Below, piece by piece: positions 1 through 47,910 of a DNA stretch of 47,910 bases. Origin of the DNA: Verrucomicrobiota bacterium (GTDB lineage: Bacteria; Verrucomicrobiota; Verrucomicrobiia; Verrucomicrobiales; DEV007); NCBI GenBank assembly GCA_018970725.1, contig JAGWVU010000039.1, positions 1 to 47,910 on the forward strand, in the 5' to 3' direction. A program made the position numbers and the translations under genes. Numbering within the stretch: the first letter of the stretch is position 1; the number at the start of each line of letters is the position of its first letter. Under the pieces are notes generated by a model. That model was not told the DNA's origin. It ran no database searches and was given only the letters and a program-made list of their open reading frames with translations.

Positions 1-304
1 CAAGGATCGCGCCGCAGCCGACCGCCAAACCCACAGGGCGGCAAAGCTGCAAGGCAGGGCGAGGCAACCAATTCGCAACGCGGCAGGGCGACAGCCAAAG
101 GCCCTTCGATCCACCCAAAACTCCGGTCCCTCCAGCTCTGGAGCGCATCGGCATGGCAGGGAAAGCCGTTTTGTCTGGCCTTTCCTGGCTACATCCCCGC
201 ACGAGGGCCCTTGCCCGCTCCGTTATTCGAGGCCAAGCCGCTGCCCTCAGCCGCTCATCGGCCATCGCAACGCACCAGGCCGCCCAGTGAGCAGCTTGAA
301 CACC
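1..304. other. Non-coding region, no recognisable feature
   Basis: I find no convincing coding sequence in either strand and no tRNA-like or terminator-like structure. Short frames here have no domain signature. The window edge may cut an element that continues to the left. The dyad-repeat cluster begins immediately after this stretch. Confidence 0.5.
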
Positions 305-592
305 CTATCAACCTGCTTGATAGAGTCGCGCCAGTCTGAGGCGGGCGGAGGAGGGCGAACGCTACGTCAGCTTTCAACCTGCTTGATCGTCAACTATCAA
401 CCTGCTTGATGGTGTCGCGCCAGCCTGAAGCGGGTGGCGGAAGGCGGACGCTACGTCAACTATCAACCTGCTTGATGGTCGGGGCAAGGCGTGATGCCCG
501 GAACCAAGGCTGCTCTTGACAGGAAAGTGGGTGCTGCACAGTCAAGGCGCTTGAACGGCTCGCGAGAAGCCTATCAACCTGCTTGATGGTCT
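305..592. repeat. Cluster of five dyad-symmetric short repeats
   Basis: The core ATCAA-CCTGC-TTGAT, an inverted repeat with a 5-base spacer, recurs at about 305, 372 (degenerate, TTTCAA), 394, 460 and 571. The first copy has perfect 7-base arms (CTATCAA/TTGATAG). Copies 1 and 3 also share about 65 bases of downstream sequence, including GTCGCGCCAG and GCTACGTCA, so a larger unit of about 89 bases has been duplicated. Spacings are 67, 22, 66 and 111 bases. The cluster lies downstream of the stop of the minus-strand DUF5009 gene. The symmetry would suit binding sites for a dimeric DNA-binding protein, but that is inference. They are not CRISPR repeats because spacing is irregular. Confidence 0.85.
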
Positions 593-638
593 GTGGTGAA
601 TGTGGAGCTGTGGGGAACCGGGGATCGGCATGGAGGAG

Positions 639-1841
639 TCAGATTTTCACGAAGTATTTGTTCCGATACATCCAGTAGACCACCAGCCAGAAGGTGAAGC
701 CGATGGCGGAATATCGGAGGACGGATTCGAGGCCGGGGCCGGCGATGAGGAAGATGTCCTTGCCAAGATAGCGTTGCCAGAGACCTCCGACCCAAGGTTT
801 GAGCAGTTGGGACATCATGTAGAGGGCGATGGAGTTGGCCCCGGCGACGATGAGGGGGAAGGTCCAGCGTTTCCAGCCGCGCATGTCGACCACGTAATGA
901 AAGGCGGCGAGCATGAGCACGCACATGCCAGTGCAAACGAGGGCAAAGCTGGGAGTCCAGATGCGTTTCACGATGGGGCAGAGCCCGGTATGGCCGAGGA
1001 TCTCACCTGACACCACGAGGGCGGTGCCGGTGATGAGCAGGATCCGGAGCCTGCGGGTGTTGTCGACTTCCGGGGCGCGGACCCAGTCAGCGCACATGAT
1101 GCCGGCGATCATGGTGGCAAGCGAAGGAACAAAGTTGAGGGTTTGGTAGCCGCCTTCCATGGCCACGAAAGGTGCGTTCTGGGGGAAGAGGTTGAGGAAC
1201 CAGACGTCGAACGCGTGGGCGACGTTCGAGCCTTTCCACCAGGCCTGCGCGATCCCGGCGTGGTTCATGGCGGCCCATTCCGGGGTGACGCCGGGGCCGA
1301 GCCGAGGAGAGCCGCCGTGCAGGGTGAACAGCAACCACGTGCCGAGCAGGGAACCGGCCGCGGCCATGGCCTGGACCCGGAAGCTGCGACCCACACAGAG
1401 CGCGGCGAAAGGATAACAGAGGCCGATTTGGGCAAGCGTGTTCGTCAGGGTCCAAGGAGCGTCGGCCCGGGAATGGGAGGCGAGGAAGATGCCGAGCAGG
1501 ATGAGCACCGCCGAGCGGATCAGGGTATGGCGAATGATCTGGCGGCGGCTGTGGCCTTCCCGTGCGCGTCTGGATTGGGAGAAGGGCATGGCCATGCCCA
1601 CCATGAAGATGAAGGCGGGCATGATGAGATCCCAAAAGCCCCAGCCTGCCCAAGGGCCATGGTCGAACTGCGCGTGGAAGAAACGCCACCAACCCGACCC
1701 GGGATGAGCCTGCATTTTGAGTTCGCTGAACTTGCCCAAGCCGAATCCGCCCCAGCTGAGACAGATCATGATGAAGCCCCGGTAGGCATCCAGCGAGAGG
1801 AGACGTCCGTTGGTCAGGGTGGTTCCGGAGGGGGAGGGCAT
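639..1841 (-). CDS. DUF5009 / heparan-alpha-glucosaminide acetyltransferase-like membrane protein
   Basis: This 400-residue integral membrane protein resembles the COG4299/DUF5009 family, related to lysosomal HGSNAT and bacterial NagX, which are thought to move acyl groups onto sugars at a membrane. The signature S-L-D-A-Y-R-G-F lies at residues 16-23, followed by a segment D-L-I-M-P-A-F-I-F-M-V-G at 71-82. About ten hydrophobic helices fill the rest, and the length suits the family. It starts 15 bases after the stop of the upstream minus-strand gene, so the two are probably one transcript. That partner is a Tat-exported carbohydrate-esterase-like protein, consistent with envelope or extracellular glycan processing. 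The substrate cannot be told from sequence. Catalytic residues are not well enough defined in this subfamily for me to assign them. Confidence 0.8.
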   Translation of the reverse strand: MPSPSGTTLTNGRLLSLDAYRGFIMICLSWGGFGLGKFSELKMQAHPGSGWWRFFHAQFDHGPWAGWGFWDLIMPAFIFMVGMAMPFSQSRRAREGHSRRQIIRHTLIRSAVLILLGIFLASHSRADAPWTLTNTLAQIGLCYPFAALCVGRSFRVQAMAAAGSLLGTWLLFTLHGGSPRLGPGVTPEWAAMNHAGIAQAWWKGSNVAHAFDVWFLNLFPQNAPFVAMEGGYQTLNFVPSLATMIAGIMCADWVRAPEVDNTRRLRILLITGTALVVSGEILGHTGLCPIVKRIWTPSFALVCTGMCVLMLAAFHYVVDMRGWKRWTFPLIVAGANSIALYMMSQLLKPWVGGLWQRYLGKDIFLIAGPGLESVLRYSAIGFTFWLVVYWMYRNKYFVKI

Positions 1842-1856
1842 GGGAGGGTTTTGGGG

Positions 1857-3257
1857 TCAGGCCCAGGTCGCAAGCAATTCGGTCGTTCCCTCCGGCAAAT
1901 CGAAAGCGAGATGCGTGCGCGGGCCTTCGGTGAGGAATGTGGCGGAGCGGAAGTCGCGAACCGAGTGGACTTCGCGCAGGTCGGTGGGTCCGAGTTGGAG
2001 GCGTTTCGCGGCTCGGTTCAAGGTCAGGGTGAAGTTGGCCGCCGGGAATTTCGTGGTCACGGTCAGGACGGACGCCCCGGCTTCGGAGGCCGGGCCGAGG
2101 GTGATCCTGCCAAGCGTTTTCGCCATTTCGTAGCGTGCGATGTCACTCGTTTTGACCCAAAGGGTGCGGGTGCGGTCAGGATCCAGGGCGTCGAGGCGGC
2201 GCTTCACGGTTTTCAGGGTCTTGAAGCCGGGGGCGCCGTTGGCGTAAAAGCAGGGCCAGTGGCCCAGCAGGATAGTCGGCAATTCCTTTCCGAGCAGTTC
2301 CGGGACCCGGCCTTTTTCAAGGTCTTCGGCGATGAAGCGGTCAGGTTCCGAGGGATCGTAGCCCGAACCGCCGAACCAATCTCCGGTGCCGGGGATGACG
2401 CTGGCGATGGCGCGGCCCCGCGTTTGGTCGACATGCCAGAGCGGCGTTTCGGGATCCTCTTTATCGCGGACCCATAGGAAGTAGAAAGGGCGTGGATTCC
2501 CGGTGACGCGCAGGGCGGCCTCGAGCGCCGCGCGGGCATAGGCTTCCTCCTGTTTCTTGCCGAAGGCTCCAGGGCTGGTGATGCCGTCACAGGCGATGCC
2601 GGCATTTTGCAGCAATTGCAGGGAAGCGGTCAGGTAATCGGTCAGTTGATCCACCGGCGGATCGACCCACTCGTATTGTTCCCACGCATCCGTGAGTTTC
2701 CAGGTCCTGAGATCCACCACGCCGGTATGCGAGAGGATCTCCGGGGTGATGTCGAAGTTCGGTTGGATGATTTCCCGGGTCACCCGGAGCCAATCTTGCA
2801 GTTCGGTCCCGGGATGTCCGGGGAAATTTTGGTCGATGCGTCCGACGCCGGCCGGAAACGGGACCATGCTGAACTTCCCCCGGATGCCCTGTTCGCCGCA
2901 CCACTCGCCCCATTCACGAGCGAACGCCGCGGGCACGGTGCGCTCCATGGTGCCGAGTTTGTCGTTGAGGCGCTCCCATCCCGAGGCTGCGGTGCCGGGG
3001 TGGAGACGCTGCCGCCATTCATGCCGCTGCCGGATCCAATACCAGCCCAGATTGATCACGGGGCAGGAGTCATCGATCAGCAGGGCGAGCGGGGTGCGGA
3101 GGAGCGGGTTGCGGACCGTGGCCACCACTTCTTCGGCGGTTTGCCCGGTATCGCCGGTGGCGAGGAACGCCGCGCCCGTCCCGAGGTGCCGCAGGAAGTC
3201 CCGGCGCGAATCGGCCGCGTGCGGGGCGGGGTCACCGGCGGAGTGAGGGTGTCGCAT
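1857..3257 (-). CDS. Tat-exported NodB/polysaccharide-deacetylase-like protein
   Basis: A 466-residue secreted protein. The chosen ATG at 3257 places a twin-arginine motif S-R-R-D-F-L at residues 17-22 followed by a hydrophobic stretch, so export folded through Tat is likely. A longer reading from 3455 would bury that signal and is rejected. The segment L-I-D-D-S-C-P at about 60-66 resembles the first aspartate motif of NodB-type deacetylases, and S-H-T-G later could be the histidine motif. The full H-x-x-x-H metal site is not clear, so activity is uncertain. Proteins of this shape are common, mostly unnamed, in Planctomycetota and Verrucomicrobiota. It is the first gene of a likely two-gene unit with the DUF5009 protein 15 bases downstream. 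Confidence 0.6.
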   Translation of the reverse strand: MRHPHSAGDPAPHAADSRRDFLRHLGTGAAFLATGDTGQTAEEVVATVRNPLLRTPLALLIDDSCPVINLGWYWIRQRHEWRQRLHPGTAASGWERLNDKLGTMERTVPAAFAREWGEWCGEQGIRGKFSMVPFPAGVGRIDQNFPGHPGTELQDWLRVTREIIQPNFDITPEILSHTGVVDLRTWKLTDAWEQYEWVDPPVDQLTDYLTASLQLLQNAGIACDGITSPGAFGKKQEEAYARAALEAALRVTGNPRPFYFLWVRDKEDPETPLWHVDQTRGRAIASVIPGTGDWFGGSGYDPSEPDRFIAEDLEKGRVPELLGKELPTILLGHWPCFYANGAPGFKTLKTVKRRLDALDPDRTRTLWVKTSDIARYEMAKTLGRITLGPASEAGASVLTVTTKFPAANFTLTLNRAAKRLQLGPTDLREVHSVRDFRSATFLTEGPRTHLAFDLPEGTTELLATWA

Positions 3258-3441
3258 GATTATCGCGCAAGGTTGGCGGCAGTTCCGCGCCCGGTTCACC
3301 GGGATGCTGAGGGCCATCTTTCGAAAAAATCGGGAGGCGGAGCGCTCGCCCCCCTGAGGGTGGAACCGCGTCGCTTCCGGTTTCCCACCGTGCCGCGGAG
3401 GAGGGGCGCCTCGATTCATCTCAAAAAACAAACAAAACACC

Positions 3442-3846
3442 ATGATTCTTACCATTGAAATGCTGCTGCAAGGGGACGCCCAAATTCTCGGACTCTACGG
3501 GTCGGCGCAAATCCGCTGGGAACATATCCTGAATTCGGACGATGCGGACGAACTGGAAACGCTCGCGGTTCGGTTGGCTTCCGAGCAGAGTTGGTTCGAG
3601 GCCAACTGTGGGGGGCGGTGGGCTGGGAAGGAGATCATGGTGGCGACCGGGTTCGGCCACTTGTATCGTGAACCCATCGGTTTCTGCGGCAACGAGGAAC
3701 TCGTCCTGCGCCTCCGCGACGCGTTCATGCAGAGCAACTGCAGCTCGGAAGTGAAATATGACACGGAACGGGTGGCGGCCCTTTACTCTATCGATCGGTT
3801 GCAGGACGATCTCGCCGCCCAAGCCCGGAGTGGGGGTGCCAATTGA
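3442..3846 (+). CDS. Hypothetical protein, 134 residues
   Basis: I do not recognise this protein. It is soluble and acidic, has no signal peptide or membrane segment, and starts with M-I-L-T-I-E-M-L-L-Q. It contains two cysteines in the middle region (around N-C-G-G and F-C-G-N) and a third near S-N-C-S-S, but no spaced metal motif. No Shine-Dalgarno site precedes the ATG; the leader is A-rich. It is divergent from the Tat-exported gene across a 184-base gap and sits 73 bases upstream of the beta-helix protein on the same strand. Codon use resembles its neighbours, which is why I take it as a real gene. Confidence 0.55.
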   Translation: MILTIEMLLQGDAQILGLYGSAQIRWEHILNSDDADELETLAVRLASEQSWFEANCGGRWAGKEIMVATGFGHLYREPIGFCGNEELVLRLRDAFMQSNCSSEVKYDTERVAALYSIDRLQDDLAAQARSGGAN

Positions 3847-3919
3847 GCCATCGCTTCGCGAGGGAATCCCGGCTTTTCCGCCTTGAAATCGCCCGGTCGT
3901 TCCGCAAGGGTGACCGGTT

Positions 3920-5212
3920 ATGACCCCGAAACCTCTCCCTGTCCGCTCCCGTCCGGCTCTGTGTTCCGTCGCCCTTCTCTGGCTTGCTTCCGCGGCGGTG
4001 CTGGCGGCGGCGGAGGCGCGGTATGCGCCCGGTTGGGCGGACGCGGCCCCGAAGCGTGTCCTGAAACATGCCGACACCAGGGAGGACGCGTTGGCCAAGG
4101 CGGTGGCGGGGTTGCAGCCGGGCGACCAGCTGGTGATCGCGGCGGGCACTTACCTGTTGGGTCGCCGATGGGACATCACGGTGAGCGGAACGGCGGAAGC
4201 ACCGATCTGGATCATGGCGGAGGAGGGGGCCAAAGTGGTCCTGACGCGGGCGGATGCGGACCAGAATGTGGTCAACATCGGTCCGACCACGGCGGTGCAC
4301 CACCTGTGTGTGCGGGGTGTCGAGATCACCGGGGGAAGCCACGGGATGCGGCTCGGGCAATGCAGCGAGGTGTGGATCGACCAATGCCACATCCATCACA
4401 CCGGGCAGGTTTGCCTCAGTGCCAACAGCGCCAACTCGGACCATCTGTTCCTGACCCGGAATCATCTCCACGACGGCGGCGGTCACGGTGAGGGGATGTA
4501 TCTGGGGGCTAATCAGGGCGAATTCATCATGAGCGAGAGCGTGATCGCCCGCAATCACATCCACGATTGCAAGGGTTCGCAAGGGGATGGCATTGAGGTG
4601 AAGCAAGGTTCCTGGGGGAACCTGATCGCGGAGAACGACGTGCACGACACGCAATATCCCTGCATCACGGTTTACGGCACGGCGGGCAAGCCGGTGAACA
4701 TCATTGAGCGCAACCTCTGCCGGCGCAGCGAGGACAGCGCGATGCAGGTCCAAGGGGAGGCGATCGTGCGCAACAACGTGCTCATCGGCGGGAGGGGAAC
4801 GGGATTCAACAGCACGGATCACCAGGGCAAGACGGTGAATCTGCAAGTGATTCACAACACCATCATCAATACCGGGGACGCGTTCAAGGCCGGGTCCTGG
4901 AACGCGCGGGAGGGGATGGTCCTGGCCAACAACGTCCTCTATTCCAAGGAGAAGAGTGCGATCAATTTTCCCGGCGGACGGGAAGGTGTGGTCATCACGG
5001 GCAATGTGGTTTTCGGGGACAGCCCGCGGCAGGGCACTTTCCCGGGGAGCGGGCTCGGGGATTTTGCGGGATTGAGCTGGGATGGCGAAACGCACGATGC
5101 CAAACCGACGGCGGCGGCTCCCTTTGATCACGCGGATCCGAAGTATCCGGTGGAAACGGATTTCAGCGGGGCCAAACGGTCCGGGCCCACGAGTGGCGCG
5201 CTGGGCCGTTGA
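3920..5212 (+). CDS. Secreted right-handed parallel beta-helix protein
   Basis: A 430-residue protein with a Sec signal peptide (basic start, hydrophobic core of Ala/Leu, likely cleavage near residue 30). The mature part opens with a segment of the type 'L-x-P-G-D-Q-L-V-I-x-A-G-T-Y', usual at the start of pectate-lyase-like beta-helices, and continues with repeated rungs containing N-x-I/V-H-D and G-I turns (for example N-H-I-H-D-C, N-D-V-H-D-T). This fold is shared by polysaccharide lyases, chondroitinase-B-like enzymes and glycoside hydrolases of many specificities, so the substrate is not assignable. It is transcribed towards leuA, with only 38 bases between the two stops. Likely role: breakdown or binding of a plant or algal polysaccharide outside the cytoplasm. 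Confidence 0.75.
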   Translation: MTPKPLPVRSRPALCSVALLWLASAAVLAAAEARYAPGWADAAPKRVLKHADTREDALAKAVAGLQPGDQLVIAAGTYLLGRRWDITVSGTAEAPIWIMAEEGAKVVLTRADADQNVVNIGPTTAVHHLCVRGVEITGGSHGMRLGQCSEVWIDQCHIHHTGQVCLSANSANSDHLFLTRNHLHDGGGHGEGMYLGANQGEFIMSESVIARNHIHDCKGSQGDGIEVKQGSWGNLIAENDVHDTQYPCITVYGTAGKPVNIIERNLCRRSEDSAMQVQGEAIVRNNVLIGGRGTGFNSTDHQGKTVNLQVIHNTIINTGDAFKAGSWNAREGMVLANNVLYSKEKSAINFPGGREGVVITGNVVFGDSPRQGTFPGSGLGDFAGLSWDGETHDAKPTAAAPFDHADPKYPVETDFSGAKRSGPTSGALGR

Positions 5213-5250
5213 GCGCCCGTTGAAAGGGTCCGGGCCCCGCGTTGCCCGCC

Positions 5251-6960
5251 TCAGCTCCCGGCGTTTTCCGGAGCGAGCAGGTTCATGGCGCTGACGAGGG
5301 CACGGAGGCCGGCCATTTCGATCGAGGGGTCGATCCCGCACCCCCAGACAAGGGCGTTGTCGTCGTTCCGGTTGAGTTGGACGAAGGCCGCCGAATCGGC
5401 ATCGGACCCGCCCCGGACGGCGTGGGAGCGGTAGTCGGTCACGTGAAACGTCTTGAGTCCGGCGGCCTCGAGGGCGCGGACGAAGGCGTTGATGGGGCCG
5501 TTGCCGGTGCCGGAAAGTTGCAGCGGATCGCCGTGGGCGCGGAAGGAGGCCCGGCAGCGCACCTCACCCGGTTTGCCCGCCGCGTGGTGATCGAGATCGA
5601 AGTCGAGCAGGGCGAACGGTTCGCACAGATTCACGAAGTGAGCGTGAAAGTAGTCGCGGATTTCGTCGCTCGAAAGTTCGCGCCCCAGATGATCCGCATG
5701 GGTGTAGATGGCGTGGCCGACCTGATGATGCATGGTCTTGGGCAGATCCAGTCCGTGATCCCGGTCGAGAACATACGCGACGCCGCCGCGTCCGCTCTGG
5801 CTGTTGATCCGGATGATGGCTTCGTAACTGCGCCCGATGTCCCGAGGGTCGATGGTGAGGTAAGGCACGCCCCAGGCGAGCCGGGGATTTTCCGCGAGTT
5901 CCTCGGCACGGCGGTCGAAGCCCTTTTTGATGGCATCCTGGTGGCTTCCGGAGAAGGCGGTGAACACGAGTTCACCGGCGTAGGGTTGCCGATCCGGCAC
6001 GGTCATCCGGGTGCAGCGCTCGTAGACGGCGCGGATGGCGGGGAGATCGGAAAAATCGAGACCGGTCTCGATCCCGTGACTGTTCAGGTTGAGGGCGACG
6101 ACGACGAGATCGAGATTGCCGGTGCGTTCGCCGTTGCCGAAGAGGGTGCCTTCGACGCGGTCCGCGCCGGCGAGCAGGCCGAGTTCCGTGGCGGCGATGC
6201 CGGTTCCGCGGTCGTTGTGGGTGTGGAGGCTGACGACAACGGTTTCCCGTTGGCTGATGTGCCGGCAGAACCATTCGATCTGGTCGGCATGGACGTTGGG
6301 GGTGCTCCACTCCACGGTGGCCGGGAGGTTGAGGATCATGGGCTGCTCCCGCGTGGGTTGCCAGATGGCTTTGACCGCCTCACAGACTTCCAAGGAGAAA
6401 TCGGGTTCGGTGTCGGAGAAGCTCTCCGGGGAATATTGAAAATCAATCCGTTGGGAAGGCGGCACGCGGCCGGCGAGTTCCTTCACGAGGGCGGTACCCT
6501 CCGTGGCGATCCTTCGGATTTCCTCGCGCGAGGCATCGCGGAACGTCACGCGCCGTTGCAGCGGGGAGGTGGAATTGTAAAGGTGGACGATGGCGCGCGG
6601 AACGCCTTCCAAGGCTTCGAAGGTCCGGCGGATGAGGTGGTCGCGGGCTTGGACGAGGACCTGGATGGTGACGTCCGGCGGGATGCGGGCTTCCTCGGCG
6701 AGGCGGCGCAGGAAATTGAATTCGGTGTCCGCGGCGGAGGGGAAACCGACCTCGATCTGTTTGAAACCGATGCGCACGAGGAGATCGAACATTTCGATCT
6801 TTTCCTCCACGCTCATGGGAATGGGCAGGGCTTGGTTGCCGTCCCGGAGATCGACGCTGCACCAGATCGGGGCCCGATCGAGAACGCGGTCCGGCCAGGT
6901 GCGGTCGGGCAGGTTCATCGGCGGGAAGGGGCGGTATTTGTGCAGGGAACTCGGGTTCAT
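5251..6960 (-). CDS. leuA: 2-isopropylmalate synthase (class II LeuA)
   Basis: Condenses acetyl-CoA with 2-oxoisovalerate, the first committed step of leucine synthesis. The 569-residue length and the opening K-Y-R-P-F-P-P match the long class II LeuA type. The catalytic barrel motif S-V-D-L-R-D-G-N-Q-A-L is at 35-45, and the metal-binding H-T-H-N-D and the following G-N-G-E-R-T-G-N are present. The C-terminal region (about 430-560) fits the leucine-binding regulatory domain, so feedback inhibition is expected. No other leu genes are adjacent. The gene is divergent from the ThuA fusion across 288 bases and convergent with the beta-helix gene. The minus-strand leader shows no leader peptide or T-box that I can recognise. 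Confidence 0.95.
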   Translation of the reverse strand: MNPSSLHKYRPFPPMNLPDRTWPDRVLDRAPIWCSVDLRDGNQALPIPMSVEEKIEMFDLLVRIGFKQIEVGFPSAADTEFNFLRRLAEEARIPPDVTIQVLVQARDHLIRRTFEALEGVPRAIVHLYNSTSPLQRRVTFRDASREEIRRIATEGTALVKELAGRVPPSQRIDFQYSPESFSDTEPDFSLEVCEAVKAIWQPTREQPMILNLPATVEWSTPNVHADQIEWFCRHISQRETVVVSLHTHNDRGTGIAATELGLLAGADRVEGTLFGNGERTGNLDLVVVALNLNSHGIETGLDFSDLPAIRAVYERCTRMTVPDRQPYAGELVFTAFSGSHQDAIKKGFDRRAEELAENPRLAWGVPYLTIDPRDIGRSYEAIIRINSQSGRGGVAYVLDRDHGLDLPKTMHHQVGHAIYTHADHLGRELSSDEIRDYFHAHFVNLCEPFALLDFDLDHHAAGKPGEVRCRASFRAHGDPLQLSGTGNGPINAFVRALEAAGLKTFHVTDYRSHAVRGGSDADSAAFVQLNRNDDNALVWGCGIDPSIEMAGLRALVSAMNLLAPENAGS

Positions 6961-7163
6961 GGCATGGGCTGGGACGGAATGGGGATTCGGAGGGGAATCC
7001 GCCCGGAGCGGCGCCGGATTTTCGCATCGGCCGGGGCGGACGGGGGCGCAGGATTACCGGAGGAGCCCGGTCGCCGCCGGTCCGGGAAGGAGCGGAAGGG
7101 AAGTTGTAAGCCGCCGTTGCACGGAAATCGCCGAAAGAGTGGGACGATAGCCCGCGTTATGGG

Positions 7164-7199
7164 GGCTGGCAAGCGGGCAAATCCGGCCAGCCTTTTTTT
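7164..7199 (+). terminator. Hairpin plus T-run (intrinsic terminator) in divergent spacer
   Basis: The arms GGCTGGC (7164-7170) and GCCAGCC (7186-7192) are perfectly complementary, with a 15-base loop, followed directly by seven T residues. It therefore reads as an intrinsic terminator on the plus strand only. It lies 50 bases before the ATG of the ThuA fusion gene, while the gene to its left (leuA) runs the other way. No plus-strand gene ends here, so it may be an attenuator in the leader of the fusion gene or the end of a small RNA. Confidence 0.7.
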
Positions 7200-7248
7200 A
7201 CCTTGCGGCGCTCCCGAAAGCGGGCGATGCCGCGGAACGCAACATTCC

Positions 7249-10200
7249 ATGAAATTCCGTGTCGCCCTTTCCCTTGTTTTCTTCTGGAGCCTCACCCCGG
7301 CGCCCGGGGAGGAGGCGCGGCCGCTGAAGGCGTTACTGGTGGCGGGCGGATGCTGTCACGACTACGCGGCGCAACACAAGCTGCTGTTCGAAGGGATCCA
7401 ATCCCGCGCCAACGTGCAAGTGGACGTGTGGTGGACGGATGACAAATCGACCGACCCGCCCCTGGATCTTTACGGGAAAGCGGATTGGGCGGCGGGATAC
7501 GATGTGATCATCCATGACGAGTGCGCGGCCGGGAACAAGGACCTGAAGGTGTTTCAGCGGATTCTCGACGCGCACCGGACGATTCCCGCGGTGCATCTCC
7601 ACTGCGCGATGCACAGTTTCCGCAACGGGACGGACGGCTGGTTCAAGCATCTCGGATTGCAATCGTCCGCGCACGGGCCGCAGGAGCCGATCGAGATCGA
7701 GTTCGTGGATCCGCAACATCCGGTCACGAAGACGCTGGGGGATTGGACCACCATCCGGGAGGAACTTTACAACAACGTGGCGATCCTCGGTGCCCATCCG
7801 CTGGCCACGGGGACGCAACGGGTCAAAGACAAGGACGGGGTGGTCAAGGAGGTGGTTTCGGTCGTGGTCTGGACGAACGAGACCGGAGGCGTCCGCAGTT
7901 TCAGCACCAGCCTCGGTCACAACAACGGGACCGTGGGCGACGCCCGTTACCTGGATCTGGTGACCCGCGGATTGCTCTGGGCCTGCGGCAAGCTGGACCC
8001 GGACCACCTCGGCAAGGCCTTCACCGGGCGGAACAAGGTCACCTTTGTCCCGGGCAAACCGATCCCGCCGAAACCGGCTCCCGCAGCGGTGGTGCCGGGG
8101 GTGGTGCCGAAGGGGGCGACCCCGGTCATCGCGACCGCGAGCAGCGAGGAGAGCGGGAAGAACAACTTCACCTGGTGCGCGGTGGATGGGAATGAGGCCA
8201 CCCGTTGGTGCGCCGCGGGGCCGTCTTACCCGCAGTGGCTGCAGCTGGAGTTGGAGAAAGCGCATCCGTTGACCGGTGTCGAGACCTCTTGGGAGAGCAA
8301 GGCGGTCTATCAATACAAGATCGAGGGTTCCCCCGACGGTTCCGCCTGGACCACGCTGGTGGACGGGTCCGCCAACACGGCGACCGCGCCCTACACGGAC
8401 CGGTTCGCCGCGGTGGCGGGCCTTCGCTTTGTCCGGGTGCAGGCGCTCGGGGCCACCGGGGGTGGTTGGGCGAGCCTCCGCGAGGTGAGGTTGCTGGGGG
8501 AGGGGATCAAGGTTCTCCATCCCAAGCTCAACGAGGCCCAGAGTGCGGCCGCGCGGAAACTGGCCGCGGCGGCGGCGGATCCTTACGCCAGGGAGGGCAA
8601 CGTGACGCCGGTGGCGCGGAAGCCCTCTCCGGAGCAGGAGGCGGCCATCCTTGCCGATGTGAAGGTGGCGGAGGGATTTGACGTGACCCTCTTTGCCGCG
8701 CCCCCCATGGTGAACTACCCGGTGTTCGTCGCAGCCGCTCCGGACGGAACCTTGTATGTCAGCAGCGATGGCAACGGCTCGCTCGGCCGGGACCCGAAAC
8801 GCGGGCGGATCATCCGGTTGCGGGATCTGGATGGCGACGGCCGGGCGGACGAAACGAAGGTTTTTTGTGAGGTGGACGCGCCGCGCGGTCTGGTGTGGGA
8901 CAAGGACCGGCTCCACGTGATGCATCCGCCGCACCTTAGTTCCTTCATCGACGAGGATCTGGACGGCGTGGCCGAACGAACCGAGGTCTTGGTGAAAAAT
9001 TTGGCCTTTGGTTATGACAAGCGCCCGGCCGACCACACGACCAACGGGGTGAGTCTCGGCCCGGACGGCTGGCTTTACATCGCCGGGGGCGACTTCGGGT
9101 TCATCGGCGCGGAGGGCCGGGACGGCCGCAAGCTGACCCATCGCGGCGGCGGGGTGATCCGGGTCCGGACGGACGGCACCGGGCTGGGAATGTATTCCAC
9201 CGGCACGCGGAACATTCTCGAGGTGGCGGTGAGTCCGGAGCTGGAGATTTTCGCGCGGGACAACACGAACGACGGGGGTGGCTGGAACGTCCGGTTCCAC
9301 CATTTCACCGGGCTGGACGATCACGGTTACCCGCGTCTCTACAAGAACTTCCCCGGGGAAGCGATCGCGCCGCTGGCGGATTACGGGGGAGGTTCCGGAT
9401 GCGGGGCGGTCTACCTTGATGAACCCGGGTTCGGGGCATGGAATCATGCGCCGTTCACCTGTGACTGGGGAACCGGCGCGCTCTACCACCACACGGTGCA
9501 GGCCCGGGGCGCGACCTACGTGGAGACGGCCGCCCCCCGCCCGCTGGTCAGGATGACGCGGCCCACCGATGCCGATGTCGATGCCATGAGTCGCGTTTAT
9601 TGCGCGAGTTGGAAAGGGGCGACGTTCAAGTGGGAAGGACCGGAGGTGGGCTACATCGTGCGCGTCCAGCCGAAGGGATTCAAGGCGGAGCCGCTCCCGG
9701 ATTTCGCCAAGGCCGGGGATGCGGTCCTGATCGGGCTTCTTGATTCACCGAGCTACCGCCGCCGCATCGAGGCGCAACGCGAGCTGGGGCGACGCGGTCA
9801 TCCCGCCGCCGCCCGGGCGGTGCAGCGGATCGCGGAAAGACGGACCGCCGAACGCAACGTGATTGCCCGGTTTCAAGAGATCATGGAGGCCGGGGACGCG
9901 GCGGCGGCGGAGGAGATTCTGGCGCAGGCGGGAAGCGGGGATCCGGTGGTGATCCATGCAGCGGCGCGGGCGCTGGCCGCGTTGCAGGCTCCGGGACCGG
10001 TGTTCGCAGCGCTCGACCAATCGGCCGACCCGCCCGGGTTGCCGTTGCGCGCCTTGTCCCTGATGCATCAGCCGGAGGTGGTGGCGGGTTTGCTCCAACG
10101 GCTTGGAAGCACCACCGATCCGGCCCGGCGCGAGGGCCTTCTGGCGGCGCTTTGCCGGCTGCACTTCCGGGAAGGCGCGTGGCAGGGGGATTCCTGGGGC

Positions 10201-11454
10201 ACCCGTCCCGACACCCGGGGTCCCTATTACCAACCCGAGCCGTGGAGCGAGACGCCGAACATCGCGGAAGCCTTGGCCCGGGCTTTGGAAAAGGCATCGC
10301 CCGCCGAAACCGGATTCCTCGTTCGCGAGATGAACCGGAACCGGATCCAGTCGAACCAGGCGCTCGATCGCATCCTGGAACTGGCCAAGACGGATCCGGA
10401 GGTGATTCCGGACGCGGTGGCCCAGCTGGCCGCTTCCGAGGAGGTCCCCGCGGCATCCGTGCCCCTGTTGCTCCGGGCGTTGGAGCCCGGGACATCGTTC
10501 GGGGCGGACACCATCGGCCAGGGGATCGTGGCCCTTTCCAAGACCGGCAACGCGGCCGGTGCCGCCGCGACTCTCAAGGCCTTGGCGAACTTGCGGAAAA
10601 TGCCGGAGGCTCAGAAAGCCCACGACGCTGCCGCGCAGGCGTTCTTCAGCGCCCCCTCCCTGGAGAACCATCACCAGTTGATGGAAGAGATCGCCGCCAA
10701 GCTGGAGGGTAGTTTCTCCCGTTATGCGGACGCCGCGCTGCTTCATCTGGCGGCCCGCCAGAGCGGGAGCCCGGAGTCCGCCGCCGCCTCCCGCAAGGCG
10801 ATCGACCACGGATGGGCGGATCCGGCGCGGCGACGCCAGATCATCGAAGCGATCGGGGCGGTGAAGCATCAGCCCGGAGCGGCCCGGGTGTTGGTGGCGC
10901 TGGACGATCCGGACCCGGACGTGAAGGCGGCCGCGGAAAAGGCCGCCCGGGAGATGCGTTTGAGCCGGGTGGAAGACAAAAGCCCGAAGATCGGGAGCCT
11001 GACGGTGGAGGAAGCGGTGGCGGCGGGGCTCCGGACCAAGGGGGACGTGGCGTTGGGCGAGCAGATTTTCCAACGAGCCACCTGTGTTGCCTGCCACACC
11101 ACGAACGAATCCCAGGCCCAAAAGGGACCCTATCTCGGCAACATCGCGCAAACTTACAAGCGTGAGGATCTGGCCCGCAACATCCTCGACCCGAATCGTA
11201 CCATCGCCCAAGGATTCGCCACGGAGATGATCACCTTGCAAGACGGAAGCCGGCAAACCGGTTTCGTGACCCTGGAGAGCGCGGGCAGCGTCAAGATGCG
11301 GGACATCACGGCCCGGGAAATGACCTTTTCCGCGACGCAGATCAAAGCGCGGGAGAAGTTACCGGTTTCGATGATGCCGCCGGGACTGGTTCTTCCGTTC
11401 AGCGTGAGGGAATTTGCCTCACTGCTCGACTACTTGGAATCCCTCGCGAAATGA
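7249..11454 (+). CDS. ThuA-discoidin-beta-propeller-HEAT-cytochrome c fusion protein
   Basis: A 1401-residue secreted protein. A Sec signal peptide precedes a ThuA domain (about 25-245, opening L-L-V-A-G-G-C-C-H-D-Y), an F5/8-type discoidin domain (about 290-425), and a PVC-type membrane-bound dehydrogenase beta-propeller (about 470-810, with DGDGRADE-like turns). HEAT-like repeats (about 830-1235) and a C-terminal single-heme domain with C-V-A-C-H at 1279-1283 complete it. The start at 7249 is chosen because the frame remains open far upstream, antisense to leuA, and only this ATG precedes a signal peptide. Such proteins are typical of Planctomycetota and Verrucomicrobiota; they probably oxidise sugars or sugar alcohols in the periplasm and pass electrons to the heme. 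Substrate unknown. The ThuA part resembles the stand-alone ThuA protein at 27003. Confidence 0.85.
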   Translation: MKFRVALSLVFFWSLTPAPGEEARPLKALLVAGGCCHDYAAQHKLLFEGIQSRANVQVDVWWTDDKSTDPPLDLYGKADWAAGYDVIIHDECAAGNKDLKVFQRILDAHRTIPAVHLHCAMHSFRNGTDGWFKHLGLQSSAHGPQEPIEIEFVDPQHPVTKTLGDWTTIREELYNNVAILGAHPLATGTQRVKDKDGVVKEVVSVVVWTNETGGVRSFSTSLGHNNGTVGDARYLDLVTRGLLWACGKLDPDHLGKAFTGRNKVTFVPGKPIPPKPAPAAVVPGVVPKGATPVIATASSEESGKNNFTWCAVDGNEATRWCAAGPSYPQWLQLELEKAHPLTGVETSWESKAVYQYKIEGSPDGSAWTTLVDGSANTATAPYTDRFAAVAGLRFVRVQALGATGGGWASLREVRLLGEGIKVLHPKLNEAQSAAARKLAAAAADPYAREGNVTPVARKPSPEQEAAILADVKVAEGFDVTLFAAPPMVNYPVFVAAAPDGTLYVSSDGNGSLGRDPKRGRIIRLRDLDGDGRADETKVFCEVDAPRGLVWDKDRLHVMHPPHLSSFIDEDLDGVAERTEVLVKNLAFGYDKRPADHTTNGVSLGPDGWLYIAGGDFGFIGAEGRDGRKLTHRGGGVIRVRTDGTGLGMYSTGTRNILEVAVSPELEIFARDNTNDGGGWNVRFHHFTGLDDHGYPRLYKNFPGEAIAPLADYGGGSGCGAVYLDEPGFGAWNHAPFTCDWGTGALYHHTVQARGATYVETAAPRPLVRMTRPTDADVDAMSRVYCASWKGATFKWEGPEVGYIVRVQPKGFKAEPLPDFAKAGDAVLIGLLDSPSYRRRIEAQRELGRRGHPAAARAVQRIAERRTAERNVIARFQEIMEAGDAAAAEEILAQAGSGDPVVIHAAARALAALQAPGPVFAALDQSADPPGLPLRALSLMHQPEVVAGLLQRLGSTTDPARREGLLAALCRLHFREGAWQGDSWGTRPDTRGPYYQPEPWSETPNIAEALARALEKASPAETGFLVREMNRNRIQSNQALDRILELAKTDPEVIPDAVAQLAASEEVPAASVPLLLRALEPGTSFGADTIGQGIVALSKTGNAAGAAATLKALANLRKMPEAQKAHDAAAQAFFSAPSLENHHQLMEEIAAKLEGSFSRYADAALLHLAARQSGSPESAAASRKAIDHGWADPARRRQIIEAIGAVKHQPGAARVLVALDDPDPDVKAAAEKAAREMRLSRVEDKSPKIGSLTVEEAVAAGLRTKGDVALGEQIFQRATCVACHTTNESQAQKGPYLGNIAQTYKREDLARNILDPNRTIAQGFATEMITLQDGSRQTGFVTLESAGSVKMRDITAREMTFSATQIKAREKLPVSMMPPGLVLPFSVREFASLLDYLESLAK

Positions 11455-11466
11455 CGGGGTGACGGA

Positions 11467-12000
11467 TCAGCGGGTGGAGGCCACGATCTCGCTTTGATCG
11501 AGCGCGGACCCGAGAGTGCCCACTTTGGTGTTGGTGAGCTTGCCTGACACCGCCGCCACAATGCGACCGCCGGGTTGAATCGCGAAGATGTCGAGCCCGG
11601 TCCCGCTCCGGGAGAAAGAGGCGGCCGTGTTCCCCTGCCAGTCGAGCAGGATCGGATAGTCGGCGCACTGCTTGCGAAAGGCTTTGCGGAGGGTGTCGTG
11701 CATGAAGGCGGGAACTCCGCCGAGATCCGCCACGCCGACGATTTCAACGGTTTCCCCGTGTGTCTGGTAGAGTCTGGCCACCCAGCCCTCGATTTGCGAG
11801 GCGCCCCGCCGATCGGCGATCACGACGAGGAGGGGGCGCCTGTGGGGACTGGCGTGACGGTGTGATTGGCCGAACTGGTCGGACAATGCAATCACCGGGG
11901 CCTGTTCCCCGGCGCAGATTCCAGCGAGGGACAGGGCGAACAGGGCGAGGACCCGCGCGGTGCGGGATGGGGCGGGGGAAAGAGCATGATAGGCGGCCAT
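11467..12000 (-). CDS. Secreted thioredoxin-fold (redoxin-like) protein without CxxC
   Basis: 177 residues from the ATG at 12000, which places a hydrophobic signal peptide ending near A-G-E-Q at the N-terminus; an upstream ATG at 12078 is possible but would bury the signal. The body has the pattern of a redoxin or YtfJ-like domain: 'P-V-I-A-L-S-D-Q-F-G' strand, 'L-L-V-V-I-A-D-R-R-G' core strand, and a cis-proline-like P-I-L-L-D-W segment. The redox C-x-x-C after the core strand is missing (replaced around R-R-G-A-S), so disulfide exchange is unlikely. It converges on the ThuA fusion gene, 12 bases between stops. Function unknown. Confidence 0.55.
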   Translation of the reverse strand: MAAYHALSPAPSRTARVLALFALSLAGICAGEQAPVIALSDQFGQSHRHASPHRRPLLVVIADRRGASQIEGWVARLYQTHGETVEIVGVADLGGVPAFMHDTLRKAFRKQCADYPILLDWQGNTAASFSRSGTGLDIFAIQPGGRIVAAVSGKLTNTKVGTLGSALDQSEIVASTR

Positions 12001-12122
12001 GATCCGGATTACGGACGGGGCGGGCTTCCGGATTTCTTTGCTTGCAAGGGAACCGTCCGGCGGGTCGATGGACATCACGTGAACGTCGGAGTTGAATTTC
12101 CTGTGAGTCGGTGAAGTTTGGG

Positions 12123-12151
12123 CCCTCGCCGCGGGCAGCGCGGGGAGAGGG
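12123..12151. repeat. GC-rich imperfect hairpin before the epimerase gene
   Basis: CCCTC and CCGCG pair with CGCGG and GAGGG around a GGCAG loop, with a 1-versus-3 base bulge. It lies 22 bases upstream of the epimerase ATG. The right arm (AGCGCGGGGAG) also occurs in the strong hairpin at 44209-44252, so it may belong to a dispersed palindromic family. No T-run follows. Confidence 0.5.
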
Positions 12152-12173
12152 GCGACTAACAGACGGAGAACCT

Positions 12174-13160
12174 ATGGCGAAAATTCTGGTAACGGGGGCG
12201 GCGGGATTCATTGCGTCGCGGGTTTGTGCGCTTCTCATGGAGGAGGGGCACGAGGTGGTGGGAGTGGATTGCGTCAATGACGCTTATGACCAGCGGCTCA
12301 AGGAACATCGGTTGGAGGGACTCCGGAAGAGGCTCGGGTTCACTTTCCACCGGATCGATATCTCGGATTTGGCGGCCCTGCGCGGTGTCTTTGCGGAAGC
12401 GGCGGGATCGGGCGTGCCCTTTTCGGCGGTGCTCAATCTCGCGGCGCGCGCCGGGGTGCGCTACAGCATGGAGAACCCGTTCGTCTACCTGACCGCCAAC
12501 GCGATGGGCACGCTCAACGTGTTGGAGTTGATGCGGGAGTTCGGGGTCCGGAAACACGTCCTCGCCTCCACCTCTTCCCTCTACGCCGGGCAGCCGATGC
12601 CCTATTTGGAGACCGCACCGGTGAATGAGCCGATCTCGCCCTACGCGGCTTCCAAGAAGGCGGCCGAGGTGATGGCGTTCACCTACTATCACCTCTACAA
12701 GATCGATTCCACGGTGTGCCGGTATTTCACGGTCTATGGGCCCGCGAGCCGGCCGGACATGGCGATGCTTCGCTTCATCCGGTGGATTGATGAGGGCACC
12801 CCGATTGAAATGTTCGGCGATGGCGAGCAATCGCGGGACTTCACCTTCGTGGATGACATCGCCCGGGGCACCATCGCGGCCATGAGACCGGTCGGCTACG
12901 AGATCATCAACCTCGGCGCCGGGAACCAGCCGGTGACGATGAATACCCTGATCCGGAAATTGGAGGAACGGCTGGGGAAAAAAGCGGTGATCGAGCACAA
13001 ACCCGCCCACGTTGCCGACATGGCGCACACTTGGGCGAACATTGAGAAGGCGAAGCGGCTGCTCGGATGGGAGCCATTGACGAGTCTCGACGCGGGTTTG
13101 GACGCCACGGTGCGGTGGCATCTGGAGAATCGGGATCTGGTGATGAGCCTGAATCTCTGA
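12174..13160 (+). CDS. NAD-dependent epimerase, UDP-glucuronate 4-epimerase-like
   Basis: A 328-residue extended short-chain dehydrogenase. The nucleotide-binding glycine motif is at 8-14 (G-A-A-G-F-I-A; the third glycine is alanine), T-S-S is followed by Y157-A-A-S-K161 as the catalytic Tyr/Lys pair, and N-L-A-A-R-A-G-V-R-Y-S-M-E-N-P is the hallmark of UDP-glucuronate 4-epimerases (usually 'H-L-A-A-Q-A-G-V-R-Y-S'). R-P-D-M-A after Y-G-P supports this. It would interconvert UDP-glucuronate and UDP-galacturonate for surface polysaccharide. The start at 12174 follows a GGAG 6 bases upstream; a longer reading from 12111 adds no family sequence. It appears monocistronic. A related nucleotide-sugar epimerase activity cannot be excluded. 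Confidence 0.85.
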   Translation: MAKILVTGAAGFIASRVCALLMEEGHEVVGVDCVNDAYDQRLKEHRLEGLRKRLGFTFHRIDISDLAALRGVFAEAAGSGVPFSAVLNLAARAGVRYSMENPFVYLTANAMGTLNVLELMREFGVRKHVLASTSSLYAGQPMPYLETAPVNEPISPYAASKKAAEVMAFTYYHLYKIDSTVCRYFTVYGPASRPDMAMLRFIRWIDEGTPIEMFGDGEQSRDFTFVDDIARGTIAAMRPVGYEIINLGAGNQPVTMNTLIRKLEERLGKKAVIEHKPAHVADMAHTWANIEKAKRLLGWEPLTSLDAGLDATVRWHLENRDLVMSLNL

Positions 13161-13273
13161 TCCGGAGGGCGCCCATGCGCGAGGGGTTGATTTAGTCGAA
13201 AACAATCGTCATCCCGCGTTACGTTTCCCCCCATTCTTTAAGCGGGGCTTGGGATCCGGTCGTGGAGGAATGG

Positions 13274-13323
13274 GGTCGGACCACAGATCCAACTTACGAA
13301 GTGCCAGTTATCCTGCTTGGATG
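13274..13323 (-). repeat. Dispersed 50-base repeat, copy A
   Basis: Read on the minus strand this 50-base stretch matches 35994-36043 at about 42 of 50 positions, including AAGCAGGATAACTG, AAGTTGGA and GGTCCGACC. It lies in the 504-base gap between the epimerase and DUF1553 genes. Nothing else is evident from 13161 to 13273. Confidence 0.75.
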
Positions 13324-13358
13324 AGCGCCGCAGAGCTCTTCTCAGGAAGTTCCAATTC

Positions 13359-13493
13359 TCACAGGGCGACCCGTATCACCGGCGCCCGTCTGATCTCTTC
13401 CAAGTGCGCCCGGAGCAACGCATGTTCACCTTTCCGGAGTGACATCAAAAGATCGACGACAGGCGCGGCGATGAGAAGGTCAGATTCCTTCAT
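13359..13493 (-). pseudogene. Possible remnant of a PIN-like (DUF3368-type) nuclease C-terminus
   Basis: A 44-codon minus-strand frame ending at 13359 reads like the C-terminal helices of a small PIN-type protein (pattern D-L-L-I-A ... V-V-D-L-L-M-S-L-R-K-G followed by H-L-E-E-I-R-R-A-P). No N-terminal active-site half is visible upstream, and a frame continuing antisense into the DUF1553 gene looks like shadow. It lies 36 bases from a dispersed repeat, as expected of a decayed cassette. The resemblance is weak and could be chance. Confidence 0.2.
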
Positions 13494-13664
13494 CCTCGAC
13501 CGCTTTGAGATGCCGCAATCAAGCTGTGCCTTCCGAACGCAGGGGGGTAGCGAAACGGTGGCGGTAGGAGCGGCATCTGGCCTTAGGAATGCCGGCGGCC
13601 CGCCTGGAGCGTGTGACGTGTTCCCGTGACTTGCCAGGGATCGGTCGATCTGGCATATCAGAGC

Positions 13665-16598
13665 ATGACATTCCGGGTGCTGGGTTGGATCATGGCGGGG
13701 ACGATGCTGGCGGAGGCCGGGCTGCCCGATTTTGAGAAGGAGGTGGCGCCGCTCCTTGAGGCGAAATGTCTCGCCTGCCATGATGCCGCTCGCCGCAAGG
13801 GGGATTTCGATTTGTCCACCCGCGCCAGCGCGCTGTCCCACGGGACGGCGCTGGTCCCCGGAGACCCGCTGGCCAGCGGGATGTTGGAGCAGGTTGTCGG
13901 TCCGGAGCCGGAGATGCCCAAAAAGGAGGAGCCGCTCTCGTCCGCCGAGGTCGGGATCCTGCGGCGTTGGATTGCGGGAGGAGCCGTCTGGCCGGCGACG
14001 CGCGTGCTGGTGGAGAACCGGCCGCGCGATTTGGACTGGTGGAGTCTGCGGCCCATTCCGAAGACGAAGGGGCCGGTCCGGGTGGATGAGCACATCGACC
14101 GGCAGCTGGCCAGCAAAGGGTTGCAACCCGCGCCGGAGGCGGACCCGGTCGCGTTGATCCGCCGTTTGACGTATGACCTGACGGGGTTGCCGCCGACTCC
14201 CGGTGAGGTGGCGGCCTTTGTGGACGAGGCCTCGCGGGACACGGGTGCGGCGGTGGCGGCGCACGCGGACCGGCTGATGGCCACACCGGCCTTTGGCGAG
14301 GCTTGGGCGCGGCGGTGGCTCGACGTGGCCCGTTATGCGGAGACGCATGGGTATGACAAGGATAAACCGCGGATGAACGCCTGGCCGTATCGCGACTATG
14401 TGATCCGGAGTTTCAACGCCGACAAACCCTACGCCCGCTTCGTCCGGGAGCAGGTGGCCGGTGACATCCTCTACCCGGGGACGGAAGACGGCTTGGTGGC
14501 GCTGGGTTTTCTGGCCGCGGGTCCGTGGGACTACATCGGCCATGCCGAGGTGGGCGAAGCGAAGCTCGACGGGCGCATCGCGAAGCATCTCGACCGCGAT
14601 GAAATGGTTTCCACCGTATTCAACGTCTTCCAGAGCACCACGGTGCAGTGCGCCCAATGTCATCACCACAAATTCGATCCAGTGCGGATGGAAGACTATT
14701 ACCGGCTCCACGCGGTGTTCGCGGCGGTTGACCGGGCGGACCGGGTCTATGCCGGGTTGTCTCCGGAGGAGGTCCGGGTCCGGAGTGAACTCCAGAAGCG
14801 GCTCGACGCGTTGAAAGCCGAGCAGACGAAGCTGAAAAAAGAGGGGGATCGGGTGTTGGCGGCCCGCACTTCGGGGATCGACCGGCGCATGGCGGAATTG
14901 CGCGGCAAACACGGAGGCACCCTGCCCAAGCAAACCGGTTACCACAGCGCCCTCTCGCCGAAGCAGGAGACCCTGAAGTGGGTTCAGGTCGATCTCGGGA
15001 AGAGCGTCCGGGTGGACCGGGTCGTGCTGGTGCCGGCTTACGATGATTTCAATGACATCGGGGCCGGGTTCGGCTTTCCCCTGCGCTATCGCGTCGAGGT
15101 GTCCGCGGACCCGGAGGGCAAAACGGGAAACCGCGTGGTCAAAGACGCCACCGGGTCCGACCAGCCGAATCCGCGGAACGGGGAGGTGACGATTGACACG
15201 GCCGGCGCGGAATTTCGCCATATCCGGCTGACCGCGACGAAGCTGGCCCCGCGCAAGGGGGATTACATGCTTGCCTTGGGGGAATTGGAAGCGTTCGGTG
15301 GGCCGGCTGGGGAAAATCTGGCCAAGGGGAAGGCGGTCACGGCGTTGGACAGCATCGAGGCCCGGCCGCGTTGGAGTGTCTCCAATCTCACGGATGGCGT
15401 GATCTACCGTGAGGTGGCCGATCCGGTCGCGCTGGCGGAGTTCCGGTCCTTGGAGGGGCGGAGGGCGGCGATCGAGGCCGAGGTGCGCGATCCGGTCCGG
15501 GAAGCGAGGCTCGCGGAGTTGGACAAGTTGATGACGGATCTGACCGCGAAATTGGGGGCGATGCCGAAGGGCAAAATGGTCTATGCGGCATCGACCGAGT
15601 TTGCGGCGCAAGGCGCCTTCCGTTCCACGGGCGGCAAGCCGAGGGAGATCCGGCTCCTTCACCGGGGGGATCTGAAGGCACCCGGGGACCTCATGGTTCC
15701 GGGGGCGCCGCCGTTGTGGGCCGGGGCGGCCGATGCCTTTGAAGCGACGGACGAGGGCCGGGCGCGCGCGGCGTTGGCGGGGTATCTCACGGCGTCCGAC
15801 AACCCGTTGTTCTGGCGTTCGATCGCGAACCGAGTCTGGCAATGGACCTTTGGCGAGGGGTTGGTGGGAACCGGCAACGACTTCGGCCGGATGGGCCTGG
15901 CCCCGACCCATCCGGAGTTGTTGGATGCCCTGGCGGCGCAGTTGCGGGATGATCCGCGGCAGTCGCTCAAGGCGGTCATCCGGACTCTGGTCACGACCCG
16001 GGCGTATCGCCGTTCGAGCCGGAGTTTGCCGGAGAACGAGCGGATCGATGCAAACAACACGGCTCTCTGGCGGGCCAACCGCCGGCGGCTGACGGCGGAG
16101 GAGTACCGGGACTCGCTGCTGGCGGTATCCGGAGTTTTGCGGCGTGATGATGCCGGGGGCCCGAGTTTTCAGGATTTCGTGATCGAGAAGCCCCAGCATT
16201 CGCCGCACTATGAGTATGCGTTGCACAACGCGGAGGATCCGGCCTCCTGGAGGCGCAGCGTTTATCGGTTCATCGTGCGGTCCCAGCCGCAGCCCTTTCT
16301 CTCGGTGCTCGACTGCGCGGATCCTTCCCAAAGCGTGGCGCGGCGTGATGAATCGACCACGGCGTTGCAGGCGCTGGCCCAGTGGAACAACCGGCTGGTG
16401 GAGGTGATGTCCCGGAAGTTCGCGGACCGGCTGGCCCGTGAGGCGGGGGACCCGGTCCGCAACGCCTGTCTGCTCGCTTTCGGGCGTCCGCCCTCGCCGG
16501 AGGAGGACGCGACCTTGCGGGCCCACTTCCGGGAATTCGGTCCGGCCAGTTTGGCGCGGGTCATCTTCAACCTCAATGCCTTTGTCTATCTGGACTGA
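13665..16598 (+). CDS. DUF1549/DUF1553 planctomycete-type cytochrome c protein (PSD1 family)
   Basis: A 977-residue exported protein. The ATG at 13665 gives a signal peptide ending near A-E-A; an upstream GTG at 13626 would precede it with non-family residues. A planctomycete cytochrome c domain has C-L-A-C-H at 35-39. The DUF1549 domain (about 130-335) carries the family's second C-A-Q-C-H at 329-333, usually followed by H-K-F-D-P as here. A discoidin-like segment lies around 430-550, and DUF1553 fills about 650-930 with N-R-V-W-Q-W. These proteins are highly amplified in Planctomycetota and Verrucomicrobiota; a role in heme-dependent attack on complex glycans is proposed but not proven. It is followed 38 bases later by a DUF1501 gene, the usual partner. 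Confidence 0.9.
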   Translation: MTFRVLGWIMAGTMLAEAGLPDFEKEVAPLLEAKCLACHDAARRKGDFDLSTRASALSHGTALVPGDPLASGMLEQVVGPEPEMPKKEEPLSSAEVGILRRWIAGGAVWPATRVLVENRPRDLDWWSLRPIPKTKGPVRVDEHIDRQLASKGLQPAPEADPVALIRRLTYDLTGLPPTPGEVAAFVDEASRDTGAAVAAHADRLMATPAFGEAWARRWLDVARYAETHGYDKDKPRMNAWPYRDYVIRSFNADKPYARFVREQVAGDILYPGTEDGLVALGFLAAGPWDYIGHAEVGEAKLDGRIAKHLDRDEMVSTVFNVFQSTTVQCAQCHHHKFDPVRMEDYYRLHAVFAAVDRADRVYAGLSPEEVRVRSELQKRLDALKAEQTKLKKEGDRVLAARTSGIDRRMAELRGKHGGTLPKQTGYHSALSPKQETLKWVQVDLGKSVRVDRVVLVPAYDDFNDIGAGFGFPLRYRVEVSADPEGKTGNRVVKDATGSDQPNPRNGEVTIDTAGAEFRHIRLTATKLAPRKGDYMLALGELEAFGGPAGENLAKGKAVTALDSIEARPRWSVSNLTDGVIYREVADPVALAEFRSLEGRRAAIEAEVRDPVREARLAELDKLMTDLTAKLGAMPKGKMVYAASTEFAAQGAFRSTGGKPREIRLLHRGDLKAPGDLMVPGAPPLWAGAADAFEATDEGRARAALAGYLTASDNPLFWRSIANRVWQWTFGEGLVGTGNDFGRMGLAPTHPELLDALAAQLRDDPRQSLKAVIRTLVTTRAYRRSSRSLPENERIDANNTALWRANRRRLTAEEYRDSLLAVSGVLRRDDAGGPSFQDFVIEKPQHSPHYEYALHNAEDPASWRRSVYRFIVRSQPQPFLSVLDCADPSQSVARRDESTTALQALAQWNNRLVEVMSRKFADRLAREAGDPVRNACLLAFGRPPSPEEDATLRAHFREFGPASLARVIFNLNAFVYLD

Positions 16599-16636
16599 GT
16601 CCGCCACCGCGCTTCAGACCCCCGGAAATCCACCTC

Positions 16637-18073
16637 ATGAACCGCCGCAATCTACTCACCGGCTTCACCGGCCTCGCGCTTTCGGAACTGCTTTGGCGCG
16701 AGGGCGCCTCGGCGGAGACGGGCACCTTGACGGGAAAACTGCATCATCCGCCGCGGGCCAAGCGCGTCGTCCAACTCTTCATGGCGGGCGCCGCCAGCCA
16801 TATCGATCTCTGGGATCACAAGCCGCTGTTGACCAAGCGGGACGGCCAGCCCTGGGACCCGGGGGAAAGGGTGGAACTGTTCCAAAGCACGCCGGGCGCC
16901 TGTTTCGGTTCCCCCTGGACGTTCCGACCCCATGGACAGAGCGGGAAAATGCTCAGTGATCTGGTCGCGCCCCTCGGGGCCGTGGCCGACGATCTCGCCT
17001 TCGTCCACAACCTCGTCGGCAAAACCGGGGTGCACAGTCAGGGCACGCTCCTGCAAACCACCGGGTTCCAATTGCCCGGGTTCCCCAGCGCGGGCTCCTG
17101 GGTGAGTTATGCACTCGGCAGTGAGAATGACAATCTGCCCTCTTTCGTCGTGCTGCCGGACCATCGTGGGTTCGCATCCAACGGAGCCAAAAACTGGGCC
17201 GGCGCCTTCCTCCCGGCCCGGCATCAGGGCACGGTCATCCGCCCCGGGGCCGCGGAGCCGGTGAGTGATTTGCGGGCGCCCGGGAGCCCGTTCATCACGC
17301 CGCGCTCGGATCGCGCCGGGTTGGAGGCGTTGTCGAAGCTGAACGCGCGGCACGCGCTCGAGCGGCCCGGGGACGACCGGCTCCTGGCCCGCGTGAGATC
17401 CTATGAATTGGCGGCGGCCATGCAGTTGAGCGCCACGGATGCGCTCGACACCACGGGGGAACCGGCCTTCATCAAGGAGATGTATGGGCTGGCTCCGGAG
17501 GGGCCCGGGGTCGACGATTCCGTCATCAACGCGAAGGCGGAGACGGAGTTTTTCGGGCGGAAATGTCTGGTGGCGCGGCGGCTTCTGGAGCGCGGGGTGA
17601 GATTCGTGCAAATCTGGAGCGGCAACGACAACGGTTTTCCGCGGCGCAACTGGGACAGCCATGAGGACGTGAAACGGGATCACGAACCGCTCGCGATCGG
17701 GATGGCGCGGGGAGCGGCGGCGCTGATCCGGGATCTGAAGCTGCGCGGCATGTTGGAGGACACCATCGTCCTCTGGACCACCGAGTTCGGGCGGATGCCC
17801 TGTTCCCAGGGCAGCAAGGGACGGGACCACAACCCCTTCGTTTTCACGAACTGGATGTGCGGCGGCGGGATCAAGGGCGGGACTTACGGGGAGAGCGACG
17901 AGTGGGGTTTCCGCCCGGCGGACCGGGAGCATCCCACCACGGTTTACGACATCCACGCCACCATCCTGCATCAGTTGGGGATCGATCACGAGCGGCTCGC
18001 GGTGCGGCACAACAGCATCGACCGCCGGCTTACCGATGTGCACGGCCGGGTGTTGCGGGACATGCTGGGTTGA
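16637..18073 (+). CDS. DUF1501 Tat-exported protein
   Basis: 478 residues of the DUF1501 family, distantly related to sulfatases and alkaline phosphatases. The N-terminus M-N-R-R-N-L-L-T-G followed by a hydrophobic run is a twin-arginine signal. Family marks are visible: F-M-A-G-A-A-S-H-I-D-L-W-D near residue 50, V-H-S-Q-G near 135, D-T-I-V-L-W-T-T-E-F-G-R-M-P, and G-R-D-H-N-P near 395. It lies 38 bases after the DUF1553 gene, a pairing repeated many times per genome in this group, and the two are surely co-transcribed. Its exact reaction is unknown; hydrolysis of sulfate or phosphate esters is only suggested by fold. Confidence 0.9.
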   Translation: MNRRNLLTGFTGLALSELLWREGASAETGTLTGKLHHPPRAKRVVQLFMAGAASHIDLWDHKPLLTKRDGQPWDPGERVELFQSTPGACFGSPWTFRPHGQSGKMLSDLVAPLGAVADDLAFVHNLVGKTGVHSQGTLLQTTGFQLPGFPSAGSWVSYALGSENDNLPSFVVLPDHRGFASNGAKNWAGAFLPARHQGTVIRPGAAEPVSDLRAPGSPFITPRSDRAGLEALSKLNARHALERPGDDRLLARVRSYELAAAMQLSATDALDTTGEPAFIKEMYGLAPEGPGVDDSVINAKAETEFFGRKCLVARRLLERGVRFVQIWSGNDNGFPRRNWDSHEDVKRDHEPLAIGMARGAAALIRDLKLRGMLEDTIVLWTTEFGRMPCSQGSKGRDHNPFVFTNWMCGGGIKGGTYGESDEWGFRPADREHPTTVYDIHATILHQLGIDHERLAVRHNSIDRRLTDVHGRVLRDMLG

Positions 18074-18175
18074 CCGGGCGCGCGGTGCAATCCCCGGCTT
18101 TTGGGCGTTGATCGCGCGGCGTCCGGTCGCATGGTAGGGACGAAGGGCGGCTGCATCCTCCCGAACCCCCGCACC

Positions 18176-20758
18176 ATGGCCCGACTCACCCGCGATCTTG
18201 TCCCTGACCCGCCGACTTCGGACGACTGCCTTGGGGCGTTTCTCGACTACCTCGCCGCGGAGAAGATCGAGCCTTACGGGCATCAGGAGGAAGCGGTGCT
18301 GCAGTTGTATGAGGGGAGGAACGTGATCCTCAACACGCCGACGGGCTCGGGGAAATCCCTCGTGGCCCTGGCGATGCATTTCCGGGCCCTCTGTCTGGGG
18401 CGCCGGTCGTGGTATACGGTGCCGATCAAGGCGCTGGCGAATGAGAAGTTCCTCTCCCTGTGCCGGGTTTTCGGGCCGGATCAGGTGGGCATGATCACCG
18501 GAGACGCTACGGTGAACCGCGAGGCTCCGGTCATCTGCTGCACGGCGGAAATCCTCGCCAATGTGGCGTTGGCCGGCGGTTCCCGGGCTCCGGTGGACGA
18601 CGTGATCATGGACGAGTTCCACTACTACTCGGACAGCGCCCGGGGCAGTGCCTGGCAGATCCCGCTCCTGACCCTGCCCCAGGCCCGGTTCCTCCTGATG
18701 TCCGCGACATTGGGCGATACCGCCTTCTTCGAGAAGGCACTGACGGAACTGACCGGTGCCCGGAGCGTGCTCGTCCAATCCTCCGAGAGGCCGGTGCCCT
18801 TGGAATTCGCTTACAGCGAGACCACGCTCGAGGAGAAGGTGACGGAGTTGGTGGGGCAGGGGAAGGCGCCGATCTATCTGGTCCACTTCACCCAACTGGC
18901 CTGCGCCGAGACCGCGCAGAATCTTCTCTCCCAGAATGTTTGTTCCAAAGAGGAAAAAGCGCTGATCTCCGAGGCCTTGCAAGGCATCGCCTTCCGGAGC
19001 CCGTATGGCAAGGAAATCCAGAAGCTGTTGCGGCACGGAATCGGCATCCATCACGCCGGTCTCCTGCCCAAATACCGCGTGCTCGTCGAGAAACTGGCCC
19101 AGCGCGGTTTGCTCAAGGTGGTGTGCGGAACGGATACCCTCGGCGTTGGCATCAATGTGCCGATCCGCACCGTTCTCTTCACCCAACTGTGCAAGTATGA
19201 CGGCACCGGCACGAAGATCCTCTCCGTGCGCGATTTCCAACAAATCTGCGGCCGGGCCGGGAGGCGCGGCTTCGATACCACCGGCCATGTGGTGGCCCAG
19301 GCCCCGGAGCATGTCATCGAGAACCTCCGCATGGAACGCAAGGCGGCGGCCAACCCCGGGAGAAAACAGAACTTTGTCAAAAAGAAGCCGCCGGAAAAAG
19401 GGTATGTCGCCTGGGACGAGAACACCTTCCGCCGTCTCATCGCTTCCCCGCCCGAGAAATTGACCTCGAGCTTCCGCATCACGCACGCGATGCTGCTGCA
19501 GGCCTTGTCGCGCCGTGAGGAGGATGGGTGCGCCGTGATGCGCGACCTCATCGGCCGATGTCACGAGTCGCCCGGACAGCGCAAGAAACTGCGGCGCGAG
19601 GCGTTCCGCTGCTTTCGTGGGTTGGTGAAGGGCCAGATCCTGACCATCATCCCGCCCGCGCAACGCAGCGGAGCTTCCAAGATCCGCTTGCATGTGGATT
19701 TGCAAGAGGATTTCTCCCTGTTTCACGCCCTGGGTTTGTGGTTGATCGAAGCCATCCCCCAGTTGGAAGTGGAATCGCCCGGTTATGCGTTGCAGGTCAT
19801 CACGTTGTGTGAGGCGATTCTTGAGAATCCCGAAGTGATCCTGCGCCGTCAGGTCGACGCCCTGAAAAACGAGTTGATGGCCGAGCTGAAGGCGGAGGGG
19901 GTGGAATATGAGGAAAGGTTGTTGCGGCTCGAGGAAGTGGAGTGGCCCAAACCGGGCAAGGAATTCATCTACCACACCTTCAACCGGTTCTGTGAGACCC
20001 ATCCCTGGGTGGACAAGGGGACGGTCCGGCCCAAGTCGATCGGTAGGGAGATGTTCGAGTCCTGGTCCTCTTTCGAGGATTACATCAAACGATACGGTTT
20101 GGAGCGGAGCGAGGGTGTCCTCCTGCGCCACCTCGCGGACCTCTACAAGGTGCTCGACCAGACCGTGCCCGCCTTGCGCAAGACGGAGGCGTTGGACGAG
20201 GCGATCGGGTTTTTCGAGGCGATTCTGCGCGGGGTCGATTCCAGCCTGCTCGATGAATGGGTGAGGATGCGCGAGGCCGGTGGGGAGGGAGCCGGGCCGG
20301 ACGCGGGAGAGAGGGGGGCCGGGCCTGGCAAACTGCCGCCGCTCACCCGGGACCGGCGGGCTTTCACCCGGTTGGTCCGCGCGGACATTTTTGAACTGCT
20401 CAAGGCGCTCGACCGGCGGCAATGGACCGCGGTGTTAGAACAACTCGGCGCGGCGGAGGATCACGAGGATCTTGCCTGGACCCCGGCCCGACTCGAGGCG
20501 GCGATGATGGAATACCGGGTCGCTCACGAGCGGATCCGGCTCGATCCGGAAGCCCGCAGCCTGCCTTACACCCGGATCCGCGAGGGGACGGGGGAGGAAC
20601 AGGGGTTCTGGTGGATCGAGCAGATGTTGCTCGACCCGGACGAGTCCAACGATTGGTCGATCGGATTGCTGGTGGATTTGCAGCGATCGGACGAGGCGCG
20701 GACGCCCTGGCTGCGGCTGCTGTGGATCGGTGAGGTGGGCCTGGTGGGAGTGTCCTGA
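18176..20758 (+). CDS. DEAD/DEAH-box helicase, Ski2/Mtr4-like (DUF3516)
   Basis: 860 residues from the ATG at 18176 (the frame is open from a TTG at 18101, but the leader there shows no family sequence). Walker A T-P-T-G-S-G-K-S is at 54-61, motif II is D146-E-F-H149, motif III S-A-T follows, and motif [12 protein letters not shown] is at 356-365. The second RecA-like domain includes [11 protein letters not shown], a strong Ski2/Mtr4 signature. The C-terminal half fits DUF3516, found in bacterial homologues. It would unwind structured RNA with ATP. No RNase or exosome gene is adjacent. It is 102 bases after the DUF1501 gene and probably has its own promoter. Confidence 0.85.
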
Positions 20759-20815
20759 CAGAGCGCTCAAAAAGCATTGCCTTTGGCGATGTTTTGGTTA
20801 CGATTCGTTTATATT

Positions 20816-22033
20816 ATGGATCGCGGAATGAATTCAGAGGGCCAGCTTTATGATGTGGTGATCGTCGGCGCGGGAATCGTCGGCACGGCCTTGGCTTGGA
20901 AACTTTCGTCCGAGGGCTACCGCGTTTGTGTGTGTGAACGGAGCGAAACCGCGACCCCCTCCTTGCGGTTGGAGCCGCTCTCGCATGCGGCGCTCGGGCT
21001 GTTGCGCGAGATGGGCTTGTGGGAACATCTCAGGCCGGCGCTGATGCCGTTGGATTCCGTGGCGCATTTCCGGAACGGCTACCTCGTCAAGGGGATGGGC
21101 GGGGGATCTTACGTGGCGGCCTATGACCAGCTCGTTGCCTCCCTGCGTCCGCGCCTTGCCAAGGTGGCGACCGTGATTTGGGACCGGGTGGTCCAGGTTT
21201 CCGCGCACGGCCGGATCAAGAGTGTGCGCTTGGAGTCCGGTCAGGTGGTCTGCGGCTGGATGGTGGTGTTGGCCACCGGGGCCGCCACGGGAGAGGAATT
21301 GGATCCGTTGGAGGGCCCGGTGGAAACCATTTGTGAGGATTATTGCCGCCTCTTTGCCTGTGACCTTGCCTTTGAAGAACCGGAGCGCCTGATGCACGCG
21401 GCGCTTGTGTTCCAAACCAGCCACGCATCCCATGGCTATCACTCCCTGAAATTGTTCGATTTGGGCGGGGGCCGGGTCAGGGCCAATTTCCTGACATACT
21501 GGGGAGCCACGGACAAGCGGCGGCAGGAGTTGCTCCGGGGGAATGGGGCGGCGGTTCTGGGCCGGACGGTGGAAGGCCTCCTCCCCTGCGCGGGCGCGTT
21601 CGATCTCCTGTCTCCGATTGAGGAGAACGTGGTTCACCTCAACCAGCCCGGGAACCCCGGGGACCATGGGTTCGTCCTCGCCGGGGACGCCTGCGGCCCA
21701 GCGGCGCCCTCCGGAGCGTTGGGGCTCCACAAGGGGTTGCACGACGTCCGGGTTCTCGCCGAACTCATGCCCCGGTGGGAACGGGAGGCCCGGGGCGGAA
21801 ACGCGGATTTCTCCGATTACTACGCGCACCCCGCCAAGCAGGCGATCGATGCCGAGGTTCTCGAGCGGAGCCTGCGGGAGCGCAAGATGGCCATCGACTG
21901 GCACCCTTCGTGGGCGACGCGCCGGTTGATCGGAGATCGGTTCCCCGGCTGGGTGGAAACCGCCCTGGTGGGACCGTCATCCCGAAACGGCGCACGCCCG
22001 GGACAAACCTCCCGGAGCGGCCTCGACAATTGA
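20816..22033 (+). CDS. FAD-dependent monooxygenase / oxidoreductase
   Basis: A 405-residue flavoprotein of the PHBH/UbiH type. The dinucleotide motif V-I-V-G-A-G-I-V-G lies at about residues 14-22 and ends the first beta strand; V-L-A-T-G-A precedes the middle domain, and F-V-L-A-G-D-A-C-G-P-A-A-P-S-G-A, the second FAD-binding motif (G-D-A), is near residue 290. Substrate is unknown; ring hydroxylation or geranylgeranyl-reductase-like chemistry are the main options. Two ATGs, 20816 and 20828, are possible; the second has a GGA 7 bases upstream. The leader is unusually A/T-rich (TATATTAT at 20810), suggesting a promoter close to the start. Confidence 0.75.
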   Translation: MDRGMNSEGQLYDVVIVGAGIVGTALAWKLSSEGYRVCVCERSETATPSLRLEPLSHAALGLLREMGLWEHLRPALMPLDSVAHFRNGYLVKGMGGGSYVAAYDQLVASLRPRLAKVATVIWDRVVQVSAHGRIKSVRLESGQVVCGWMVVLATGAATGEELDPLEGPVETICEDYCRLFACDLAFEEPERLMHAALVFQTSHASHGYHSLKLFDLGGGRVRANFLTYWGATDKRRQELLRGNGAAVLGRTVEGLLPCAGAFDLLSPIEENVVHLNQPGNPGDHGFVLAGDACGPAAPSGALGLHKGLHDVRVLAELMPRWEREARGGNADFSDYYAHPAKQAIDAEVLERSLRERKMAIDWHPSWATRRLIGDRFPGWVETALVGPSSRNGARPGQTSRSGLDN

Positions 22034-22173
22034 AGAACTTCCGGGCCCGTGCGGATGCGTGGAGTGGTTAGGGAAGGATGCCCCGCCTTCCCCCACAGGA
22101 TCGGGACCCATCTCTTTGAGGCTGGCCGCGATAGACCCATCGAGGCAATTGCCGACCGGACCGGGTTTTCATT

Positions 22174-22362
22174 TTGGACGAGTGGATCGAGCGGGCGTTG
22201 AACCATCCTGACTTGGAGGAAGTGCAGAGCGATGGGCGTATGCGGAGGTGGAAGACAATCCCGGAGTTTGAGAACCGCGCCTTGCGGGTTATTCTGCTGG
22301 CGGATGGTGAAACCGTCCACAATGCCTTTTTTGATCGCGACTACCAACCACCGGGACCATGA
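22174..22362 (+). CDS. Small conserved protein (DUF4258-like), first gene of a two-gene module
   Basis: 62 residues from a TTG start: D-E-W-I-E-R-A-L, then G-R-M-R-R-W-K-T-I-P-E, and R-V-I-L-L-A-D-G-E-T-V-H-N-A-F-F-D-R. This pattern (basic-aromatic centre, then 'h-N-A-F-F-D-R' end) belongs to short proteins often encoded directly upstream of DUF2283 proteins, in an arrangement that looks like a toxin-antitoxin pair; that role is inference. Its stop overlaps the ATG of the next frame (ATGA at 22359-22362), the usual coupling for this module. The partner is frameshifted, see next entry. No ATG exists near the start, so the TTG is chosen on length and on the D-E-W-I opening. Confidence 0.55.
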   Translation: MDEWIERALNHPDLEEVQSDGRMRRWKTIPEFENRALRVILLADGETVHNAFFDRDYQPPGP

Positions 22363-22521
22363 AGATTCGAGCTTTCGGAAGACATCTACCTCGATCTCGA
22401 TAGCTCCGGAAATGTCGTTTCGATCACGGTTGAGCATGCGAGCCTGCGGGGTGACATCACTGAATTCACGGTCACGAGAGTGGCCAAAAAGGCGAACCGG
22501 GCGGCGCACGCCGAGCGCTGA
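22359..22521 (+). pseudogene. DUF2283-like protein gene broken by a frameshift
   Basis: After the ATG at 22359 the gene opens M-K, then one extra base (or two missing) shifts the frame. Removing one A from ATGAAGATTC gives M-K-F-E-L-S-E-D-I-Y-L-D-L-D, and the new frame continues S-S-G-N-V-V-S-I-T-V-E-H-A-S to a TGA at 22519-22521, about 55 residues, a clear DUF2283 pattern (acidic strand, D-x-x-G-N-V-V-x-I, then -E-x-A-S). As written, the shifted reading is in the same frame as the upstream gene and is separated from it only by that gene's TGA. No alternative ATG, GTG or TTG starts the intact part. A sequencing error is possible. Confidence 0.65.
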
Positions 22522-22564
22522 TTGCGCCGGGGTGCACGGATGAAACGAAAATGGCGATCGGTGA

Positions 22565-23428
22565 TCAGGTCCCGCCGGCGCGGCGGGCCCAGCGGAGTTT
22601 GGCGCAGGAGGCCCTGGGATTTTCCCGGACTTCTGCGGCGGAGGGGCGGAGGGGGCTGGGCGAGACTTCGGCGTAGGTGCCGTCCTTGCGTCCGGCGGCG
22701 AGGGCCTGCTTGACGCGGCGGTCCTCGCCCGAGTGGAAGGTGAGGATGGCGACCCGTCCGTGCGGGTTGAGGCACTGGGGGAGGTCCCGGAGGATGGATT
22801 CGAGGGCCCCGAATTCGTCGTTCACCTGGATGCGGAGGGCTTGAAAGACCCTGGGGAGGGCGGCTTCGGCGTCGGGCCCGGGGAGGAGGGAACGGACGGC
22901 ATCGGCCAGAGCCTCACAGGTTTCGAGCTGCCGACCGGCAAGGGCGCGGGCCAGACGGGGCGCGTGGGGCTCGTCGGCGTTGCGGGCGAGGGCGGCTTCG
23001 AGCTTGTCCGGGTCGGCTTTGGCGAGCCAGGCTGCCGCGGTCTCGCCCCGGTTCGGGTTCATCCGCATGTCGAGCGGGCCATGGTGTTTGTAGGAAAAAC
23101 CGCGCTCCGGGTTGTCGATCTGCATGGAAGAGAGGCCGAGATCGAGGAGGACGCCATCGAGGCCCGTCCAGCCGAGATCCGCGAGGATTCGGGGCAGCCC
23201 GGCGAAGTTGGAGCGGCGGAGGATGAGGGATTCCGCGGTGAAGCCCCGGGCGCGGAGGCGGGTTTCGGTGGCGGGGAGTTGCAGTGGATCCTGATCGAGG
23301 GCGAGAAGGCAGCCGCCGGGTTGTAATCCGGCGAGGATCTCCGCCGCATGGCCGCCGTGGCCGAGGGTGCCATCGGCCATTCGTTCGCCGGGCCGTGGAT
23401 CCAGTGCGGAGAGGACTTCCGCCAGCAT
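22565..23428 (-). CDS. rsmH: 16S rRNA (cytosine1402-N4)-methyltransferase RsmH
   Basis: Methylates N4 of C1402 in the ribosomal P site using S-adenosylmethionine. The 287 residues from the first available start (23428) include D-G-T-L-G-H-G-G-H-A, the SAM-binding loop, L-L-D-L-G-L-S-S-M-Q, R-G-F-S-Y, D-M-R-M-N, and A-I-L-T-F-H-S-G-E-D-R, all family hallmarks. The family motif H-R-P-V-M ends exactly at this Met, and the same frame continues upstream with conserved-looking residues (R-R-R-R-Y-S-G-R-N-P, K-Y-K-E-L, A-K-V-L-A-S-G-K-T-P-A-G-T) to a stop at about 23591, with no ATG, GTG or TTG. The true start is therefore probably upstream and non-canonical, or the sequence has an error. It follows the mazG-like gene on the same strand. 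Confidence 0.9.
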   Translation of the reverse strand: MLAEVLSALDPRPGERMADGTLGHGGHAAEILAGLQPGGCLLALDQDPLQLPATETRLRARGFTAESLILRRSNFAGLPRILADLGWTGLDGVLLDLGLSSMQIDNPERGFSYKHHGPLDMRMNPNRGETAAAWLAKADPDKLEAALARNADEPHAPRLARALAGRQLETCEALADAVRSLLPGPDAEAALPRVFQALRIQVNDEFGALESILRDLPQCLNPHGRVAILTFHSGEDRRVKQALAAGRKDGTYAEVSPSPLRPSAAEVRENPRASCAKLRWARRAGGT

Positions 23429-23567
23429 GACGGGCCGATGGGTGCCGGCCGGGGTCTTGCCGGAGGCGAGGACTTTGGCGATGGTGGCGGGATCGCCCGC
23501 GAGTTCCTTGTATTTGTCAGCGAAGGAACGCGGGTTGCGGCCGGAGTAACGGCGGCGGCGCGGGGGT

Positions 23568-23921
23568 TTAGGATTCGAGTTCGTTGTATTTCAGGTTGGA
23601 GCCGAACGACTTGGCCACCGGGTAACGCACCTCGTTGCGGTCGAGTTTGGCGTTCATGACGGTGGCGAGGTCGAGCTGGAGGTTGTCGGCCAGCTCGAAG
23701 AGGAGGATGGCGACATCGGCGATTTCGTCGGCGATCTCGGTCTTTTTGGTTTCGGCGCGGTCCCAGCTTTCCTCGGAGGACTTCCAGACGAAGTGTTGCA
23801 GCAGTTCCCCGGCCTCGGCGGTGATGGCGACGGCCAGATCCTTGGGGCTGTGGAATTGTTGCCAGTTCCGGGCGTCGCGGAAGCGCCGAATGCGTTCACT
23901 CAGGGCGGCGATGTCGTTCAT
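23568..23921 (-). CDS. MazG-like nucleotide pyrophosphohydrolase
   Basis: A 117-residue all-alpha NTP pyrophosphohydrolase of the MazG-like/RS21-C6 type, which cleaves dNTPs (often dCTP analogues) to monophosphate and pyrophosphate and so cleans the nucleotide pool. The magnesium-binding signature is complete: E36-x-x-E39 and, 26 residues later, E66-I-A-D69. Length is normal for single-domain members. The stop lies inside the apparent 5' extension of rsmH on the same strand, so the two are likely translationally coupled. The start at 23921 is the only ATG before the conserved helix. Confidence 0.85.
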   Translation of the reverse strand: MNDIAALSERIRRFRDARNWQQFHSPKDLAVAITAEAGELLQHFVWKSSEESWDRAETKKTEIADEIADVAILLFELADNLQLDLATVMNAKLDRNEVRYPVAKSFGSNLKYNELES

Positions 23922-24012
23922 CTCGGGCTCAGCCTAGGGTGAGGGGGGCGCGGAGTCAATTTGCCTGATGATGGATGCATCGGTCCGGGTTTGCCGGGCG
24001 TTTCTGGGAGGG

Positions 24013-24933
24013 ATGAAACGGGTGGCGATCATCGGAGCCGGGATGGCAGGCCTTGCGGCGGCGCGGGAGTTGGCGGGCCATGGCCTGGAGGTGACGGTCT
24101 TTGAGAAGTCCCGGGGAATGGGCGGGCGCTGCGCCACGAAGCGGTGGGAGGGCCATGTGGTCGACCACGGAGCGCAGTATTTCACGGTCCGGGACGAGCG
24201 GTTCCGGGCGGCGGTGAGCGCGGCTTCGGGGGACCGGGTGGAAAGGCTGGCGGCCCCGGTGCGGACGGGGGGGCAGGCGACGGAGGATACGGAGCGGTGG
24301 TTTCACCGGGAGGGGAACAGCCGGTTGGCGAGGGATCTGGCGGCGGGGCTCGAGGTTCGTCTGGAGACCACGGTGGAGGACGCCCGGGCGTTGCTCGGCT
24401 CTTTTGACCGGGTTGTGAGCTCCGCGCCCTGGCCGCAAACGGCGCGGATGTTCGGGGTCGATCCCGCCGGGATCGACTACGTGCCGTGTCTGGCCGTGAT
24501 TTTGGCCTACCGGGGAGAGTGGTTGGGGGCCACGGGAAACGCTTATGCGCTCCGGGATCCCCTCGGTCCGTTGGCGTGGACGGCCTGTGAAAATCACAAA
24601 CCGGGCCGGATCGCACCGGGTTTCACGGTGTTGGTCTCCCATCTTTCGGAGGCGTTCAGCCGGGAGCATCTGGAATGTCCGGCGGAGGAATGGCCCGGTC
24701 TGGTGCGGCCCTTGGTGGAAGCGGCGTGGGAACTTTCCGGGGAAGCCTTCGCCGCCGGGTTCGGCCACCGTTGGCGTTATGCCCGGGTCGGCACGCCGTT
24801 TGCGGTTCCGGCTCTTCCGGACCGGTGTCATTTCGCGGGCGACGGGGTCCGGGCCTCGCGGGTGGAGGATGCCTGGCTGGCCGGGCATGAGTTTGCGGTC
24901 AACCTGATCGGAAGCGGTCCATGCGCGGCGTGA
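24013..24933 (+). CDS. Renalase-like NAD(P)/FAD-dependent oxidoreductase
   Basis: 306 residues opening with R-V-A-I-I-G-A-G-M-A-G (Rossmann glycines at 8, 10 and 13), then V-F-E-K-S-R-G-M-G-G-R-C-A-T-K-R, the signature of the renalase/COG3380 branch of amine-oxidase-like flavoproteins, and D-H-G-A-Q-Y-F-T. A C-terminal G-D-G-V segment completes the FAD site. Renalases oxidise isomeric forms of NAD(P)H; bacterial members of this branch are poorly studied. The start at 24013 has a GGGAGGG directly upstream and fits the family; the frame is open from 23968. It is the first gene of a four-gene overlapping operon with DUF2256-DUF3253, photolyase-like and ThuA genes. Confidence 0.8.
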   Translation: MKRVAIIGAGMAGLAAARELAGHGLEVTVFEKSRGMGGRCATKRWEGHVVDHGAQYFTVRDERFRAAVSAASGDRVERLAAPVRTGGQATEDTERWFHREGNSRLARDLAAGLEVRLETTVEDARALLGSFDRVVSSAPWPQTARMFGVDPAGIDYVPCLAVILAYRGEWLGATGNAYALRDPLGPLAWTACENHKPGRIAPGFTVLVSHLSEAFSREHLECPAEEWPGLVRPLVEAAWELSGEAFAAGFGHRWRYARVGTPFAVPALPDRCHFAGDGVRASRVEDAWLAGHEFAVNLIGSGPCAA

Positions 24934-25334
24934 AAAAAGAACATCTTCCCGTCAAGACCTGCCGGGTTTGCGGTCGGGACTTTGCCTGGCGCAAGAAATG
25001 GGAACGGAACTGGGAGGAAGTCACGGTCTGCAGCGAGGCGTGCCGCCGCGGAACCCCGCGGGGGGGAACGGGGCCGGGCATGGAAGAGGTCCAGAAGGTG
25101 CTCATGCAACTGGCGGCGCGGCGGGGTGGCGGCAAGTCCTTCTGTCCGTCGGAGGCGGCGCGGGCCTTGGTGCCGGATCCGGCCGGGGAAGGTTGGAGGG
25201 CGCTGATGCCCCGGGTCCGGGCGGCGGGGGCGGTGCTGGTGCGCCAGAACCTGTTGAAATGCACGCAAGGCGGGATGCCGGTCGATCCGGAAGCCGTGTC
25301 CGGCCCGATCCGATATCAAGCGCCCGATGCCTGA
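24930..25334 (+). CDS. DUF2256-DUF3253 fusion protein
   Basis: 134 residues from a GTG at 24930 that overlaps the upstream stop (GTGA); this gives M-K-K-E-H-L-P-V-K-T-C, the usual DUF2256 opening, whereas the ATG at 24921 adds three atypical residues. DUF2256 (about 5-40) has C11-x2-C14 and C34-x3-C38, a zinc-ribbon-like set, around W-R-K-K-W-E-R-N-W-E-E-V. DUF3253 (about 52-125) follows, with S-E-A-A-R-A-L and W-R-A-L-M-P-x-V-R, a small winged-helix-like domain. DUF2256 genes are often found beside photolyase/cryptochrome genes, as here (8-base overlap with the next gene). Function unknown; a small accessory to the flavoprotein is a reasonable guess. Confidence 0.8.
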   Translation: MKKEHLPVKTCRVCGRDFAWRKKWERNWEEVTVCSEACRRGTPRGGTGPGMEEVQKVLMQLAARRGGGKSFCPSEAARALVPDPAGEGWRALMPRVRAAGAVLVRQNLLKCTQGGMPVDPEAVSGPIRYQAPDA

Positions 25335-27006
25335 GAACCCCTGGGAAATCGTCTGGTTCAAGCGCGACCTGCGGGTCACGGACCATCGTCCGTTGATCGA
25401 GGCGGCGTTCCGGGGCCCGGTGCTTGGGCTTTATGTCTACGAGCCGGAGATTCTGGCCTCGGCGGAATTCGATGCGTCGCACCTCGTGTTCATCAACGAG
25501 TCCTTGCGCGAAGTGCGCGAGGCCTTGAGGCAACGGGGTGGGGAACTGCTGCTGCGGCGCGGAGAAGTGGTCGCGGTGCTGGAGGACCTCCGGAGTCGTC
25601 TCGGTCCGCTGCGTCTTTGGAGCCATGAAGAGACGGGGAACCTCATCACCTACCGCAGGGATCAGCGGGTGGGCCGCTGGTGCCGGGCCTCGGGGGTGGA
25701 GTGGGAGGAATTCCGTCAGGATGGCGTAATCCGCCGCCTCCGTTCCCGGGACGGCTGGGCGTCGGCTTGGGAACGGACCATGAGCCTGCCTTGCGGGCTG
25801 GTGCCGGAGCGTCTCGGAACCGGGATCGTTCCCCGGGGCGCGGGAGAGCCCGGCGGGTTTCTTGGTCCGGAGGAGGCCGGGTTGGGCGGCAGCGGCAAAC
25901 CGGAAGCGCAGCGCGGCGGAGAGACGGCGGCTGGGGCCACCTTGGACGGGTTTTTGTCGACCCGCGGGATGAACTACCGCAAGGAGATGTCGAGCCCGCT
26001 CAGCGGGTGGACCGCCTGTTCCCGCCTGAGTCCGTATCTGGCCTGGGGCTGTGTTTCCCTGCGCACGGTGGCGCAAGCGACCCGTCAACGGCGGGAACGT
26101 CTCGCAGCGGAGCGGGCTTGTGGGCTGGAGGTGGATCGCCGGTGGTTTGCGTCGTTGACCAGCTTTGAGGCACGGTTGCGCTGGCACTGCCACTTCATGC
26201 AGAAGCTGGAAACGGAGCCGGGGATTGAATTCGAGAACTTCTCCGCGGTTTACAACGGCCTGCGCGAGGCGTTCACCGAGACCGGGGAGGGACAGCGGCG
26301 GTTTCAGGCCTGGATGGAGGGACGCACCGGGTATCCGATGGTCGATGCCTGCATGAGGAGCGTGCGGGCGACCGGTTGGCTGAACTTCCGGATGCGGGCG
26401 ATGCTGGTGAGTTTCGCGAGTTACCATCTCTGGTTGCATTGGAGGCCGACGGCGCTCTGGCTGGGGCGCCACTTTTTGGATTTCGAGCCGGGGATCCACT
26501 TCAGCCAGTTCCAGATGCAAAGCGGCACCACGGGGATCAACGCGGTGCGGATCTACTCGCCCGCCAAGCAGCTCATCGATCAGGATCCGCAAGGGGTTTT
26601 CGTGAAGCGTTGGGTGCCCGAACTGGAAGGGGTCCCGACCGCCTTTCTGGCTCAACCGGAGAAAATGCCGGCCGGGTTGCAGCAGCAAACCGGTTGCCGG
26701 ATCGGGCGGGATTACCCGGCCCCCGTCGTGGATCACCTCCTGGCCTGCCGGGAGGCCAAGGCCAGAATCTCCGGGGTGCGGCGGCTGGAGGAGGCGCGTT
26801 CGGAGGCCCGGAGGGTCTATGTGACCCATGGTTCCCGCAAGCGCGGCGCGGGTGGCGCCCGGGCCATCCGGTCGGAGTGGCGGGAACGCGGGTTGAGCGG
26901 CAAAGGAAAAAAAGCCGCCCCCGCGGAGCCGTCGGCCCAACTGGAGTTGGAGTTGTTCGATTCCCGCTTGCGGAACGACGGATTTCCGGGTGAGATGGGG
27001 ACATGA
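25327..27006 (+). CDS. Cryptochrome/photolyase-family flavoprotein (divergent class)
   Basis: 559 residues. The N-terminal photolyase alpha/beta domain begins I-V-W-F-K-R-D-L-R-V-T-D-H; the C-terminal FAD domain has the typical M-V-D-A-C-M-R and T-G-W-L-N-F-R-M-R. However the stretch corresponding to N-N-G-G-W-Q-W in E. coli photolyase reads H-F-S-Q-F-Q-M-Q at 391-398, so the flavin-N5 asparagine (N378) and the proximal tryptophan of the electron chain (W382) are both replaced. W359 appears kept (L-H-W). This matches a distinct clade that includes cyanobacterial proteins annotated only as FAD-binding. DNA repair activity is therefore uncertain; a light-sensing or redox role is possible. It overlaps the genes on both sides. 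Confidence 0.8.
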   Translation: MPENPWEIVWFKRDLRVTDHRPLIEAAFRGPVLGLYVYEPEILASAEFDASHLVFINESLREVREALRQRGGELLLRRGEVVAVLEDLRSRLGPLRLWSHEETGNLITYRRDQRVGRWCRASGVEWEEFRQDGVIRRLRSRDGWASAWERTMSLPCGLVPERLGTGIVPRGAGEPGGFLGPEEAGLGGSGKPEAQRGGETAAGATLDGFLSTRGMNYRKEMSSPLSGWTACSRLSPYLAWGCVSLRTVAQATRQRRERLAAERACGLEVDRRWFASLTSFEARLRWHCHFMQKLETEPGIEFENFSAVYNGLREAFTETGEGQRRFQAWMEGRTGYPMVDACMRSVRATGWLNFRMRAMLVSFASYHLWLHWRPTALWLGRHFLDFEPGIHFSQFQMQSGTTGINAVRIYSPAKQLIDQDPQGVFVKRWVPELEGVPTAFLAQPEKMPAGLQQQTGCRIGRDYPAPVVDHLLACREAKARISGVRRLEEARSEARRVYVTHGSRKRGAGGARAIRSEWRERGLSGKGKKAAPAEPSAQLELELFDSRLRNDGFPGEMGT

Positions 27007-27881
27007 TCCCTTTGCCGAGAAAGCCCCTGCTGCTGTTGGTCTGCCTGTCCGCCGTCGCGGGCCTCTGGATGATGCCGTCCGTCCGGACCGCGGAAGCGCC
27101 GGGAACCTTGAAGGTTCTGCTGGTGGCGGGCGGTTGTTGCCATGATTACGCCACGCAGACCCTGCTGTTGAAAGAGGGGATCGAGGCCCGCCTCAAGGCC
27201 CGGGTCGAGGTGGTCCACAACCCGGACAAGACCACCAAGGCAACCTTCGGGATCTACCAATCCGCCGATTGGGCCAAGGGATACGACGTGGTGATCCACG
27301 ATGAATGTTCCGCCGATGTGACCGACCCGGCCTACGTGAAGCGGATTCTCGACGCGCATCGCCAGGGAGTCCCGGCGGTCAACCTGCATTGTGCGATGCA
27401 CAGCTATCGTTGGGGCAACTTCCGTGAACCGGTCCAGACCGGGGCCGAAAACGCCGGTTGGTATGAAATGCTGGGCCTTCAGTCGACCGGACATGGCCCG
27501 CAATCGCCCATCGACATCAGCTATGTGGACGCGGCCCACCCGATCGCCAAAGGCTTGGCGGGTTGGACCACGGTGAACGAGGAACTCTACAACAACGTCC
27601 AGATCCTCACCGGCCATCCGATCGCCAAGGGCAGGCAACTGCAAAAGCCCCGGGTGAAACCGGGCGAGCCGGCCCAACCAGCCCGGGAAGTGGACGCGGT
27701 GGTGGCATGGACCAACGAATTCGGCCCCGGCAAGACGCGCATCTTCAGCACCACCATCGGCCACAACAATGACACGGTGGGCGATGCCCGCTACCTCGAT
27801 CTCGTGTGCCGCGGGCTGCTCTGGGCCACGGGAAATCTCTCCGCCGACGGCACGCCGGCCAACGGGCTGGGAGCCCCTTGA
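27003..27881 (+). CDS. Secreted ThuA-domain protein
   Basis: 292 residues with an N-terminal signal peptide (hydrophobic L-L-L-L-V-C-L-S core), then a ThuA domain beginning L-K-V-L-L-V-A-G-G-C-C-H-D-Y-A-T and containing H-D-E-C, H-C-A-M-H-S-Y-R-W and a late T-I-G-H-N-N-D-T-V. ThuA folds like class I glutamine amidotransferases; ThuA of rhizobia takes part in trehalose oxidation, and exported members are presumed sugar-modifying. It is clearly a paralogue of the first domain of the 1401-residue fusion at 7249. Its ATG overlaps the photolyase stop (ATGA), so it is co-translated with a cytoplasmic flavoprotein, an odd pairing. Confidence 0.85.
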   Translation: MIPLPRKPLLLLVCLSAVAGLWMMPSVRTAEAPGTLKVLLVAGGCCHDYATQTLLLKEGIEARLKARVEVVHNPDKTTKATFGIYQSADWAKGYDVVIHDECSADVTDPAYVKRILDAHRQGVPAVNLHCAMHSYRWGNFREPVQTGAENAGWYEMLGLQSTGHGPQSPIDISYVDAAHPIAKGLAGWTTVNEELYNNVQILTGHPIAKGRQLQKPRVKPGEPAQPAREVDAVVAWTNEFGPGKTRIFSTTIGHNNDTVGDARYLDLVCRGLLWATGNLSADGTPANGLGAP

Positions 27882-27882
27882 G

Positions 27883-29442
27883 TCAGCCTTCCAAGGCGCG
27901 GGTCAGAATCCGGTCGATGTTCGCCTCCGCATCGGCGGAGCCGTCCAGTTCCAGAAGGACCATGCCCTCACGCTCGTCCGGGGCCTCGAAAGAATCCCGG
28001 AGCCTTTCGTAGACCCGCGTCCCGGCATCGCTCACCGAGGTTTCCGGTTCCTCATCCCGGGCCTCGAGGCGGGAACGCGTGACCGGTTCCGGGGCGCGGA
28101 CCCAAATCAGGATGGGCCGGGCTCCCGCGGCCCGAGCCACCTCCCGGGCCTCCGCCCGGGACGCTCTGGAGCGGAAGTTCGCGTCCAGCAGCACGCAAAG
28201 GCCGTGGTCGAGCGCTTCCCGGGCGCGGCGGAAGAGTTCTTGATAAGTGCGTTTACTGGCCTCCGGTGAGTAGAATGCCTCCCCGAGGACCGATTCCGGG
28301 GCGACGCCGGCGAGTTCCTTGCGGATATGATCCGTGGCCAGACAGGGCCAACCCGTGCGGGCGGACAGGGCGCGGAGAAGCCAGGATTTTCCGGCGGCGG
28401 GAAGGCCGCAGGCCACGACGAGCCAGGGAGGGGAACTGACCGCGGCGGCGGCGGCGAGTTGGAGATAGCGGCGGGCCTCCCGGGCTTCGGCGGCGCGCTC
28501 CGGGGCGGACAGATCGGGACTCGAAGCCGCCAGAGCGCCGACCTTGGCACGGACCATGGCCCGATAGCTGACAAGGGCCGGCATCAGCGCCCTTTGCCCG
28601 GTATCGCCGGTCCGCTCAATGTAGGCATCCAGATAGGCTTTGGCCAGATCGGGCCGCCCTCGATGAATCAGATCCATCACCAGAAAGGCGTTCTCCGTGG
28701 CCACGTCCCCGCAGCGGAATTGGGGCCGGAACTCGATGCAATCAAAGATGACCGGCGGCTCGGTGAGGAAAATGTTGCGGGCGTGGAGATCGCCATGGCC
28801 ATCCACCACCCGCCCCTCCTTCAGACGGCGCTGCAGGATCGGACGCAGGCCATCGACCTCCCTTCGCACGTGGCGTTCCAAGGCGGGATGCAGCGGCCCC
28901 GGGAACATGGTGTCCGCCAGGCTTTCGATGGCCTCGAAATTCCCCAGGATGGCGTCGATCTTCGACTCCGGTCCACCGGCGGCCAAGGTGGCCGCGTCCC
29001 GGGGCGAGGCCTGATGGAACCCGGCCATGATCCCGGCGAGACGGACCACGTCCGATGGGGCGACGCTGCCGTGCTCCAAAAGGTTGCTCAGGAGCCGCTC
29101 CTCCGGGAGCCGCCGCATGTGCACCGCGTGGTCCACCACGACCGCGCCCGGCGAGGGGCGGAAGGACCAGAGACCGTCCGGGTCTTGGTAGAGGGGGACC
29201 ACTCCCAGATAGACCTCCGGGCAAAGGCGCCGGTTGAGCCGCACCTCCTCCTCGCAAAAGTGGCGCCGAAGATCCGCCGTGGAAAAATCCACGAAAGAGA
29301 ACCGGACCGGTTTTTTCAGTTTGTAGACCTCCGGGCCCGCCAGACAGACCACCGAGAGATGGGTTTGCCGGATTTCCACCGAGGCCGGCGATCCCGGAAA
29401 ACAGGAGGGGTCGCTCAGGCGGAGAAGAAGATCGGGGGACAT
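27883..29442 (-). CDS. Aminoglycoside-phosphotransferase-like / AAA-type kinase fusion
   Basis: 519 residues with two kinase modules. The N-terminal part (about 30-300) is of the APH/choline kinase type, with the Brenner motif H216-G-D-L-H-A-R-N223 followed by I-F-D-C-I-E-F. The C-terminal part (about 340-510) is an AAA_33/zeta-toxin-like P-loop kinase with G-L-P-A-A-G-K-S at 346-353 and L-L-D-A-N-F-R-S-R. Such fusions are widespread and are annotated as bifunctional aminoglycoside phosphotransferase/ATP-binding proteins; the natural substrate is unknown and resistance should not be assumed. The start at 29442 is chosen because the protein family begins about there; the frame is open much further upstream, antisense to the cytochrome gene. 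It ends one base after the ThuA stop, facing it. Confidence 0.8.
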   Translation of the reverse strand: MSPDLLLRLSDPSCFPGSPASVEIRQTHLSVVCLAGPEVYKLKKPVRFSFVDFSTADLRRHFCEEEVRLNRRLCPEVYLGVVPLYQDPDGLWSFRPSPGAVVVDHAVHMRRLPEERLLSNLLEHGSVAPSDVVRLAGIMAGFHQASPRDAATLAAGGPESKIDAILGNFEAIESLADTMFPGPLHPALERHVRREVDGLRPILQRRLKEGRVVDGHGDLHARNIFLTEPPVIFDCIEFRPQFRCGDVATENAFLVMDLIHRGRPDLAKAYLDAYIERTGDTGQRALMPALVSYRAMVRAKVGALAASSPDLSAPERAAEAREARRYLQLAAAAAVSSPPWLVVACGLPAAGKSWLLRALSARTGWPCLATDHIRKELAGVAPESVLGEAFYSPEASKRTYQELFRRAREALDHGLCVLLDANFRSRASRAEAREVARAAGARPILIWVRAPEPVTRSRLEARDEEPETSVSDAGTRVYERLRDSFEAPDEREGMVLLELDGSADAEANIDRILTRALEG

Positions 29443-29520
29443 GAGACCAAAGGATAGCTCATGCGGGATCTCTGGCAAACCATGCAGGGCGCCCGGTGTG
29501 GTCAGGGGGCACGGTGCAAA

Positions 29521-30192
29521 ATGAGAAGTTGGGTTTTCATCGGGATTCTCGCCGTGCAGGGCGTCGCCAGCGCTCAGGAAAAGAGGATCGATTCCCGGCC
29601 GGAAGCGGAGCCGGAGACGATACATTTTTGGAACAACGAATGCGCCACCTGCCACGGGCAGAAGGGTGAGGGCATTGAGGAAGCCAAGGCTCCGGCCCTT
29701 GCCGGCTTGCCGGATTATTATGTGCTCGAACAGATCGCGGAATTCCGGCAGGGCCTGCGCAAGGGAGTGGACGACACCGGCTCGGGTTTTGTGGCGGAGA
29801 TGCACCGGGAGGCCGTGGAATTGGAGGACGATCTCTTTCGCAAGCTGGCCGTCCACATCGCTTCCCTGCCGGTGCAACGTCCCCATCGCACCGTATCGGG
29901 TGATCCTGCGGCCGGCCGCCAGCCTTACCGGGAGCTTTGCGCGGAATGTCACGGGGCGGCGGCCCAGGGGGACCCCGTGAAGCGGACGCCCCCTTTGCAT
30001 GGTTTTCAGGACTGGTATCTGGTCGAGCAGATCCGGCGGTTCCGGGTCGGCCTGCGGCAGCCGGAGCCGTCGCATGGGGAGTCCCTCCGGATGCATGCCA
30101 TGGCCCTGCGGTTCCCCTCCCTCGGGGAGGCGCGGGATATCGCGCTTTACATCAACGCCTTCCTTCCTTTACAACCGGACGCGGAGCCCTGA
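29521..30192 (+). CDS. Diheme cytochrome c (c4/c553-like)
   Basis: 223 residues with a signal peptide ending near V-A-S-A-Q and two class I cytochrome domains: heme sites C41-A-T-C-H45 and C140-A-E-C-H144. Each domain shows the G-x-G-E/A loop and a later methionine that can be the axial ligand (A-E-M-H and H-A-M-A). The duplication and size match periplasmic cytochrome c4-like electron carriers feeding terminal oxidases. The start at 29521 is chosen over 29461 because it begins the signal peptide. It is divergent from the kinase fusion across 78 bases. Confidence 0.85.
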   Translation: MRSWVFIGILAVQGVASAQEKRIDSRPEAEPETIHFWNNECATCHGQKGEGIEEAKAPALAGLPDYYVLEQIAEFRQGLRKGVDDTGSGFVAEMHREAVELEDDLFRKLAVHIASLPVQRPHRTVSGDPAAGRQPYRELCAECHGAAAQGDPVKRTPPLHGFQDWYLVEQIRRFRVGLRQPEPSHGESLRMHAMALRFPSLGEARDIALYINAFLPLQPDAEP

Positions 30193-30318
30193 CCGCACCA
30201 ATCGGCATGGAAAGACGACGAATCAGACGATTGGCAGGTCCTTACGGAAATCCCGTAGGCGCATCTCCGGGATTCCGGTCATTTCCGGGCGCGGGGTGGG
30301 AGTCGAGCGGTTGAAACG

Positions 30319-32160
30319 ATGAGCAAGCGATCCAATCTCCGCAACGAATGTGAAACGCTCCGGCTGGAGAACGAATGGCTGCGGCAAAAGCTGGCGCGGC
30401 TTGAAGGATCGGAGGACGCGTTTCGCCCGGTGGGCCTCACCAGTCTGGAAGAATGGGGGGGCGGCTGGACGGACGACGAGCTTGCGGATGGAGGTTTGAA
30501 GCGGCGTGAGGTCAAAGGGGATGGCAGGGAGAATCTGCTCTGGGTGGATCTGGAGGAAGTCCCGCAGGAGGAATACGGGTCCTTCGTCGTGGTCGTCCGG
30601 GATCAAATCGACCGCCAGCGGATCGAAACGGAGCGGCGGCACTCGGAGCGGTTTCTCAGGCGGGTGCTCGACGCCCTGGGTTCGGCCGTCCTGGTGGCGC
30701 GCCCGGACGGAATGGTGATCGACGGGAACCGCCGGTTTTTTGACCAGTTGGGACAGAAAAGGGAGGAGGTGATCGGCCGGAAGTTGGTGGATCTGCCCTC
30801 TTGGGCGGCCGACGAGGATTTGCGGTGTCTCCTGGGTCACGGTCTGCGGAAGGCGGCGGGTGGCCAGACGGTGCGAATGGATTTCCAGATGCGGGTGGAA
30901 CCGGACCGGCCGATCTGGGCGGATCTGCAGATCGCGCCGTTGCCCGACGAGGAGGGGAGGGTGACGCATCTGGTGCTTTCCGCCTTGGACATCACGGGGC
31001 GCTGCGCGGCGGAGCAGGCTTTGCGGGCCAATGAGGAGCGGTTGCGGTTGGCGGCGCAGGCGACCGGCTTCGGCAGTTATGACCACGATCGGTCGGCCGG
31101 AGGGGAGGTGATCTGGTCCGCGGAGTTGTATCGTATTTGCGGGATCCCGTGGACCATGGCCGCCAACTCCCGCCTCTACCGGGATTTGGTTCATCCGGAT
31201 GATCTGGAGGCATTCGATGGTTTGGCCGATCGGATCCTCGTGCCGGGTCCGGAGGCGCGGCATCATGAGTTGGAATATCGCATCATCCGCCCCTGCGATG
31301 GCGAGATACGCTGGGTGCGCGACGTGGGCCGGTCGTTCTTCAGTCTGGACGAGACGGGAGGGACCTTGAGCGTGGTGCGGGTGTTGGGGACGTTGCAAGA
31401 CATCACCCGGCGGAAGCAGGCGGAGTTGCGCTTGGAGGGATCATTGCGGCATCTGCAGGAAGCGCACACGGAGTTGCTCCGCAGGGAGCGGTTGGCGGCG
31501 TTAGGGCAGCTGGCCGGAGGGGTGGCCCATGAGTTGCGGACGCCGTTGGGGGTGATCCGCAATGCGGTTTACTATCTGGAACACACCCTGCCTCACAACG
31601 GGACGATGGATCAGGTGCTCGGGGAGATTCAGCGCGCGATCGGAAGTTCGGACCACATCATCGCCGAGATGCTGGAATTCGTCCGTGAGCCCTCCCTGGA
31701 AAAGAAGGTGTTTCCGTTGGGGCGGGCGATTGCGGCCGCGAGGCGGTCGGTGACTCAGCCGGGCGGCATTGAAATGGTGGGGCCCACCGGGGAGTTCGAT
31801 CCTTGGGTGGAGGCCAACGAGGACCAGATCGTGCGCATCCTGATCAACCTTTTGCAGAACGCGGTTCAGGCGATGGGCCGGCAGGGCGTCCTGAAGATCC
31901 AGATGGAGAGCGGGGAGGAACCCGGCCAGGTTTTGACTCTGGTGAGCGACACCGGTTGCGGCATCAACCCGGACGATCTGGGCAGGATTTTCGATCCTCT
32001 CTTCACCACCAAGACGCGTGGCATTGGGTTGGGGCTTTCCATTTCCTTGCGCTATGCGGAGATGAACAACGGGTCGCTCTCGGTGGAGAGCAAGGTGGGG
32101 GCGGGGACGACCTTCCGATTGAGCCTCCAAAGCGTGAATCCCGCAAGAAAGAATCCGTGA
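30319..32160 (+). CDS. PAS-domain sensor histidine kinase
   Basis: 613 residues, soluble, with no membrane segment. A short coiled coil (about 8-33) precedes two PAS domains (about 105-225, with I-D-G-N-R-R-F-F, and about 250-370 with I-W-S-A-E-L-Y-R-I). The phosphoacceptor is H404 in G-G-V-A-H-E-L-R-T-P-L, and the ATPase domain has N514 in the N-box, D-T-G-C-G-I-N-P, and F-T-T-K-x-x-G-I-G-L-G-L. It is a NtrB-like soluble kinase. Signal unknown; PAS folds here could bind heme, flavin or small molecules, with no residue that decides. It begins a cluster with three receiver-containing genes and likely phosphorylates one or more of them. Confidence 0.9.
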   Translation: MSKRSNLRNECETLRLENEWLRQKLARLEGSEDAFRPVGLTSLEEWGGGWTDDELADGGLKRREVKGDGRENLLWVDLEEVPQEEYGSFVVVVRDQIDRQRIETERRHSERFLRRVLDALGSAVLVARPDGMVIDGNRRFFDQLGQKREEVIGRKLVDLPSWAADEDLRCLLGHGLRKAAGGQTVRMDFQMRVEPDRPIWADLQIAPLPDEEGRVTHLVLSALDITGRCAAEQALRANEERLRLAAQATGFGSYDHDRSAGGEVIWSAELYRICGIPWTMAANSRLYRDLVHPDDLEAFDGLADRILVPGPEARHHELEYRIIRPCDGEIRWVRDVGRSFFSLDETGGTLSVVRVLGTLQDITRRKQAELRLEGSLRHLQEAHTELLRRERLAALGQLAGGVAHELRTPLGVIRNAVYYLEHTLPHNGTMDQVLGEIQRAIGSSDHIIAEMLEFVREPSLEKKVFPLGRAIAAARRSVTQPGGIEMVGPTGEFDPWVEANEDQIVRILINLLQNAVQAMGRQGVLKIQMESGEEPGQVLTLVSDTGCGINPDDLGRIFDPLFTTKTRGIGLGLSISLRYAEMNNGSLSVESKVGAGTTFRLSLQSVNPARKNP

Positions 32161-32276
32161 TGCGGGCAGGAAAGACAGCATGGATTCCGTACGCCGCAGG
32201 TCCCGGTGCCGTACTCCCGGATGCGGGGGAAAGCATTTGCGGAAGCGGGGGTCTGGGTGTTGTCGTTTCGGCTGTT

Positions 32277-32294
32277 AGACCCATGTTAGGGTCT
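32277..32294. promoter_or_regulatory. Small inverted repeat upstream of first receiver gene
   Basis: AGACCC and GGGTCT flank the 6 bases ATGTTA, 46 bases before the ATG of the receiver at 32340, in a 179-base gap after the kinase stop. The dyad could be an operator or a short RNA hairpin; no T-run follows. The gap suggests that the receiver genes have their own promoter. Confidence 0.3.
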
Positions 32295-32339
32295 TGGTTG
32301 AAGTGAGGTTGGGAAACGGAAATTCTCTTGAGATAGAGC

Positions 32340-32750
32340 ATGAAAAATCAAACGCACGAGATCCTGGTGGTGGACGACGAGCCGGACATAATCCGGGGAC
32401 TGGCGAGGATCCTTGAGTCGCGCGGTTGGCACGTACGCCAAGCCTTGAGTGGATGCGAGGCGGTGGAGATGGCAATTCAACAAGTGCCCCAGGTCATCCT
32501 GATGGATATGGTGATGCCGGAGATGAATGGAATCGAGGCATTTCAGGAAATCCGGCGGCTCTGCGGGCGGGTGCCGGTCATTTTCATGAGCGGGTTTTCA
32601 TTGACCGAATTGCGCGCCCGGGAGATGGGGGCGAGCGCTGTCCTGAGCAAGCCGATGGACTTGGGGGACCTTTTCGCGGTCCTCGAGAAATCGGTCCGGC
32701 GGGGACTGGAGACCGTGGGAGGGTGGAGCCATGAAGGTGTTGATCGTTGA
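32340..32750 (+). CDS. Stand-alone response-regulator receiver
   Basis: 136 residues consisting of a CheY-like receiver with no output domain. The acidic pair is D12-D13, the phosphoacceptor is D56 in M-D-M-V-M-P, the switch Ser is S84 and the conserved lysine is K104 followed by P105. About 25 residues follow the domain. It is a candidate phosphate-transfer intermediate between the PAS kinase and the downstream hybrid. A GAGA sits about 10 bases before the ATG. Its last 20 bases overlap the start of the next receiver gene, so translation is coupled. Confidence 0.9.
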   Translation: MKNQTHEILVVDDEPDIIRGLARILESRGWHVRQALSGCEAVEMAIQQVPQVILMDMVMPEMNGIEAFQEIRRLCGRVPVIFMSGFSLTELRAREMGASAVLSKPMDLGDLFAVLEKSVRRGLETVGGWSHEGVDR

Positions 32751-33144
32751 TGATGACCAGGACATGGTGGCCAGCCTCGAGCGGATCCTCCAAGGTGCGG
32801 GGTTTTGCGTGGAATCGGCCTGCGACGGTCAGGAGGCGCTGCTCAAGAACCGGTGTTTCCATCCGGATTTCCTCATCATGGACATCCGAATGCCCCGGTT
32901 GAACGGGGTGGAAGCCTGCCTGGCCGTGCAGCGGGAACGCCCGGAAGTCCCGGTGATTCTGATGACCGGTTTCTCCGATGCCGTGGACGAGGCGAACACG
33001 GGGATCTTCGTCAGGGCGTGTCGGCAAGGGCAGGTGCGGATCATGTTGAAACCGCTTGACCTTGACAGGGTAATCCGGATCGTCCGCAGCGGGCGAGCTC
33101 AGGACGCATTGGAACCGGTCCTCCTGCCACGTTTTTGGGAATGA
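32731..33144 (+). CDS. Stand-alone response-regulator receiver
   Basis: 137 residues, a second CheY-like receiver with D7-D8 as metal-binding acids, phosphoacceptor D51 in M-D-I-R-M-P, a T-G switch motif and L-K-P. It has only a short tail and no DNA-binding or enzymatic output domain. The first ATG overlaps the preceding gene by 20 bases, and its own stop overlaps the next start (ATGA), giving a tightly coupled three-gene set. It is only moderately similar to the upstream receiver, so a recent tandem duplication is unlikely. Confidence 0.9.
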   Translation: MKVLIVDDDQDMVASLERILQGAGFCVESACDGQEALLKNRCFHPDFLIMDIRMPRLNGVEACLAVQRERPEVPVILMTGFSDAVDEANTGIFVRACRQGQVRIMLKPLDLDRVIRIVRSGRAQDALEPVLLPRFWE

Positions 33145-34211
33145 ATACCGGAACCCGCCATGCCGTGTTGGTCGTCGAGGACGATGTGGACGTCGTCAAC
33201 AGCCTGCGGCGCGTGTTGGAGTTGCACCATTGTGAGGTCGAGTCCGCGAGCACGATCCGTGACGCGTTGGATCGCTACGATTGGGAGCGTTTTCAAGCCG
33301 TGATTTTGGACCGGAGATTGCCCGATGGCTTGGCGGACGACCACTTGACTCTCTTCCGGGAGCGGGATCCCGGGATCGCCATCATCATCGCCACGGGTTA
33401 CGCGGACCTGGAGGGAACCATCGCCGCGCTGCAGCATCGCGTGGAGGATTACCTCATCAAACCGGTGAGCCCCCACCTCCTGGTGGCCCGGTTGCAGCGG
33501 ATCGCGGAAAACCGCACGGCCAAGGAGCGGGTCCGGCGCTTGGAACAAGAGATCGTCAACGCGGTGGAGGAGGAGAAGCAACGGATCTCGATGGACTTGC
33601 ACGACGGGATCGGCTCCAAGCTGACGGCCATCCAGTTGGATTGCCGTTCCCTGGAGGACGGTTTGCGCAAGGCCGGTCACCGGGAAGCAGCCGATCAGGC
33701 GAACAAGATCGACCGCTTGCTGCGGGAGACGATCGGAGAAGTCCGGGTTTTGTCGCGGGAGTTGCATCCCGTTTATCCGGACCCGTTCGGCCTTGAAGGG
33801 GCGCTCGGGCAGTTGGCGGAACGGGTGAGCCGGGGAGGGAAGGTGGTCTGCCGGTTCACCGGGCCTCCGGACCTGCTCTTCGAGGACTCCATCGCCGCGA
33901 ATCATCTCTTCCGCATCGCCCAGGAGGCGGTCAACAACGCGGTGCGCCACGGGGAGGCCACGATGATCGACATCGAAGCGCGTGAAGCGCCCGGGAGCGG
34001 ATTCGTGCTTCGCATCGCGGACAACGGGAGCGGCTTCGACGCCACGGAGGTGAGTGGCTCGGGCGGTTTGGGGTTGCACACCATGGAATACCGGGCGCGT
34101 GCCTTGGGGGGCACGTTGTCGGTGCGGAGCGGGGGGAACGGCGGGACCGAGGTGGTCTGCCAAACGCCCGGCGGGTCCTCGCGGGCCATGGGGATGGGCA
34201 TTCGCGTCTGA
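33141..34211 (+). CDS. Receiver-histidine kinase hybrid (REC + HisKA_3 + HATPase)
   Basis: 356 residues in the order receiver (about 8-120, D14-D15, phosphoacceptor D57, K-P), a basic coiled helix, HisKA_3 dimerisation domain with phosphoacceptor H154 in M-D-L-H-D-G-I-G, then an ATPase domain with D-N-G-S-G-F-D and G-L-G-L-H. The H-D-G-x-G motif places it in the NarX/DesK-like kinase family, whose partners normally have LuxR-type DNA-binding domains; none is encoded nearby. With the receiver at the front, kinase activity is probably controlled by phosphorylation from another kinase, likely the PAS kinase upstream. The ATG at 33141 overlaps the previous stop. Confidence 0.9.
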   Translation: MNTGTRHAVLVVEDDVDVVNSLRRVLELHHCEVESASTIRDALDRYDWERFQAVILDRRLPDGLADDHLTLFRERDPGIAIIIATGYADLEGTIAALQHRVEDYLIKPVSPHLLVARLQRIAENRTAKERVRRLEQEIVNAVEEEKQRISMDLHDGIGSKLTAIQLDCRSLEDGLRKAGHREAADQANKIDRLLRETIGEVRVLSRELHPVYPDPFGLEGALGQLAERVSRGGKVVCRFTGPPDLLFEDSIAANHLFRIAQEAVNNAVRHGEATMIDIEAREAPGSGFVLRIADNGSGFDATEVSGSGGLGLHTMEYRARALGGTLSVRSGGNGGTEVVCQTPGGSSRAMGMGIRV

Positions 34212-34282
34212 AAACGGATTGAGGGTTGCTTGTTCGGCCCGTTTCAAGTATCGGGCAGCAAACTTCAAGCGCGACTTCTTCC

Positions 34283-35815
34283 ATGTCTTCCTCCGACACC
34301 CCGTCCTCCGGATCAAATTTCCTGAGCCTGAGCACCACACAGTGGCTGATTTGCGGAATCGCCGCGATCGGCTTCGCCTTTGACATTTATGAGTTGCTCA
34401 TGCTGCCGCTCATCATCAAGCCGACCATCGCGGCCTTGAGCGCACCCCTGGTGCAGCAGATGGTGGCCTCGGGAACGCCGCAGGCGGAGGCCGCCCAGCT
34501 CTGGGCTCCCGGCGGGGCCAACTACATCTCCTGGGCCCGCATGCTCTTCTTCATTCCGGCCATCGCCGGCGGGGTGTTCGGTCTGGTGGGCGGGTATCTC
34601 ACCGACCAGTTCGGGCGGCGGCGGGTCCTGACGTTTTCCATCCTGCTCTATGCCTTTTCCGCGTTTGCCGCCGGCGCGTTCGCCCAGACGCTGCCGCAGC
34701 TCCTGTTTTTCCGGTGCCTTGTATTCATCGGTGTCTGCGTGGAATTCGTCGCCGCCGTGGCCTGGCTCTCGGAGATTTTCACCGAGCCGCGCCAGCGGGA
34801 GAAGGTGCTCGGTTACACCCAGGCGTTCTCCTCGTTCGGAGGGCTGCTCGTGGCCGTGGCGAACCACCTCGCGGCGGATCATGGAGAATCCTTCCCGGCC
34901 ATCCACGGCGGGCATGAGGCCTGGCGTTACACGCTGATTTCAGGGGTCATTCCGGCCATCCCGCTGATTCTCATCCGTCCCTTCCTGCCGGAATCCCCGG
35001 CCTGGGCGGATAAGAAAGCGGCGGGCACTTTGCGGCGACCGGATCTCAAGGAACTCTTCAGCCCCCAACTCCTGCAAACGACGGTCGTCACCACCCTGCT
35101 CTTCGCGGCCAGTTACGGAATCGCTTTCGGCGCCATTCAGCAACTGCCCCAGATTCTCGGTTGGCCCAAAGGGCATGTCGATGTCGTCGCCGCCGGCAAT
35201 CAGGCGATGGGTGCGGCCCAAAAGACCGCCACGGAAGCCGCCGCAAAGGCCGGCAAACCGGCTCCCCCGGCCCCGCTGCTGGCCAAGATCGGGAAACAGG
35301 CGGCCGGGAATGCCAGTGACGAAATCACCTCCACCGTCTCCAAGTGGCAGGAAGTCGGCGGTTTGGTGGGCCGGGTCCTCTTCGCGGTTCTGGCCCTTTG
35401 GATCGCCAGCCGTCGCACCCTGTTGCGCATCTTCATCGTGCCGGCCATGCTTTTCGTGCCCGTGCTCTTCTGGAACATTTCGGGGGCCCTGGAGACATCG
35501 GGAAGCCTCGCGTGGATCCAATGGGGCATTTTCGTCGCCGGTCTTCTCACGGTGGCGCAGTTTAGTTTCTGGGGGAATTACATCCCGCTTGTCTTTCCCA
35601 TGCACCTTCGCGGGACCGGGGAAAGCTTTGCTGCAAACATCGGTGGCCGGGTCATCGGTACGGCGGCGGCCTTCATCACGCTCTCCTTGTCCAGCGGCCA
35701 GCCGGTGGCGGCGATGGCGCGGAATGGAGCAATCGTGGCCGGGCTCTATGCGCTGGTTGGGGTCATCCTGACCTTCTGGCTCCCGGAACCGCCGGCCGAA
35801 GGAGTGGAAGACTGA
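34283..35815 (+). CDS. MFS transporter with large hydrophilic central insert
   Basis: 510 residues, about 12 membrane helices, major facilitator superfamily. The first-half signature G-x-x-T-D-Q-F-G-R-R-R appears after helix 2, and E-P-R-Q-R-E-K-V-L-G-Y fits the sugar/organic-acid porter type. The start at 34283 is the ATG nearest the first helix; no strong ribosome site is seen. Residues about 300-350 form an unusual Ala/Pro/Lys-rich soluble stretch (with A-K-A-G-K-P-A-P-P-A-P) after helix 7, not found in most MFS proteins. The substrate is unknown. It is on the same strand as the kinase cluster, 71 bases downstream, so it could be a target or share a transcript. Confidence 0.8.
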   Translation: MSSSDTPSSGSNFLSLSTTQWLICGIAAIGFAFDIYELLMLPLIIKPTIAALSAPLVQQMVASGTPQAEAAQLWAPGGANYISWARMLFFIPAIAGGVFGLVGGYLTDQFGRRRVLTFSILLYAFSAFAAGAFAQTLPQLLFFRCLVFIGVCVEFVAAVAWLSEIFTEPRQREKVLGYTQAFSSFGGLLVAVANHLAADHGESFPAIHGGHEAWRYTLISGVIPAIPLILIRPFLPESPAWADKKAAGTLRRPDLKELFSPQLLQTTVVTTLLFAASYGIAFGAIQQLPQILGWPKGHVDVVAAGNQAMGAAQKTATEAAAKAGKPAPPAPLLAKIGKQAAGNASDEITSTVSKWQEVGGLVGRVLFAVLALWIASRRTLLRIFIVPAMLFVPVLFWNISGALETSGSLAWIQWGIFVAGLLTVAQFSFWGNYIPLVFPMHLRGTGESFAANIGGRVIGTAAAFITLSLSSGQPVAAMARNGAIVAGLYALVGVILTFWLPEPPAEGVED

Positions 35816-35823
35816 AGGCACCC

Positions 35824-36088
35824 GATCAAGCGGGACAATCGTCGCCTCATTCAAGCAGGATAACTGTCGCCTCCCGGAGGCCGGGTCTTCGGACCGTCGG
35901 CGGCGATCCGCCACGGCGCACATTCAAGCAGGATAACTGTCGCCTCCCGGAGGCCGGGCCTTCGGACCGTCGGCGGCGATCCGCCACGGCGCGCATTCAA
36001 GCAGGATAACTGTCGCCTCGGAAGTTGGACCTGGGGTCCGACCGCATCTTTACCCCGGCACCCATTCAAGCGGGATGAAGATCGCAAC
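35824..36088 (+). repeat. Tandem 73-bp repeats with divergent 25-base copies
   Basis: Two units, 35849-35921 and 35922-35994, are identical at 71 of 73 positions. A third copy starts at 35995 and diverges after about 25 bases into the dispersed 50-base element (35994-36043). Diverged 25-base heads flank the array at 35824 (GATCAAGCGGGACAATCG) and 36064 (ATTCAAGCGGGATGAAG). Each unit contains two short hairpins, CCCGG-AGG-CCGGG and GGCGG-CGAT-CCGCC. The unit length is not a multiple of three, so it is not coding. The array fills the 365-base gap between the transporter and E2 genes; no gene is seen in this gap. Confidence 0.9.
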
Positions 36089-36180
36089 CCGCGCCGGGAA
36101 CCACGCCCTTTGCGGGGGGCGCGGAGGATTTCAACCCGCCCTTGCAAATCCCCACTGGCGGACGTTAAGTCTTTCCAGCT

Positions 36181-37461
36181 ATGCCGACATTCATCGAAAT
36201 GCCAAAACTGAGCGACACCATGACCGAGGGGACGCTCCTGCAATGGCATGTCAAAGAGGGGGACGCCGTGCGCTCCGGCCAAGTCATTGCCGATGTGGAG
36301 ACGGACAAGGCGACCATGGAGATGGAAGCCTTTGATTCCGGGGTGGTGGGAAGGATTTACGTTCCGGCCGGGGGCCGGGCTCCGCTCGGTGCCGTGCTGA
36401 TGGCGCTGGTGGCGGAGGGCGAGGAAGCGCCGGAGACCCCTCCGGCAACAAGCGCAGCCCCGGTTGCCGTCCCCGTGGCGGCTCCGGTCGCCGCCGGCGC
36501 TCCGACGCGGGGGGCGGCCGTTCCCGGGAGCGCGGCTCCGGTGGCCGCCGTGGCGGTGGCGTTGACGACTTCCGGTGGGCGCGTCAAGGCGTCGCCCTTG
36601 GCGCGCAAGATCGCAGGGGGCAGGGGAGTGCAACTCAGCGCCATCGCAGGCACGGGGCCGGGCGGGCGGATTGTGGCCCGGGATGTGATCAACGCGCCGG
36701 CCAACGGAGCCGCAGCGGTGGCGACCGGGCCCGCGCCGCGCATCATCCGGCCGGTGTTGGATTTTGATCCGAAGGCGGAGCGGGTTCCCCTGAGCGGGAT
36801 GAGGAACATCATCGCGGACCGGTTGTTGGTATCGAAGACCACGATTCCCCATTTCTACCTGAACGTGGAACTCGACGCAGCGCCGCTGATGAAGTTGCGC
36901 AAGCAGGTGAACGACACCGTGGGGGCGGACGGGAATAAGTTCACGGTGAACGACTTCATCCTCAAGGCGATGGTGCTGTCGTGTGTCGATGTGCCCGAAG
37001 TGAACGCCGCCTTTGATGTGGACGCGATCATTCGATACCAGTCGGTCAACATTGCGGTGGCCATCGCGGTGCCGGACGGATTGGTCACGCCGGTGATCCG
37101 GAATGCCCAGGCCAAGTCGATGTTGGAGCTGAGCAAGGCAGTCAAGGTCCTGGCGGAGAGGGCGAAGACCAAGAAGCTATCGCCGGATGACTTCGCCGGG
37201 GGGACGATCACCATCTCCAATCTGGGGGCCTACGGGGTGGATAACTTCGATGCGATCATCAACCCGCCGCAAGCCGCGATTCTGGCGATCGGCTCGATCC
37301 GGAATGTCCCGGTTGTTTCCGAGGCCGGGGGGATTGTGCCCGGGCAGCGGATGTGGGTGGGGATGAGTTGTGATCACCGCGTGATCGACGGCGCCGTGGG
37401 GGCGACCTATCTCCAGGCGCTGCGCAAATACATTGAGAATCCGGCCTTGATGCTGGTTTGA
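36181..37461 (+). CDS. pdhC: Pyruvate dehydrogenase complex E2, dihydrolipoamide acetyltransferase
   Basis: 426 residues in classic E2 order: one lipoyl domain (1-80, lipoyl lysine K43 in E-T-D-K-A-T-M-E), an Ala/Pro-rich linker (about 84-130), a peripheral subunit-binding domain (about 138-172, with S-P-L-A-R-K-I-A and G-P-G-G-R-I), and the catalytic core with H399-R-V-I-D403-G near the end. It transfers acetyl groups to CoA inside the complex. The motif set and M-P-x-L-S-D-T-M-T-E-G opening fit pyruvate rather than 2-oxoglutarate complexes. It is followed 28 bases later by the E3 gene. No E1 alpha or beta gene is present upstream, where the repeat array lies. Confidence 0.92.
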   Translation: MPTFIEMPKLSDTMTEGTLLQWHVKEGDAVRSGQVIADVETDKATMEMEAFDSGVVGRIYVPAGGRAPLGAVLMALVAEGEEAPETPPATSAAPVAVPVAAPVAAGAPTRGAAVPGSAAPVAAVAVALTTSGGRVKASPLARKIAGGRGVQLSAIAGTGPGGRIVARDVINAPANGAAAVATGPAPRIIRPVLDFDPKAERVPLSGMRNIIADRLLVSKTTIPHFYLNVELDAAPLMKLRKQVNDTVGADGNKFTVNDFILKAMVLSCVDVPEVNAAFDVDAIIRYQSVNIAVAIAVPDGLVTPVIRNAQAKSMLELSKAVKVLAERAKTKKLSPDDFAGGTITISNLGAYGVDNFDAIINPPQAAILAIGSIRNVPVVSEAGGIVPGQRMWVGMSCDHRVIDGAVGATYLQALRKYIENPALMLV

Positions 37462-37489
37462 GTCCTCTTCGTTTCACCTGAACACTTTC

Positions 37490-38869
37490 ATGAAATACGA
37501 CCTCATCGTCATCGGGGGCGGGCCTGCGGGCTACGCCGCCGCCATCCGCGCCGGGCAACTCGGCAAGACAACGGCTTGCGTGGAGATGGACCGGGCCGGG
37601 GGCACCTGCTTGAACTGGGGCTGCATTCCCACCAAGTCCCTGATCCGGAACGCCGAGATCTACCGCCTGTTGCAGCATCATGCCGGTGACTTCGGGCTGG
37701 GTGTGAGCGGCTTGACTTATGACTGGGGCAAGGTGGTCGGCCGGAGCCGGGGCGTGTCCGACAAGCTTGCCGGAGGCATCGAGTTCCTCTTCAAAAAGAA
37801 CAAGGTGGACTACGTGCGCGGGAAGGGATCCCTCCTGGGCAACGGCAAGGTCGAGGTGACCGACGCCAACGGGGCGGTTTCCGTTTTGGAAGGGGAGAAC
37901 ATCCTGATCGCCACCGGATGCACGAGCCGTCCGATGCCCGGGCTCCCCTTTGACGGCGAGCGGGTGATCAGTTCCAAGGAGGCGATGGTGTTGGCGCGGC
38001 AGCCCGAGGAGATCATCATCATCGGCGCGGGAGCGATTGGGGTGGAGTTCGCTTACTTTTTCAACGCGTTCGGGACCAAGGTGACGATCGTGGAGATGTT
38101 GCCCCAGATCCTCCCGGTCGAAGACGAGGAGGTGAGCAAGGCCTTGGAGAAATCCTTCGCGAAGCAGGGCATCCGGGTCCTGACGGAGACGAAGACCGTC
38201 GGCAGCCAAGTCACCGCTTCCGGAGTGGAGATCACCGTGGAAGGCAGGACCAACGAAACCTTGCGGGCCCCGGTCTGTTTGGTGGCGATCGGCGTTCAAC
38301 CGGTTCTGCCCGGAGGACGGGAGATCAAAAAGACGGAGCGTGGCTATCTCAAGGTGGACGACCGCTACCAGACGAGTCTTCCCAAGGTTTTTGCCGCCGG
38401 CGACATCACCGGGCCGCCGTGGCTCGCGCACACCGCCACCTTCGAGGCGGTCCAAGCGGTGGAGGGAATTTTTAATCCCTCCTACAAGCCGCGCAAGGTC
38501 GAGGTCTTTCCGGGATGCACCTACTGCCAGCCCCAGGTCGCGAGCGTCGGCCTCACGGAAAAGGCCGCCAAAGAGAAGGGCCTGAAATACAAGGTGGGCA
38601 GGTTCCCCTTCCAAGCGAGCGGCAAGGCCCTCTCCGTGGGCGAGCCCGACGGCTTTGTGAAGCTGCTCTTCAACGAGGAACACGGGGAGATCATCGGAGC
38701 CCACATCATCGGGTCCGAGGCGACCGAGATGATCGCCGAGCTGGGACTGGCCATCACTTTGGAAGCCACCTATGAGGACCTCGAGGCCACCATCCACGCC
38801 CACCCGACCCTGAGCGAAGCCGTCCACGAGGCCACCTCCAACGCTTTCGGCCATGCCATCCACATTTGA
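37490..38869 (+). CDS. lpdA: Dihydrolipoyl dehydrogenase (E3)
   Basis: 459 residues. FAD-binding G9-G-G-P-A-G14, the redox disulfide C40-L-N-W-G-C45, an NAD-binding I-I-G-A-G-A-I-G-V-E-F segment, the second FAD motif A-A-G-D-I, and the C-terminal catalytic H438-P-T-L-S-E443 are all present. It reoxidises dihydrolipoamide on the E2 protein to make NADH. It is 28 bases downstream of pdhC and its stop overlaps a possible TTG start of the next frame. Length and motifs are fully normal for the family. Confidence 0.96.
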   Translation: MKYDLIVIGGGPAGYAAAIRAGQLGKTTACVEMDRAGGTCLNWGCIPTKSLIRNAEIYRLLQHHAGDFGLGVSGLTYDWGKVVGRSRGVSDKLAGGIEFLFKKNKVDYVRGKGSLLGNGKVEVTDANGAVSVLEGENILIATGCTSRPMPGLPFDGERVISSKEAMVLARQPEEIIIIGAGAIGVEFAYFFNAFGTKVTIVEMLPQILPVEDEEVSKALEKSFAKQGIRVLTETKTVGSQVTASGVEITVEGRTNETLRAPVCLVAIGVQPVLPGGREIKKTERGYLKVDDRYQTSLPKVFAAGDITGPPWLAHTATFEAVQAVEGIFNPSYKPRKVEVFPGCTYCQPQVASVGLTEKAAKEKGLKYKVGRFPFQASGKALSVGEPDGFVKLLFNEEHGEIIGAHIIGSEATEMIAELGLAITLEATYEDLEATIHAHPTLSEAVHEATSNAFGHAIHI

Positions 38870-38901
38870 GCGGCGTTGAGCGCGGGTTGTTGAGGGGAAG
38901 T

Positions 38902-39903
38902 GTGAACCGGTCAACCATCGACAGCGGGACGTCGTTCCTGATTCGGGCCCGGCAGGTGTTCGACACCGAGATCCTCGGGTTGGTCCACCTCCGGGATCGT
39001 CTCGATGCCACGTTCGAGGAAGCCGTGGAGACCGTGCGGCGGTCGATTCTGTCCGGCGGCAAGGTGATCGTGGCCGGGGTCGGAAAGTGCAGTCACATCG
39101 GTGACAAGATCGCGGCGACCCTGACCAGCACCGGATCGCCCGCCATCGCGTTGAACTCTCTGAATGCGCTGCACGGGGATCTCGGGATCGTGAAGGACGG
39201 GGACACCATCCTCTGCCTGAGTTCGAGCGGGGAAACCGTGGAGATGCTCAATCTCCTGCCCGCGCTGCGACGTTTTGAGGTCAGGATCGTATCGTTCACC
39301 GGGAATCCCGGTTCCTCGCTGGCCCGATACAGTGACGTGGTTGTGGATGTCTCCGTGGAGCAGGAGGCCTGTCCCCTGGCCTTGGCACCCACCAGCAGCA
39401 CCACCGCCATGCTGGTGTTGGGGGATGCGCTTGCCATGACCTTGCTCGAAGCTTCCGGGTTCCAACCGGAGGATTTCGCACGGTTTCACCCTGGGGGCAG
39501 CTTGGGCCGCAAATTGTTGACCAAAGCCGCCGACATCATGCGTCCGCGTGCCCAAATGGCGCTTCTTTCGCCCGCGACCACCGTTCCGGATGCGCTGGAC
39601 GCCATGACCCGGCAGCGTGCCGGGGCGGCCGTGGTCGTGGATGCGGAAGAGCGTCTTGCCGGCATCTTCACGCATGGTGACTTCGTCCGGGCCTTCCGGA
39701 CGCACGGCCCGGAGATCAGTTCCCTGACGGTGGAATGTCTCATGACAGTCAACCCGGTCTGCATCGAGGCCGGGCAACTGGCCGTGGAAGTGCTGGCGGT
39801 CCTGAAGAAGCACCGGATCGATGACATCGTGGTGCTCGATGAAGGGCGCAAGCCGGTGGGATTGATCGACGTGCAGGATTTGTCGCGGATCGGGCTGCTT
39901 TGA
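38902..39903 (+). CDS. kdsD: Arabinose-5-phosphate isomerase (KdsD/KpsF/GutQ family)
   Basis: 333 residues. An SIS domain (about 30-170) with A-G-V-G-K-C-S-H-I and C-L-S-S-S-G-E-T-V-E, H-G-D-L-G, then two CBS domains (about 195-330). It converts ribulose 5-phosphate to arabinose 5-phosphate, the first step of Kdo synthesis for lipopolysaccharide, which fits a Gram-negative-type cell. GTG at 38902 with AGGGG four bases upstream is preferred over the TTG at 38866 that overlaps lpdA; the longer form adds twelve residues absent from the family. It likely shares the pdhC-lpdA transcript although the pathway is unrelated. Confidence 0.9.
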   Translation: MNRSTIDSGTSFLIRARQVFDTEILGLVHLRDRLDATFEEAVETVRRSILSGGKVIVAGVGKCSHIGDKIAATLTSTGSPAIALNSLNALHGDLGIVKDGDTILCLSSSGETVEMLNLLPALRRFEVRIVSFTGNPGSSLARYSDVVVDVSVEQEACPLALAPTSSTTAMLVLGDALAMTLLEASGFQPEDFARFHPGGSLGRKLLTKAADIMRPRAQMALLSPATTVPDALDAMTRQRAGAAVVVDAEERLAGIFTHGDFVRAFRTHGPEISSLTVECLMTVNPVCIEAGQLAVEVLAVLKKHRIDDIVVLDEGRKPVGLIDVQDLSRIGLL

Positions 39904-39920
39904 GGGCCGGCCCGGTGGGG

Positions 39921-42857
39921 TCAACGCCCGGTGCCGATCGAGAGGCTGCTGCTGCCGTCGGCCCGTTTTTCCACAATCACTTGGGCACCGATCCGTTCCT
40001 GGAGCAGGCCGACGTGGGAGATGATGCCGACCAGCTTGTCGTCCTGCCGGAGGCTTTCCAAGGCGGTCAGGGCGACTTCGAGGGCTTCGGCGTCGAGGGA
40101 ACCGAAGCCTTCGTCGATGAACAGGGAATCGATGCGCGTGTTCCGGCCCGCCAGTCCGGCCAGCCCGAGTGCCAGGGCCAGGCTGGCGAGGAAAGTTTCT
40201 CCACCGGAGAGGCTGGCGGTGGGGCGCCGGATTCCGGCTTGGAAATTGTCTTCGATTTCCAGACCGAGTTCGCTGTTGTCGGCGCGCCGCAGCTGGTAGC
40301 GTGAGGTCAGCCGGCGCAGATGGCGATTGGCGTGGCGCAGCATCAAGTCCAGCGAGATGCCCTGCGCGAAGGTGCGGAATTTTTTGCCGGTGGCATCGCC
40401 GATGAGGAGCCGGAGGCGGTCCCAAGTGGCGAGCTGGGCCCGTTGGCCGGCCAAATCCGCCGAGCGGCTGGCGTGGATCTCACGATTCTGGGAATCTTCC
40501 GCCAAGCGTTGGCGAAGGCCTCCCAGACGCAGGCGCAGGTCCGCGATCGCGCTTTCGGACTCCCGGACGGCGGTTTCGTGAGGGGCGATTTCCGCGACCG
40601 GTTGGCAGCCGGCGTCCCGCAGGTCTTGCAAGTCCTTCAGACAATCCTGCCAGAGGGCCTCGAGGTGCTGGCCGCGATCCGTCAGCTGCTTCTCCAACGA
40701 GGCGATCAATTCGGCTTCGTCCGGGGGGAGGACGGCCGACTGTAGATTCTCCGGGGAGTCGAATCCGCTTCCCTGGAGGCGGTTCGCCAGGGTGGCTCCG
40801 GCGGTCTCCCGGGCGACGGTGGCGGCTTCCCGTTGCGACAGAAGGCTGGCGCGTTCCCGCCGGGCCTCCTTGTAGTCCCGGTGGGCCTTGACGCGGCTGC
40901 TGAGTTTGGCAAGCAAGGCACCGGGTTCCCCTTCGTGAGGCAGGGTGACGCCGTGCGGGCGTAGCAGGGTTTCCAGTTGGTTCCGTTCGGAATCCATGCG
41001 CTCGCGACGCTGCAACCACTCCTCGGCCCGGAGCAGCTCGCGGAAGCGGTTCCGGAGACGGAGTGCCTCGGCCGCGTCGGCCCGGGCTTGGAGGCGGGCC
41101 GCCTCGACGGTTTCGGGATGGGGAGCCTCCAGCCCCATGCCTCCGGCGGCGGAGCGCACGGTTTCCTCGATGGACTGCAGCTCCCCCGAAGTGGCTTGGA
41201 TGGACTGGGCGAGCGCATTCTTCCCGGCGCGGAGGGTGACGACGAGGCGATCCGCTCCCTTGCAGGCGTCATCCGCGGCCTGACGTTGAGCCCGGGCCTC
41301 GCTGAGTCCGGCTTCCCGGGCGGCGAGATCGTCCGGAGCCTGGCCGTCGTGCCAGGGATGTTCCGGGGATCCGCAAAGAGGGCAAGGCTGTCCCTGCACC
41401 AAACGGGACCGATGGGACTCCAGGCTGGCGATGCGCCGGGCGGCCTCGAGAAGGTCCTCCCGGGACAAGGTGAGTTCGTGGGCCAAGCGTGCGCGTTCCT
41501 TGGCGGCGGTGAGGGCGGCGTCCGCGGCTTCGAGGTCGGTCAGGGTTTTGGCCTCGTTTTGTTTCGCGTCTTCCAGCCGCGCGCGGATCTGTGCCCGTTG
41601 TTCGAGGAGTCCGCCGAGTTTCTCAAAGCCCCGTTCCCGGCGGGACTCGTCGTCCGCACGGGCTTGCAGACCGGCATCTCCGCCCCGTTCCCGAAGCGTG
41701 GGCAACTCCTCCTCAAGGGTGGCCGGGTCCGGGATGGGATCGGGTGCGGGCAATTCCGCGGAGAGTCTTTTGGCATTGGCCAGCAACGCGAGACCGGCCT
41801 CGATCCGGCCCAGTGCTTCCTCAAGGGCGGAGTCGTCGCCCACCGGAAGTCCGGATTGGCCGGTGGAATTCTGCCACTCCCGGTGCCAGAGCAGCTGCGT
41901 CCGGGTGCAGGCGGCGTCCGCCTCGGCGAGGGCGCTTGAGAGACGCTCTTCCTGGCGCCGGGCCTCGGTCCAACGGGTGAAATCGGGCAGATGGGGCAGC
42001 GCGGTGCGATGCCGGGCGAGCCGGGCGAAGCGCTCAGTCGCCTTCTCCCGCTCCCGGGCCAAGTCGGCGCGGTCCCTTTCCAGGGTCGCTTGGCGCGAGC
42101 TTCGTTCGATCCATCTTCGGGCCTGATCCAGCGTCCGGGCCAGCTGCTGGTGGGCTTGGCACCGGAGGGTCAGGTCGGACTCGTCCCGGGTGATCTGCGC
42201 CTGCAGGGCGGCGAGGTCTCCGGAGTTGAGGATCGGGATCAGCGAGAGGCCTTCTTCGGCCGCGTTCAAACGTTTTTCCCGGTCTTGCACTTCCACATAA
42301 AGCAAAGAGCCAAGCTCGGAATAAATGGCGGTCCGGGTCAGGCTTTCCAGCAGGGCGGACCGCTCGTTGTCGTCCGCCTTGAGAAATTTGGCGAACTCGC
42401 CCTGCGCGAGAAGCACGGAGCGGGTGAAACGGTCATAATCGAGCCCGCTGAGTTCCTCGATCAAATCGGAGACCTCGGTGGTTTTTTCGGCGATGACCAC
42501 GCCCTCTTGGTAGAGGTAGCGTTTGGCGGGTTGGACGGTGCCGTCCACCGCTCCCCGGGCGCGGCGCAACTGCCAGGTCGCGATGAAAGTTCCCCGGGCC
42601 ACCTCGAACTCGACCTCGGCCGAACTTTCCGCCTCGTGCCGGCTCATCATATCCTTCGGACTCGGCTGGTTCCCGTAACGCGCGGCCCGGCCGTAAAGGG
42701 CCAGGGTGATGGCATCGAGGATGGTCGATTTCCCGGCCCCGGTCGGACCGGTGATGGCGAAAAGCCCGGAGCGGGCGATCCGTTCATCCCGGAGATTGAT
42801 TTCGTGCTCGCCGCGCAGGGAGTTCAGGTTCTTGAGTCGGATCCGGAGAATTTTCAT
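39921..42857 (-). CDS. sbcC: Exonuclease subunit SbcC
   Basis: 978 residues, SMC/Rad50-like ATPase of the SbcCD nuclease, which opens hairpins and trims double-strand ends. Walker A G-P-T-G-A-G-K-S is at 37-44, long coiled-coil arms follow, and the zinc hook C492-P-L-C495 lies near the middle. The C-terminus has the signature L-S-G-G-E-T-F-L-A-S and Walker B L-F-I-D-E-G-F-G-S-L-D. Length is usual. The ATG overlaps the sbcD stop (ATGA on the minus strand), the common operon arrangement. The neighbouring long palindromic repeats are the sort of DNA this enzyme acts on, though no direct link can be drawn. Confidence 0.96.
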   Translation of the reverse strand: MKILRIRLKNLNSLRGEHEINLRDERIARSGLFAITGPTGAGKSTILDAITLALYGRAARYGNQPSPKDMMSRHEAESSAEVEFEVARGTFIATWQLRRARGAVDGTVQPAKRYLYQEGVVIAEKTTEVSDLIEELSGLDYDRFTRSVLLAQGEFAKFLKADDNERSALLESLTRTAIYSELGSLLYVEVQDREKRLNAAEEGLSLIPILNSGDLAALQAQITRDESDLTLRCQAHQQLARTLDQARRWIERSSRQATLERDRADLAREREKATERFARLARHRTALPHLPDFTRWTEARRQEERLSSALAEADAACTRTQLLWHREWQNSTGQSGLPVGDDSALEEALGRIEAGLALLANAKRLSAELPAPDPIPDPATLEEELPTLRERGGDAGLQARADDESRRERGFEKLGGLLEQRAQIRARLEDAKQNEAKTLTDLEAADAALTAAKERARLAHELTLSREDLLEAARRIASLESHRSRLVQGQPCPLCGSPEHPWHDGQAPDDLAAREAGLSEARAQRQAADDACKGADRLVVTLRAGKNALAQSIQATSGELQSIEETVRSAAGGMGLEAPHPETVEAARLQARADAAEALRLRNRFRELLRAEEWLQRRERMDSERNQLETLLRPHGVTLPHEGEPGALLAKLSSRVKAHRDYKEARRERASLLSQREAATVARETAGATLANRLQGSGFDSPENLQSAVLPPDEAELIASLEKQLTDRGQHLEALWQDCLKDLQDLRDAGCQPVAEIAPHETAVRESESAIADLRLRLGGLRQRLAEDSQNREIHASRSADLAGQRAQLATWDRLRLLIGDATGKKFRTFAQGISLDLMLRHANRHLRRLTSRYQLRRADNSELGLEIEDNFQAGIRRPTASLSGGETFLASLALALGLAGLAGRNTRIDSLFIDEGFGSLDAEALEVALTALESLRQDDKLVGIISHVGLLQERIGAQVIVEKRADGSSSLSIGTGR

Positions 42858-44110
42858 GTCGCCGCCAAAGTGTTGCCTTCCGCCATCCGGGCGCGGTCCT
42901 CATGAAGTTCCAACAACTCGCGGAAAGCCGTTTGCAGCGCCGCGCGGTCTTCGTCGTTGAGATTCGCTTCCGAGGAAAGCCGGCAGTCGAAAACCCGTTC
43001 GGGAGATTCCAGCAAGGTGGTGGCGTCGGTCAATTCGGCGGCGTCGGGGAGTTGCAAGGGCACGGCTCCTTGCGGTCGCTGGTTGAGGACCCGGACCACT
43101 TCGAAGGGCCGTCCCGCGGCGTATTCCTGAACCCTTTGGAACACGGCTTCTCCCGGGGGCGCATTTTCCACGATGACCTCCAGCCAAGGGGTCAGGGGCG
43201 ATGGAGGTGGCTGTTTTTCCTTCAGGTGCAGCGCCAGTTGTTCGTAAGGAATGCGCCACTGGGCCAGACGGCGCTGGACATCGAGCCGCAAGGCATGGCA
43301 TCCCACCCGGCGCCCTTCCCCGAAATCGACCACTCGCATCTCCTTGACGTCGCTGGCCTCGCTGAAACTGAGCGGAATCGGAGAGCCTGAGTAGCGGATC
43401 CGGTCGTTCGGCCCGACTTTCTGGGGACGGTGCAGATGGCCCAGGGCCACGTAATCGAATTCCGTGGGGAAGGCATCCTCACCGACCGCGCCCAACCCGC
43501 CGATATGGATTTCCCGTTCGCTCTCCGGGCAGATGGAACCACCGGCGGCGGTGAGGTGTCCCATGGCGAGAACGGGGATGCCGCGTTTCCGCCAGTCCAT
43601 GGTCTGATGCGCGGCTTGCGAGTGGACGCGCCGGATCCCCTCGGTGAGATTCTTGCGGATCTCTTCCGCGCCCTGACCGATGCCGCCCTCGCGTAATTCC
43701 CGGTCGCGGAGGAAGGGAAGGGCCACCACGACCAGCTGGGGGGATTCGGCGTTGGGCAGGGGGATGACCGTTTCCCGAAGCTTCTTCGGCAAATGACCGA
43801 TCACATGGATGCCCATGTTGGAGAGGATGCCCCGCGGGGCTTCGAGAACAGCGGGAGAGTCGTGGTTTCCCGCAGTCAGGATCACGGAAGCCTTGGTGCG
43901 CCGTCGCAGGTCGTGAAGAAATTCGTAGTAAAGGGTGAGGGCGCTTTGGGGAGGATAGGCGGAATCAAAGATATCACCTGACACCACCACGGCGTCGATG
44001 TCGTGGCCGTGCACGGCGTCGATGAGAAAGGCAAGGAAGCGACGGTGCTCCTCATGCCTGGAGAGATCACCCAAGGTTTTGCCCAAGTGCCAGTCCGCCG
44101 TGTGCAGCAC
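42854..44110 (-). CDS. sbcD: Exonuclease subunit SbcD
   Basis: 418 residues, Mre11-like metallophosphoesterase. Metal-binding motifs are complete: D6-W-H8 in L-H-T-A-D-W-H-L-G, S-G-D-I-F-D, A-G-N-H-D-S, and G-H-L-H. The start is a GTG at 44110; upstream codons in the same frame contain no ATG before a stop near 44160, and V-L-H-T-A-D fits the family's usual M-K-I-L-H-T-A-D. It is co-translated with sbcC through a four-base overlap. At 418 residues it is the normal length. Confidence 0.95.
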   Translation of the reverse strand: MLHTADWHLGKTLGDLSRHEEHRRFLAFLIDAVHGHDIDAVVVSGDIFDSAYPPQSALTLYYEFLHDLRRRTKASVILTAGNHDSPAVLEAPRGILSNMGIHVIGHLPKKLRETVIPLPNAESPQLVVVALPFLRDRELREGGIGQGAEEIRKNLTEGIRRVHSQAAHQTMDWRKRGIPVLAMGHLTAAGGSICPESEREIHIGGLGAVGEDAFPTEFDYVALGHLHRPQKVGPNDRIRYSGSPIPLSFSEASDVKEMRVVDFGEGRRVGCHALRLDVQRRLAQWRIPYEQLALHLKEKQPPPSPLTPWLEVIVENAPPGEAVFQRVQEYAAGRPFEVVRVLNQRPQGAVPLQLPDAAELTDATTLLESPERVFDCRLSSEANLNDEDRAALQTAFRELLELHEDRARMAEGNTLAAT

Positions 44111-44208
44111 CCGGAAGTCCGTGGGGAGTTTGGTGGGGATTTGGTAGAAAAGGTCGATGGACTAGCAAACCCGCGAATTTGCGGTGCGCAAGCAAGATGC
44201 GGGGCGGA

Positions 44209-44252
44209 GCGCGGGGAGGGGAGGGACCGGATCCCTCTTTGACTCCCCGCGC
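44209..44252. repeat. Strong nested inverted repeat between sodA and sbcD
   Basis: Perfect 10-base arms GCGCGGGGAG (44209-44218) and CTCCCCGCGC (44243-44252) enclose an inner perfect 6-base pair GAGGGA/TCCCTC (44221-44226 and 44232-44237). No T-run follows on either strand. It may end or pause the minus-strand sodA transcript, or belong to a dispersed palindrome family with the hairpin at 12123. Confidence 0.7.
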
Positions 44253-44307
44253 CGGGAGGGCGGGATAACCGGGTCTTCCGCGCGGAGGACGGGGCCTCCC
44301 CCTTCCA

Positions 44308-44919
44308 TCAGCCTTTGGCAGCCCGGTGGAGGGCGGCGACGGCTTCCCAGTCAACCACGTTCCAGAAGGCGGAAACGTAGTCGGGACGGCGGTTTTGGTA
44401 ATGCAGGTAGTAGGCGTGTTCCCAGACGTCGAGGCCGAGGATCGGTTTGGAACCGGCCTCGGTGACTCCGGGCATCAGCGGGTTGTCCTGATTGGCCGAG
44501 GAGGAGATGGCGAGTCCGCCATCCGCCTTGACGCAAAGCCAGGCCCAACCGGAGCCGAACCGTGTCAGGGCGGCTTGGGCGAATTTCGCCTTGAACTCCT
44601 CGAAGTTGCCGAAAGCGGAATCGATCGCGGCCGCCAGTTCTCCGGACGGGGATCCACCCTTGCCGGGGCCCATGAGGGTCCAGAAGAGGGAGTGATTCCA
44701 GTGACCGCCCCCGTTGTTACGCACGGCCGGCTTGTCCGAGTGTTTGGCGCAGAGTTCTTCTAGGCTCAAACCTTCCATCTCCGTTCCGGCGATGGCCTCG
44801 TTCAATTTCGTCACGTAGGTGGCGTGGTGTTTGCCGTGATGGATTTCCATGGTCCGCGCGTCGATGTGCGGTTCCAAGGCGTCGAAGGCGTAAGGCAGGG
44901 GTGGAAGTTGATGAGCCAT
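44308..44919 (-). CDS. sodA: Superoxide dismutase, Mn type
   Basis: 203 residues from the ATG at 44919 ([10 protein letters not shown]), the family's usual start; longer frames from 45057 add unrelated residues. Metal ligands are H27, H76, D164 and H168 (D-V-W-E-H-A-Y-Y). The segment S-A-N-Q-D-N-P-L carries the glutamine position typical of manganese enzymes, and N-H-S-L-F-W supports this, though cambialistic use of iron is possible. No signal peptide, so it is cytoplasmic. It lies 197 bases upstream of sbcD on the same strand with a strong hairpin between. Confidence 0.93.
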
Positions 44920-45087
44920 GATGTCGTTGGGTTGTCGGGTCTGTGTTACGGGGCACGAGCCAGTTCGGGTGCCTGCCACAGGGTAGTGAAAGAGCCGCGA
45001 AAAGCAACCCGCGGCCGCACGAGGTTTGCGGAATCGCCCGATCGGCGCGGTTGCCACACCGTTCCGAATTCCGGCGGGCTGACCCAG

Positions 45088-46353
45088 TCAGGGAGCCCCG
45101 AACCGGACTTCCGAACTGACCATGGCCCCGCGTTCGTCCGTGAGCCCGATGAACCAGGTGTTGGCTTTCGGGTCCGGCAGGGGAGCGGTGATGACGCCAT
45201 CGCCCACCTCGGCGTCGGTGCTTTGCCAAGCTCGTTGGGAACGCGGGCCGCTGTCGGTCGTAAAGTGCAGACTCGCGGCCGTGATCTTTGTTACCGAACG
45301 GACGGGCAAACGCACCCGGCCGCCCTCGATCACGGGTGGGCCCGGGACAGGCAGCGGTTTGCCTCCGGCGCAATGCGAATCGATGAACAGGCCGATCTCT
45401 TCCGGTGCCCAGCCCGAGGGATGCCCGTGCGGCATCTTGACCTGGATCCGCATCTGTTTCGGGCCTGGGACCAGATCGAAACTCTTTTGGTAGCTGTCGA
45501 GCGGGTAGTGCACATCGTTGGTGCCGTTGACGAACAGGATCGGCACCCGGCAGCGGGGCAGCAGGCTGGAGGGATCATAGGTCCGCACCCACAAGCCCCG
45601 TCGCTCGCCGAGTTTGTCGATCGCTGGTTTTTGGACCGATTCGCCTTCGTGCAGGAAGCCGCATCCGTAGACCGGGACGGCGGCCTTGAAGCGGTCGTCG
45701 AGCGAGGCCACCAGACAGGTCGTGTATCCCCCCCAACTGATTCCTGTGACCGCCGTCCGGTCCGCGTCCACTTCCGGGAAGGAGCGCAGCAGGGAGTGCG
45801 CCCGGATCACGGACGCGGCGGCGTGCATCGGCCAGTCGTCCCCGGGATCGCCGCCCACGGTGTCGAATTTTTCCGGGTGGCCTTGGTTCGGACCGCCGTT
45901 GGGCAGGCGCTTGCGGGTCTCGGCCTTCCCCGCTTGGCCGGGAACCAAGGCTCCGGTTTTCGGGTCATAGGCCGGAGCCCCGGGTTGATGCCCGGAGAGG
46001 TCCATCGCGATCGCCGCATAACCGCGCCGGGCCCAGAGCCAGACCCATTCCGCGAAGGCCGTGCCCCCGCCGCCATGGATGAGCACCACGCCGGGAAATT
46101 TCCCGGGTGCCGACTTGTTCCGGTCCAAGGTCCGCGGCGAGGCGTAAAACGCGAAAACCTCCGTCTGGTGTCCTTGGTAGGGCTCCCCCGCATAGAGGAG
46201 GGAATGGATCGGACCGGACTGATCCACCCAGCGCATCGCGGGCACGGTTTGCTGGAGCTCCGGGACGTTCCACGGTCCGGTGGCGGCCTCGTTCGCCAAG
46301 GCGGCCCCTGTCACGAACCCGAGGCCGATGAAGAGGAGGTTGTGGATGCCCAT
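45088..46353 (-). CDS. Secreted alpha/beta hydrolase (acetyl-xylan-esterase/dienelactone-hydrolase-like)
   Basis: 421 residues with a short signal peptide (L-L-F-I-G-L-G-F-V-T-G-A-A-L-A-N). The hydrolase core has V-V-L-I-H-G-G-G-G-T as oxyanion region, nucleophile S206 in G-I-S-W-G-G, and a late D-V-H-Y / G-H-P segment for the acid and histidine. A C-terminal beta-rich extension of about 90 residues follows. Exported relatives in this phylum cleave acetyl or feruloyl esters from plant polysaccharide, so such a role is plausible but unproven. It is 168 bases upstream of sodA on the same strand and divergent from the AAA ATPase. Confidence 0.8.
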   Translation of the reverse strand: MGIHNLLFIGLGFVTGAALANEAATGPWNVPELQQTVPAMRWVDQSGPIHSLLYAGEPYQGHQTEVFAFYASPRTLDRNKSAPGKFPGVVLIHGGGGTAFAEWVWLWARRGYAAIAMDLSGHQPGAPAYDPKTGALVPGQAGKAETRKRLPNGGPNQGHPEKFDTVGGDPGDDWPMHAAASVIRAHSLLRSFPEVDADRTAVTGISWGGYTTCLVASLDDRFKAAVPVYGCGFLHEGESVQKPAIDKLGERRGLWVRTYDPSSLLPRCRVPILFVNGTNDVHYPLDSYQKSFDLVPGPKQMRIQVKMPHGHPSGWAPEEIGLFIDSHCAGGKPLPVPGPPVIEGGRVRLPVRSVTKITAASLHFTTDSGPRSQRAWQSTDAEVGDGVITAPLPDPKANTWFIGLTDERGAMVSSEVRFGAP

Positions 46354-46462
46354 GCAGCGATCATGGACCGGAAATCAGCCGCCGCCACCGAAATTCCGGT
46401 TCCGGCCATGCAGGCACCGACGGATTTGCCGTGCCCCCGCTTCTCCTGTATCGAGCTGGTCG

Positions 46463-47197
46463 ATGCCTCCGCACTTCCTTCATTCCATCAGTCTGCTGCG
46501 TGAGTCCGTGCCGGATTGGGACGAATACCCGTTTTCCGTCCCGGCCATCCAGCGGCTTGAAACCTTGGAGTTGCACCCCAGGGTCACCTTTTTCGTGGGT
46601 GAGAATGGATCGGGCAAATCGACGCTTCTGGAAGCCATCGCGGAAAAACTGGGATTCAGTCTGGAAGGGGGCACCAGAAACAGCAATCTGGCTTTCGGAG
46701 AACACATGTTTTCCCTGACCAGCCACCTGAGAGTCAGCCGCGCGGCCCATCGCCCCTTGGACGGCTTTTTCCTTCGGGCCGAGAGCTTTTACAATTTTGC
46801 CACGAAGGTCGACGAAGAATACGGCGCCTGGGGCTACGGTGGCAAAAAGCTTCATGAGCAGTCTCACGGTGAATCCTTCCTTGCGGCCATGACCCATCGC
46901 ATGGGGGGGCACGGGGTCTATCTCTTGGACGAACCGGAGGCCGCGCTCTCTCCCCAAAGACAACTTTCGATGCTCGTTCGGCTGCATGATCTTGCGGCGG
47001 ACTTTTCCCAGTTCATCATCGCCACGCATTCACCGATCATTCTGGCCTACCCTGACGCTTGGATTTACCAATTCAGTCCGGACGGAATCGAACGAATCGC
47101 CTACGAGGACACCGAGCACTTCCAGCTCACGCGCAACTTCCTGCGGGATCCCAGCCGCATGCTGGAACGCCTACTCCGGAAAGAAGACGAAACCTAG
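46463..47197 (+). CDS. Small ABC/SMC-type AAA ATPase
   Basis: 244 residues. Walker A G46-E-N-G-S-G-K-S53 follows V-T-F-F-V, the signature S-H-G-E-S-F is near residue 135, Walker B is V-Y-L-L-D-E-P-E-A-A-L-S-P, and the switch is I-I-A-T-H-S-P. This is the widespread family of short stand-alone AAA proteins (AAA_21/AAA_23 type, similar to predicted ATPases annotated COG3910). Function unknown; no nuclease or toxin partner is adjacent. The start at 46463 is chosen because the family begins P-H-F-L-x-x-I; the frame is open from 46280, antisense to the hydrolase. Its TAG stop (47195-47197) lies within the first copy of the downstream tandem repeat. Confidence 0.8.
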   Translation: MPPHFLHSISLLRESVPDWDEYPFSVPAIQRLETLELHPRVTFFVGENGSGKSTLLEAIAEKLGFSLEGGTRNSNLAFGEHMFSLTSHLRVSRAAHRPLDGFFLRAESFYNFATKVDEEYGAWGYGGKKLHEQSHGESFLAAMTHRMGGHGVYLLDEPEAALSPQRQLSMLVRLHDLAADFSQFIIATHSPIILAYPDAWIYQFSPDGIERIAYEDTEHFQLTRNFLRDPSRMLERLLRKEDET

Positions 47198-47675
47198 TGG
47201 TCCGCCCAGCCGAAAAAGACGGCATCTTCCGGTTCTTTTCACCGCCGCCTGACGGATCGCGTCGGCGGATGACGCGGAAGAGGGCTTTTTGGGGCACGGA
47301 TGAAACACGGAGGGGCGGGATGACACGGATGGGCAGAGACATTCTCTCCTTTGGGTCCCTCTCCGTGCCATCCGTTTTATCCGTGATTCATCCGTGCCCC
47401 AAACCTAGTGGGTTCGCCCAGCCGAAACAGACGGCATCTTCGGGTTCTTTTCACCGCCGCCTGGAGGATCGCGTCGGCGGATGACGCGGAAGAGGGCTTT
47501 TTGGGGCACGGATGAAACACGGAGGGGCGGGATGACACGGATGGGAAGAGACATGCTCTGCTTTGGGTCCCTCTCCGTGCCATCCGTTTTATCCGTGACT
47601 CATCCGTGCCCCCAAACCTAGTGGTCCGCCCAGCCGAAAAAGACGGCATCTTCGGGTTCTTTTCACCGCCGCCTG
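47191..47675 (+). repeat. Tandem ~212-bp repeat with long palindromes
   Basis: Unit starts (AACCTAGTGG) lie at 47191, 47402 and 47615, giving periods of 211 and 213 bases; the third copy is cut off at about 47675. Units 1 and 2 differ at only a handful of positions. Each complete unit contains a large imperfect palindrome (47291-47400 and 47503-47612) whose outer arms GGGGCACGGATGA and TCATCCGTGCCCC are perfect, with inner CACGGA/TCCGTG and CGGATGG/CCATCCG pairs. The short open frames inside differ between copies and look non-coding. Confidence 0.9.
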
Positions 47676-47910
47676 CGTTGCTCGTCAGTCAGTTGTGTCC
47701 GCACAGCTTCCCGCCTCGCGCCTTGCCCCATGGCATTCCTGCCGCGCCTCGCGATGCGATCCTTGAGAAATCCGGGCTGGCGGCAACTTGTTGTGCGGAT
47801 GGGGTTCTTGGGTGTCGCTGGACGAGGCTGGGAGCCATCGGTTGCGGTGCCGGTTCGCGGCTCGTCCGGTTCCCGGCTTCTGTGTTGGAGGGCGTGTGCT
47901 GGTCAGGTTT
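47676..47910. other. Non-coding tail, no recognisable feature
   Basis: No convincing coding frame, tRNA or terminator is seen after the third partial repeat. The short direct motif GCCTCGCG occurs twice (about 47712 and 47747), suggesting that more of the repeat family continues past the window. Confidence 0.4.

Follow-up and report, generated by a model that had tools for sequence, protein, structure and literature searches.

In Pseudomonas, phrB clusters close to a LitR gene with the genes of a short-chain dehydrogenase and of an FAD-dependent oxidoreductase, and many genes of this cluster are light-induced (PMC9758184, excerpt). RudS genes are often located in light-responsive operons (PMC11417400, excerpt). 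Human renalase oxidises 1,2- and 1,6-NAD(P)H but shows no activity towards ordinary 1,4-NAD(P)H; the 1,2- and 1,6- forms, which inhibit dehydrogenases, are products of nonspecific photochemical reduction, among other sources (PMC7660482, excerpt). DUF2256 has been placed in the metal-binding TRASH clan (PMC4047054, excerpt), and in the short FAD-first photolyases (Phr7) the FAD domain is N-terminal (PMC9426592). Our searches of the open literature retrieved no paper that connects renalase and photolyase and no mention of DUF3253, COG3380, COG4338 or ro06458; DUF2256 is mentioned in two papers, whose excerpts do not name photolyase alongside it. To our knowledge, no cellular role has been established for bacterial renalase, DUF2256 or DUF3253.

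Here, we analysed a window of 47,910 nt, contig JAGWVU010000039.1 of a Verrucomicrobiota bacterium (GCA_018970725.1), in which genes for a renalase-like protein, a DUF2256-DUF3253 fusion, a photolyase-family protein and a ThuA protein (REN, FUS, PHR and THU, respectively) lie together.

A four-gene operon conserved in the genus

The four genes, all on the + strand at 24013-27881 and each with an ATG start and a TGA stop, overlap by 13 nt (REN/FUS), 8 nt (FUS/PHR) and 4 nt (PHR/THU), which confirms the operon with overlapping starts and stops proposed in the first-pass annotation. The gene order is maintained in two genus-mates, G265 and G266; in G266, the genes that flank the operon in the window are absent. 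Both genus-mates retain the FUS/PHR and PHR/THU overlaps, while their REN and FUS genes are separated by gaps of 8 nt (G265) and 4 nt (G266); thus, the REN-FUS overlap alone is specific to the window genome.

REN (24013..24933, + strand; 306 aa) carries the Pfam domains NAD_binding_8/Amino_oxidase. Its best solved match is the bacterial renalase 4zcc, which we take to be of Pseudomonas origin (E 5e-25); residues 5-324 of 4zcc align with residues 4-299 of REN, so that the two proteins are alike over nearly their whole length. A profile (A1) made from the REN of the window, those of its genus-mates and REN genes located near a photolyase or DUF2256 matched 4zcc with an E value of 1e-86 and residues 2-339 of human renalase 3qj4 with an E value of 1e-31. 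Based on this full-length similarity to solved renalases, REN belongs to the renalase family. The REN proteins of other clusters outside the genus share 28-34% identity with that of the window.

FUS (24921..25334, + strand; 137 aa) scored above the Pfam cut-offs for both of its domains: 69 bits against 25 for DUF2256 (24933..25049, + strand; aa 5-43) and 79.3 bits against 22.1 for DUF3253 (25083..25322, + strand; aa 55-134). The DUF2256 part is a putative zinc finger whose four cysteines, C14, C17, C37 and C41, are invariant in the seven fusion proteins aligned. The AlphaFold model of FUS has a mean pLDDT of 86. The DUF3253 part has a winged-helix-like fold, and the solved structure 2ns0 is related to it in both sequence (E 3e-9) and fold (E 7e-8). 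The other fold matches were weak (E > 0.01); many winged helices, and also transcription regulators, were among them.

THU (27003..27881, + strand; 292 aa) is a ThuA protein by Pfam (PF06283; 70.1 bits against a cut-off of 33.4), one of 13 ThuA matches in the window genome, and its N-terminus, judged by eye from the translation, is hydrophobic and signal-like. In G265 and G266, the gene occupies the same place with the same 4-nt overlap with PHR. None of the ten other renalase-photolyase clusters in our phylum sample showed a ThuA gene, although the contig of one of them (L252) ends just past REN. The coupling of ThuA to the operon was seen in this genus alone, and we rejected ThuA as a core member. 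REN, FUS and PHR look like a recurrent unit to which ThuA was added at the genus level.

A separate photolyase clade with altered active-site positions

PHR (25327..27006, + strand; 559 aa) contains the Pfam domains DNA_photolyase (PF00875) and FAD_binding_7 (PF03441), and its AlphaFold model adopts the photolyase fold, aligning with 6kii at Z 38.3 (rmsd 2.2 over 456 residues); domains and fold together place it in the photolyase/cryptochrome superfamily. In a tree of E. coli Phr with DASH-type, class I-type, PF04244-type and one class II-like sequence, which carried SH-aLRT support only and held no proven plant, animal, class III, animal-cryptochrome or (6-4) photolyase references, PHR fell in a single separate clade, named S here. 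The titles and abstract openings listed in our searches of the open literature contained no description of clade S or of the photolyase-renalase fusions presented below.

The residues compared were those of E. coli photolyase that we take to form the lesion site, the surroundings of flavin N5 and the electron relay, Asn378 presumably lying beside N5. In E. coli numbering, all 35 aligned S rows (29 proteins) carry Arg instead of Glu274, Phe instead of Asn341 and His instead of Asn378, and none has Trp at position 382 or 306. PHR shares the two-domain fold and Y222, W277, R342, R344, W359 and D372 with the class I CPD photolyase of E. coli, but differs from it by E274R, N341F, M345A, N378H, W382F and W306E. 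Thus, the class I residues E274, N341, M345 and N378 correspond to R283, F354, A358 and H391 in PHR, F395 being a further noncanonical residue, and the W306-W359-W382 tryptophan triad reads E, W and F. W359 and W382 are retained in all 70 class I/DASH-type rows, and a second photolyase, encoded elsewhere in the same genome (C79), retains all eight canonical residues checked. The earlier description of the photolyase as non-canonical is borne out by the residue comparison and by the separate clade. The loss of Glu274, Asn378 and the tryptophan chain might just as well mark a protein that has given up DNA repair.

PHR scored below the NCBIfam cut-offs of the known classes. For class I/8-HDF, it reached 132 bits against 506 (PRK10674) and 144 against 884.6 (TIGR03556), cut-offs that a class I-like control (L175) also missed with 332 and 380, E. 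coli Phr passing PRK10674 with 958. It also fell below the models of CRY-DASH (TIGR02765; 160 bits against 317, with 486 for the DASH control L013:6120-7424), plant cryptochrome (TIGR02766; 152 against 604, with no passing control alongside) and class II CPD photolyase (TIGR00591; 32 against 550, the class II-like half of L004 being also under it with 278). PF04244, the domain of photolyase-related proteins that we take to be of the FeS-BCP type, gave no match in PHR at E <= 0.001. Neither is PHR FAD-first like the Phr7 type, presumably NewPHL, its FAD_binding_7 domain, the site of the altered active-site positions, spanning aa 281-481 of 559 (26167..26769, + strand).

The best PDB sequence match of PHR was the plant cryptochrome AtCRY1 (E 1e-38), followed by the Synechocystis chain 1np7, which we assume to be DASH-type (E 1e-37); at these values, no matched PDB chain looks like a close relative of clade S. 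Assignment of PHR to a class by fold was rejected: the 50 matches listed, with Z of 33-38, mix class I, class III, DASH, plant and animal cryptochromes and (6-4) photolyases.

Linkage and fusion of photolyase, renalase and DUF2256 genes

In a sample of 194 Verrucomicrobiota genomes, a photolyase gene was located within 4 kb of 8 of 17 DUF2256 loci (0.08 expected, relatedness ignored) and of 11 of 31 renalase-like genes (0.13 expected, relatedness ignored); these counts are not independent, since the genomes that show the linkage are relatives of one another, with all 11 REN links falling in four families. A PF03441 photolyase was present in 17/17 DUF2256 genomes and 29/30 REN genomes, compared with 60/194 overall. 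Two loci (L246 and L247) contain a same-strand cluster with the order photolyase-PF04244-DUF2256-epimerase-REN. REN also exists outside photolyase operons, because many REN loci are unlinked: 20 of the 31 phylum-sample genes have no PF03441 match within 4 kb (one of them, in G085, has DUF2256), and neither photolyase nor DUF2256 was in view at 15 of 20 alphaproteobacterial loci and at 9 of 10 stand-alone loci of the planctomycete class.

We additionally surveyed 80 loci chosen by similarity to FUS, blind to photolyases. Some of the loci in these surveys were cut by contig edges. A photolyase-family gene was found within 3 kb of 41/67 DUF2256-only, 3/4 fused and 5/11 DUF3253-only ORFs, labels that follow phmmer thresholds, so that loci such as L021, L030, L065 and L070 count as DUF2256 alone though their tblastn match spans both domains; in L019, the two domains lie in two overlapping frames. 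The remaining 26 DUF2256-only ORFs had no photolyase within 3 kb. The adjoining photolyase-family genes were of several classes (class I-type, DASH-type and PF04244), and a REN match within 3 kb was found at 0/67 DUF2256-only ORFs. DUF2256 thus looks more like a partner of photolyases than of the flavoprotein. A flavin reductase was rejected as an S-specific partner: among the same-strand genes up to 1.5 kb away, it was present at 2/18 S, 10/46 other photolyase and 6/38 PF04244-type ORFs of the 80 loci.

The first-pass annotation had proposed a functional unit of flavoprotein and fusion protein, perhaps redox- or light-related, to be discarded if relatives lacked the linkage. The linkage was found in G265, G266 and the phylum sample, and the neighbourhood survey of DUF2256 and DUF3253 agrees with the light theme. 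REN, DUF2256 (with or without DUF3253) and photolyase recur together beyond the genus; the pairing of flavoprotein and DUF2256 as such held less well, as DUF2256-only ORFs lack REN neighbours.

Gene fusions were also observed. In 5 of 198 genomes of the planctomycete class, and in an alphaproteobacterium (L222), a renalase-like domain is joined to a class II-like photolyase, that is, one whose best match is the class II model, below its cut-off. An assembly chimera was rejected, as the fusion occurs in five genomes without internal stops, four of them at 43-48% identity to L004. Additionally, Deinococcus plasmids encode clade S photolyases joined in one chain with uracil-DNA glycosylase. One such photolyase-glycosylase protein of Deinococcus is DEIPR_RS10490 of D. 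proteolyticus; no publication combining Deinococcus gobiensis, photolyase and uracil was found in the open literature.

A possible light-damage repair unit and its alternatives

We give marginally more credence than doubt to the reading of this operon as a light-damage repair unit, consisting of a DNA photoenzyme, a zinc-finger/winged-helix accessory, a renalase-type enzyme of nicotinamide repair and THU as a genus-specific passenger. PHR would bind DNA and, as an FAD photoenzyme, repair a UV- or blue-light lesion with an active site unlike those of the compared classes (Arg for Glu274, His for Asn378, Phe for Asn341 and a broken tryptophan chain), canonical CPD repair being presumably left to the second photolyase of the genome. 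FUS would aid photolyases on DNA, REN would oxidise dead-end 1,2-/1,6-NAD(P)H, of putative photochemical origin, back to NAD(P)+, and the operon may be induced by light.

We consider it unlikely that the task of REN is to supply electrons specifically to the photolyase and so hold its flavin in the reduced state, with the S enzymes depending on it for want of an intact Trp relay and the fusions channelling electrons within one chain. The class II-like photolyase-REN fusions, the absence of W382 and W306 from every S row and the proximity of REN to S photolyases in L211, L213, L273 and the window genus would suit such a donor, but class I-type photolyases, whose W359 and W382 are kept, have linked REN genes too, a same-strand REN gene is absent from the 1.5 kb around 17/18 S ORFs of the 80 loci, and the linked flavin reductase is not specific to S. 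Renalases, moreover, hand their electrons to O2. The inactivity of the human enzyme on ordinary 1,4-NAD(P)H argues in the same direction (PMC7660482, excerpt). That PHR is a blue-light receptor (cryptochrome) with FUS as its DNA-binding output seems to us quite improbable: the substituted Glu274 and Asn378 of all S rows, the transcription regulators among the weak fold matches of FUS and the overlapping genes are consistent with it, but DUF2256 adjoins several photolyase classes, as would hardly be expected of an output module devoted to one receptor, and the uracil-DNA glycosylase fusions point to repair.

Shared light induction of proteins with unrelated jobs, as in a stress regulon without functional coupling, is likewise doubtful. 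It would accommodate THU and resembles the light-induced phrB cluster near LitR (PMC9758184, excerpt) and the light-responsive operons of RudS (PMC11417400, excerpt), but the photolyase-REN fusions in five genomes (43-48% identity to one of them) and the overlapping genes point to a tighter coupling. A bolder version of the light-damage repair reading, to which we assign little probability, is that S is a new photolyase class with a histidine-gated, arginine-lined site, loaded by its zinc-finger/winged-helix partner onto a lesion missed by the known classes, and that renalase is at root a bacterial photolyase partner, for repair of nicotinamide photodamage or as a flavin reductant. Given the glycosylase fusion in Deinococcus, this lesion might be dimers with deaminated cytosine.

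These linkages and fusions give bacterial renalase, DUF2256, DUF3253 and clade S a concrete, testable context in light-damage repair. If S repairs DNA with its altered active site, it would add a further mechanism to an enzyme family that is already well studied; if light-damaged nicotinamide is cleared by renalase, this would be a reason for the retention of the enzyme in some bacteria.

Compared with the LitR phrB cluster of Pseudomonas mendocina (PMC9758184, excerpt), the shared feature is the combination of photolyase, short-chain dehydrogenase and FAD-dependent oxidoreductase; the window differs in that Pfam detected no MerR/LitR regulator in the five neighbouring genes. RudS (TudS-DUF1722) belongs to different protein families and acts on tRNA 4-thiouridine, but there too a domain of unknown function was explained through its photolyase-operon context (PMC11417400, excerpt).

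The four-gene block and its conservation in the genus

The block comprises four genes on the forward strand: a gene for a renalase-like FAD protein (REN, 24013-24933), which Pfam places among amine-oxidase-type flavoproteins; a gene fusing DUF2256 and DUF3253 (FUS, 24921-25334); a photolyase-like gene with DNA_photolyase and FAD_binding_7 domains (PHR, 25327-27006); and a ThuA-domain gene (THU, 27003-27881). Successive genes overlap by 13, 8 and 4 nt, and the overlapping four-gene arrangement described in the first-pass annotation is confirmed. Convergent to this operon, a 737-aa frame on the reverse strand (27883-30096) carries an APH-like kinase domain and an AAA_33 domain.

In a family search of 74 genomes, the window's own among them, FUS or part of it was matched in 34, and the full-length fusion was present in all three genomes of the genus (the window's own, G265 and G266). 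The REN-FUS-PHR-THU order is kept in both genus-mates. Because four of the seven flanking window proteins tested are common to the G265 region, this genome adds little beyond common descent. In G266, none of the seven was matched in the region; nonetheless, the block and its 4-nt PHR/THU overlap are kept. The conserved linkage in relatives on which the first-pass proposal of a functional unit depended was thus found: gene order is kept in both genus-mates, and linkage of REN or DUF2256 to photolyases recurs beyond the genus.

THU is tied to the operon in all three genus genomes; it was not seen in the ten further clusters of REN with a photolyase in the phylum sample (L178, L183 and L245-L252, the last of which ends at a contig edge just past REN). 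The window genome has 13 ThuA matches, 12 of them over the cut-off. THU, whose product is probably exported, is most readily taken as a passenger particular to this genus, with another job. A second ThuA domain lies at 7330-7983 on the forward strand, within a 2076-aa open frame.

A separate photolyase clade

PHR belongs to a separate clade of the photolyase/cryptochrome family, here called S. We aligned 151 photolyase-family sequences with MAFFT and read them at the positions known from the E. coli literature; S accounts for 35 rows, or 29 proteins once six rows that repeat a gene as a second, partly truncated copy are set aside. In all 35 rows, residue 274 is Arg, 341 Phe, 378 His and 384 Met, and neither 382 nor 306 is Trp; position 345 is Ala in 31 and Ser in 4. 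W277 and D372 are kept in every S row and W359 in 34. By comparison, Asn occupies 341 and 378, and Trp 359 and 382, in every one of the 70 class I/DASH-type rows, with Glu at 274 in 67. The altered positions correspond to R283, F354, A358, H391 and F395 of PHR, and the second photolyase of the window genome, on contig C79, retains each of the eight canonical residues examined. In a tree of 62 of the 151 rows, including 27 of the 35 from S, a branch with SH-aLRT 100 separates the clade from all other rows; the tree program cautions that long branches meet.

No NCBIfam photolyase model reached its cut-off for PHR or three other S members tested. Of the controls, a DASH protein and E. coli Phr reached their own cut-offs and the class I-like L175 did not, so the class I cut-offs are strict. 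The description of this photolyase as non-canonical is upheld by altered residues common to all 35 S rows. Among PDB sequences, the chains that PHR matches have similar scores whatever their class. Its AlphaFold model has a mean pLDDT of 81.9, falling below 50 at residues 505-515 and 522-559; the 50 fold matches listed have Z of 33-38 and include class I, class III, DASH, plant, animal and (6-4) chains.

A plasmid search for S returned seven Deinococcus records. In six, the S match falls within a single annotated CDS whose only name is uracil-DNA glycosylase; the seventh has an uninterrupted open frame, with the annotated start internal to it. Both records checked with Pfam (L168 and L163) contain PF00875, PF03441 and PF03167, and L168 exceeds five NCBIfam uracil-DNA glycosylase cut-offs; the annotation is the source for the glycosylase part of the remaining five. 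These plasmids (L163, L168 and L283-L287) carry S and uracil-DNA glycosylase in one frame, with the photolyase half hidden by annotation. In Tritonibacter, a DUF2256 gene begins 4 nt after the S gene. The glycosylase fusion and this adjacency favour a role for S in DNA repair. Photoreversal might, for example, turn dimers containing deaminated cytosine into uracil for the glycosylase.

Linkage of renalase-like and DUF2256 genes to photolyases

At E <= 1e-25, a REN profile gave 31 matches in 30 of 194 genomes of the phylum; DUF2256 exceeded its cut-off in 17 genomes, and a PF03441 photolyase occurred in 60 (57 over cut-off), among them every one of the 17 with DUF2256 and 29 of the 30 with REN. 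Within 4 kb, a photolyase was found for 8 of 17 DUF2256 (0.08 expected) and 11 of 31 REN (0.13 expected), and DUF2256 for 6 of 31 REN (0.05 expected). The 11 photolyase-linked REN come from four families (f1, f4, f6 and f12), so probabilities computed under independence are too small; the other 20 REN, one of which (in G085) has DUF2256, had no photolyase within this distance.

Gene order varies among these loci. L246 and L247 have a class I-type photolyase, a PF04244 protein, DUF2256, an SRPBCC-epimerase and REN; L245 is the same without DUF2256. L250 runs photolyase, PF04244 protein, epimerase, REN, and L248, L249, L251 and L252 run photolyase, epimerase, REN. The order is photolyase, DUF2256, epimerase, REN in L183, and DUF2256, epimerase, REN in L184. 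In L178, an S photolyase and REN lie about 1.9 kb apart on opposite strands. The NAD-epimerase-type gene adjoins REN in all eight loci L245-L252, between REN and the photolyase genes, its SRPBCC part being detected in L245-L247.

REN occurs in 20 of 142 alphaproteobacterial genomes (21 matches, 20 of whose neighbourhoods were examined, the G370 match being left out). A photolyase-family gene is near or fused at four of the 20 loci (L211, L213, L214 and L222) and DUF2256 is present at one (L218); 15 have neither. L222 encodes a single 805-aa frame (4142-6559), photolyase-like in its N part and renalase-like in its C part (E 3e-43 to bacterial renalase). A Phycisphaerales locus (L004, 3590-6010) has a fusion of this kind, whose N part matches the class II model along its length at 278 bits, below the cut-off of 550; the 3' end of the fusion gene is shared with an overlapping DUF2256-DUF3253 gene. 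The L004 fusion or part of it was matched in 46 of 198 planctomycete-class genomes; five have it full-length without stops, with an adjoining DUF2256-DUF3253 gene in two (G414 and G575). Fusions of a class II-like photolyase to a renalase-like domain were therefore seen in five planctomycete-class genomes and one alphaproteobacterium (L004, L222 and L256-L259). Among ten stand-alone REN loci of the planctomycete class, one (L273) has a photolyase nearby, of clade S.

FUS relatives were also sampled without regard to photolyases, as the best 80 of 121 loci from a genome-contig scan. In these, 41 of 67 DUF2256-only, three of four fused and five of 11 DUF3253-only ORFs had a photolyase-family ORF no more than 3 kb away. 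The 26 DUF2256-only ORFs with none within 3 kb include two adjoining DUF2805 and four adjoining an SRPBCC gene. Two open frames with DUF2256 (L179:5162-6145 and L190:4998-5789) have long N-terminal extensions, which may be merely upstream open frame; a third (L218:4008-4895) has a DUF6134 domain. In L177, L190 and L008, DUF2256 adjoins or lies close to a short photolyase-like protein, possibly of the Phr7/NewPHL type, whose FAD_binding_7-type match is only partial. A relative (40-47% identical) is encoded on contig C78 of the window genome (L176).

Possible roles and related systems

C14, C17, C37 and C41 of FUS are invariant in all seven aligned fusion proteins, a pattern fitting the metal-binding TRASH clan, whose listed members include DUF2256 (PMC4047054). 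DUF3253 has a solved relative, 2ns0; the next fold matches of the FUS model are weak (E above 0.01), with many winged helices among them. Since DUF2256 adjoins photolyase-like genes of several types (class I-type, DASH-type, PF04244, S and short FAD-first), a natural guess is that FUS is a putative nucleic-acid or protein adaptor for photolyases.

A profile constructed from the window's REN together with those of its genus-mates and REN genes lying near a photolyase or DUF2256 gives full-length matches to bacterial and human renalase. The human enzyme oxidises 1,2- and 1,6-NAD(P)H; these isomers inhibit dehydrogenases and are produced, among other ways, by nonspecific photochemical reduction (PMC7660482). 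Such isomers may form in illuminated cells, where REN would clear them. The main rival to such clearance is that REN acts as an electron donor.

We found no paper treating renalase and photolyase together in the open literature searched, and in the two papers there that mention DUF2256, the accessible parts concern other contexts. Published work on the light-induced phrB cluster of Pseudomonas (PMC9758184), the light-responsive operons containing RudS (PMC11417400) and photolyase/cryptochrome operons that blue light induces in Vibrio cholerae (PMC5241685) shows that photolyase neighbourhoods gather light-stress genes. The unit described here belongs with these and adds new members: a renalase link, with fusions, the DUF2256-DUF3253 protein and an uncharacterised photolyase clade.
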